From assembly GCA_028281635.1 (NCBI GenBank), contig JANQJM010000010.1, positions 1-44,142 of the forward strand: DNA of 44,142 bases, in the 5' to 3' direction. Of the stretch, positions 1-44,142 are shown one piece after another. The notes under the pieces were generated by a model. It was not told the DNA's origin and made no database searches. It saw only the letters and a program-made list of their open reading frames with translations. The translations under genes and the position numbers were made by a program. Position 1 is the first letter of the stretch. The number at the start of each line of letters is the position of its first letter. Source of the DNA: Pseudomonadales bacterium (GTDB lineage Bacteria > Pseudomonadota > Gammaproteobacteria > Pseudomonadales > Pseudohongiellaceae).

Positions 1-100
1 GGATTCAAAATTTCAGCGCATTGGACCTTTGAAGTGTATTCACCCAAGGTTTCTCAATCCCAGTATTGAATGGATTTAGTTTGCTATTTTAAGAGAAGTA

Positions 101-119
101 ACTGACAGATTCTGTCAGT
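101..119. promoter_or_regulatory. Perfect 9-bp inverted repeat, operator-like
   Basis: Positions 101-109 (ACTGACAGA) and 111-119 (TCTGTCAGT) are exact reverse complements around a single central T. The symmetry and length are those of a dimeric repressor operator, for example of the TetR type. An AT-rich stretch follows at about 122-140. No gene starts immediately to the right, so the target may lie to the left of the window or may have been lost. The stem could also form in RNA, but no U-tract follows. Function is inferred only from symmetry. Confidence 0.4.
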
Positions 120-252
120 AGGATATAAAAGCTATATTTTTTAAACGTCCTTTTTGGGCGGAGTGTGACCATCGGAGGATTATCTAAACGGTGTTTATCC
201 GCACTGAACTATAGGTCGCTATCGTGCCAAGAGCGGACTAGATGATACAAGG

Positions 253-1341
253 TCACTTAAAAGCCTTATCAAGCATAAAAACTTGCCATGGTAAATAAAA
301 GCGATTTAGCCTGATTTCGGACATTGCTGACACTTTCTCTTCTTTAGTAGTTAAATAATCGAACGCGGACATCCCTCCGAGAATAGTGGCAATACTGTTC
401 TTTATTTCCCCATCAAGTGGAGACATAAATACCAAGGAAGCCGATAAAAATTTCAGAAGAAAATAAATATCTCTCCGACGATACATTTTCTGAATGTGCT
501 TGAAACGCTCGTGAAGTTCACGAACTCCTTCGTCAACCTCGCGCAGGTATTTAAGAATCGTGATTTCGCTGTCGGTCTGTGACGCATTGTGGAGCATATT
601 CTGTATGCGCCGTTGAAATTCTTGATACAATTCTGACTCTTTGTTCCTAATTTCTACTATTCGCTCCATTTCGATGTTAGTAAAATGAGGTAATAACAAG
701 TTGGATAAGCCTGAAGACCTTCGAGCAAGGTTAGGATACTCCTCAGTTTCATCAAACTGTTTTTTTAACTCCTCCAACTCAAAATTTGCGGATGTTAACT
801 TTAATTTCTTCTTGTGAAATTTCTGACCCGGAAAAAGAGGAACAATATGAGATATTCCTAGACGCATCGCTTGCTGCAGTTCAAAAATCAAATCAAGTAA
901 TTCGTCAAAAGCGAGCTTATCTAGCACATATGCTCGAGACTCATTGAAAAAGGTTGTTCCATGCGTTTTCCGAGATTTACGCATTCTTCTTGCAAAATAA
1001 ACCTCCCCATCATCCCTTGTCTCCGGTGCCTCCACAAATGGAAATGAGACATAAGTGCGGTTCGCATAGAAACAAGACTTCTTTAAAAAAGTTGATGTTG
1101 GGATGTTTGAACGCTGAGATAGCTCACAATCTGTACTAAAGTGAAATTTCATTCCTCCGACTTGACTTGCATCCTTCATTGCCCCAACAAAATTGCGCTC
1201 AAAAGCTTTGTAAAGGCGACTGACGAACATATGTTTGGCATCTATGGGGAGTCTGTGGTAATCCTCCTTGCTTGACAATTCAAAAGCATCAAGAAGCTCT
1301 AGTATTTTAGTATTTGGTTCGATGGTAGGTGATATTGTCAT
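253..1341 (-). CDS. Hypothetical protein, 362 aa
   Basis: I do not recognise this protein. The ATG at 1341 is preferred over a TTG at 1356 that would add five residues; neither has a clear Shine-Dalgarno site. The sequence is rich in charged residues with a basic middle (about residues 115-130 and 195-205), a likely helical stretch rich in Glu/Arg/Lys at about 225-290, and one moderately hydrophobic segment near residues 295-335 that could be membrane-associated or a buried helix. There is no signal peptide and no recognisable catalytic motif. It stands alone on the minus strand, with 252 bases of non-coding sequence on one side and about 390 on the other. Sitting beside a decayed defence locus and an IS remnant, it may be part of the accessory region. 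The ORF is long and intact, so I think it is a real gene of unknown function. Confidence 0.7.
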   Translation of the reverse strand: MTISPTIEPNTKILELLDAFELSSKEDYHRLPIDAKHMFVSRLYKAFERNFVGAMKDASQVGGMKFHFSTDCELSQRSNIPTSTFLKKSCFYANRTYVSFPFVEAPETRDDGEVYFARRMRKSRKTHGTTFFNESRAYVLDKLAFDELLDLIFELQQAMRLGISHIVPLFPGQKFHKKKLKLTSANFELEELKKQFDETEEYPNLARRSSGLSNLLLPHFTNIEMERIVEIRNKESELYQEFQRRIQNMLHNASQTDSEITILKYLREVDEGVRELHERFKHIQKMYRRRDIYFLLKFLSASLVFMSPLDGEIKNSIATILGGMSAFDYLTTKEEKVSAMSEIRLNRFYLPWQVFMLDKAFK

Positions 1342-1733
1342 GTAAAGTAAAATCAACTACTTTTTTGATTTTCCTATCTGTTTAGTAACTGCGTGTTGAG
1401 TCAACCTCAGTATTTATACTTCAATCCTGGGTATCACGAAAAGCCAAATTGATTATGGATAATAATCCCAATCGCGTTTCCTATTTTTCTGCTCAGTAAT
1501 GTTCATTTTGGGTCGAGCTCGGCCTATTAAATTAGTGCCACGAGAGCTTAAATTCTCTCAGATTGAGCGTCGCCTATGGGTCGGAATGTAGCCTTATCCG
1601 CTCAATGCCATTAGGAGACATTCCGCAACTAGAAGCAAGAACCGGGCATATGTTTCTAGATGCAGGGGTTGTTAACCTTTTAGACTCCTAATTCATCTAA
1701 AGTCAAAGTAGTTTTAGAGCTAGGGATATTTTC
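1342..1733. other. Gap without a convincing gene
   Basis: About 390 bases follow the start of the minus-strand gene. A 28-codon open stretch (1605-1691, plus strand) has no ribosome binding site, and I do not call it. I see no terminator, tRNA or repeat that I would defend. The stretch presumably contains the promoter for the minus-strand gene and the one for the small ORFs to the right. Confidence 0.4.
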
Positions 1734-1853
1734 ATGTCAAAAATACTGAATATTGTTGGGGTCACAGTGAACCTTCCCCGATTTGACGGACACTCGATAT
1801 TGGGGACTTGGACTTCCCATAGTTCCGTAGACAACTCTGGGCTATTCTATTAG
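1734..1853 (+). CDS. Candidate microprotein, 39 aa
   Basis: The ATG at 1734 is preceded by AGGGA (about 1722-1726) at a workable spacing, and the frame stays open for 39 codons to TAG at 1851. The product begins MSKILNIVGVTV and has no cysteines or recognisable motif. It is followed 14 bases later by a second small ORF with an even better ribosome binding site, so the two could be co-translated. The alternative is that they are fragments of one decayed gene. Part of the stretch (about 1765-1790) also reminded me of sequences at IS3-family ends, which would argue for debris. Real expression is not shown. Confidence 0.3.
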   Translation: MSKILNIVGVTVNLPRFDGHSILGTWTSHSSVDNSGLFY

Positions 1854-1867
1854 CTTAGGAGGAAGTC

Positions 1868-2047
1868 ATGATTAGAAGAAGTGAAGATCAAACGCATATA
1901 AAAATCCCTCTCTATACTGATATTACAATTGATTGGCAGCTAGCTTTCGCTTCAGAAGAGCATTTTAACTTCCTTAGAACTGTTTCTAGCCAGGCCATAA
2001 TCAATGAGTTTAAGAGAAATATTGTCGGAAACCGAAATTCAGATTGA
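1868..2047 (+). CDS. Candidate small protein, 59 aa
   Basis: The ATG at 1868 follows a near-consensus Shine-Dalgarno site AGGAGGA at 1857-1863, with a spacer of four bases, the strongest ribosome binding site in this part of the window. The 59-residue product starts MIRRSEDQTH, carries aromatic and acidic residues in the middle, and ends basic. There is no signal peptide or cysteine, and I do not recognise the family. It lies 14 bases after the preceding 39-codon ORF and 178 bases before an exported protein gene in the same direction, so the three could share a transcript. The ribosome binding site is the main reason to believe it. Confidence 0.45.
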   Translation: MIRRSEDQTHIKIPLYTDITIDWQLAFASEEHFNFLRTVSSQAIINEFKRNIVGNRNSD

Positions 2048-2224
2048 TTCTTTCAAAGTGCTACGATCTTCAAATCTTGTTTCTTTTCAAAAGCATTAGG
2101 CTTCAGCGCTGTGAGATTTTTCTTTCTCCCTCTATAGAAGAATTCCGCTTTTTTATTCCTCACTCACAAATTACTATCAAACTTCAATCAAGAAAACATA
2201 ACTTCAACCATCGAGGAATATGTA

Positions 2225-2896
2225 ATGCTCAAAATTCTAGCAAGAACATTTCTTTTGCGAACGATGTATTTACATCCAACGAAATTGCTAGCCTTAGTAT
2301 TTACACTGTTCATAAGTCAATACAATTTTGCGCAACAAGTGTTCGTTACAGATGGCAACACCGACCTGGATGTAATGGATGAGAGAATCAACCACTTAAC
2401 TTACGGTCTAATTCTTCTGCGGGATCAGGAAAAAGGTAGACTGAACCAGTCAGATAACGATGTTGTGGATATCGCGCTTGAATCTGGAAACTATCTAGAT
2501 GGCTTTCTCGGGATTATGCAAGAAACCTGCGATTACTATCGATCAACTCCCAACGAGCTAATAGATTCAGAAAGACTCGCTGACGCCCAATCAAGAGCAC
2601 AACGCATTGAATTGCAGGATCGACTTGCATACCTTGAATCAGCGATTTTAGCGCTTTCTCCTCGAACTAGAGAGAGGGTCTATCAGATATCGGAGAATCT
2701 CGCGCAAACTAATAACACAAAGCGTGCCGGGGTCTTGGATCATTTGAAAGTCGCAGCTTTCAATCCTGAAAATTACATTCAGAATTTTGCGAATGTTTGC
2801 GCCAATGTTGAAGAAATTGCCATGAAAGCAGAGTCTGGAGCGCTATTTTATGGCGAGTCAGTAATTAGTATTGAAGAAGAGGGAGCCCAACAATGA
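2225..2896 (+). CDS. Exported two-cysteine protein, 223 aa
   Basis: A GAGGA site at 2213-2217 precedes the ATG at 2225. The N-terminus carries a hydrophobic stretch (residues 20-32) ending near Phe-Ala-Gln, a plausible signal peptidase I site. An internal Met at residue 14 would give a more typical signal peptide and may be the true start. The mature protein is mainly helical and has exactly two cysteines, Cys102 (in ETCDYY) and Cys192 (in ANVCAN), probably a disulfide in the periplasm. The layout matches the protein at 7070-7879: CDY, then LALSPRTRER at the same distance as NALSEVAKER there, then a Pro-Glu-(Tyr/Phe)-Ile-Gln motif before the second Cys. I read them as distant paralogues of an unrecognised family. 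The stop codon overlaps the next gene by ATGA, so the two are translationally coupled. Confidence 0.75.
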   Translation: MLKILARTFLLRTMYLHPTKLLALVFTLFISQYNFAQQVFVTDGNTDLDVMDERINHLTYGLILLRDQEKGRLNQSDNDVVDIALESGNYLDGFLGIMQETCDYYRSTPNELIDSERLADAQSRAQRIELQDRLAYLESAILALSPRTRERVYQISENLAQTNNTKRAGVLDHLKVAAFNPENYIQNFANVCANVEEIAMKAESGALFYGESVISIEEEGAQQ

Positions 2897-3315
2897 AACA
2901 TTTTTCAATCACGAAGTTATTTGCAACAACGGCGATGCTCGTTGCCTCCCAGCAAGCTCTCGCACTCAGTGTGTCATGCGGGCACAACGTTAGCTTCGGC
3001 GGGATGACAAGCACCGGTCTAAACATCAGAACCATGACAGCGAGCGAACAGTCAAACTCAGTTTACTATGCTTACCTGCAACGCCTGACAATTACAGCCC
3101 CTAACTGCTGCAGTACCAGCGAAGACTTGGAAGAGCCGGATGCAACTGATTATCAATTAACAAGATCTACTTCAATAGCTTCCAATTTCTCGTATACGGC
3201 GCAATTTTCTGCGATTGTGGATCTGTTTGATGGAAGTACTTCACCTGCTACACATCTATTCGATGACACTTTTAGTTCAGCTTGTTGGGCGCCAGGAGTA
3301 GATGTGATCCCATAG
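2893..3315 (+). CDS. Exported small protein, 140 aa
   Basis: The start ATG overlaps the stop of the preceding gene (ATGA at 2893-2896), so coupled translation is likely. The N-terminus (MKHFSITKLFATTAML then SQQALA) is a clear signal peptide, cleaved after about residue 24. The mature part of about 115 residues has four cysteines (one near the N-terminus, a CysCys pair in the middle, one near the C-terminus), is rich in Ser and Thr, and looks like a beta-rich secreted protein. I do not recognise the family. Debris of a mobile element begins about 90 bases after its stop, so the original C-terminus or a further operon gene could have been lost. Its function is probably tied to the two-cysteine protein before it. 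Confidence 0.65.
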   Translation: MKHFSITKLFATTAMLVASQQALALSVSCGHNVSFGGMTSTGLNIRTMTASEQSNSVYYAYLQRLTITAPNCCSTSEDLEEPDATDYQLTRSTSIASNFSYTAQFSAIVDLFDGSTSPATHLFDDTFSSACWAPGVDVIP

Positions 3316-3402
3316 CTCGATCGCTTGAGCGTTCTTCGTTGCAGCATATGGACAGCAAGACTAACAGGCTGTTCATATGTACTCATTTTGAAGGCCGGCT
3401 GA

Positions 3403-4180
3403 GCTTTTGCGAGAGACTTGATCGAAGGAACTAGCCAGAAGGGAAAATTAGTGCACGCAACCGGTCGGTACTGTTTTCAACGCACTCTGCCGCCAACGGT
3501 TGAGCAGCTCCACTATTTACTGCACCAGATCAGTGAAAGAGTGGCCCGGTTTCTGGAACGAAGAGGTATTCTGGAAAGGGATGAGGATAACAGCTACCTC
3601 ACCCTGGACGGGTTGGAAGAAGGTCCGCTCAATGATATTCACAGCCACTCGGCCACCTACCGCGTGGCTATCGGTCCCAAGAAAGGCCGCAAAGTCTTTA
3701 CCCTGCAGACGACCCGCCACAACCTGAACCCACGCCCGATAACACACGGGTCGCTAAGCTAAACGGTTTCAGCCTGTATGCTGGCGTGGCCGCTCGGACT
3801 CATCAACGCAAGAAGCTGGAACGACTGTGCCGATACATAGCAAGGCCCGCCATTGCAGAAAAGCGCCTCTCCCTTACGCCCACCGGCAAGTTGCGTTATG
3901 AACTCAAAACCCCTTTCAGAAACGGTACCACCCATGTGATCTTCGAGCCGCTGGATTTTATCGCGAGATTGGCTGCCCTTGTTCCCAAGCCAAGAGTCAA
4001 CCTCACTCGCTTCCACGGGGTGTTCGCGCCCCGCAGAAAAATGCTCCTGCATTTTCTGAATACCGTCCATCCATGGACATAACAGCAAGTATCGTGCTCT
4101 GATCACACCCGCAGGCAGAGGCAAGGGGAGCAAGAAGTCTAATAAAGATGGGGATAACTGCAGCTTCGCCGAGCGCCAAT
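3403..4180 (+). pseudogene. IS91-family transposase remnant, N-terminally truncated and frameshifted
   Basis: Three frames together give the C-terminal half of an IS91-type (HUH rolling-circle) transposase. Segment one (3403 to about 3735) contains RFLERRGILERD and a GPKKGRKVFTLQT block. Segment two (about 3733-4031) has GFSLYAGVAARTHQRKK, the LCRYIARP block, NGTTHVIFEPLDFIARL and RFHGVFAP. Segment three (4081-4180) has NSKYRALITPAGRGKG. A frameshift lies near 3730, and a 49-base insertion at 4032-4080 splits VFAP from NSKYRAL. The N-terminal part, where this family carries its zinc-binding and HUH residues, is missing, so the element cannot transpose by itself. The order of blocks is that of family members I remember; I have not aligned it. 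The right end abuts what looks like the tail of an Argonaute-associated gene, so the element probably inserted there. Confidence 0.85.
4032..4080. repeat. 49-bp palindromic miniature insertion inside the transposase remnant
   Basis: Exactly 49 bases interrupt the transposase coding sequence between the Pro codon ending at 4031 and the Asn codon at 4081. They contain two inverted repeats: CAGAAAAATGC (4034-4044) with GCATTTTCTG (4049-4058), differing by one base, and GTCCAT (4065-4070) with ATGGAC (4073-4078) around CC. The double-hairpin layout resembles the short palindromic intergenic repeats of many gammaproteobacteria (REP or nemis-like). No second copy was seen in this window. Confidence 0.55.
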
Positions 4181-4336
4181 GATGTTCTAGATGGGATTCT
4201 TACTGTCTGGCTGTCTACTGTTGTTGGTTCTGCAGAAAAGAAAAGTCTAAATTTGGTCACGTATAAGGATGCAGGGCAGTTCGGAAAGGCCGAATTTCAA
4301 CTACTAACTCGTACTTCATATTCGAAAAGGGGGTAA
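4181..4336 (+). pseudogene. C-terminal remnant of a lost gene, probably the Argonaute partner
   Basis: From about 4181 the transposase similarity stops, and one frame is open for about 50 codons to TAA at 4334-4336. It ends 3 bases before the probable start of the Argonaute pseudogene. Short prokaryotic Argonautes are normally encoded directly downstream of, and coupled to, an effector-APAZ protein (Sir2, TIR or nuclease domain fused to APAZ). Position and spacing therefore suggest that this is the last part of such an APAZ protein, with the rest displaced by the IS91 element. The fragment contains the stretch YKDAGQFGKAEFQLL, which does not look like IS91. I cannot confirm APAZ homology by eye; this is inference from context. 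Confidence 0.4.
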
Positions 4337-4339
4337 AGG

Positions 4340-5742
4340 TTGGTGTAAATAAGTCGATCACTATCAGGCCATTCTCACTTACAAGAACCAGACTTGCTTT
4401 TTGACAACAACTAGAAGGATCGAAATCCCCTTCGCGGCATACTGCAGTTCGGCCCGTACAGCGCTTCGCTGAATTTGTGGTCAGAAATCAAAATAGCGTT
4501 TCTTTGCACTATTGAAAATCAAAGAGATATTCAATCAATTTTCAATGAGCTTCGCAGCCCAGCGAAAACTAAAGATGCGCCTGATTACTACCCGGATTAC
4601 CCTGGATTTGAGAACGTCTTCAGAGTTCCGCTCGCGGCCGCTGCACAAGGTGTTAATAGAATCCTTCCCGGCGAATTGGGCGAACTTGCTTATGAAGGCA
4701 AACATTTAGAGCTAGGAAGGAAACTGGCAGAGCTGCTAGTTCAGATGAAGTCACAGCGATCGAATTTTGATGTGGTGATGATACTTTTACCTGATGAATG
4801 GGCAGATTGTTTCAATGTCGAGGATTCGATCTACACAATTATCTAAAGGCATTCTGCGCACCTGCGGGGGTGCCCTTTCAGATAATTACAAGGACGGCAA
4901 TGACAAGATCCTGCAGGTCAAATGTGATGTGGGGATTAAGCATTGCCTTGTATTCGAAAGCAAATGGAATTCCGTGGAAACTTCCAACTATAAACCCGAA
5001 CGAAGTGTTTATCGGCATTAGTTACGCACTGAAGACCAGTGAAGGAGAGTCAAACTACTTCACATGCTGTAGCCAAATCATTGAACCGGATGGACTTGAA
5101 TTTGAATTTGTCGCCTACGACGCAAGAATCGATGAGGTAGATAGAGCCAAAAATCCATACTTATCTCGCGAACAGATGCAAGCAATACTGTTGAAGAGTT
5201 TGCAGGTTTACAAACGAAATCACTACGGGCGGGGACCAAAGAAAATTACGGTTCACAAAAAGACGCATTTTACTGAGGCAGAAATAGCTGGCGCACTAGA
5301 TAGTTTCAGCGAAGAAACTGAAGTTGAGCTAGTTCAAGTGATTGATAGAGCACCTGTCTTAGGATTAAAATGGAGGAACAACCGGGCTGATGGGTATGGA
5401 GTACCGCGAGGAACGTATCTGCCTATTTCGCAAGATGAAGCCTTGTTGTGGACACAGGGGCCAAATACAGGTGCTAGTTTAAGCAGTTCTCATAAGCAAC
5501 TCTACAAGGATTTCGTATTTGCCCCAACGCCTAAACCTGTTTTGCTTAGGCGGTTTTCCGGGAATGGAGGCTGGCATGAAACGTGCCATAGCATAATGGG
5601 TCTCACCAAAATGGACTGGAATAACAATACTCTCCATAAAAAAATGCCTGCAACTCTGGAGTATTCAGATAGGTTCGCACAAATCATTAAACAGAACCCA
5701 GAAATGGTAAATCAGGAATATGATATTCGTTGTTTTTTCTAG
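4340..5742 (+). pseudogene. Short prokaryotic Argonaute (MID-PIWI), inactivated
   Basis: The reading frame from TTG at 4340 is interrupted by TAA (4346) and TAG (4412), then shifts by one base near 4820-4825. Repairing these gives about 467 codons, the usual size of a short pAgo. The N-terminus has LQEPDLLF, then GILQFGPYSASLN, then PDYPGFENVF, which matches the start of known short pAgos as I remember them. The MID part has FDLHNYLKA, and the PIWI part has WGLSIALYSKANGIPWKL, FIGISYAL, KKITVHKKTHF, RGTYLP, WHETC and KMDWNNNTL, with a C-terminal IRCFF. In catalytic Argonautes the first two Asp of the DEDX tetrad lie in the GID and the R-D-G positions. Here they are Ser (GISY) and Lys (VHKK), so the protein was of the non-slicing type even before decay. 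Such proteins bind guide RNA and target DNA and activate a partner that depletes NAD or degrades DNA. The last part (4798-5742) is still open. Confidence 0.87.
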
Positions 5743-5917
5743 CAATAGATATTGATCTCAATAATTTGCCTAGATTTCCAGCAAACCCAAATGGGGCAGG
5801 CTTAGATTCAGAGTACTGCTGGAAGCGGAAAATTACTGCGTTTGGTGATTCACCAAAAATATTGAAAGCAAATGGTTTCCTGAGTTACCAGGAGAGTAAT
5901 GAAAAACTACTGTAGTT

Positions 5918-6505
5918 TCATTGACTATTTACTACGTTAGAAACTTGCTCTTTAAAGTTCTGTAATATGTCTGACTCCCCACCTTGATTTTCAATGCTAT
6001 ATGATAAAAATCTTCTATATTGTTCTTCGTCCAAGTATCTCTCCATTATTCGAGCCGGAGTAAGGCTTGGCGCGACTTCGTAAAATCTATTGAGTTCTTT
6101 TTGGTTTACTTCTGCTCTTGAGAAATCAATCAAATCTCCACTCATTGATTCCAACTCCTCATTGTTAAGCGCAAGTTCCATAAATATCTGATCTTTCATA
6201 GATTCATCCAGGCCAAGCTCATCGATAAAATTGCCATACTCCAAATAAACTTGTTCTACATGCACGGGCTTAGGCTCTCGAGTGTTTGATATAGAATTTT
6301 GAGCCTGAAATCTTGGTGAGGTATTGATCGCAGATACTTGTGAATTGTCCTCACTAGAGGATGTGCGTCTTGAAGGGCTTACATTAGAAGATCCTTCAAC
6401 AGAAATAGACCTCTGTTCAAATTCAGTACTTATGTCATTGTTTAGATACGTATGCGAAATAATCGCCAAGCTAATCAGAGCTACAAAACTTAGTAAAACT
6501 TTCAT
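5918..6505 (-). CDS. Membrane-anchored hypothetical protein, 195 aa
   Basis: I choose the ATG at 6505 because MKVLLSFVALISLAI then forms a normal signal anchor or signal peptide. A longer reading to 6556 would place 17 unlikely residues in front and overlap the zinc-ribbon ORF. The start overlaps the stop of that ORF (ATGA). After the membrane segment comes a Ser/Thr/Asn-rich linker (about residues 22-85) and a helical acidic domain (about 90-190) containing LGLDESMKDQI and YLDEEQYRRFLSY. These resemble the L-x-L-(D/S)-x-x-Q pattern of helical periplasmic proteins without placing it in a family. There are no cysteines. Its tail ends 176 bases from the end of the Argonaute pseudogene on the opposite strand. 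Function unknown. Confidence 0.65.
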   Translation of the reverse strand: MKVLLSFVALISLAIISHTYLNNDISTEFEQRSISVEGSSNVSPSRRTSSSEDNSQVSAINTSPRFQAQNSISNTREPKPVHVEQVYLEYGNFIDELGLDESMKDQIFMELALNNEELESMSGDLIDFSRAEVNQKELNRFYEVAPSLTPARIMERYLDEEQYRRFLSYSIENQGGESDILQNFKEQVSNVVNSQ

Positions 6506-6618
6506 TTTTTGTCCCAAATTCGACGTCGTCTGTGCTTGGCCCCACAATTTGGGCATTTGTAACGACCATCAGAGAGCCTCTGAGCCCCGTATTTACAGCA
6601 TTTTTTACATTTCGCCAT
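6502..6618 (-). CDS. Zinc-ribbon microprotein, 38 aa
   Basis: The ATG at 6618 opens 38 codons ending in TGA at 6504-6502, overlapping the next start by ATGA. The product has a CKKCC pair at residues 4-8 and a CPNCG pair near residue 23, a four-cysteine zinc ribbon, followed by a run of Arg (AKHRRRR) and IWDKK. That basic tail suggests nucleic-acid binding. A TATACT hexamer lies about 15 bases before the ATG, with no strong Shine-Dalgarno, so the message may be nearly leaderless. The alternative is a leftover of the N-terminal zinc ribbon of an IS1-like or IS1595-like transposase, where similar motifs occur. The perfect coupling to the downstream membrane protein favours a gene in use. Confidence 0.5.
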   Translation of the reverse strand: MAKCKKCCKYGAQRLSDGRYKCPNCGAKHRRRRIWDKK

Positions 6619-6784
6619 CGCCTGAACCAGTATAATTTGGTCCAGTTTGGTTAGGTATTACCAAAAGTCATTAGTGTCCCCTACTCCCCCTTACATTAGT
6701 GCAAGCATATTAGTTGTGAGCATTGAACTACTTGGTTTCCACCGAAGCGTTGGGTAATGAACTGATTTCAGCTTACTCATTTGC

Positions 6785-6965
6785 TTAACGACTGTTTGTA
6801 TTAGTACCCATCTTGATATTGGAGAATTGTATGACCAATTCGTTGGTCTTCACCTTGGCCCCAAGTTTGTCATTTACTGGAACATAAGTTTTAGGGACAT
6901 CAACAAGCAGCGAGGCACTAGCATTACCACAAATATCGTGATATCACTATTTTCGTGGCACCCAT
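6785..6965 (-). pseudogene. Possible decayed small ORF in a 450-bp gap
   Basis: Between the zinc-ribbon gene and the exported protein at 7070 lies about 450 bases without an intact gene. On the minus strand, an ATG at 6965 starts a short frame that changes near 6940 into a second frame running about 50 codons to TAA (6787-6785), including VDVPKTYVPVNDKLGAKVK. The second part has the composition of real protein, and one frameshift would join the two. I do not recognise it. It could be chance. No other structure is seen in 6619-7069 beyond a likely promoter and ribosome binding site for the gene at 7070. Confidence 0.25.
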
Positions 6966-7069
6966 TCAATTGGCCTAGTTTCCTTTTTTAGAATATTGAA
7001 CAAATGTATAAAAAGGAATTAACGCCACTGAGTTCACCATAAACGACAGGTTTTTTGGGAGATGTTAAT

Positions 7070-7879
7070 GTGAAATATTTATTTATAGGATGTTTTACCC
7101 TATTAGCTGCAAGCATATATGCACAATCTGATGATTCATCGTTTAGTCAAGTGCGGTCACGCATTGGACTCCATTCTTCGGATCTAAGAACGGCATTCCA
7201 ATCGCTGCGCCACTCTGCTAGCCGAGACTCACAAGACTCTAGTGGACTGACTGAAACCGATCTTTTGCAGATCGAAGATGCTATTTATACGGTTGAACCA
7301 CATGTTAATGCGTCCGCGCCTTTGTTAGCTGCTTGTGACTATTTAAATTCAGCTGAGGAATCTGAATTGGATGCTGCCAAACTAGCAGCCTATCTGGCAG
7401 ATTCAGATCAAATCTACTACGAAACATTTATTTCCGTATACGAGAGAACTTTTAACGCCTTATCAGAGGTAGCTAAGGAAAGATACTTGGAGGGATTCGC
7501 ATCGAATGCTGTTCTAAATGGCAGAGGTCGACCCGGCGACATTCCTAGTGCTGACAAACTCTTCAGTATGCCTAATCAACAAAGTGAAGCTATTTTGAAC
7601 AAGTGGCTATCCATTGGGCCGGAGTTTATTCAACTGTTTGCCCACAACTGCACAGCCGAAGCGATTGAGCAAAGAATAGAAACAAATAGAAAACTAGAAG
7701 CAGGCGAAATTTCGCCTTATGCAGAAATCAGTATAGGAGAGAAGGAGCTAACCAATGCATTGCCTATCGGCGGGCGCGACGTTACTAGTCTGCTGCCAGG
7801 TCAAACAGCTGTATCAGACTGGAGCGAAATGCCGCAGGCGAGCAATCTTCTTCGATGGCTGTTAAACCAGCCTGTCTGA
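7070..7879 (+). CDS. Exported two-cysteine protein, 269 aa
   Basis: I choose GTG at 7070 rather than TTG at 7055. GGGAG (7057-7061) then lies 8 bases upstream, and the product starts MKYLFIGCFTLLAASIYA, a clean signal peptide cleaved before Gln. The mature part has exactly two cysteines, Cys89 (in AACDYL) and Cys194 (in AHNCTA), likely a disulfide. Order and spacing follow the protein at 2225-2896: an acidic helix before CDY, the NALSEVAKER segment 40 residues later, and a GPEFIQ segment just before the second Cys. No known family comes to mind. The last 95 bases overlap the end of the glycosyltransferase on the opposite strand, so its C-terminus may have been rebuilt by recombination at the edge of the accessory region. 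Confidence 0.7.
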   Translation: MKYLFIGCFTLLAASIYAQSDDSSFSQVRSRIGLHSSDLRTAFQSLRHSASRDSQDSSGLTETDLLQIEDAIYTVEPHVNASAPLLAACDYLNSAEESELDAAKLAAYLADSDQIYYETFISVYERTFNALSEVAKERYLEGFASNAVLNGRGRPGDIPSADKLFSMPNQQSEAILNKWLSIGPEFIQLFAHNCTAEAIEQRIETNRKLEAGEISPYAEISIGEKELTNALPIGGRDVTSLLPGQTAVSDWSEMPQASNLLRWLLNQPV

Positions 7880-10800
7880 TTTCATTCCACAACGCTTCGT
7901 CGTTATGCAGTCGCAGACACTGCCTGGCAAAATCTGTGGCGGTATCCGCACAGAGTAGTTGCTTCTCATCAGTCCAGTTCAATTGATTCGCTAATAGTGA
8001 AGTCGTCACTGTTGGTAGACCCATACTCGCGGCTTCGTGCACTTTATGTGGAATGCCAGCAGCGAATCGAGTGGGCGCGATAAACAAACGGCAGGAATTG
8101 TAGTACTCATCAATAGCCTCCAGGCGACCCGTAAACACCACATTATCTTTGGCAACGGTGGCGAGTGATGGCACAGTATTGTCTCCCACCACATAGAGAG
8201 TAAGCTGCGGGTCGCTGGCTTCGATGAGCGGCAGACAATTGATTAAGAACCACAACAAGGAATCCACATTAGGCGAACCTTCATCACGCAGTGCACCAAC
8301 AAACAACATGCCCTTGCGCTCGGGGAATGCTTTTTCTGTTGCATTGAGGTCCAGCCGATGACCGAGTACCGTGGTCTGCTCGATGCCGTGCTGGTGATAT
8401 AGCTCAGCTTCCTGCTCTGATACGGCAACTATACTTTGTGCTTCACTTGCCTGTTTTAATTCATCCGCAATTTCAGCGTGTTCTTCCTCACTACTGATCC
8501 GCTCGCCCCAAAGGCGCCTGCGGAGAATCTCGCGCGGTGCGGACACGGCTTCCGCGTCATAGATAACTTGCACATTTTTGAGCAGTTCCGGATGGTCGGC
8601 CACAACTTCATTAAAAATTGTCATATTGTGAACTCGGCTTACCATGATGGTTTGATAAAACCCTTGTCTTTCGCGCAAGAAGTCCAGTAAACCATTTCTT
8701 CCCATACCCATCGCGACTTCAATGTTTGGAGACAGTAGTTCATAGACTTCTTCCCAGTTATCAGAAGGAAAAAGCAATGGATAGAATGTGAGATTGACTG
8801 CTGTGGTGGCCAGGGTATTCAGGATATGTGAACAACGTGGGTAGCCGGCGCCCAGACTCGGGTATGGCACCCGATCATCGATTATCAGAATGTTGGGATG
8901 AGTGTTCGCTGTCCTGGCCTTGAGCACATTGGCGGGATGGTTGGCTAATCTGTTTTGTAGATAGTCGGGATGTTTGCCACAGAGAACATCGCGATGTTCT
9001 TGCTGCAATTTGCTGGCACCCGTGATGCCACCGGTACTGGCGAACTCATAATGGGTAATTTGGGCATTCGGTTCATATACGACTCGATAGCCTGCTTTAT
9101 GTAGACGAATGCAGAAATCTGATTCTTCGTAGTAAGCCGGTGCGAAGTCCTCATCGAAGCAGCCCAGCTCCCTGAACAGTGCGGTTTTCATTAGCAGAAA
9201 AGCGCCCGAGCAGTAATCCACATCGCGGCGCATCATAAATTGATAGGCCAGTGGGTCTTCGCCTCTTCCATAGCCGGCGCAGGCGCCATCGTTCCAGATA
9301 ATACTGCCGGCCTCTTGCATGGTCCCGTCGAGGAGTTTGATTTTCGCACCTACCGCCCCGATATCATTGGCAGTCCGGAGCGTGTCGAGGGCAGTGCTGA
9401 GAGTAGCGTCTTCCAACAGGGCGTCGTTGTTTAACAACAGCAGGTGTTCGCCAGTTGCCGCCGCCGCGGCCTGGTTTACCGCGTGTACGAATCCCACATT
9501 TGTCTCGTTGCGCAATATCTTTGCATTGTCGATTCTTTCCAGAAGTCGAGATGTGTCATCGCTGGATTTATTATCCACGATAATTACTTCATAGGACTTG
9601 TCCGCGTTTTCGACAATCGATTGCATACAAAGCAAACTCAGGTGAGCCTGGTTGTAAAACACCAACACGATAGAAATTTCCGCTTCGTCGGACGAGTTAA
9701 AACTCAGCCTCGAATTACTAATCAAGAATTCTGATAGTTTTTGTTTTGCAGCGGTGTCATGTGCTTGTTTGGAAATGGAGGGCGGTGCGCCAGCACCTGG
9801 ACCTTCACTCGTGGCTTCTGAATTTGTTGCTGATACATTTTGATGCGCCGGTTCAATGGCTTGCCTGCTTGTTCTGTGACCCAGAAACAGGTCTCTTAGG
9901 AACCGTAGTGGCAGGGTCATTCGCCAAAAAATCGATTGCTCGATGAGTCGGTGTGCTTCTTCCATGCGTGCTATATGCTCACGCAGCGCCGTATTCTCCT
10001 CTCTGAGCTGATGCGCTGCATTCGATGCACCAAGGGAAGCCACTGCCGGACTCGTTCCGACATTTCGCGTTTCTATTTCTGGTTCACTCACATTAGCGAA
10101 TAGTTTGCTGCCATTGCGAATAGTCTGAGAGAGACTCGTTTGAGAGTCTTTCTGTTTGACAACGAATTCTGGAAGACCTGATTCATAGTGCTTTGATTGA
10201 ACCAATTTGCTCCAGGTCTGTTGCACATAATCAAACTCTCGTTGAGCGCGAGTTCGATTTTCCGCCAGATTATCAGACTGACGCGACACTGATTCATGGT
10301 GGATCAGGCAGACCCCGGGGTGGAACAGGCTAGGCAGCCCTGCTTCGGCAAGACGCAGACAATAATCGACATCATTATAGGCAACGGCCAATTCTTTACT
10401 ATTGAATCCGCCAAATCGTTCAAAGACCTCGCGGCGAGTTAACAAGCACGCAGCGGTAACAGCAGGCACTACAAAAGGTTGCCCAAACCCCGATCTGGCG
10501 TAGAAATTCTGCGGCTCATTCAGCACAATGTGTTTGGCCAGCGACTGTTGGTCCAGAGCGATGCCACCATGTTGAATTGTTTTGTCGGGATACAATAGCA
10601 GGCAGCCAACCGCCCCCACATCATCTCTCTTCGCGATAGGGTAGAGTTGATCAAGCCAATCCGGATGTACCACTTCAATGTCATTATTGAGAAAACACAG
10701 GACGTCAGCCTTGGTGTGTTCAGCAGCAAAGTTATTCAGTGCGGAAAAATTAAACGGGTGGTTCCACTCTAAGACTCTGACCCTGGGCTCATTTTTCAGT

Positions 10801-11000
10801 GATTGAAAATAGTCGTGAGTGACTGGCTGTTCACTGCCATTGTCGATTATCAAAATATCGAAAGAGAGCTCAGTTAAAGTTGTCAGCAAACTCTCTACAC
10901 AGGGTTGCAAATACTCCAGCTTGTCACGGGTAGGAATGATGATTGTGCAAGCAATGGTGGAAGTATCACTCATCGCTTTATGCTTCTGACCTTGGTTCAT
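7785..11000 (-). CDS. Three-domain glycosyltransferase (GT2-GT2-GT4), 1071 aa
   Basis: This is a cytoplasmic enzyme that should add several sugars in succession to a surface polysaccharide or lipid-linked chain. Domain one (residues about 17-245) is a GT2 fold with the nucleotide-sugar loop and metal site in FLNNDIEVVHPDW, plus a C-terminal NDVDYCLRL acid motif. Residues about 330-372 form a short coiled coil and the FWRMTLPLRFLRD amphipathic segment. Domain two (about 441-660) is another GT2 with LLLLNNDALLED and EESDFCIRL. Domain three (about 703-1071) is GT4-like, with ILIIDDRVPYPSLGAGYPR and the sugar-nucleotide region around APTRFAAGIPHKVHEAASMGLP. It starts in an ATGA overlap with the preceding glycosyltransferase gene, so the two are co-translated; a Met at residue 10 is an alternative start. 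Acceptor and sugars cannot be told from the sequence. Confidence 0.9.
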   Translation of the reverse strand: MNQGQKHKAMSDTSTIACTIIIPTRDKLEYLQPCVESLLTTLTELSFDILIIDNGSEQPVTHDYFQSLKNEPRVRVLEWNHPFNFSALNNFAAEHTKADVLCFLNNDIEVVHPDWLDQLYPIAKRDDVGAVGCLLLYPDKTIQHGGIALDQQSLAKHIVLNEPQNFYARSGFGQPFVVPAVTAACLLTRREVFERFGGFNSKELAVAYNDVDYCLRLAEAGLPSLFHPGVCLIHHESVSRQSDNLAENRTRAQREFDYVQQTWSKLVQSKHYESGLPEFVVKQKDSQTSLSQTIRNGSKLFANVSEPEIETRNVGTSPAVASLGASNAAHQLREENTALREHIARMEEAHRLIEQSIFWRMTLPLRFLRDLFLGHRTSRQAIEPAHQNVSATNSEATSEGPGAGAPPSISKQAHDTAAKQKLSEFLISNSRLSFNSSDEAEISIVLVFYNQAHLSLLCMQSIVENADKSYEVIIVDNKSSDDTSRLLERIDNAKILRNETNVGFVHAVNQAAAAATGEHLLLLNNDALLEDATLSTALDTLRTANDIGAVGAKIKLLDGTMQEAGSIIWNDGACAGYGRGEDPLAYQFMMRRDVDYCSGAFLLMKTALFRELGCFDEDFAPAYYEESDFCIRLHKAGYRVVYEPNAQITHYEFASTGGITGASKLQQEHRDVLCGKHPDYLQNRLANHPANVLKARTANTHPNILIIDDRVPYPSLGAGYPRCSHILNTLATTAVNLTFYPLLFPSDNWEEVYELLSPNIEVAMGMGRNGLLDFLRERQGFYQTIMVSRVHNMTIFNEVVADHPELLKNVQVIYDAEAVSAPREILRRRLWGERISSEEEHAEIADELKQASEAQSIVAVSEQEAELYHQHGIEQTTVLGHRLDLNATEKAFPERKGMLFVGALRDEGSPNVDSLLWFLINCLPLIEASDPQLTLYVVGDNTVPSLATVAKDNVVFTGRLEAIDEYYNSCRLFIAPTRFAAGIPHKVHEAASMGLPTVTTSLLANQLNWTDEKQLLCADTATDFARQCLRLHNDEALWNEIRQAGLTAIEEDCSPAAFRSSLIQLFDLAAD

Positions 11001-12145
11001 TCTTTACTTTTTGAAGATTGCTTTGAGGCGACAGGTCTTTCGCCTCCGAGTGAGCGTCCGATCAAACGTAATGGGGCTGTGATCTTCCAGGAAATTGAAT
11101 TGGTGATCTGTGAATGTGATTCACGTAGAAATTCTATATCATCCTCTAAAGATCTGTTTTGCAGCTCAATGGAATCGATATGACGTTTCTGATCTGAGTT
11201 AATATTTTGTGCGTTGGTTAAGCTGTGTTCCAGATTGTCTACTCGATCGCGGAGTGCCTCACTCTCACGCAGAAGTTCACTAATCTGCTGTTGATGTTCA
11301 AGGTTTGTTTTATGTTCGGTGGCTAAATTGTTGTCCCTTGCTCGAATTTCATCTTGCAATGAGCTTATGAGTGAAGCCTGGTCCATGGACCCCAGCAACC
11401 TGTTCAGGTCTTTGCCCGACCATTTCTTTAACCACTTATCGAATAATCTGGCTCTGGCTTTGCCCAGTACGTGATCCTGTTGATAGCGCACTGAGATATC
11501 TTCCTGCGTGGTTTCAGAATCTCCACCAGCACGATAAAAGGCACTTACAACATCTACGAATTTGAAGTCTGTGTGGCCGCTCACTTGTAACCAGAAGTCC
11601 CAGTCCTCAAAGATTTCGAACTCGGTATCGAATCGACAACCCTGATCATATAGCTCCCGTTCGAATAGCACGGAATGGATTGGAATATAGTTATCTCTGA
11701 GCAGAAGTGCTGCATCATATTCCTGACAAAATACCTCTTCGAGTAAGCTGCCATCTTCCCTGGTTTTTTGTGTGCAGCTGTATGCTGCTTTGTTATCGGG
11801 GTTTTCACGTAACGCCGACAACAAGCTCGATATATGCTCAGAGCCTATCCAGTCATCGTCGTCTAGAAACAAAAAATAGTTACCTATGGCTGCAGCCATT
11901 CCGGTATTGGCGGCCTCCGAGCGAGCCAACTGTTTGTCGTCTTTCAGTTCTTTGATATTGAGTGTGGGGTACGCCTGAACGAATGCTGTGTGATCTTCAC
12001 CTTTGGCATTAACTAGTACTACTTCCAGGTTGGTGTGAGTCTGGTTGGCAACAGAGGACAGGGCTTGATTAAGAAAAGGGCGACCAAGACTGCGGCAGAT
12101 GACGGACACTAGTGTGTCATTGCTGGCAACTGAATCGGTAGGCAT
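10997..12145 (-). CDS. Glycosyltransferase family 2 with C-terminal coiled coil, 382 aa
   Basis: The N-terminal 230 residues are a GT2 (GT-A) domain: VSVICRSLGRPFLNQAL at the start, the metal-binding run of four Asp in FLFLDDDDWIG (residues 95-98), and FEIFEDWDFWLQ as the catalytic-base region. Residues about 258-350 are a long coiled coil rich in Glu, Gln, Arg and Leu. The C-terminal SISWKITAPLRLIGR matches a segment in the middle of the next gene's product, and is likely a shared membrane- or partner-binding element. It is the first gene of a two-gene unit, coupled to the large glycosyltransferase by ATGA. About 110 non-coding bases separate it from the DUF484 gene, where its promoter should be. 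Role: building of a cell-surface glycan. Confidence 0.88.
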   Translation of the reverse strand: MPTDSVASNDTLVSVICRSLGRPFLNQALSSVANQTHTNLEVVLVNAKGEDHTAFVQAYPTLNIKELKDDKQLARSEAANTGMAAAIGNYFLFLDDDDWIGSEHISSLLSALRENPDNKAAYSCTQKTREDGSLLEEVFCQEYDAALLLRDNYIPIHSVLFERELYDQGCRFDTEFEIFEDWDFWLQVSGHTDFKFVDVVSAFYRAGGDSETTQEDISVRYQQDHVLGKARARLFDKWLKKWSGKDLNRLLGSMDQASLISSLQDEIRARDNNLATEHKTNLEHQQQISELLRESEALRDRVDNLEHSLTNAQNINSDQKRHIDSIELQNRSLEDDIEFLRESHSQITNSISWKITAPLRLIGRSLGGERPVASKQSSKSKE

Positions 12146-12255
12146 CTGCTTGTTCTGATTAGAATCCTGTTATAGCAAGGAGTATAACGTCTTTCCCATA
12201 TACGCACATGTATAGGAACAGGACTATTGGGTGAACTCGAAAGAGCGTATGCCGA

Positions 12256-12978
12256 CTAGTCTGGGCCCGAATCCAGCTGCCGAACCAGTACCGCGCCCAC
12301 AACGTGTCCGATAAAATCCAAAAACAAGGTATCCAGATTCACATTGAAGTAGTTCTCAACCTGGTTACCTAATGCAAGTAAGGCAAGCACCTCTCCATTG
12401 CTGATGACTGGACATAAAGCAGTGGAACTAATTGAGTTGTTATTAGGGAAGAGGCGATTGACCTGTTCTTCATCAAGCGCGCCGCAATGAGTACGTTTGA
12501 GTCGGAATACGTCGTTGTAGTGATGTTTTAGCGTTGCCAGTGACTCGGTTCTCACAGACTGAGCAACTTGCAAATCAGGATGTTCAACGATCAGTATTTC
12601 ACAGGCATCGATGCTGTCATGATTGGATAGCTGATCAATGGCGACATCGGCAATTTCAGTAGCATCTTTCGCTCGGAGTAAAGCAAGCACAAGGTTTCTT
12701 GTGGTATCGAAGAGCTGATCATTATTACGCGCATTCTCCAACAGGTTATTTAGCTTCTGTCTCGCTTCAATTCCGCGTTCACGCAATATAGTGACTTGCC
12801 GTTCCAGCAAAGAGATGGCGTTGCCACTTTCATGGGGTAGAGAAAGTTCAGCGAGCAAATCGTCCTGTTGCAGGAAAAATTCTGGATGCGCACGCAGATA
12901 AGCTGCTACATCGTCCGCATGTAATTGCTCAGCATTCTCTGCTGACACAGCTTCAGCAGCGCTTGCATCTTTGCTCAT
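12256..12978 (-). CDS. DUF484 family protein, 240 aa
   Basis: The length, and the conserved opening that reads AAYLRAHPEFF and then LPHESGNAISLLERQ, are those of the DUF484 family, which is related to GAF domains. It sits immediately downstream of dapF, as in E. coli and Pseudomonas. Residues about 60-100 are helical, and a GAF-like domain follows (about 105-235). The biochemical role of the family is not settled. The start overlaps the dapF stop in ATGA. In many gammaproteobacteria xerC comes next; here a glycosyltransferase unit follows instead. Confidence 0.9.
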   Translation of the reverse strand: MSKDASAAEAVSAENAEQLHADDVAAYLRAHPEFFLQQDDLLAELSLPHESGNAISLLERQVTILRERGIEARQKLNNLLENARNNDQLFDTTRNLVLALLRAKDATEIADVAIDQLSNHDSIDACEILIVEHPDLQVAQSVRTESLATLKHHYNDVFRLKRTHCGALDEEQVNRLFPNNNSISSTALCPVISNGEVLALLALGNQVENYFNVNLDTLFLDFIGHVVGAVLVRQLDSGPD

Positions 12979-13817
12979 AACTCTAGAGTCCCCTCGTAAA
13001 CAGTAGTGGTCGGACCTGACATTAGCACTGATGATTCCTCACCAGACCAGTCTATTACGAGACTGCCGCCAGCTAGTCTAACACTAACCTTGTTTTCCAA
13101 CAGTCCCAGCCTTTGGCCGGCGACTACTGCTGCACAAGCACCGGTTCCGCAGGCCAGAGTTTCACCAGTTCCCCGCTCAAACACCCGCAGCCTTATTTGC
13201 TGAGGGCTTTCAATCTGCATGAAGCCGACATTAACACCTTGGGGAAAGTCCGGGTGCGAACCTAAACCACCCCCAATATCTTTTACGGCCGTCTTCATCA
13301 GGTCTTCAACGATTATCACAGCATGGGGGTTGCCCATGGACAGCGCGCTAAACTCTATGGTGTTTGATTGGCCGTCGATTTCTATCTGGCGCTGGTAAGT
13401 CAATGATTGATTTTCGCTGTTAAACGGTATCAGCTCCGGTCGGAATTCTGGTAGTCCCATATCAACGGTGACATTACCGTCGGTGTTGGTTGCCAGACTC
13501 AAAATCCGATTCAGCGTTTTTACAATCACTGGATTGTTGTCGCTAAGGCCTTTTTCTTTTACAAAAGAGGCGAAGCAGCGAGCGCCGTTACCGCAATGCT
13601 CTACTTCACTGCCATCAACATTGAAAATCCGGTAATCAAAGTCCACATCCGGGACACTTGGAGGCTCGACCAATAGCAACTGATCGAATCCGATTCCAAA
13701 ACGGCGATCAGCAAGCTGTCTCACTTGCTCCGCATCGATATGGATATGTTGAGTCACGCCATCAATAACAATGAAGTCATTGCCCAGGCCGTGCATCTTG
13801 GTAAATGGAATTTGCAT
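12975..13817 (-). CDS. dapF: Diaminopimelate epimerase, 280 aa
   Basis: It converts LL-diaminopimelate to the meso form in the cytoplasm, the last step before lysine and the source of the peptidoglycan cross-linking residue. Both active-site cysteines are present: Cys75 in HCGNGARC and Cys223 in LACGTGACAA. The N-terminal FTKMHGLGNDFIVID and the GNPHAVI motif are standard, and the length is normal. It lies 42 bases after lysA and is coupled by ATGA to DUF484. The lysA-dapF order puts the decarboxylase and the epimerase on one transcript. Confidence 0.97.
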   Translation of the reverse strand: MQIPFTKMHGLGNDFIVIDGVTQHIHIDAEQVRQLADRRFGIGFDQLLLVEPPSVPDVDFDYRIFNVDGSEVEHCGNGARCFASFVKEKGLSDNNPVIVKTLNRILSLATNTDGNVTVDMGLPEFRPELIPFNSENQSLTYQRQIEIDGQSNTIEFSALSMGNPHAVIIVEDLMKTAVKDIGGGLGSHPDFPQGVNVGFMQIESPQQIRLRVFERGTGETLACGTGACAAVVAGQRLGLLENKVSVRLAGGSLVIDWSGEESSVLMSGPTTTVYEGTLEL

Positions 13818-13859
13818 CGATATAAAGAATTCTGCTGCATTACGAAATTTATCGTTATA

Positions 13860-15107
13860 TTAATCCGGAAGGCAGGTTTCGTCCGCCAGGAGTTGCGACA
13901 CCTGTTCACGCTTACGCACCAAATGATATTGGTCTGCATCTACCATAATCTCAGGACAACGACCGCGCGTATTGTAATTCGAACTCATCACAAAACCGTA
14001 GGCACCGGCAGAACGAACGACCAACAAGTCGCCTGCTTCTACCGCAAGCCCACGATCCTTGCCGAGAAAGTCTCCTGACTCACAAACTGGACCCACTACA
14101 TCATACAGTCGGGTAGCAGAGTCCCGCTTGGTGACTGGAACAATTTCCTGCCACGCTCCATAAAGCGCAGGACGCAACAAGTCATTCATGGCACCATCAA
14201 CGATGGCGAAATTCTTGTGTTCATTACACTTAAGGTACTCGACCCTGGTGACAAAGATACCAGCGTTAGCTGCGATGGAGCGGCCAGGCTCCACCAAAAG
14301 AGTCATGTCGCGTTCCTGGAATCGTCCTTTCACGGCAGCGATTAGTTCTGACGGATGAGGTGGTTCTTCGTCGCCATAAGGCACACCCAGGCCACCCCCC
14401 ATATCGAAGTGTTGCAATGCAATGCCTTGCCCTGCCAGGTCGTCCACCATAGCCAGTAAACGATCAATAGCATCCAGAAAGGGTTCTGTACTGGTGAGTT
14501 GAGAACCGATATGGCAATCGATACCGATTAACTCGATGCCTGGCATTTCAGCAGCGCGTAAATACACTTGCAAGGCTTCATCGCTGGCTATTCCGAATTT
14601 GTTTTCTTTCAGTCCAGTTGAGATGTACGGATGAGTCCCCGCATCCACATCCGGATTAACTCGCAAAGAGATAGGTGCACGCACACCATGAGAACTGGCA
14701 ATGTCATTGATCCTATCCAGCTCCGCCGATGACTCAACATTGAAGCAATGAATGCCATGTTCGAGGGACTTCTCTATTTCTGCATGGGACTTGCCCAAGC
14801 CCGAGAAGATGACTTTGGCAGCATCTCCACCCGCCGCCAGGACTCTTTCCAGTTCACCACCGGAGACGATGTCGAAACCGGAACCGAGTCGGGCCAGCAG
14901 ATTTAGCACCGCGAGATTGGAATTGGCCTTAACCGCATAGCAAATGAGGTGAGGCATATCAGCCAAGGCCTGCTCATAGACCTTGTAATGTCGTTCAAGG
15001 GTTGCGCGCGAGTACACAAAGCAAGGCGTGCCATATGCTTCCGCGAGTTCGGTCACTGGCACGTCTTCCGCAAAGAGCGCGTTGCCCCGGTAGTTAAAAT
15101 GATCCAT
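13860..15107 (-). CDS. lysA: Diaminopimelate decarboxylase, 415 aa
   Basis: A PLP enzyme that decarboxylates meso-diaminopimelate to L-lysine. The PLP lysine is Lys60 in CYAVKANSN. Other family motifs are HIGSQ, the DMGGGLG glycine loop, VEPGRSI and CESGDFLG near the C-terminus, a fold-type III alanine-racemase-like barrel with a C-terminal beta domain. Length is typical. It follows the small lipoprotein gene lptM by 34 bases and precedes dapF. No truncation or missing catalytic residue. Confidence 0.97.
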   Translation of the reverse strand: MDHFNYRGNALFAEDVPVTELAEAYGTPCFVYSRATLERHYKVYEQALADMPHLICYAVKANSNLAVLNLLARLGSGFDIVSGGELERVLAAGGDAAKVIFSGLGKSHAEIEKSLEHGIHCFNVESSAELDRINDIASSHGVRAPISLRVNPDVDAGTHPYISTGLKENKFGIASDEALQVYLRAAEMPGIELIGIDCHIGSQLTSTEPFLDAIDRLLAMVDDLAGQGIALQHFDMGGGLGVPYGDEEPPHPSELIAAVKGRFQERDMTLLVEPGRSIAANAGIFVTRVEYLKCNEHKNFAIVDGAMNDLLRPALYGAWQEIVPVTKRDSATRLYDVVGPVCESGDFLGKDRGLAVEAGDLLVVRSAGAYGFVMSSNYNTRGRCPEIMVDADQYHLVRKREQVSQLLADETCLPD

Positions 15108-15141
15108 GTTCGATTGGTCTGGCTAAGTGAGTGTCAGCAAA

Positions 15142-15261
15142 CTAGCCTTGCAGGCTCGCTGTTGTTGCCTGATCAGGACGGGTTAAGCCGCCTTTCTGCC
15201 CGCAGCCAGCAAGCGCTGAGGTCAGCATCAGTACTAGAATGAGGTAAATCAGGTGTTTCAT
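15142..15261 (-). CDS. lptM: LptM-like lipoprotein (YifL), 39 aa
   Basis: This is an easily missed gene of 39 codons upstream of lysA. The product begins MKHLIYLILVLMLTSALAGC, with a lipobox L-A-G-C and the lipidated cysteine at residue 20, followed by GQKGGLTRP, the conserved GxKGxL-P core of LptM/YifL. In E. coli LptM stabilises and helps the oxidative maturation of the LptD-LptE LPS translocon at the outer membrane, and its gene likewise precedes dapF. The position here (lptM-lysA-dapF-DUF484) fits well. There is no obvious Shine-Dalgarno before the ATG at 15261. The 269-base gap to the divergent ABC gene should contain promoters for both directions. Confidence 0.88.
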   Translation of the reverse strand: MKHLIYLILVLMLTSALAGCGQKGGLTRPDQATTASLQG

Positions 15262-15530
15262 TGGTAGTGAGGCGCTGCCAAATGATGAAGTCGCGGATTA
15301 TACCGTCAGGTCCAGCATAAACACAGCCTCCCGGCCCCTGTCCCCGGTATTTCCTCGATACTAGGGCTCTGATTTCATTGCAGTTTCTATTCGCCGCAAG
15401 TGGTCTTGAAAATTAGCTGAGTGATCTCTATATTTTCGACTCTTTTTGGATTGCTGAAAGCAACTCCAAACCCTGAATACCGAGAATCTAAAGACAGAGC
15501 AAGACGAGACTGAGACAAAAGTATCGACCA

Positions 15531-16463
15531 ATGATTGAAATAGAAAACCTGACCAAAAAGTTTGATCAATTCGTTGCTGTTGATGACCTGAGCTTTACTG
15601 TGAAGGAAGGCGAAGTGCTGGGATTTCTCGGCCCTAATGGCGCCGGCAAATCAACCACCATGAAAGTCATCACGGGTTTTCTGGCACCCACCGGTGGCAG
15701 TGTGACCATCGATGGCTTCGACATCACAAATCACCCCATTGAGGCGAAATCGCTGATTGGTTATCTACCGGAAGGCGCGCCCTCATACGGAGATATGACC
15801 ACCATCGATTTTCTGCGCTTCATTGCCAAGGTAAGAGGTTATCAGGGCGAAGAGATCGAGCAGCGAGTTAACCATGCTATTAAAGAAGTGGCCCTGGACT
15901 CGGTAACTCAGCAAACTATCGAAACCCTGTCCAAAGGCTTTAAGCGACGCGTGGGCCTGGCTCAGGCGATTATGCACGATCCTAAAGTACTGATTCTCGA
16001 CGAACCCACAGACGGCCTGGATCCAAACCAGAAACATCATGTTAGGGAACTCATTAAAAACCTGGCCAAAGACAAAATCGTCATTATCTCCACCCATATC
16101 CTTGAAGAAGTTACCGCGGTCTGCAGCAGAGCAATCATCATTGCCGAAGGCAAGATCGTTGCCGACGGCACGCCAGCGGAGTTGGAATCCAGGTCACGCT
16201 ACCATCAGGCGGTGAGTGTACGATTGAGCGCTGAATATGATCTGGCGGCAGACCTCTCAAGTGTCGCGGCTGTCAATTCCGTCGAAAAAGTCGAAGACGC
16301 GGATCTCACATACACCATCATCGCCAACGATGGTCAGTCTATTTTTTCTCAGGTATCGGAAATTGCTCAGAACCATCACTGGCCAGTCACGGAGTTTCAT
16401 GTTGAGCGCGGACAATTGGAAGATGTATTCCGGACTGTGACGCAGCAGGCGGAAGGAGCATAG
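15531..16463 (+). CDS. ABC transporter ATPase, GldA/NatA type, 310 aa
   Basis: The ATPase subunit of a three-gene exporter. Walker A GPNGAGKST lies at residues 34-42, the signature region reads LSKGFKRRVGLAQA, Walker B is VLILDEPTDGLDP, and the switch His is in STHIL. The C-terminal 80 residues are the extension usual in ABC-2 ATPases. It is followed by a permease gene (2 bases later) and a GldG-like gene, a layout known for gliding-motility GldA-GldF-GldG in Bacteroidetes and, without gliding, in many gammaproteobacteria. The substrate is unknown. The promoter should be in the gap shared with lptM. Confidence 0.93.
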   Translation: MIEIENLTKKFDQFVAVDDLSFTVKEGEVLGFLGPNGAGKSTTMKVITGFLAPTGGSVTIDGFDITNHPIEAKSLIGYLPEGAPSYGDMTTIDFLRFIAKVRGYQGEEIEQRVNHAIKEVALDSVTQQTIETLSKGFKRRVGLAQAIMHDPKVLILDEPTDGLDPNQKHHVRELIKNLAKDKIVIISTHILEEVTAVCSRAIIIAEGKIVADGTPAELESRSRYHQAVSVRLSAEYDLAADLSSVAAVNSVEKVEDADLTYTIIANDGQSIFSQVSEIAQNHHWPVTEFHVERGQLEDVFRTVTQQAEGA

Positions 16464-16465
16464 CC

Positions 16466-17200
16466 ATGGGAAATCTCAATACTATTTTTCAACGTGAGCT
16501 AATGAGTTACTTTGCTACACCGTTGGCGTATATCTTTGTCGTGATCTTCCTGATCACCAACGGTATTTTCACCTTTGATCTGGGTGGGTTTTTTATTCGG
16601 GGACAAGCCGACCTGTTACCTTTCTTCGGTTTTCATCCCTGGCTGTATCTTTTCATGGTGCCTGCCATTGCCATGACGTTGTGGGCGGATGAGCGTAAAA
16701 CCGGCACTATCGAATTGTTACTGACCCTGCCGGTTCGACTATCAGATGTGGTTTTGGGCAAGTTTCTGGCGGCCTGGGTGTTAACTGGCATTGCACTGCT
16801 ACTTACCTTTCCAATTTGGTTAACTGTGAATTATCTGGGTGATCCTGATAATGGAGTCATTCTGGCGGCCTATATCGGTAGTTGGTTTATGGCAGGGGGT
16901 TTCTTGGCGATAGGTTCTTGTATGTCTGCTTGCACTAAGAATTCCGTCATCGCTTTTATTCTAACTGTGACCATCTGTTTTGTGTTTGTGCTTCTCGGGT
17001 CCCCGATCTTGCTCAATGCGTTTCCTGCATGGGTGCCGCAGTTTCTGGTAGATGCTTTCTCTGCTATGGGTTTCCTCACCCATTTCGATTCCATATCGAA
17101 AGGTGTGCTGGATATACGTGATTTTCTGTTCTTTGCAGTCTTTATCGCTGCCTGGCTGCTTGCCAGCGCCATTGTGATAGAGATGAAGAAAGCCAACTAA
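16466..17200 (+). CDS. ABC-2 permease, GldF type, 244 aa
   Basis: An inner-membrane permease with about six hydrophobic segments. It starts with the cytoplasmic MGNLNTIFQRELMSYFATPLAYIF, and the ADERKTGTIELLLTLPV loop is the hallmark of this ABC-2 subfamily. The last membrane helix ends in a short basic tail. Length is normal. It sits 2 bases after the ATPase stop and 15 bases before the GldG-like gene, with GAGGAGAG as ribosome binding site for the latter, so the three form one operon and one complex. Confidence 0.92.
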   Translation: MGNLNTIFQRELMSYFATPLAYIFVVIFLITNGIFTFDLGGFFIRGQADLLPFFGFHPWLYLFMVPAIAMTLWADERKTGTIELLLTLPVRLSDVVLGKFLAAWVLTGIALLLTFPIWLTVNYLGDPDNGVILAAYIGSWFMAGGFLAIGSCMSACTKNSVIAFILTVTICFVFVLLGSPILLNAFPAWVPQFLVDAFSAMGFLTHFDSISKGVLDIRDFLFFAVFIAAWLLASAIVIEMKKAN

Positions 17201-17215
17201 GAGGAGGAGAGACTG

Positions 17216-19231
17216 ATGAACAAGAAACTTCTATTTTCTCCTGCGGGTCTGGTTGGAATCGCAGTGGCACTGGTACTGAGCGTCGCCATAATCAGCTTGC
17301 TGCCAAGCTTGCGTATTGATCTTACCGAAGACCAGCTCTATACCTTGTCCGATGGCAGCCGCAACATTGTGGCCAATTTGGAAACGCCACTGGAACTGAT
17401 GTTCTTCTATTCGGAAAGTGCCACGGAAGATCAACCTCAAATTCGAGCTTACGGCACTCGCGTGCAGGAACTGCTGCGCGAAATTGTCATCGCCAGCGAA
17501 GGCAATCTCACCCTGACCGTGATCGATCCTGAGCCATTCTCTGAGGATGAAGATCTTGCGACGCAGTATGGCATCCAGGCAGTACCGGTAAGCGCAGGTG
17601 GCGAAGAAATCTATTTTGGTTTGGTGGTTGCCCCAGACGTTGCGCCGGAAGATGTTAATCCTCTGATTCCTATGGCGACCGAAACCATGCCGCTGGTGCG
17701 CCCCGATCAGGAACAGTTTCTCGAATACGAATTTATGAAACTGATCATCAATGTGGCTAACCCACAGCGGACGGTGGTCGGGCTCATCACAGAGCTGGAG
17801 ATCGACGGTGGTTTCAATCCTGCTACCGGGCAAGCGACATCCCCATGGTTTGTTATGGATTTAATTCGCCAGCTTTATGACGTGCGTCGTATCCCTACCA
17901 CTGCAGATACCATAGAAGAAGATGTGGACATACTGATGGTGGTGCATCCACAGGGGCTGTCAGAACAATTGCTGTACGCCATCGATCAACATGTTATGCG
18001 TGGCGGGGAAGCTTTGGTTTTCCTGGATCCTAACGCAGATTCTATGGTTTCACTCTCGCCTCAAGGTGCGCTGATTCCTGCTGGCATGAATTCAAACCTA
18101 CCGGGTTTGCTGGAAGCCTGGGGCGTCGACTATGCGGATGATCTGGTGCTGACAGATAACGAACTGGCACTGCGGGTCAGAATGAGCCAGACCGAACGGC
18201 CCATTCCCCATCTGGGCATGTTGGGTGTGCAGCGCCAGTATCTGGCACAGGAAGACATTATCACCAGCCGCCTGGAAACGATCAATTTGTCATCAACCGG
18301 TGTGATTTCCCAGGTCGAAGGTGCCGTCACCACATTTGAGCCACTGATTGTTTCATCCAGTGACAACATGCTTATGGACCGGGTGTTGCTGGAGAGTGTG
18401 ACAGATCCTTCCATTTTGTTTGATGAGTTCGAATCTGATAATGAGACTCATGTAATCGCGGCTCGTGTTACCGGTGTCATTAACAGTGCTTTTCCTGACG
18501 GCCGACCTGTTGTCGAAGAAGAAGTCCAGGAAGAAGTTGCTGCAGATGAGACAATAGATACAGAAGCGGCGGTGGATCCGGAAAATCCAGCTATACCGGC
18601 GGCTGAAACCAGTGATGACAGTGTCGATGATGCTGCAGAGGAGCCGGTGGCAGAACACCTTGCCGGTTCGAACGGAACAGTGAATATCGTCGTATTTGCC
18701 GATTCCGATCTGTTGATGGACAGGTTGTGGGTGCAGGTAGCGCAATTCCTGGGTCAGCGTATCCCCCAGCCGTTTGCCAATAACGGTGATATTCTCATCA
18801 ATACCCTGGATAACCTCAGTGGCGGTGCAGATCTGGTGAGCATTCGCAGTCGCGGCACCTATTCCCGACCGTTTACTCGAGTGATCGATCTGCAGCGACA
18901 GGCCGATGACCGATTACGCACAGAAGAAGCGGAATTACTGGATCGCTTGGCAGAGACTGAGACATCTCTGGCGCAACTCAATCAGGATGAGGAGGGCAAT
19001 CCTGTTGGGCAAATCACGCCCGAGATTCAAGCTGAGATCGATCGATTCAATGCTGAGCTATTGGACACCCGTCGTCGACTTCGGGATGTACAATTTCAAC
19101 TCACGGAGGATATCGATCGCCTGGGCAGCAACCTCAAGGCAATCAATACGGCGTTGATTCCAATTCTCCTGACCGTCCTTGCTTTGATAGCGCACTTTGC
19201 GAGAGTAAGGCGCAGAAACGCGGCAGCTTAG
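17216..19231 (+). CDS. GldG-like ABC auxiliary protein, 671 aa
   Basis: A large periplasm-exposed subunit anchored at both ends. An N-terminal helix (about residues 11-30) is followed by DLTEDQLYTLSDGSRN, typical of the GldG/ABC-type auxiliary family. A long domain with IVVFADSDLLMDRLW follows, then a coiled coil (about 560-638) and a final membrane helix (about 641-661) with the ARVRRRNAAA tail. Residues about 430-482 are a low-complexity acidic stretch of Glu, Asp and Ala, which looks like a flexible lineage-specific insertion. The gene ends 13 bases from the stop of the histidine kinase on the other strand. Substrate unknown. Confidence 0.88.
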   Translation: MNKKLLFSPAGLVGIAVALVLSVAIISLLPSLRIDLTEDQLYTLSDGSRNIVANLETPLELMFFYSESATEDQPQIRAYGTRVQELLREIVIASEGNLTLTVIDPEPFSEDEDLATQYGIQAVPVSAGGEEIYFGLVVAPDVAPEDVNPLIPMATETMPLVRPDQEQFLEYEFMKLIINVANPQRTVVGLITELEIDGGFNPATGQATSPWFVMDLIRQLYDVRRIPTTADTIEEDVDILMVVHPQGLSEQLLYAIDQHVMRGGEALVFLDPNADSMVSLSPQGALIPAGMNSNLPGLLEAWGVDYADDLVLTDNELALRVRMSQTERPIPHLGMLGVQRQYLAQEDIITSRLETINLSSTGVISQVEGAVTTFEPLIVSSSDNMLMDRVLLESVTDPSILFDEFESDNETHVIAARVTGVINSAFPDGRPVVEEEVQEEVAADETIDTEAAVDPENPAIPAAETSDDSVDDAAEEPVAEHLAGSNGTVNIVVFADSDLLMDRLWVQVAQFLGQRIPQPFANNGDILINTLDNLSGGADLVSIRSRGTYSRPFTRVIDLQRQADDRLRTEEAELLDRLAETETSLAQLNQDEEGNPVGQITPEIQAEIDRFNAELLDTRRRLRDVQFQLTEDIDRLGSNLKAINTALIPILLTVLALIAHFARVRRRNAAA

Positions 19232-19244
19232 CGCGTTGAGGTAT

Positions 19245-20561
19245 TCACTCTTTGGGTGGGCGAGAAGGTAATGTGACTTTAATGTGCGTACCTTCTCCGA
19301 GTTCACTGGCTATGCTCAACTCCCCGCCATGTGCCTCGGCGATCAGGCGGCACAGGTACAGCCCCAAACCAAAACCGCCAGTGTTGCGCTGGCGTGCACT
19401 GTCAGCGCGGTAGAACGGCTCGCTAATTTGCGAGAGGTGCTCTTCGGCAATCCCTTCGCCTTGATCTTCAACTTCCAAAACCGCATCAGACTCCACAAAA
19501 GATAGTGCTACCCTAATTGGATTCGCTTCTCCGTGGCGAACTGCATTGTTCAGCAAGTTGGTTATCAGTAGTCGAATACGCAGTCTATCGATCCAGTACT
19601 CCCGGTCTTGATCTGGCACTTCGATCTTCAAGCCGCCTTCGTAGCTATCAAATTGCTCGGCAACACCTCGCACAAACTCAGCGAGAAACACAGGCTCCTC
19701 TACCAGAACGGCATGCTCATTATTTAGCCGTTCTGCTTCCAGTAAATCTGAAATCAACAAGTCGATTTCATCGATATCCTCTCTGAGCTGCTCCTTCTCC
19801 GTGCTGGGTGGCATGAATTCGAGGCGTAGTTTGGCTTTGGTAATTGGTGTTCTCAATTCATGGCTGATGGCCAGCAACAATTGACGTTTCGCTTCCAGCA
19901 TCGACTGCAGTGAGTCAGCCATGTGATTAATACTCTCGGTCAGTTCACCCAGTTCGTCCTGACTATTGCTTTCCACGCGATAACTAAGGTCACCTTTTTC
20001 AATTCGTTCAGCCCCGCGTCGTAACAGACGCACAGGTGCCAATAAACGATTAACCATCATGTAGTTAAGAAACAGTACGAACACTGCCAGCGCGGTGCCT
20101 ATGTAGAGCACCAACACATTAAAACGATTACCACCACTGAAGCGGGGATAAAGGAAAAACTCATAACCACTGCGATTAACGTGAATAATTCCCTCGTTGC
20201 CAACAGTACGTACTTCGGCATCAGTTGACAGGGAACGGTCAAAAATCGAGTCATCCACATTAAGGCGGTTGTCCGGGTCCGAACTCCAACGCATGATTGG
20301 ATTGCGAATATTGATAGTCCAATCCAACTCATCTGCTAGACGCATTGCATTACTGAGATTTGGCGGCGTACCAATGTCTTCGATGATCGACTCGACATTG
20401 CGAGTAAAAAAATCAGGAATCGTGTCGATGCTGGCCACATCTTGATTAATGGCGCGCAAAGACACAGAGATAATGATGAAGAAACTGACTACCGTGAATC
20501 CGAAGATCAGTAACAGTCGCAGGAAAAGAGATTTCTTTACCTGTTGTACAAGAGTGGTCAT
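19245..20561 (-). CDS. Sensor histidine kinase, EnvZ/CpxA-like, 438 aa
   Basis: The ATG at 20561 overlaps the response-regulator stop (ATGA), so it is preferred over an upstream in-frame start. The order is membrane helix 1 (about residues 13-34), a periplasmic sensor of about 110 residues, membrane helix 2 (about 149-171), HAMP (to about 222), the dimerisation domain with the phosphorylated His234 in ISHELRTP, and the ATPase with NLLNNAVRHG (N box), DQGEGI and GFGLGLYL (G boxes). It phosphorylates the regulator encoded just upstream. The signal is unknown. Its tail meets the tail of the GldG-like gene, a common way to place a regulator next to a transporter but not proof of a link. Confidence 0.93.
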   Translation of the reverse strand: MTTLVQQVKKSLFLRLLLIFGFTVVSFFIIISVSLRAINQDVASIDTIPDFFTRNVESIIEDIGTPPNLSNAMRLADELDWTINIRNPIMRWSSDPDNRLNVDDSIFDRSLSTDAEVRTVGNEGIIHVNRSGYEFFLYPRFSGGNRFNVLVLYIGTALAVFVLFLNYMMVNRLLAPVRLLRRGAERIEKGDLSYRVESNSQDELGELTESINHMADSLQSMLEAKRQLLLAISHELRTPITKAKLRLEFMPPSTEKEQLREDIDEIDLLISDLLEAERLNNEHAVLVEEPVFLAEFVRGVAEQFDSYEGGLKIEVPDQDREYWIDRLRIRLLITNLLNNAVRHGEANPIRVALSFVESDAVLEVEDQGEGIAEEHLSQISEPFYRADSARQRNTGGFGLGLYLCRLIAEAHGGELSIASELGEGTHIKVTLPSRPPKE

Positions 20562-21256
20562 ATCTGCTCGCCGACAAAAGTATAGCCACGTCCCCAAACA
20601 GTCTTAATAAAGCGGGGGGTTTTTGACGTGTCCTTCAACTTATGTCGTAAGCGGCTTACCAGCGTATCTACGGCCCGTGAGAAAAGTTCAGCATCTATTC
20701 CGCGCAGTCGATTCATCAACTCATCGCGGGTAAATGTTTTATTAGGAAATTGCATGAAGAGGATGAGAAGCTCGTATTCCATGGTGGTGAGTTCCAATAC
20801 TTCACCGTCCAATTTAACTTCTCTGCGGGACACATCAACTTCCAGTCCATTGATGGGTTTGATGTCCCTCACTGTATTGTCATCACTGCTGCGACGCAAA
20901 ATGTTGTGAATACGGGCAACCAGTTCCCGTGGCTCGAATGGTTTTGGCAAATAGTCATCGGCCCCCAGTTCCAAACCGACAATGCGATCAGTGACTTCCG
21001 CGTGAGCAGTCAACATCAGAATCGGTAACTGGCCATATATCGAAGACTTGGCGCGTATCTCACGACAGATTTCGAACCCATCTTTCTCTGGTAGCATGAC
21101 ATCAAGAATTAGCAAATCGGGCTTTACTTTTTTGATTAACTCAAAGCCCTTACTCGGTGCCAATGCAACATGCACCTTCATGTCATAACGCTCAAGATAC
21201 TGGGTGAGCAACTCACCTAGTTTTTCGTCGTCATCAATGATCAGTATTTGCTTCAT
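20558..21256 (-). CDS. OmpR-family response regulator, 232 aa
   Basis: The ATG at 21256 gives the standard start MKQILIIDDDEKLGELL; an earlier in-frame start adds 11 unlikely residues. Receiver domain: acidic pocket Asp8-Asp10, phosphorylated Asp52 in LILDVMLPEKDG, and LPKPFEP with the conserved lysine. C-terminal winged-helix DNA-binding domain: MEYELLILFMQFPNKTFTRDEL and VDTLVSRLRHKL, ending in the usual GRGYTFV. It is coupled to the kinase downstream by ATGA. Target genes cannot be named. Confidence 0.95.
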   Translation of the reverse strand: MKQILIIDDDEKLGELLTQYLERYDMKVHVALAPSKGFELIKKVKPDLLILDVMLPEKDGFEICREIRAKSSIYGQLPILMLTAHAEVTDRIVGLELGADDYLPKPFEPRELVARIHNILRRSSDDNTVRDIKPINGLEVDVSRREVKLDGEVLELTTMEYELLILFMQFPNKTFTRDELMNRLRGIDAELFSRAVDTLVSRLRHKLKDTSKTPRFIKTVWGRGYTFVGEQI

Positions 21257-21364
21257 GAATAGTTCTTGATTTTCTTTGCAGCCCAGCAATAGTACGAATT
21301 CGATCTATTGAAAGCAAATGTCGTCAACACCTTGTAATCGTATCTGGCTGGCAGATGTCTTGAT

Positions 21365-22144
21365 TTAGCCGAAGCGCATGAAGACATAGCCCTGATCAAA
21401 TTCTTCGCGCTTCAGTAGCTCGCCATACTTCTCCTGCCAGGTCCCATCATCAAGATCGGCTTGCAATCTGTCCAATCCTGCCTGCATCTTTTGTTGATCC
21501 AGTTTATGGAATGTAGAGATGCCATCACGATAACGCTTTTCCAGATAATTATGAGGTCGCGCCCAATCAGCACAGGCAAAATGGTCGACGAGATCTCTTG
21601 GTAAAGGGAAGGCTTCTTTATGAAAAACAACTTTCAATTCCTGCTCGGTGAATTGCGCTAGTTCACCAATTGTAGGCCCTAGTATCTGATCAACTTCGAT
21701 AAATTCAGGAATGTAGTCATAAAGCCAGAAGTCATATTCGAATTCGATGTCGAACCCTAAAACGACTAACGGCCCTCGCTTACTGACGCGCATCGCTTCC
21801 CGCAGTCCCCGTTGCCAATCACTGAAGTGATGGATACAGAGCGTCATTATGACACCGTCGAAGTGTCCGTCCGGAAAGGGCAGGTCTTCTGCACTTCCAG
21901 CATACCAATGTAAGCGTGGGTGTGATTTCGCTTGCTCGCGCATGACCAGTGAAGGTTCTATTGCATGTACCTGCAGGCCCAGTTCCGCGAGGACCTGGCT
22001 GTAGTTGCCAGTGCCTGCCCCTACATCCAGTATGGTAGACCCCAGGGGCAGATCCAATAGCGCCAGGATACGCTGAACAATACGCGGATCAGCAGCTCTG
22101 GTAGAAGTGTAAGTTTTTCCGATTTGATCGTAGCGGGCAGACAT
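21365..22144 (-). CDS. SAM-dependent methyltransferase, class I, 259 aa
   Basis: The Rossmann-type methyltransferase shows motif I ILDVGAGTGNYS (residues about 38-49), the acidic residue ending motif II in VHAIEPS, the FPDGHFDGVI motif, and LCIHHFSDW. Residues after about 140 form the substrate cap. The N-terminal SARYDQIGKTYTSTRAADPR is common in small-molecule methyltransferases of the UbiE/ArsM-like group, but lacks anything that fixes the substrate. It stands alone, divergent from the protease gene. Confidence 0.88.
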   Translation of the reverse strand: MSARYDQIGKTYTSTRAADPRIVQRILALLDLPLGSTILDVGAGTGNYSQVLAELGLQVHAIEPSLVMREQAKSHPRLHWYAGSAEDLPFPDGHFDGVIMTLCIHHFSDWQRGLREAMRVSKRGPLVVLGFDIEFEYDFWLYDYIPEFIEVDQILGPTIGELAQFTEQELKVVFHKEAFPLPRDLVDHFACADWARPHNYLEKRYRDGISTFHKLDQQKMQAGLDRLQADLDDGTWQEKYGELLKREEFDQGYVFMRFG

Positions 22145-22306
22145 CGGGAAGTGGGGTCAGCCGTGCAGGCTCCTGGCAGCTAGGTTGACAGCTTAGCACG
22201 ATTTCGGCGCAGACAAATTCGGGATGTTTTTAGCCTTGAAACCTGGCCATTCATGCTTATAAATAGAAGGATCGGAATCAACGAGTAATTGTGAAAGAGC
22301 CATCTG

Positions 22307-23377
22307 ATGAAAGCCTTCTATTCTGCAGTCCTGGGCGTCGTGGCGCTGTTAGCCGCCACTTACTCGTCGGCCCAGGCTCTGGACTATAGCGAGTTTGCTA
22401 CTAATGATGAGGCAAACAATATTGAGGTGTTCAAACGCACCAGCCCTTCCGTCGTCAATATCACCAACTCCCGTCTGGTAAGGTCATTCTATTCTTTGAA
22501 CCCACAAGAAGTGCCTCAGGGTAGCGGTACTGGTTTTGTCTGGGATGCTGATGGTCACATTGTGACCAACTTTCATGTGGTGCAACAGGCTGATCGAGTG
22601 CTGGTGACTTTGCAGGATGGCACAACCTATGCCGCACGTGCTGTGGGCCTTGATCCAAGCCGTGATTTGGCCGTGCTCAAAATCGAAGTGCCGGATCAGC
22701 AGTTGATTCCGGTCATCCCCGGCGATTCCTCCTTATTGGAAGTGGGGCGCAAGGTTATAGCCATCGGCAATCCATTTGGTCTGGACACAACCATGACCGT
22801 CGGCGTGGTGAGTGCACTGGGCCGGGAAATCGATTCTGTAAACAGGCGCAAGATTCGCGATGTCATTCAAACTGATGCCGCAATCAATCCTGGAAACTCC
22901 GGTGGTCCCTTACTCAATTCTCTGGGACAACTGGTGGGTGTAAACACAGCTATCTACAGTCCAAGTGGAGGCAGCTCGGGAATCGGTTTCGCTATTCCAG
23001 TGAACACCGTTAAGCGTGTCGTACCTGAGTTGATTCAATTCGGCCGCGTACAGACGCCTATTCTGGGCATAACCCGCATTCCTCAACCAGACTATTATCG
23101 TCAGCTATGGGGAATAGAAGGGGTCATCGTGTTGGACACTGTCGAAGGTACCGATCCGGAACGCCTGGGCATGCGTGGCCTTGCTCGCTCAGAACGAGGA
23201 CGGATTGTGCTGGGTGATGTGATTGTCGAAGTGGATGGGCAAGCGATTGGCAATGAAAATGATCTGGCTGTAGTTATGGAGCAAAAGAGACCTGGCGACA
23301 CAGTGTCCGTCACAACGCTGCGTGATAACCAACTGCAACGCTACCAGATTCAATTGCAGGCGCCGCCCAATCCTTAA
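22307..23377 (+). CDS. Periplasmic trypsin-like serine protease with PDZ (DegP/DegS type), 356 aa
   Basis: A signal peptide (residues 1-24, ending SSAQA) sends it to the periplasm. The catalytic triad is visible: His90 (VTNFHVV), Asp120 ([10 protein letters not shown]), and Ser198 ([12 protein letters not shown]). One PDZ domain follows (about 250-350). One PDZ rather than two makes it DegS-like in size, but the cleavable signal rather than an anchor suggests a soluble enzyme. It probably degrades or senses misfolded envelope proteins. The stop overlaps that of argH on the other strand by about 3 bases. Confidence 0.92.
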
Positions 23378-24771
23378 CGAGCTGCCAGCTTGCTGCGTGC
23401 GGTCTCTATTGCGCTTCGAACCTGGGTCGGTGCTGTCGCTCCGAAGTGATCTCTGGCTGCCAATGATCCCTCTAAGGTCAGAACTTCAAATACATCGTCC
23501 GCAATCAGCTCACTGAATTGTTGCAACTGTTCCAGATCCAACTCCGCCAGATCCTGCTTTAGTTCGATAGCCAGGCTCACTGCTTTACCTACCACTTCGT
23601 GCGCATCACGGAATGGGAGACCTTTCTTCACCAGATAATCTGCCAGATCAGTTGCTGTTGCGTACCCCCGGCGTGTTGCCTCCAGCATGTTTTCGCGCTT
23701 GCAACGAATAGCAGGCACCATTCCAATATAAGCCTGCAAGCAGTCTTCAACGGTATCCAGCAAATCGAAGAGAGGTTCTTTGTCCTCCTGATTGTCTTTG
23801 TTGTAGGCCAATGGCTGTGACTTCATGAGGGTCAGCAAAGACATCAGGTGGCCAGTTACTCTGCCGGTCTTGCCACGAATCAGCTCAGGTACGTCAGGGT
23901 TTTTTTTCTGCGGCATTATGGAAGAACCGGTGCAAAAGCGGTCCGGCAGATCGATAAAATCGAACTGAACGGAAGCCCAAACAACCAGTTCTTCGGAAAA
24001 CCGGGACAGGTGAGTCATGATAAGACTGGCAGCGGCAGCCAGCTCAATTGCAAAATCTCTGTCGCTGACTGAATCCAGTGAGTTGTTGCTGGGAGCGTCA
24101 AATCCCAATAGTTCAGCCGAGTAGTTGCGATCAATAGGGAAGGTAGTCCCAGCCAGTGCTGCTGCTCCTAAAGGGGACAGGTTTACTCTTTTACGACAAT
24201 CAAGTAGTCGATCATAGTCCCGAGTCAACATTTCATTCCAGGCCATCATATGATGACCGAAACTGACAGGCTGGGCGGTTTGTAAATGGGTGAATCCAGG
24301 TAATATTGTGTCGGCTTCTCTTTCCGCAAGATCAATCAGGGCAGACTGCAATTTATCTATCAACGTACACAAACTGTCGATAGCATCCCGCACATAGAGT
24401 CGAATATCGGTGGCTACCTGGTCATTGCGTGATCGACCGGTATGAAGCTTCTTGCCAATCTCGCCAATACGAGCAGTCAATGCAGCTTCGATGTTCATGT
24501 GCACATCTTCCAGCTTGATAGACCAGTCAAAATTCCCAGCAGCTATGTCTTTCCGAATCGATTCCAGACCAGATTCAATCTGCTCTACCTCATCATCGCT
24601 GAGAACACCAACCTTGTTAAGCATGCGGGCGTGAGCAATCGAACCTTCGATATCATATTGATAGAGGCGCTTATCAAATTGTACGGAGGCAGTAAATCGT
24701 TCGACGAATTCGTCAGTTGCTTCGCTGAAGCGGCCACCCCATAGCTTGTCTGATTTATCCCTGTCGCTCAT
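23374..24771 (-). CDS. argH: Argininosuccinate lyase, 465 aa
   Basis: It splits argininosuccinate into arginine and fumarate, the last step of arginine synthesis. I prefer the ATG at 24771 over a GTG at 24780. The opening [20 protein letters not shown] and the fumarase/aspartase signature [12 protein letters not shown] (with catalytic Ser in the loop) are intact, as is [12 protein letters not shown]. Length is normal. It is divergent from hemC across about 190 bases, a layout seen in Pseudomonas. No sign of damage. Confidence 0.96.
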
Positions 24772-24962
24772 GGTTTGCACCGATTTGGCCGGTCTGGCAG
24801 GACTTTAAGGGCTGGCGATTATACAGTAAGCCTCGATGTTGAAGAAGATCGAAGAAGAACGGATAGGTACAGGTGAGCCCGCATTCAGACAAAGTAGTTC
24901 TAATCTCGTAAAATGGAAGTTAGCAGGTACTACCCAGAGCCCAATTGTTAAGATAGTCAAAC

Positions 24963-25901
24963 ATGAGCAGACTAAGAATCGCTACGCGCAAGAGCCCTCT
25001 TGCCTTGTGGCAGGCCAATTTCGTCAAAGACGCGTTAATCCATCACCATCCAGACCTGAACGTTGAATTGGTGCCCATGACCACACGTGGTGATCAGATT
25101 CTCGACTCCCCGCTGGCAAAAGTTGGTGGCAAAGGGCTGTTCGTGAAGGAGTTAGAACGGGCCATGTTGGACGGAGAAGCCGATATCGCGGTCCATTCCA
25201 TGAAAGATGTACCCATGGAATTCCCGGAGGGATTAGGCCTGGCTGTTATTTGCGAGAGAGAAGATCCCGCTGACGCCTTTGTCTCTAATGCTTATTCAGG
25301 TCTCGCCCAATTGCCTGGCGGCGCAAAAGTAGGAACCTCCAGTTTTCGACGTCAGTGCCAGTTGAAACAATTTAGACCGGACCTTGAGATCGTGGATCTG
25401 CGCGGCAATGTGGGTACCCGGTTGGGAAAACTGGATGCTGGTGATTACGACGCAATTATTCTTGCCGCCGCTGGCTTGATTAGACTGGAGCTGACCGATC
25501 GCATTAGAGAGCGAATCCCGTTTGAGCAGTGTTTGCCAGCAGGCGGGCAAGGTGCTGTGGGTATTGAATGTCGAGTTGAGGATATCGAGACATTGCAGCT
25601 CATCAATGGGTTGCATCATGTGCCTACTGCTGCCCGAGTTACCGCAGAGCGAGCGGTTAATGCCCGACTACAGGGTGGTTGCCAGGTTCCAATAGCGAGT
25701 TTTGCGGAATTGCATGAAGAGACATTATTACTGCGTGCATTGGTTGGCTCACTGGATGGCAAACAGATTTATCGCAGCGAACGCAACGGCAATTCTCATG
25801 AAGCTGAGCAGATGGGTATTCAGGCTGCGGAAGACTTGTTGGCGCAGGGAGCTGACAAGGTGCTTGCCGATGTCATGTCTCAGGCTGATTCTGTCGAATG
25901 A
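24963..25901 (+). CDS. hemC: Hydroxymethylbilane synthase, 312 aa
   Basis: It joins four porphobilinogen units into hydroxymethylbilane. The cofactor-bearing Cys240 is present in [10 protein letters not shown]. The opening [13 protein letters not shown], the catalytic Asp region HSMKDVP and the [11 protein letters not shown]rg pair are all there. Length is standard. Its stop overlaps the hemD start (ATGA at 25898-25901), the first link of a hemC-hemD-hemX-hemY operon. Confidence 0.96.
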
Positions 25902-26710
25902 CACACACCGAAATTGGTGAGATCGACCTTGCGGGCTTATCCATCCTGGTAACGCGGCCCATGCGTCAACAACAAAGCCTCTGTGGAAAAATAATTGCTG
26001 CAGGCGGAAAGCCGATTTCTTTTCCTCTCATTGATATCTCACCACTCGAGGACAGCAGTGAAATACGTGCAGCGAAACAGGCCATTCAGGATCTCGATCA
26101 GTTTAGTGCACTAATCTTCGTCAGCAGCAATGCTGCAAGCTTTGGGGGCGAACTGATCGATAACTACTGGCCGCAATTTCCAGTTGGTGTAGAAGTTATC
26201 GCAATCGGCAAGACGACAGCAGAAGCAATCGGCGCACGGTTAACTTGTCGGGTGACAAACCCCGACCAGGGTTCCGACAGTGAAGCAGTGTTAGCCTTGC
26301 CAGTTCTGCAGGCTGTTGCGAACAAGAAGATCGGCATAGTCCGGGGACAGGGTGGCAGGGAGTTATTAGCGACCACATTGCAAGAGAGGGGAGCAGAAGT
26401 ATGCTACATCGAAGTGTATCGTCGCGTTTCCGTCCCACATACTGCTGCCGAGATCAGTGCCATAGTAAATGAGAATTCCTGCGATGTAATTACCGTGCAC
26501 AGCGGTGAATCCCTACAGATACTAGCCGATCAGAGTGGCGATAACATCGATCAGATCACTCTGTTACCATTGCTTGTACCGTCGCAGAGGGTTGCAGGGC
26601 AGGCCCGGCAACTTGGCTTTACAAACGTAGAGTGCACCAATGGTGCCGATGACGAGGCCATGCTTAGCACTCTGCAGCAACTGTCATCTCGCGCCGACAG
26701 TATCAGGTAG
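25898..26710 (+). CDS. hemD: Uroporphyrinogen-III synthase, 270 aa
   Basis: It cyclises hydroxymethylbilane with inversion of ring D. The family is poorly conserved, but the layout is clear: [11 protein letters not shown] at the start, [45 protein letters not shown] and [12 protein letters not shown]. Its position between hemC and hemX settles the call. Translation is coupled to hemC by ATGA. Confidence 0.93.
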
Positions 26711-26741
26711 GTTTAAAGAGAAGCTAACAGCAGGAATTACT

Positions 26742-27857
26742 GTGGCAGAAAAGCCCGAAACACCAAAAATTCTTGATGAGATATCCAAGGGAACCAATCC
26801 CAAATCTGGAAGTGCCAGTTCGCGCTCTCAAAAAAATGCGCGTCGGCGATTTCTCATTATCTCGTTAATGTTTCTTCCGCTGTTCGCTGGCCTTGCTTAC
26901 CTCGGCTATTTTCAGATGGCTGTGCAGTCAGAGCTGGCGTCGCTACAACAACAAAATGCCTCTTTGGAGGCAGCAGTTACACAGTATCAATCACAATTTG
27001 GCGCGCTGAACGCACAGCTGGAAAACTTACCTCGGCAAATAGAATTTGATGACTCGGCAACACAGGAACTGTCTTCTCGCGTTGATTCAGAGCTTGCTGC
27101 TCTGGAAGAACAAATAGGTGCACTGGCAGTAGCACAAGCAAGCAATGTCGCTCCACAAAATTTCGAGTGGAAAATACTTGAAGCCAACTATCTGGTGCAA
27201 CTTGCAAGCCGTAAGTTACAGCTGGAAGCAGATCAGCAGTCGGCACTGCTACTATTAGAACAAGCAGATATCGCTCTGTTAGAGTCTGGCAGCAACAATG
27301 TGCTAAGGGCGAGGCAGGCTATCGCAGACGATCTGGTTTTGCTACGCGAGTTGGAAACCTTTGATCGTGAAGGGCTGTACATCCGAATCGGTAATTTACG
27401 CAACGAGATTAGCAACATTGATTTGCTAGGTTCGATGCGTGAAAGCTTCCAGAGTCAACGCAGTGAATCATCGACAGCAGTGATTACCGAAACTGAGCGA
27501 CAGGGATTCATTGATAGCAGCCTGGAGTTTTTGAGTAGCGTCTTTGTCTGGCGTCGTTGGGAAGATTCTCCGCAGGCAATTCTGGTACCCGGCCAGGAAG
27601 CATTAATCCTGCAACGTATGTACCTGATTCTGGAACGAACGCAGCTCGCTCTGATGAGTACGGACACCGCCTTGTATCAGCGCAGTTTGGCTGAGGGTTT
27701 GGACTGGCTGCGACAGTACGCAGTAGACGAATCCAGAGCTGGCCAGGCGGTAGCTGCAGAGCTGACCGAACTGCAACAGATCGATATTGCACCGCGTTTA
27801 CCAGAACTGAATCAGTCTGCTAACGCAGTGCAGCAGCTAGCCGCAGGCCTTCGTTAA
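26742..27857 (+). CDS. hemX: HemX-like membrane protein, 371 aa
   Basis: I start at GTG 26742, which has AGGA at 26732-26735. A longer reading would overlap hemD by 70 bases. Residues about 1-38 are cytoplasmic, rich in Lys and Ser. One membrane helix (about 40-62) is followed by a coiled coil (about 65-115) and a large helical periplasmic domain. The gene lies between hemD and hemY. Despite older annotation of HemX as a uroporphyrin methyltransferase, this sequence shows no methyltransferase motif. It is best seen as a scaffold or regulatory partner of the haem pathway; its exact role is unsettled. Confidence 0.88.
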   Translation: MAEKPETPKILDEISKGTNPKSGSASSRSQKNARRRFLIISLMFLPLFAGLAYLGYFQMAVQSELASLQQQNASLEAAVTQYQSQFGALNAQLENLPRQIEFDDSATQELSSRVDSELAALEEQIGALAVAQASNVAPQNFEWKILEANYLVQLASRKLQLEADQQSALLLLEQADIALLESGSNNVLRARQAIADDLVLLRELETFDREGLYIRIGNLRNEISNIDLLGSMRESFQSQRSESSTAVITETERQGFIDSSLEFLSSVFVWRRWEDSPQAILVPGQEALILQRMYLILERTQLALMSTDTALYQRSLAEGLDWLRQYAVDESRAGQAVAAELTELQQIDIAPRLPELNQSANAVQQLAAGLR

Positions 27858-29113
27858 TGATCCGCTTGTTCATCTTTAGCCTTCTCGCCATCGTGTTGGC
27901 GCTGTGGATAACTCTGTACCTGGGTTTCCCCGCCGATCCTGGTTACCTGTTGATCGCATTCGGCAACTACACTTTCGAAACCAGCCTGTTTGCCTTGCTG
28001 GTTGCAGCGATCTTTCTCTATACCGCGACTCGACTGTTTCTGATTCTGTTCGATTGGATCAATCCACTGCATTTGCTGGCAGCAGGCAGGGAGCTGAATC
28101 TGCAGCGCAAAGCCAGGGCGCGCAGCAATTCAGTGGAAGGGCTACTGTGTCTCGCTCGTGGCAATTGGCAATCCAGCCTCAAATTTCTCAGGAAGGGGAT
28201 GGCAGATAAGGACGCGACAGCTATCAACTATTTGGCAGCCGCTTACGCCGCCTACCAACTGGGGCAACGGGATACCTGGATGGAACTGCTGGAAGAAGCT
28301 GAACAACGCTTTCCGACTACACGCTCGACGATAAACTACGTGAAGGCGCAACTACATTATCAGTCCGGCCAATTGGAGCAGTCCCTGGCTGTCCTCGAAG
28401 AGCTCAAGAAAAATGCATTGAATGATGGCAATCTGCTGAGCTTGTTAAAAGAGGTGTATGTGCAATTGGATGATTGGCAGCACCTGGAAGAGTTATTGCC
28501 AAGCCTGGAGAAAAATAAAATCCTCGACGCCGAAGATTTAGCGAGGGTGCAGAAGCGAATCTTTATGGAGAAACTCTACGCTAGTTTTAACAGCGCCAGG
28601 GAAGGCAGTGCTGACAGTCTGGAAGAACTGAAGCGCTTATGGAAGAAAGCTCCAACTGAGTTTCATGAAGATGAGAAGGTGGTCACTCACTACGCTGATC
28701 TACTGATGCAACTGGAAGAAGATCAGGACGCCGCAAAAGTTTTGGAGACTGCGCTATCCCGAACCTGGAATAGCAGTCTTGTACGACTCTACGGCGCCAA
28801 AGAGTATGGTACCAGTGCACAGCAATTGTTAGTCGCAGAGAACTGGTTAAAGGCAAATCCTGCGGATTCGGAATTACTTCTGAGCCTTGGCCGTATCAGT
28901 ATGCGCAATCAATTGTGGGGGAAAGCGAGAGAGTACTATGAGGCTAGCATCAAGATTGCACCTTCCGCCGAAGCCTACGGTGAGCTGGGACGCCTGTTGA
29001 AACATTTGGGCGAGATTGAAGCGAGTGAGACTTACTTGAAGAGCTATGGGGATCTAATGGGATCTCAGCTGCCAGAACTCCCTATGCCCAAACCTGATCA
29101 TACGACCCACTAG
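27857..29113 (+). CDS. hemY: HemY-like TPR membrane protein, 418 aa
   Basis: Start and hemX stop share one base (TAATG at 27855-27859). Two membrane helices (about residues 3-23 and 40-65) are followed by a cytoplasmic or periplasmic helical domain with tetratricopeptide-like repeats, for example around 92-125, 130-165 and 325-400. This is the gammaproteobacterial HemY (YhjY-type), not the flavoprotein protoporphyrinogen oxidase of the same name in Bacillus. It closes the hemCDXY operon. Role: probable organiser of late haem synthesis; the mechanism is not established. Confidence 0.9.
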   Translation: MIRLFIFSLLAIVLALWITLYLGFPADPGYLLIAFGNYTFETSLFALLVAAIFLYTATRLFLILFDWINPLHLLAAGRELNLQRKARARSNSVEGLLCLARGNWQSSLKFLRKGMADKDATAINYLAAAYAAYQLGQRDTWMELLEEAEQRFPTTRSTINYVKAQLHYQSGQLEQSLAVLEELKKNALNDGNLLSLLKEVYVQLDDWQHLEELLPSLEKNKILDAEDLARVQKRIFMEKLYASFNSAREGSADSLEELKRLWKKAPTEFHEDEKVVTHYADLLMQLEEDQDAAKVLETALSRTWNSSLVRLYGAKEYGTSAQQLLVAENWLKANPADSELLLSLGRISMRNQLWGKAREYYEASIKIAPSAEAYGELGRLLKHLGEIEASETYLKSYGDLMGSQLPELPMPKPDHTTH

Positions 29114-29143
29114 AAATTTCGTGACAGGTCAATGGAGTGAAGA

Positions 29144-30622
29144 CTACTTCAGGGGAAGCTCAATTCCCAATTCTTCCCACATAGCATCGACTTTCGATTT
29201 CACGTCTTCGCTCATGGTGATTGTGGTACCCCACTCCCGATCGGTTTCGCCCTGCCATTTACTGGTTGCATCCATACCCATTTTTGAGCCGAGGCCAGCT
29301 ACGGGTGAAGCAAAGTCGAGATAATCGATTGGCGTATTCTCTATTAGCACTGTGTCGCGCGCAGGGTCCATACGTGTGGTGATCGCCCAAATCACATCTT
29401 CCCATTGGCGAATGTCGACATCATCATCCACCACCACCACAAACTTGGTGTACATAAACTGGCGCAGGAATGACCAGACCCCCATCATTACGCGCTTGGC
29501 ATGACCCGGGTATTGCTTCTTCATGCTGACGACCGCTAACCGATAAGAACAACCCTCAGGTGGCAGATAGAAATCAGTGATTTCGGGAAATTGCTTCTGC
29601 AATAACGGTACGAAGACTTCGTTCAGCGCCACTCCCAACATGGCGGGCTCGTCCGGTGGGCGACCAGTGTAGGTACTATGATAGATGGGATCTTTGCGAT
29701 GAGTGATACGAGTGACTGTGAACACTGGAAACTGCTCGGTCTCGTTGTAGTAACCGGTATGGTCACCATAGGGCCCTTCTTCCGCAGTTTCGTCCGGATG
29801 AATTACCCCCTCCAACACGAATTCCGCACTGGCTGGAACCTGTAGATCATTAGTCAGGGATTTAACCACTTCGGTCTTGCTGTTTCGCAACAAACCCGCA
29901 AACGCATACTCCGACAAAGTATCGGGAACCGGTGTGACAGTCGCGAGGATGGTTGCTGGGTCGGCACCAATAGCGATGGAAACGGGAAACGCCTGGTCCG
30001 GATGCTTTAACTTCCACTCCCGAAAGTCCAAGGCACCGCCGCGATGTGACAGCCAACGCATGATGAGCTTGTTGGGGCCCAACAACTGCATGCGGTAGAT
30101 GCCAAGATTCTGCCGTTCTTTCTCTGGCCCTCTGGTGATTACTAGTGGCCATGTGACCAGCGGCGCCACATCGCCCGGCCAACAGGTCTGAATCGGTAGT
30201 TTAGTCAGGTCGATGTTGTCACCTTCCAATACTACTTCCTGACAGGGAGCAGAACGGCGGACTGTTGGTGCGATGTTGAGTACGCTTTTGTAGCTGGGCA
30301 GGCTTTGCCACAGATCTTTCCAACCCTTCGGCGGGTTGGGTTCTTTTAGAAAAGCTAACAGTTTGCCAACGTCCCGTAGCCCTTCGATATCTTCCTGACC
30401 CATGGCAAGCGCTATGCGACGGGTATTGCCAAACAGGTTTGCCAGAAGAGGAATAGAAGAGCCTTTCGGATTTTCGAAAAGCAGGGCTGGACCACCTGCG
30501 CGCAGAGTCCGATCAGAAATTTCAGTTATTTCGAGATAGGGATCGACTTCAGTGCTGATCCGCTTTAGTTCGCCTTCCTGTTCCAGGAGATCGATGAAAT
30601 CGCGCAGGTCTTTGAATGACAT
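29144..30622 (-). CDS. ubiD: 4-hydroxy-3-polyprenylbenzoate decarboxylase, 492 aa
   Basis: It decarboxylates the polyprenyl-hydroxybenzoate intermediate of ubiquinone synthesis using prenylated FMN made by UbiX. The start [22 protein letters not shown] and the [13 protein letters not shown] stretch that holds catalytic acidic residues are standard, as are the [12 protein letters not shown] and ITTRMDP motifs. Length is typical. It lies 66 bases after rho on the same strand. No UbiX gene is in the window. Confidence 0.96.
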
Positions 30623-30688
30623 GGAACGTTTCTCGAAGCGGCGAAAGTAGTTGCTAAGACGACTGTGTAACGGAAGGTAATAACTAAA

Positions 30689-31948
30689 TCACTTGCGCTT
30701 CATCGCATTGAAGAACTCATCATTGGTTTTGGTATCTTTGAGTTTATCGAGAATAAATTCAGTGGCCTGCACATCTTCCATGGAACTGAGCAACTTGCGC
30801 AGTATCCACATGCGTTGCAGTTCTTCTTCAGTAGTGAGCAGGTCTTCACGACGAGTACCGGAACGGCGCACGTTGATAGCAGGATAGACACGCTTCTCTG
30901 CGATCTTGCGATCCAGATGCAATTCCATGTTACCCGTGCCTTTGAATTCTTCGTAAATCACCTCGTCCATTTTCGAACCAGTCTCAATCAGCGCGGTAGC
31001 GATAATGGTAAGACTGCCACCTTCTTCCAGATTTCGGGCAGCACCAAAGAATCGCTTTGGTCGTTCCAGCGCGTGAGCGTCCACACCACCGGTGAGTACT
31101 TTGCCGGAGGAGGGCACGATGGTGTTGTAAGCACGAGCGAGGCGAGTTATTGAGTCGAGCAGGATAACTACATCTTCTTTATGTTCAACCAGGCGCTTGG
31201 CTTTTTCAATTACCATCTCGGCAACCTGTACGTGCCGTGAAGGTGGCTCATCAAATGTGCTGGCTACCACTTCACCGCGCACCGAACGCTGCATCTCTGT
31301 TACTTCTTCCGGTCGTTCATCAATCAATAACACTATGAGCCGGGTTTCGGGATTATTACGTGTGATCGACTGTGCGATGTTTTGCAGGATTAACGTCTTA
31401 CCTGCTTTCGGCGGTGACACGATTAGTCCACGTTGCCCTTTACCTATCGGCGCAGTTAAGTCGATGACACGAGCACTGAGATCTTCAGTACTGCCATTAC
31501 CAACCTGGAGTTCTAATCGGTCTTGAGGGAAGAGTGGAGTGAGATTTTCGAAAAGGATTTTATTCTTGGAGGCTTCGGGTTTGTTGAAATTGATTTCGCT
31601 GATCTTCAACAGAGCAAAGTAACGTTCGCCGTCTTTTGGTGGTCTGATCTTGCCAGCTACCGTGTCTCCAGTCCGTAAGTTAAAGCGTCTGATCTGACTG
31701 GGAGAAACATAAATGTCATCAGGACCTGCCAGATAAGATGAGTCAGCTGATCGCAGAAAACCAAAGCCATCCTGCAGTATTTCCAGCACACCATCACCGT
31801 AAATGTCTTCGCCGTTCTTAGCGTGTTTCTTCAGAATGACAAAGATGATGTCTTGTTTTCGGGTTCGGGATACATTGTCCAAACCCATCTCGTGGGCTGT
31901 TTCGATTAATTCAGCAATAGGTTTTTGCTTGAGTTCGGTGAGGTTCAT
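30689..31948 (-). CDS. rho: Transcription termination factor Rho, 419 aa
   Basis: A hexameric RNA-dependent ATPase that ends transcription. I start at ATG 31948, giving [10 protein letters not shown] and 419 residues, the E. coli length; a longer frame would add 24 unrelated residues. The N-terminal helix bundle and the RNA-binding cold-shock domain (about 50-120, DGFGFLRS) are followed by the ATPase with P-loop SPPKAGKT (about 178-185), [10 protein letters not shown], and the Q-loop and R-loop. A candidate leader ORF overlaps the start codon. The upstream gene is trxA, as in E. coli. Confidence 0.97.
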
Positions 31949-32040
31949 AGTTGGAGATCTTTCAGAAAAGGAAAAGGAGTAATTTGGCGATTCATCATCG
32001 CAGACTGCGGATGCGTCCACATTGAAGTGTCATAACTCAT
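31945..32040 (-). CDS. Candidate rho leader peptide, 31 aa
   Basis: The ATG at 32040 opens 31 codons ending in TGA that overlaps the rho start by ATGA (31948-31945). The peptide begins [12 protein letters not shown] and ends basic. E. coli has a 33-codon ORF, rhoL, just before rho, and this matches it in position and size but not, as far as I can tell, in sequence. There is no clear Shine-Dalgarno. Coupling to rho would make sense for a gene that controls its own level. Expression is not shown. Confidence 0.4.
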
Positions 32041-32534
32041 ATGAGTGAAAACTTAAGATTGAGAAATTCTTTGATTAAAAAGGAAGTTGTTACTGAAACT
32101 GCTTAGTAATTCTACAGAGTGGAGAATGAACTTGATTGGGCTATCGGTTCTTCTACCTCAGTACTTTATAAGTACCGGCACATTGAAATCGTCCAGTTTT
32201 ATTTTCGTTTTTGATTTTCGTGTAGGTGGTCAATAACTCTTATTTTTTAATCGTAGTGTTTAGACCAGGCCTCGCATGTTACACGTTTGTTATTGATTCA
32301 ATGTACAAACTTTATTTCAATAATTTCCACTCCTAAGAGGTCGTTTAAAAAATCGTTAACTTAATCAGTGTTATTCTTTATCACACAGCACAAACTCAAA
32401 AGAGTTTACTGTAGTGGATAGGGTATTCTGTTCAGGTTTTGGTGGAAGTTTTGAGAAAAATGTGTCGAAGATTCAGGTACTTCCACATCCTTTTGGTGCC
32501 CCGCAGGTAACGAGACACCGTCATTAAACGCAAT
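32041..32534 (-). promoter_or_regulatory. Long untranslated leader or promoter region of rho
   Basis: About 490 bases between trxA and the rho leader ORF contain no gene that I can support. The stretch is AT-rich. It has two exact inverted repeats (32161-32166 with 32170-32175, and 32392-32397 with 32402-32407) and a G+C-rich hairpin just after the trxA stop. Rho autoregulates through early termination in its leader in E. coli. A long leader here fits that, but no rut site can be proved by eye. Confidence 0.4.
32495..32519 (-). terminator. Hairpin after trxA
   Basis: Read on the minus strand, GGTGTCTCG and CGGGGCACC pair over nine positions, with two G-U pairs, around a 7-base loop, about 15-40 bases after the trxA stop. 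No run of U follows (AAAAGG instead), so it is not a classical intrinsic terminator. It may pause polymerase or protect the trxA mRNA 3' end. Only pairing supports it. Confidence 0.3.
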
Positions 32535-32861
32535 TTATATAACGCTGTCAATAAATGCTGACAGTTGAGATTTTGATAAAGCGCCTACTTTTTCGCCCAC
32601 TTTTTCGCCGTTGTTGAAGACTATCAACGTCGGAATTCCGCGGATTCCATACTTGGGGGCGGTCTCGGTGTTGGCGTCAACATCCATCTTGCAGACTTTG
32701 AGCTTGCCGTCGTATTCGGTAGCGATCTCTTCCAAAACTGGTGCAATCATCTTGCAAGGGCCACACCATTCGGCCCAGAAGTCAACGATTACGGGGCCTT
32801 CAGCCTGTAACACGTCCTGATCGAAACTACCATCTGAAATGTGAACGATATTGTCGCTCAT
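32535..32861 (-). CDS. trxA: Thioredoxin 1, 108 aa
   Basis: A small cytoplasmic dithiol reductant for ribonucleotide reductase, methionine sulfoxide reductase and others. The active site WCGPCK has Cys33 and Cys36; the buried Asp (IVDFWAEW) and the cis-Pro in GIRGIPTL are present. The length is that of E. coli Trx1. The Shine-Dalgarno AAAGGA lies about 8 bases before the ATG. It precedes rho on the same strand. Confidence 0.97.
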
Positions 32862-33086
32862 GCTGCTTTTCCTTTTAATTTGGGGTTGTTGAGTTAACTG
32901 GTTTGCCGCACTTTCGTCGCATTTACGGGTATGTGTGAGAGAGCAGCGAGCCTGGAGTCACTGTCGGCCTGAGTATGGTATTGGCCTGGTTGGAAGCTAA
33001 TAATAAGGGCTAATGCTCAGGATTCAAGGGCTGGTTTTGTCCATGCTTAAGTGCCAGTACTAGTAATTTCACTCAGGAGTAGATAA

Positions 33087-34163
<1,077 letters not shown>

Positions 34164-34210
34164 CTATTGCTGCGTCTATTGGGCGTTTTCTCCGAAATAA
34201 GGATCTTACA

Positions 34211-34894
34211 GTGAGCAAATCCAAACTGCTGATCGTGGCGGTCATAGTGCTGGCTCTGGCCAGCTTTTTTGTATTCGACCTGGGTCGTTTTCTTTCTCTC
34301 GAATACGTTCAATCTCAGCTGGATTCAATTCAGACTTTTAAAGACGAGAACTTTGTACTCTCTGCAGCGCTCTATTTTCTCACCTATGTATTGATTGCGG
34401 CACTTTCCATTCCCGGAGCGCTGATCATTACCTTATTGGGAGGGGCAATTTTCGGATTGGTTTGGGGAACCTTTATTGCATCTTTCGCCAGTTCTGTTGG
34501 GGCCACGGTAGCGTTTCTGGTTTCAAGAACTTTACTGCGTGATTACGTGCAATCCCGCTTCGGTGATTACCTCGAGCCTATCAATCGAGGCATTGAAAAG
34601 GACGGCAGTTTCTATCTATTCACAATTCGTATGGTGCCAGTATTCCCTTTCTTTATGGTGAATCTACTCATGGGGCTCACTCCGATTGGTATCGTGCCCT
34701 ACTATATTGCCAGTCAGACCGGCATGTTCCTGGTCACTGCAGTTTACATCAATGCGGGCTCTGAGCTTTCTCAGATCGCATCCCTTTCCGGGCTTGTGAG
34801 TCTTCCGGTCATTCTGTCTTTAGTATTGGTCGGTGTGTTTCCGTTGGTCGCACGTCTGCTAATCAATACCATCAAGAAAGTTAAAGAGAGCTAG
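34211..34894 (+). CDS. TVP38/TMEM64 family membrane protein, 227 aa
   Basis: This starts at GTG 34211 with AAGGA upstream. About five to six membrane segments, the conserved glycine-rich GGAIFGLVWGTFIASFASS block and the RMVPVFPFFMVN loop are the hallmarks of the DedA-like TVP38/VTT family. These inner-membrane proteins are linked to lipid or membrane-potential homeostasis; substrates are uncertain. It lies 3 bases before a mercuric-reductase-like flavoprotein gene, a pairing found in many bacteria, and is divergent from hemB. Confidence 0.9.
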   Translation: MSKSKLLIVAVIVLALASFFVFDLGRFLSLEYVQSQLDSIQTFKDENFVLSAALYFLTYVLIAALSIPGALIITLLGGAIFGLVWGTFIASFASSVGATVAFLVSRTLLRDYVQSRFGDYLEPINRGIEKDGSFYLFTIRMVPVFPFFMVNLLMGLTPIGIVPYYIASQTGMFLVTAVYINAGSELSQIASLSGLVSLPVILSLVLVGVFPLVARLLINTIKKVKES

Positions 34895-34897
34895 ACA

Positions 34898-36358
34898 ATG
34901 AAATCTTTCACAAAGCCCAAAAAATTTGACGCCAATGTGGTCGTCATCGGTGGTGGTTCAGCAGGGCTTGTGGCAGCCATTATCGCTGTCGGTGCCAAAG
35001 CGAAAACAGTTCTTATCGAAAAGCACAAAATGGGTGGCGATTGCCTTAACACCGGTTGCGTACCCAGCAAGTCATTGCTGCGCAGCGGCAAGATTATGTC
35101 CTATATCAGAAGAGGCAAGGAATATGGAATCGACAATGCGTCGGGCTCGGTCAACTTCGCTGAAGTTATGGAGCGCGTACAGGGGGTAATCAAAACCATT
35201 GAACCCCATGATTCCATTGAGCGCTTTACGTCACTGGGCGTGGAATGCATTACAGGTGATGCCCGCATTACTTCTCCCTACACCGTTGAGGTGAACGGGC
35301 AGGTAATCAACACACGCGCAATCATATTGGCCAGTGGAGCTCGCCCTCTGGTGCCGCCAATTCCGGGTCTGGATGAAGTCGCTTATCTCACGTCCGATAC
35401 TGTTTGGTCACTGCGAGAGTTGCCAAAGCGATTGTTGGTTGTGGGTGGTGGCCCTATTGGTTGCGAACTTGCTCAAGCGTTCAACAACCTTGGTGCCAAA
35501 GTGACACAGGTAGACATGGCCCCGCGAATCATGCCACGAGAGGATCGGGAAGTGTCTGCTGCGATTACTCAGCGTTTTGCTGACGATGGAATTGAGGTGC
35601 TTACCGACCATAAATTACTGCGCTTTGAAAAAGTTGATGGCAGCAACGTCATGGAAGCAGAGCATCATGGTGAAACTGTGCGTGTGGAATTCGACAAAGT
35701 TCTACTCGCTATTGGACGCAAAGCTAATGTCGAAGGCTTCGGCTTGGAAGAACTGGAAATGCCATTAACACCACAGGGCACGGTACAAATAAATAGCGCT
35801 ATGCAAACTGCCTATAAAAATATTTATGCCTGCGGTGATGTAGCGGGTCCCTATCAGTTTACTCATATGGCTTCTTTTCAGGCATTCTTTGCCAGTATCA
35901 ACTCTCTGCTTGGAGGTTGGTGGCGGTTAAAAGCCAGCTACCGGGTAGTGCCGTGGGCAACGTTTACGGATCCTGAAGTGGCAAGAGTCGGTCTTAGCGA
36001 ACAAGAAGCACAGGAACAGGGCGTGCCCTACGAAGTCACTCGCTACGACCTGGACCATCTGGACCGGGCGCTCGCCGATGGTGAGGCACATGGGTTTGTC
36101 AAAGTGCTAACAGTTCCTGGAAAAGACAAGATGTTAGGGGTCACTATTGTTGGCTATCATGCAGGGGAATTAATTGGCGAGTTTGTGTTTGCCATGACTC
36201 ATGGCATGGGGCTGAAGAAGATAGCCGCCGTGACTCATATCTATCCGACGCTGTTGGAAGCAAACAAATTCTCAGCCAACGCCTGGCGTAATGCACGACT
36301 TCCAGAAAAATACTTCCCCTGGATGGAAAAATTTTTCCGCTGGCAGCGCGGAGCCTAG
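34898..36358 (+). CDS. FAD-dependent disulfide oxidoreductase, mercuric-reductase-like, 486 aa
   Basis: This belongs to the group of dihydrolipoamide, glutathione and mercuric reductases. The FAD motif VVVIGGGSAGLVAA is followed by the redox-active pair Cys49 and Cys54 in GGDCLNTGCVPSKSLL, the NAD(P)H motif VVGGGPIGCELAQAF, the second FAD motif YACGDVAG, and the C-terminal dimer domain with HIYPTLLEANK. There is no N-terminal HMA domain and no C-terminal vicinal cysteine pair, so it is probably not a true mercuric reductase. With the TVP38 gene it forms a two-gene operon, 3 bases apart. Confidence 0.92.
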   Translation: MKSFTKPKKFDANVVVIGGGSAGLVAAIIAVGAKAKTVLIEKHKMGGDCLNTGCVPSKSLLRSGKIMSYIRRGKEYGIDNASGSVNFAEVMERVQGVIKTIEPHDSIERFTSLGVECITGDARITSPYTVEVNGQVINTRAIILASGARPLVPPIPGLDEVAYLTSDTVWSLRELPKRLLVVGGGPIGCELAQAFNNLGAKVTQVDMAPRIMPREDREVSAAITQRFADDGIEVLTDHKLLRFEKVDGSNVMEAEHHGETVRVEFDKVLLAIGRKANVEGFGLEELEMPLTPQGTVQINSAMQTAYKNIYACGDVAGPYQFTHMASFQAFFASINSLLGGWWRLKASYRVVPWATFTDPEVARVGLSEQEAQEQGVPYEVTRYDLDHLDRALADGEAHGFVKVLTVPGKDKMLGVTIVGYHAGELIGEFVFAMTHGMGLKKIAAVTHIYPTLLEANKFSANAWRNARLPEKYFPWMEKFFRWQRGA

Positions 36359-36367
36359 TACCTGCTG

Positions 36368-36877
36368 TTAAGCAGCTTCTGGTGTTTCGCGGAAAGCCAT
36401 GTACAGGCAAGTTGAGAACAACAGAACAAAAGCGACCATCGACATTTCTGGAATGCTGAGTCCTAAAAAGCGAAACTGCACTTCAGCACAGTTGCCATCA
36501 CCCTTCAGCAGGAAGTTCAGCACTTCTATGAACGGAAAGTTCTCATAGAGATAGGATAGCCCTGGTCCACAAGCCGGAACCTGATCCTCAGGCAGATGTT
36601 GCAACCAAATCTGGCGGCCGGCGAAATAACTTCCAATCACGCACATTGACGCGCCACCAAATGCGTAGAGTTTCTGACCCTGAACACTGGGGTTGTGGAT
36701 AGCAGAAGCCAGGCAGGTAAGGCCGCAGAGAATGACGAATACGCGTTGGGTAATACAGAGACCACAGGGCGAGAGCAGCATCACATGCTCCATGTAGAGC
36801 ACGATTCCAATAGTGATGACAGTGGCCAGGAATACCGCCACATTGATCAGCCGGTTATTGGGAATTGCAAATGCCAT
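36368..36877 (-). CDS. dsbB: Disulfide bond formation protein B, 169 aa
   Basis: An inner-membrane quinone reductase that reoxidises DsbA. The four functional cysteines are Cys38-Cys41 (PCGLC) and Cys103-Cys130 (PACGPGL and GNCAEVQ). There are four membrane helices. Length is standard. It lies 9 bases from the stop of the flavoprotein gene on the other strand. No DsbA is in the window. Confidence 0.95.
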   Translation of the reverse strand: MAFAIPNNRLINVAVFLATVITIGIVLYMEHVMLLSPCGLCITQRVFVILCGLTCLASAIHNPSVQGQKLYAFGGASMCVIGSYFAGRQIWLQHLPEDQVPACGPGLSYLYENFPFIEVLNFLLKGDGNCAEVQFRFLGLSIPEMSMVAFVLLFSTCLYMAFRETPEAA

Positions 36878-36943
36878 GGTGTCTCCTGAATAGTGCTTCC
36901 GGCGCTATTCTACACTACCTTAGAGCTACCTGTGAGCCCTGCT

Positions 36944-38527
36944 TCAGCCGCGATTCCAGTCTTCCAGGAAGTCGTCGAAACTCTGGCTATCAGCGGCTTC
37001 GATCTCCTGTTGGCGGACATGAGATTGCTCTGCAGCTACCATGAATTCTTCCCGGGTGCTGTCGCTGAGGCCACCATTTTGCAAATGATCTCGAGTCTCT
37101 TTGGATCTTGCCATGGAAAACTCAAAGAACGAGAAATCATTGTCCCGCATCTCTTTTAACATGCGGCCGGATGGGGTGAGTTCATCATTGATGACTTTGG
37201 CTTGTTGTTGCTGCAGAGACTCACTGTAGCTACTCGTATTATGAGTCTGATCAAGCAGCGCAGCACTGTGGGCCATATCATCCAGCAAAGAGTTTGCCCA
37301 ATCCCTTAAACCAATTTCAGTGTCTTCCTGGCTGAGCACAAGAGTGGGATCACGACCTTGTTCAACAACCTTGGCCAGGTTTGCGGCAACTTCGAAAAAC
37401 TCTCTTTCATTGCAGATGGGTGACTCACTGAGCAGGCAGTGCAATAGAAACGTATCCAGAAACCTGATTTCTTCGCCATCGATTCCAAGGGGCAGGTAAG
37501 GATTGAGGTCTAGTGCCCGCACTTCAACGTACTCAATGCCACCATTAATCAATGCGTCCAGCGGGCGTTCACCACTCTTCACATTTCGCTTGGGGCGAAT
37601 GGTGCTGTAAAACTCGTTTTCCAACTGCAGGAGGTTGGTATTGATTTGCAGGTATTCACCGTTTTGTTTATGTCCTATGGCTTCATACTCTGCATAGGGC
37701 TCATGCATTGCTTTATGAAGACAGTCAACATAGGTCTGCAGTTCGTTATAACAAACAAAGAGAGATTTTTGTGCTTCACTCTTGTAGCCGAGGTTGCCCA
37801 TGCGTAAACAGGTCGCGTGGGGCAAATACAAACTATAGTTATCGAACTCCTGCAGACCATGATCACGCCCCTGCACGAAACACTTGCAAGCTGCAGGTGA
37901 GGCGCCAAACAAATAGATCAACAACCAGGAGTAGCGATGAAAATTGCGAATGAGATGCAGGTATTTATCAGTTCTGAAATCCTGCAGCGATTGTGTGTCA
38001 TTACAGTGTTTTTGGAAGGGCTCCCAAAAATGCTCCGGCATTGAAAAGTTGTAATGTAACCCGGAAATAATCTGCATCAAACTGCCGTAACGATTATGCA
38101 AACCCTGTCGATACAAATTTTTCATGCGACCAATGTTGGAACTGCCGTATTCCGCTATTGGAATCTCCGCATCCGCCGAAAGCGGGCAGGGCATGCTCGC
38201 TACCCACAGCAGCTCATCATCTTCCAGGTTTTGTAAGCTGAAGCGATGGATGTTTTCCAGCATGGAGAGACATTCATCAATACTGGTATAAGCTGGCGTT
38301 ATAAACTCCAACAAGGCTTCGGCGAAATCTGTGGTGATATAGGGATTGGTAAGCGCGGATCCCAGGACTTTGGGATGTGCAGCGAGGGAAATATGTCCGT
38401 CAGGAGAAACTCTTAAGCTTTCCTTCTCGATTCCCCTGCGAATCTTTCCCCAGCTGTTATCGAAATCTGAAAGTTGATAACGCTGAAGGCTCTCGTGGAA
38501 TTGCTTGGTCAACGTCTCTCCCAGCAC
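36944..38527 (-). CDS. gshA: Glutamate-cysteine ligase, 527 aa
   Basis: The first enzyme of glutathione synthesis. The RRGIEKESLRV motif near residue 30, GLHYNFSM, the EVRALDLNPY motif and the YCLP-equivalent regions match the gammaproteobacterial (E. coli) class, as does the length. The start taken is GTG 38527; a TTG 15 bases further in is an alternative. The neighbours dsbB, a flavoprotein and hslR give a redox and stress theme. Confidence 0.95.
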   Translation of the reverse strand: MLGETLTKQFHESLQRYQLSDFDNSWGKIRRGIEKESLRVSPDGHISLAAHPKVLGSALTNPYITTDFAEALLEFITPAYTSIDECLSMLENIHRFSLQNLEDDELLWVASMPCPLSADAEIPIAEYGSSNIGRMKNLYRQGLHNRYGSLMQIISGLHYNFSMPEHFWEPFQKHCNDTQSLQDFRTDKYLHLIRNFHRYSWLLIYLFGASPAACKCFVQGRDHGLQEFDNYSLYLPHATCLRMGNLGYKSEAQKSLFVCYNELQTYVDCLHKAMHEPYAEYEAIGHKQNGEYLQINTNLLQLENEFYSTIRPKRNVKSGERPLDALINGGIEYVEVRALDLNPYLPLGIDGEEIRFLDTFLLHCLLSESPICNEREFFEVAANLAKVVEQGRDPTLVLSQEDTEIGLRDWANSLLDDMAHSAALLDQTHNTSSYSESLQQQQAKVINDELTPSGRMLKEMRDNDFSFFEFSMARSKETRDHLQNGGLSDSTREEFMVAAEQSHVRQQEIEAADSQSFDDFLEDWNRG

Positions 38528-38636
38528 CGATATTCTAACTTGTTGACTCTCACGGGAGAGGCATTATGTCAGATAACCCTCAGTCGTGCGAACAACACAC
38601 AATACTGTGGCGAGGCCGCGCTAGGGGGGGTCTTGA

Positions 38637-39062
38637 TCAGGAGTCTTCCGGAAGGCCCTGCTTGAATCGGGTGATCAGTCGGCGTTGTTTCTTGTTAGGT
38701 TTGCTCGGCGAAGGCCAGTGCCTGGGTTGGGACCTGCGTTGGGCCTGCTGTTGTTCTCTGAGCTGAATACTCTCCTCAGTCTCTGCGTACAGTAGCTGTG
38801 CCTGCGGCGCGCCACGACGCTGGTCACTCAGCGCTTTTACGACAATTGTCTTGTCCTCATAGCCTTGACGAAGTTGCAACTCCATGCCTACCTCAAGTTC
38901 CTTGCTCGGCTTGGTGCGTGCTCCCTCGCAGTGGACCTTACCACCTTCGATGGCTTGTTTGGCGAGCGCGCGGGTCTTGTAGAAGCGCGCCGCCCACAGC
39001 CATTTATCGATTCTTACTCTTGTTGAGCTGCCATTCTCGGCGGCTAAAGGTTTCTTCGTCAT
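38637..39062 (-). CDS. hslR: Heat-shock protein 15 (S4 domain), 141 aa
   Basis: An RNA-binding protein that rescues stalled 50S subunits carrying nascent chains. I start at ATG 39062 and not the TTG three codons earlier. The S4 domain is clear: VRIDKWLWAARFYKTRALAK and then AIEGGKVHCEGARTKPSKE. A basic tail, with Gln, Arg, Ser and Lys, ends the protein, as in the family. It lies downstream (on the minus strand) of the giant beta-helix gene by about 60 bases. Confidence 0.93.
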   Translation of the reverse strand: MTKKPLAAENGSSTRVRIDKWLWAARFYKTRALAKQAIEGGKVHCEGARTKPSKELEVGMELQLRQGYEDKTIVVKALSDQRRGAPQAQLLYAETEESIQLREQQQAQRRSQPRHWPSPSKPNKKQRRLITRFKQGLPEDS

Positions 39063-39122
39063 ACAGTGCAACTTGAATCAACGGAAAGGCAAGTTGCACA
39101 AATTTTCGCTTTTTAGATTCCC

Positions 39123-42100
39123 TTAAGGCAAGCCATAAATGATTTGCACACCTGAGGCAGAGACGGCTTCGAAATCCTGAATACCATCGCCGTTTACGTC
39201 TATTGCGCGATAGGCAATGCCAGTTTCGTCGGCATTCGCGTCCAGAAAACTCTGATCGCTATCTGTTAATGGAGTGACAAAGTAATCCGGGCGAAACTCG
39301 GAAACACTGTTTGTTCCTTCATCAATCACAGTAACAATGCCGGTGCTTCTGGAAGTGTTGAAACTCAGACCTCGAGAACCGAGCGAATCAAAGAAGCTGT
39401 CATCGGCAACAAAGGGCGCAATAGTCTGACGACTGCCATCCGGGTAATCCACTGTGTAAGTGAAATTGGGATCAGAAGCATCGCCTTCTTCTGGAACATT
39501 GAGTGTGACCTCATCCACCGTGCCTGCGCCACTGCCCTGCGAGTCATCAAAACCGAAAGTCCCCGAGAAAGTCTCTCCGTCTCCGGAGGTGATAGTTATT
39601 CCCCCGTTCGTTTCCAGATCAATATCGCCGACTGCTGGAGCCAGGGAGCTGACCAAGCCGATAGGATCCTTTGGTGCAGGAACAATCGTCACCGCAACTC
39701 CATCGGCAACACTCAGCGCACTGCCATCGGGCAGGACCGTCACGCCTTCGGGTACCGCCGGTGGCACTACCGCCACTTTGGCCACATTGACTGGAACTTC
39801 GGTCTCCCCCAAATCAACCAGTAAGGAACCCGTTAGTTCATCAACAGAGATCGTTGTCGAGCTGTCACCGACACTTTCCACCATAGCGTCCAGGGCATTT
39901 ACGCTGGTGCCATTGGTCAGTTCAAGGTTGACGCCAATTGGATTGACGAACTGGGCAAGGTCTTCCGTCAACTCTTCTGCTGTACTCGAATCCAGACCAT
40001 TGGCTTCCAGATTGTCCACCAGTGCCACCGTGTCCAGTTCGGCAGTGGAGGGCAACTCTACACTGGCCACTTCCAGTACCCGATCCAAAAGTTCAGCATT
40101 TTCCCGCAGTAGTTCCTGGGTGGCCTCCACATCAGTAGTGTCCGTAGGCTCGATGCCAACCTCGCTGGCTATATCGTCCAGCGTATTATCCAAGGCTTTC
40201 TGGCTTAGAGTCTGGGCTGCTGCCACGATATTTTCATCCAGCCCGGCACCGGTTCTCTCTGTGGAAACCAGAAGCTCCTCAATATCCGAGACCAGCGCCT
40301 CCACCTCTTCGTCCGTTGATTCTTCGTCTATGAGGTCAGCTACTGTATCCAGTGCCCGCTCGGTAACCTGCTGCAACTGTTCCACCTGGGATTGCTCCAG
40401 TGGCTCTTCATTATCCAGAGCGTTAAGGATATTGGTTATGCTGGTAACAGATTCGGTGACATTGGTTTCATCGATGTCGGCGCCCTGTTCAGCAGCATCT
40501 CCTGCCAGGTTTAAAGCGTTGCTCAGCGTATCAAGCACTTCAATAGCATCGTCATTAGTTATGTCACCAGACTCCACTTGTTCTCTGATGTCCTCTGCTA
40601 GGTCGGCAACGTTGTCCAATGCCGAATCAATGGCTTCCACCGTCTCCTCAGAAATTTCTTCACCATCGTCGGGGATCACAATGTCGTTGATCTCCTCCTC
40701 AATAGCTTCAGTGGTCTCGGTGATTTCCCCAGTGGGTATTGGTGGCGTCACAGGAATATCAGGAATATCTTCTTCCTCATCTTCCTCGTCGCCAGAGCCT
40801 CCCCCAGAGCTGCCACCTGTACTCGGTGGGACGACAATAACCCGGGTGATCTGCAGCCCATTACTGCCATCCAGGGCATCGAGGTAAGCGATAGTATCCT
40901 GATCCAGGGAGTTGCCGGTGATGGTCAGTGTCTGCAGGTCATTCAAGTTATCGATATTAATCGTTGTCAGCTGGTTGTTGGACAAGTTAAGTGAGGTGAG
41001 AGAACCCAGTTGATCAACGCCCGCGGCACTGGTTAATGAAAGGCTGGTACAACTTAGTGAGGTCATCTCACTGACAAGAGTGATGCCCTGATCGAGAGCC
41101 GCACTATTCACACAAGACTGAAGATTGCCATCCGGAAATCGTAGTGCGCTGATCTCACGATCTTCTGTCTGTCCGCCATTACCGACCAATACCTGCATAC
41201 TCGTTTGCGCCAGCACGTTGTCATTCAAGTCTGAAACGATAAGCTTAAAGTCGTAAGTGCTGTCGTCTCTGGTTACATCAAATAGGGTTTCACCATCAGT
41301 GTTGTAGAGCCAGCCGATGTTCTGTGAATTCTGGAAGATCGTGAAGTTGGAACTGACACCAAGCTCAGCATTAGTCTCGGCTGTGTCATCACCCTCACCA
41401 TTTGCCGTGGTATTGTCACCATAGGCGTTGTCACTCCATACCGTCAACGGATCGAGTGTGAGATAGGAAGTGCCGGTGGTTGGGTCCAGATCAATCAACA
41501 ACGCAACCGACACCTCATTAAACAGCCGGGGATTGAGCCCACCATCCTGATTCAGGTTGACGGAAAAATCGAAGTTCCAGATGCCGGGACCACTGTCGCC
41601 GCTATAGAAGCCAGCATCCGGTGAGTACGTACCATCACCATTACTGTGATTAGTACCAACAAAGCGATCCTTGATCCTTAGTCCTACCTCAACATTGTTG
41701 TTTACGCTACGAGTGAAAGCACCGTTGGAATTACCAGAGCCATACAGAATGTCCGGCGTAACGTTCTGATCGAATAGCTGCAGTACAGTGGTAACTGGCG
41801 AGCTACCACCAGCTGTTAATGAAACCAGGGCGGTGGCATTGGCAAGCTCCTGGTTGGAGAAATCAGCCAGCTCGCTGCGGATAGCCATTGATGAAACCGC
41901 GCCGTAAGTACCCACACTGATTTCACCATCACTGTCTACCGCGTACGCATAGGCAGGAATGATGTTGTCGTCTATGAGATTCTCAACATAATCAGTGCTT
42001 GGGAAGGTCTGCGAGTCATCCCCGCGTACCCAGAGGATATTGTTAACGGTGTCGCCAAAACTATTGCCGGAAATTTCAGTCGGCACAGCCGCGGCGGCGT

Positions 42101-44142
42101 TTCTCCACGAAACCGAATCATCATTTCCGGTGACGAAAATGCCATTAAAGCCGGAGTAGCTATCCAGGTTTTCAGGGAGAAGCTGAAACTCGTTACCCGA
42201 GATTTCCATCGACAGTGAGTCAGCGCTGTGCCCGATTCCTGGCCCGTTGGTAATCACCACTGACCCAAACAGTTGCGAGTCATAAACCGCATAGTCGCTG
42301 ATGGCAGAGGTGGTAAAGCTGCCGTCGGCTGGCACGCTTTCATCGTTGAAATAGACTGCGGAGGCCATGGCCAGGCCGTCCTCGGCGGTAACGATACTGT
42401 CTTGCAGGGTGAAATTATTTTGCACCACCTCGATAGCCTTATTGACAATACTCGCGCTGGAAGTGGCTACCAGTTTGAGGCCTTGGATGCTGACATCGTC
42501 AGCTGTGACAAAAAAGTTTGTGCCCCAGCCAGATTGAGTCTCCGAAGTCACAGTGGCCTGAACATTGGCTTTGTCGGTAATGGCATTGCCATCTGAGTCA
42601 ACTCCCTGCAGTGTGAGACTTTTATTGATGAGCAATCCAAGAGGGTTATCACCTGAATTGGAGTTGGTAGCTTTGTCGTAGTTGGCGGATTCAGTGTAAC
42701 TGCCAGGATAAATCAGGAGGGTGTCATCGTCGCTGGCTGCTTCAATAGCACTCTGAATGCTGCTGTAAAACGTACTGCCACCGGCAATCGTTACTGTGCT
42801 TCCAAGAGAATTATTGGAACTGTCAAACTGGGTATCGTAAACATTGTTGATGTGAGTCTCATTGCTGCTAAAACTGTTACCACTGATCGTCGACAGAGTG
42901 TTGGTAGTACCAACGCCAATGCCTTCAAAAGTGCTGCCAGTGATATTGTTACCGGTAATGGTGACTATCGTCGTACTAGGGCCCTCAATACCAATCCCGA
43001 CGAAGTTGTCACTGATGTCGTTGTCTGTAATCACGGCACGATTAGGCTCGCCGCTGCCAGTGATTTCCCGTTCTACATAAACACCCGTTCTCCATCCGCT
43101 AATCTTGTTTTGACGGACTAGGAATCCATCAATCTCAGTGTTGTCAGTAGGGGTTAGAATGGCCCGGCCCGAGATGAAGCTGCTATCGCTGGTGAGAATA
43201 TTATTCTGAATGGTGGTTCGTTTGGCGCCATCTTCAACCCATACGCCGGTTGCTTCACCGGTCTGCGAGACAGTAAAACCATCCAAGGTGAAGCCGTCCG
43301 CCGAACTGGTTAGCACAATGCCGCCCTGCAACACAGTTTCAGTCTGACCACTGCGGCCTCTTGCGTCGACCCCGGCCTGGGCTCCTGACAGGGTTAGATT
43401 TTCCTTGCCAACAGTCAGGTTCTCAACATAGTTTCCGGCACCAACAGTGAGCGTATCACCGGCTGTTGCGATGTCGATAGCCGCCTGTATCGAGGAGTAA
43501 ACGGATGCTCCCGTACCGATGCGCACACTACGGTCAAAGCTGTTGCCCGAAATCGTTGGGTCCACATCGAAATAAACAGCGAGTTGAGCGCCGTTAGCGA
43601 GTTGAGTGCCGTTATTGCTGAAATCATTGTCCGTGATTGAAGACAATGAGCTTGAAGAGGCAATTCCTATCCCTTCGAATTCATTGTTGTCAAAGACATT
43701 ACGGGTGATTGTAACGACTGTGTCGTTCGCTGTTTCGACCCCAATACCGACAAAATTGTCGCTGATGTCATTGTCGGAGATCTGGATGGCATCGCTGAGT
43801 TGACCCGAAGCAGTGGCTTCTCTCTGAATATGCAGCCCGGAGCGCCAGCCCGTAATTTTGTTGAATGAGACGGTCAGCCCGCTGATATCTGAATTATCGG
43901 TAGTGCTGCGGATACCTCGGGATGACGAGAATGTGCCATCGCTTTCCAGAATATTGTTTCTGACAACAACCCGATGGGCACCATCATCAAGCGAGATACC
44001 GACACCGGCGCCGTTCTGTTTAATAGTAAAACCATCGATGACCACATCGTCTGAGGCACCGCTCAATACGATACCTCCATCGATGATGCTCTCAGGCTGC
44101 CCCGAGCGGGTTCTGCCATCGATTCCAGCCTGCTCTCCCAGC
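39123..44142 (-). CDS. Giant acidic beta-helix surface protein, partial (N-terminus off the window)
   Basis: The frame is open to the window edge, so the start and any signal peptide lie beyond 44142; at least 1672 residues are here. The visible part starts with two tandem right-handed beta-helix units of about 250 residues and a partial third, each with Asn ladders such as ISDNDISDNFVGIG. Next come a mixed domain with NNVEVGLRIKDRF and a short leucine-rich repeat stretch (LTSLNLSNNQLTTINI). An acidic linker with Gly/Ser and Asp/Glu runs follows, then about 250 residues of helical acidic repeats rich in Ala, Glu, Asp and Thr. The C-terminal domain ends in DVNGDGIQDFEAV, a calcium-binding EF-hand or dockerin-like loop. 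Very low in Lys and Cys. Probably a secreted or cell-surface polysaccharide-binding or adhesive protein. No catalytic site seen. Confidence 0.85.
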   Translation of the reverse strand, partial: LGEQAGIDGRTRSGQPESIIDGGIVLSGASDDVVIDGFTIKQNGAGVGISLDDGAHRVVVRNNILESDGTFSSSRGIRSTTDNSDISGLTVSFNKITGWRSGLHIQREATASGQLSDAIQISDNDISDNFVGIGVETANDTVVTITRNVFDNNEFEGIGIASSSSLSSITDNDFSNNGTQLANGAQLAVYFDVDPTISGNSFDRSVRIGTGASVYSSIQAAIDIATAGDTLTVGAGNYVENLTVGKENLTLSGAQAGVDARGRSGQTETVLQGGIVLTSSADGFTLDGFTVSQTGEATGVWVEDGAKRTTIQNNILTSDSSFISGRAILTPTDNTEIDGFLVRQNKISGWRTGVYVEREITGSGEPNRAVITDNDISDNFVGIGIEGPSTTIVTITGNNITGSTFEGIGVGTTNTLSTISGNSFSSNETHINNVYDTQFDSSNNSLGSTVTIAGGSTFYSSIQSAIEAASDDDTLLIYPGSYTESANYDKATNSNSGDNPLGLLINKSLTLQGVDSDGNAITDKANVQATVTSETQSGWGTNFFVTADDVSIQGLKLVATSSASIVNKAIEVVQNNFTLQDSIVTAEDGLAMASAVYFNDESVPADGSFTTSAISDYAVYDSQLFGSVVITNGPGIGHSADSLSMEISGNEFQLLPENLDSYSGFNGIFVTGNDDSVSWRNAAAAVPTEISGNSFGDTVNNILWVRGDDSQTFPSTDYVENLIDDNIIPAYAYAVDSDGEISVGTYGAVSSMAIRSELADFSNQELANATALVSLTAGGSSPVTTVLQLFDQNVTPDILYGSGNSNGAFTRSVNNNVEVGLRIKDRFVGTNHSNGDGTYSPDAGFYSGDSGPGIWNFDFSVNLNQDGGLNPRLFNEVSVALLIDLDPTTGTSYLTLDPLTVWSDNAYGDNTTANGEGDDTAETNAELGVSSNFTIFQNSQNIGWLYNTDGETLFDVTRDDSTYDFKLIVSDLNDNVLAQTSMQVLVGNGGQTEDREISALRFPDGNLQSCVNSAALDQGITLVSEMTSLSCTSLSLTSAAGVDQLGSLTSLNLSNNQLTTINIDNLNDLQTLTITGNSLDQDTIAYLDALDGSNGLQITRVIVVPPSTGGSSGGGSGDEEDEEEDIPDIPVTPPIPTGEITETTEAIEEEINDIVIPDDGEEISEETVEAIDSALDNVADLAEDIREQVESGDITNDDAIEVLDTLSNALNLAGDAAEQGADIDETNVTESVTSITNILNALDNEEPLEQSQVEQLQQVTERALDTVADLIDEESTDEEVEALVSDIEELLVSTERTGAGLDENIVAAAQTLSQKALDNTLDDIASEVGIEPTDTTDVEATQELLRENAELLDRVLEVASVELPSTAELDTVALVDNLEANGLDSSTAEELTEDLAQFVNPIGVNLELTNGTSVNALDAMVESVGDSSTTISVDELTGSLLVDLGETEVPVNVAKVAVVPPAVPEGVTVLPDGSALSVADGVAVTIVPAPKDPIGLVSSLAPAVGDIDLETNGGITITSGDGETFSGTFGFDDSQGSGAGTVDEVTLNVPEEGDASDPNFTYTVDYPDGSRQTIAPFVADDSFFDSLGSRGLSFNTSRSTGIVTVIDEGTNSVSEFRPDYFVTPLTDSDQSFLDANADETGIAYRAIDVNGDGIQDFEAVSASGVQIIYGLP
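42615..44142 (-). repeat. Tandem ~750-bp coding repeats in the beta-helix gene
   Basis: Unit one (44142-43392) and unit two (43391-42615) code for homologous segments of about 250 residues: AGIDGRTRSGQ against AGVDARGRSGQ, DGFTIKQ against DGFTVSQ, SDNDISDNFVGIG against TDNDISDNFVGIG, and YSSIQAAID against YSSIQSAIE. The repeats have diverged at many positions, so the duplication is not recent. More units may lie beyond the edge. Confidence 0.8.

Follow-up and report, generated by a model that had tools for sequence, protein, structure and literature searches.

Probable remains of a SPARSA defence locus, with a broken short Argonaute gene and the tail of its SIR2-APAZ partner, in a Pseudohongiellaceae bacterium

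A 44,142-nucleotide stretch of a Pseudohongiellaceae draft genome (contig JANQJM010000010.1; here, the window) contains what we consider, with a probability of about 93%, to be a dead SPARSA locus, i.e. a SIR2-APAZ effector paired with a short prokaryotic Argonaute (short pAgo), in which the Argonaute (Ago) gene is broken and the effector is reduced to its tail. The remains adjoin one another on the forward strand: a remnant of an IS91-type (Y2) transposase (3493 to ~4177), the last ~53 residues of the SIR2-APAZ effector together with its stop codon (~4178 to 4336), and the Ago pseudogene (4343 to 5742). The locus is a dead example of an already known kind of system and leaves the knowledge of Argonautes unchanged.

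Homology searches confirmed that positions 4343 to 5742 are a pseudogene of a short pAgo, as the preliminary description had proposed. An intact relative of 466 amino acids, P0001, gave two collinear and gapless tblastn matches in different frames (E reported as 0.0). Residues 3 to 160 aligned with positions 4349 to 4822 in one frame (80.4% identity, one TAG inside), and residues 157 to 466 aligned with positions 4810 to 5739 in another (85.2% identity); at the sequence level, such a two-frame match is far above chance. The pseudogene has a normal length, its 1,397 bases from 4343 to 5739 being one base short of 466 codons. Its N-terminal third (4343 to 4822, the MID side) carries stop codons, and its C-terminal two thirds (4825 to 5742, the rest of MID plus PIWI) are open and end in a natural stop codon. 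The MID and PIWI landmarks listed in the preliminary description are all present where it placed them. A protein search with the C-terminal piece returned 1,022 relatives at an E value of at most 0.001, and P0001 was the top match (85%) among the best 120 of the 1,022. In a FastTree phylogeny, the pseudogene pairs with P0001 (support 0.968) inside a clade of intact proteins. Thus, P0001 resembles the pseudogene in length, in its 80 to 85% identity over the whole gene and as its nearest neighbour in the tree, while differing from it in having an intact reading frame.

The PADLOC pAgo_I model matched both the C-terminal piece (E = 5.7e-121) and the N-terminal piece (ORF 4475-4846; E = 1.4e-24). 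Among solved structures, the best match was PDB chain 8in8_C (E = 5.1e-113), followed at a distance by the next chain (E = 2e-16), and entry 8in8 also contains 8in8_B, a “Sir2 superfamily protein.” By the pAgo_I match and by this best solved relative, whose entry includes a Sir2 superfamily protein, the pseudogene is closest to an Ago that works with a SIR2-APAZ protein and is assigned by sequence to the SIR2-APAZ/Ago (SPARSA) type. We take 8in8 and the related PDB entries to be Geobacter proteins. Both the span and the end-to-end match to P0001 agree with a MID-PIWI Ago of ~470 residues without a PAZ domain, the absence of PAZ following from length and family. The Piwi profile (PF02171), which had been suggested as a check, gave only a weak match to the pseudogene (E = 6.6e-5; 22.7 bits, under the cut-off of 28.9), and it was the PADLOC and 8in8_C matches that proved decisive. 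The Pfam test would have misled here, since intact P0001 and P0003 also lack any Pfam match at an E value of at most 0.001.

No full-length Ago can be translated from the locus, as two stop codons and one frame change interrupt it. When placed against P0001, the TAA at 4346 occupies the position of the second codon, the TAG at 4412 that of about codon 24, and the frame change at 4820 to 4826, a net change of one base at which the P0001 matches switch frame, that of codon ~161. The two stops and the single frameshift across which a short pAgo of normal length had been read are thus located on an intact homologue; it may be added that the first stop is not deep in the gene but at its codon 2. 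All three lesions do fall in the N-terminal third (none beyond codon ~161 of 466), as had been noted, but this is weak evidence, as by simple proportion the chance of it is about 0.04. Programmed frameshifting or recoding was considered and rejected, because the gene contains two stops as well as the shift, relatives that are intact use a single frame, and the rest of the window is mostly open in the standard code.

Could the three lesions be sequencing or assembly errors in an intact orphan Ago that has no SIR2 effector? The Ago is otherwise well preserved, one of the lesions is a one-base frame change, which is a common type of error, and a locus of Ruegeria denitrificans (L025, see below) demonstrates that an intact Ago can stand beside a mere SIR2-APAZ tail. 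This explanation nevertheless needs three separate errors to have fallen within 1.4 kb, and two of these to have produced in-frame stops. Open stretches of at least 150 codons on either strand cover 93% of positions 7001 to 44142 versus 36% of positions 3300 to 5900, the adjoining transposase is broken as well, and the effector is absent whatever the lesions are. That a contig which is otherwise clean should hold three errors in a single gene, beside a missing partner, is unlikely, although any one of the lesions taken singly may be an assembly error; we regard an intact orphan Ago as highly improbable.

The view that the gene was inactivated fairly recently found indirect support. In an alignment of the pseudogene with 112 relatives of at least 455 amino acids, taken from the best 120 of the 1,022, there are 124 near-invariant columns (each at least 97% conserved); the pseudogene departs from them at 3 (2.4%), P0001 at 4 and P0002 at 2. 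One of the three departures is residue 466, where P0001 likewise has F. The 112 intact proteins depart at a mean of 0.9%, 11 of them reach the rate of the pseudogene, and the nearest relatives, P0001 to P0006, show 2 to 11 departures. Changes found only in the pseudogene versus only in P0001 numbered 30:16 when the reference was P0002, which the tree places as the nearest outgroup (p = 0.054, a borderline excess in the pseudogene), and 19:21, 16:22 and 16:28 with P0003, P0004 and P0006, respectively; the FastTree branch is 0.147 for the pseudogene versus 0.091 for P0001. Taken together, these values suggest at most a mild relaxation of constraint. Since the Ago is well preserved apart from its lesions, inactivation was probably recent, although such little amino acid decay is compatible with sequence errors as well as with recent loss. 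With about 3.9% of random substitutions being nonsense changes, two of the latter could have accompanied any number of substitutions between a few and many tens, so that no date can be given.

The open C-terminal ORF (4798 to 5742, 314 amino acids) is well conserved, and one might suppose that its product, a PIWI-rich fragment, is made and has taken on a new function; the consulted excerpt of one paper mentions six short pAgos that lack a MID domain (PMC6299218). The N-terminal stretch is preserved too, however: the pseudogene is 80% versus 86% identical to P0001 in the two parts, and the corresponding values between P0001 and P0002 are 64% versus 82%. Recency is therefore a better explanation of the open C-terminal part than selection acting only there. 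A promoter scan of positions 3300 to 6000 returned one site (5342 to 5371; 3.7 expected by chance), and no ribosome-binding sequence before 4798 was obvious by eye. A functional fragment is, in our estimation, extremely unlikely.

A remnant of the SIR2-APAZ partner just upstream of the Ago had been overlooked in the preliminary description. ORF 4148-4336 matches the PADLOC model Aga_SIR2-PNTD1-PNTD2 at positions 476 to 522 of the 524-position profile (E = 2.2e-4). When the upstream partners of relatives were used as tblastn queries (57 queries), this tail accounted for 32 of the alignments among the best 60 matches. Their E values run from 4e-6 to 0.19 and are at most 0.001 for 10 of the 32. 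Most of them (23) begin at 4178, but 3 begin at 4196, and 6, including the best match (E = 4e-6), reach upstream of 4178, so that the precise beginning of the tail is soft. The stop codon of the tail ends 6 bases upstream of the Ago start position. The difference between the projected Ago start and the end of the partner is mostly within 10 bases of zero in relatives and is 7 in the window, which places the tail in its usual position. What is found directly upstream on the same strand is therefore the last ~53 residues only; the other ~530, which include the entire SIR2 domain and make up ~90% of the partner, are missing from the locus. Neither a SIR2_2 gene elsewhere nor a second Ago was found in the host assembly, a 4.24-Mb draft in 257 contigs; at a completeness of 85.8%, an effector located elsewhere could be missed.

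The gene upstream of Ago was surveyed in 62 loci from genome contigs and 1 locus from viral contigs encoding Ago relatives. A same-strand ORF lies just upstream of Ago in 57 of the 63 loci. With three of these set aside (L025, L058 and L059, the partner of L059 being nearly complete by tblastn), the other 54 end in similar tails, some of them clipped by a contig edge. All four partners of the 54 that were scanned with PADLOC are SIR2-APAZ proteins (SIR2-PNTD), and the one compared with the PDB, from L005, matches the “Sir2 superfamily protein” 8in8_B (E = 1e-146).

Upstream of the tail, ORF 3786-4082 matches the Y2 transposase domain characteristic of the IS91 family (PF04986, Y2_Tnp; E = 4.7e-22), the sole PF04986 match in its own genome. 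The 441-codon open frame of the transposase at L075 aligned by tblastx with positions 3493 to 3711, 3756 to 4040 and 4081 to 4134 in changing frames. Beyond 4134, the transposase reading was traced by eye, unscored, to ~4177; from there on, the sequence reads as the SIR2-APAZ tail in a different frame. The transposase is thus incomplete, with both ends of the coding sequence absent and the frame broken. Inside the remnant and between two of its pieces lies a 53-bp repeat (4030 to 4082), which has two further copies in the genome, one whole (G000:C95:14664-14716, 53 bp at 87% identity) and one partial (C156:9980-10023, 44 bp at 86%). One half of the repeat is hairpin-like and the other resembles “CCATCCATGG”; the hairpin letters differ in the other two copies.

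The broken transposase, the fused tail and the Ago lesions mean that several events hit the region: arrival and decay of a transposon, its fusion with the effector gene by deletion or recombination, and point lesions in Ago. We propose that a rearrangement joined the transposase remnant to the SIR2-APAZ gene; the fusion itself is present in the sequence, and its origin would lie in this event. In the same step, the SIR2 domain would have been lost entirely and APAZ for the most part, so that only the last ~53 codons remained. Then, or about then, the Ago gene would have gained the two nonsense mutations and the frame change seen today, the order of events being the conjectural part. With no NADase domain, almost no APAZ and no full-length Ago, the locus is most likely without function. 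It captures cleanly how an abortive-infection defence is lost, with the killing subunit nearly erased and the sensor still readable, in keeping with the notion that the part which is toxic and costly is the one discarded. Inspection just outside a broken gene is enough to find such a partner tail and its junction with a mobile element. The expectation that annotation pipelines would miss the system held insofar as no complete system is visible, but a PADLOC scan of the translated ORFs does flag the Ago fragment.

Broken Ago copies are not rare among the relatives. The Ago reading is open over at least 431 residues in 54 of the 62 genome loci; because these loci were chosen by pattern matches, the proportion of broken copies is no rate. 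Among the eight exceptions, L037 has one internal stop, L052 and L059 have a frame change, L054 starts at a contig end, and in L058, L060, L062 and L063 the C-terminal part alone matches. In R. denitrificans CECT 5091 (L025:7288-8945), an intact short pAgo of 472 amino acids follows a SIR2-APAZ gene cut to its last ~55 residues, and this tail overlaps the end of an Integrase_2 ORF. In a hand-chosen alignment of 27 tails (A1), both the window and L025 are without the usual RRxxR stretch before an invariant N, which places the two cuts within a few codons of each other; the L025 tail extends seven codons upstream of the N by tblastn. L025 therefore parallels the window in its cut point and in the joining of a mobile-element gene, and it differs in having an intact Ago and a mobile gene of another kind.

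It is tempting to imagine that the loss of the toxic part of SIR2-APAZ genes favours one point, just before a conserved NxxxxxLLxAW motif, and leaves a mini-partner of ~55 residues, and that such “disarmed” pairs are recurrent, perhaps kept briefly for a non-killing role of Ago before Ago decays. A profile built from the 27 tails found 13 short proteins with scattered starts in a large protein set; one of them (P0247) starts at the same N, and 8 of the 13 come from clusters whose longest contig is shorter than 2,000 bases. These free-standing tails add no support, and the preferred cut point is a weak lead founded on two cases, the window and L025, found after the fact. We consider the mini-partner scenario very doubtful.

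None of the 96 other genomes searched (60 of the same genus and 36 of the same order) carries the Ago, which fits horizontal gain; for pAgos in general, such gain has been reported (PMC2743648, consulted excerpt). The locus was probably acquired horizontally and would now be in the course of being lost. Its host would be Pseudohongiella-like to judge from a single protein, the DUF484 protein of the window, which is up to 94% identical to its closest relatives; those of its best 120 relatives that bear an organism name belong to Pseudomonadales, Gammaproteobacteria, Pseudohongiellaceae, Pseudohongiella and the SAR86 cluster. No empty site was found in relatives, and none is comparable, because the neighbours of the locus are nearly absent from them: the gene at 253 to 1356 has a match in 0 of 96 genomes, that at 7070 to 7879 in 1 of 96 (a 39-residue fragment) and that at 5918 to 6556 in 1 of 37 (weak). 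Relatives of the C-terminal piece occur in 95 plasmid records, all below 60% identity, and the single locus on viral contigs is truncated at the contig edge.

Neither Rfam nor tRNA scanning gave a match in the window. Among 10 proteins from the 19- to 36-kb region, PADLOC matched 3, weakly or generically, and showed no further Ago-type gene. The gene at 253 to 1356 (reverse strand) encodes a 367-amino-acid protein without a Pfam, NCBIfam or PADLOC family at an E value of at most 0.001. The predicted proteins at 2225 to 2896 and 7070 to 7879 (forward strand), which flank the pseudogene, show weak mutual similarity (26% over 119 residues, E = 0.002); neither has an NCBIfam family, and the former lacks a Pfam match at an E value of at most 0.001. 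The 1,071-amino-acid protein at 7785 to 11000 (reverse strand) is apparently a fusion of glycosyltransferase domains, several models of which match separate parts, all below curated cut-offs.

We found no description of a SPARSA pseudogene in the titles and abstract openings of the papers retrieved on short pAgo, APAZ and defence-system pseudogenes, and a search on Argonaute in Pseudohongiella retrieved no paper. According to the consulted excerpt of the PADLOC server paper, a pseudogene annotation is common for putative defence genes and may reflect either an error of sequencing or assembly or the relic of a system that has been inactivated (PMC9252829). The present locus is the same class of case, and that excerpt gives no SPARSA example. 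In the SPARSA of Geobacter sulfurreducens (GsSir2/pAgo), as described in the excerpted text of PMC10781750, Ago with a guide RNA senses target DNA, whereupon the SIR2 NADase is switched on and NAD+ is drained, with guide RNA and target DNA binding both Ago and the APAZ domain. The likeness lies in a short MID-PIWI Ago of the same family as the pseudogene and in the SIR2-APAZ gene directly upstream, as in the relatives of the pseudogene. Unlike the Geobacter system, the locus described here is without the SIR2 domain and ~90% of the partner, and its Ago carries two stops and a frame change; guide-RNA-directed NADase activity would not be expected from it.
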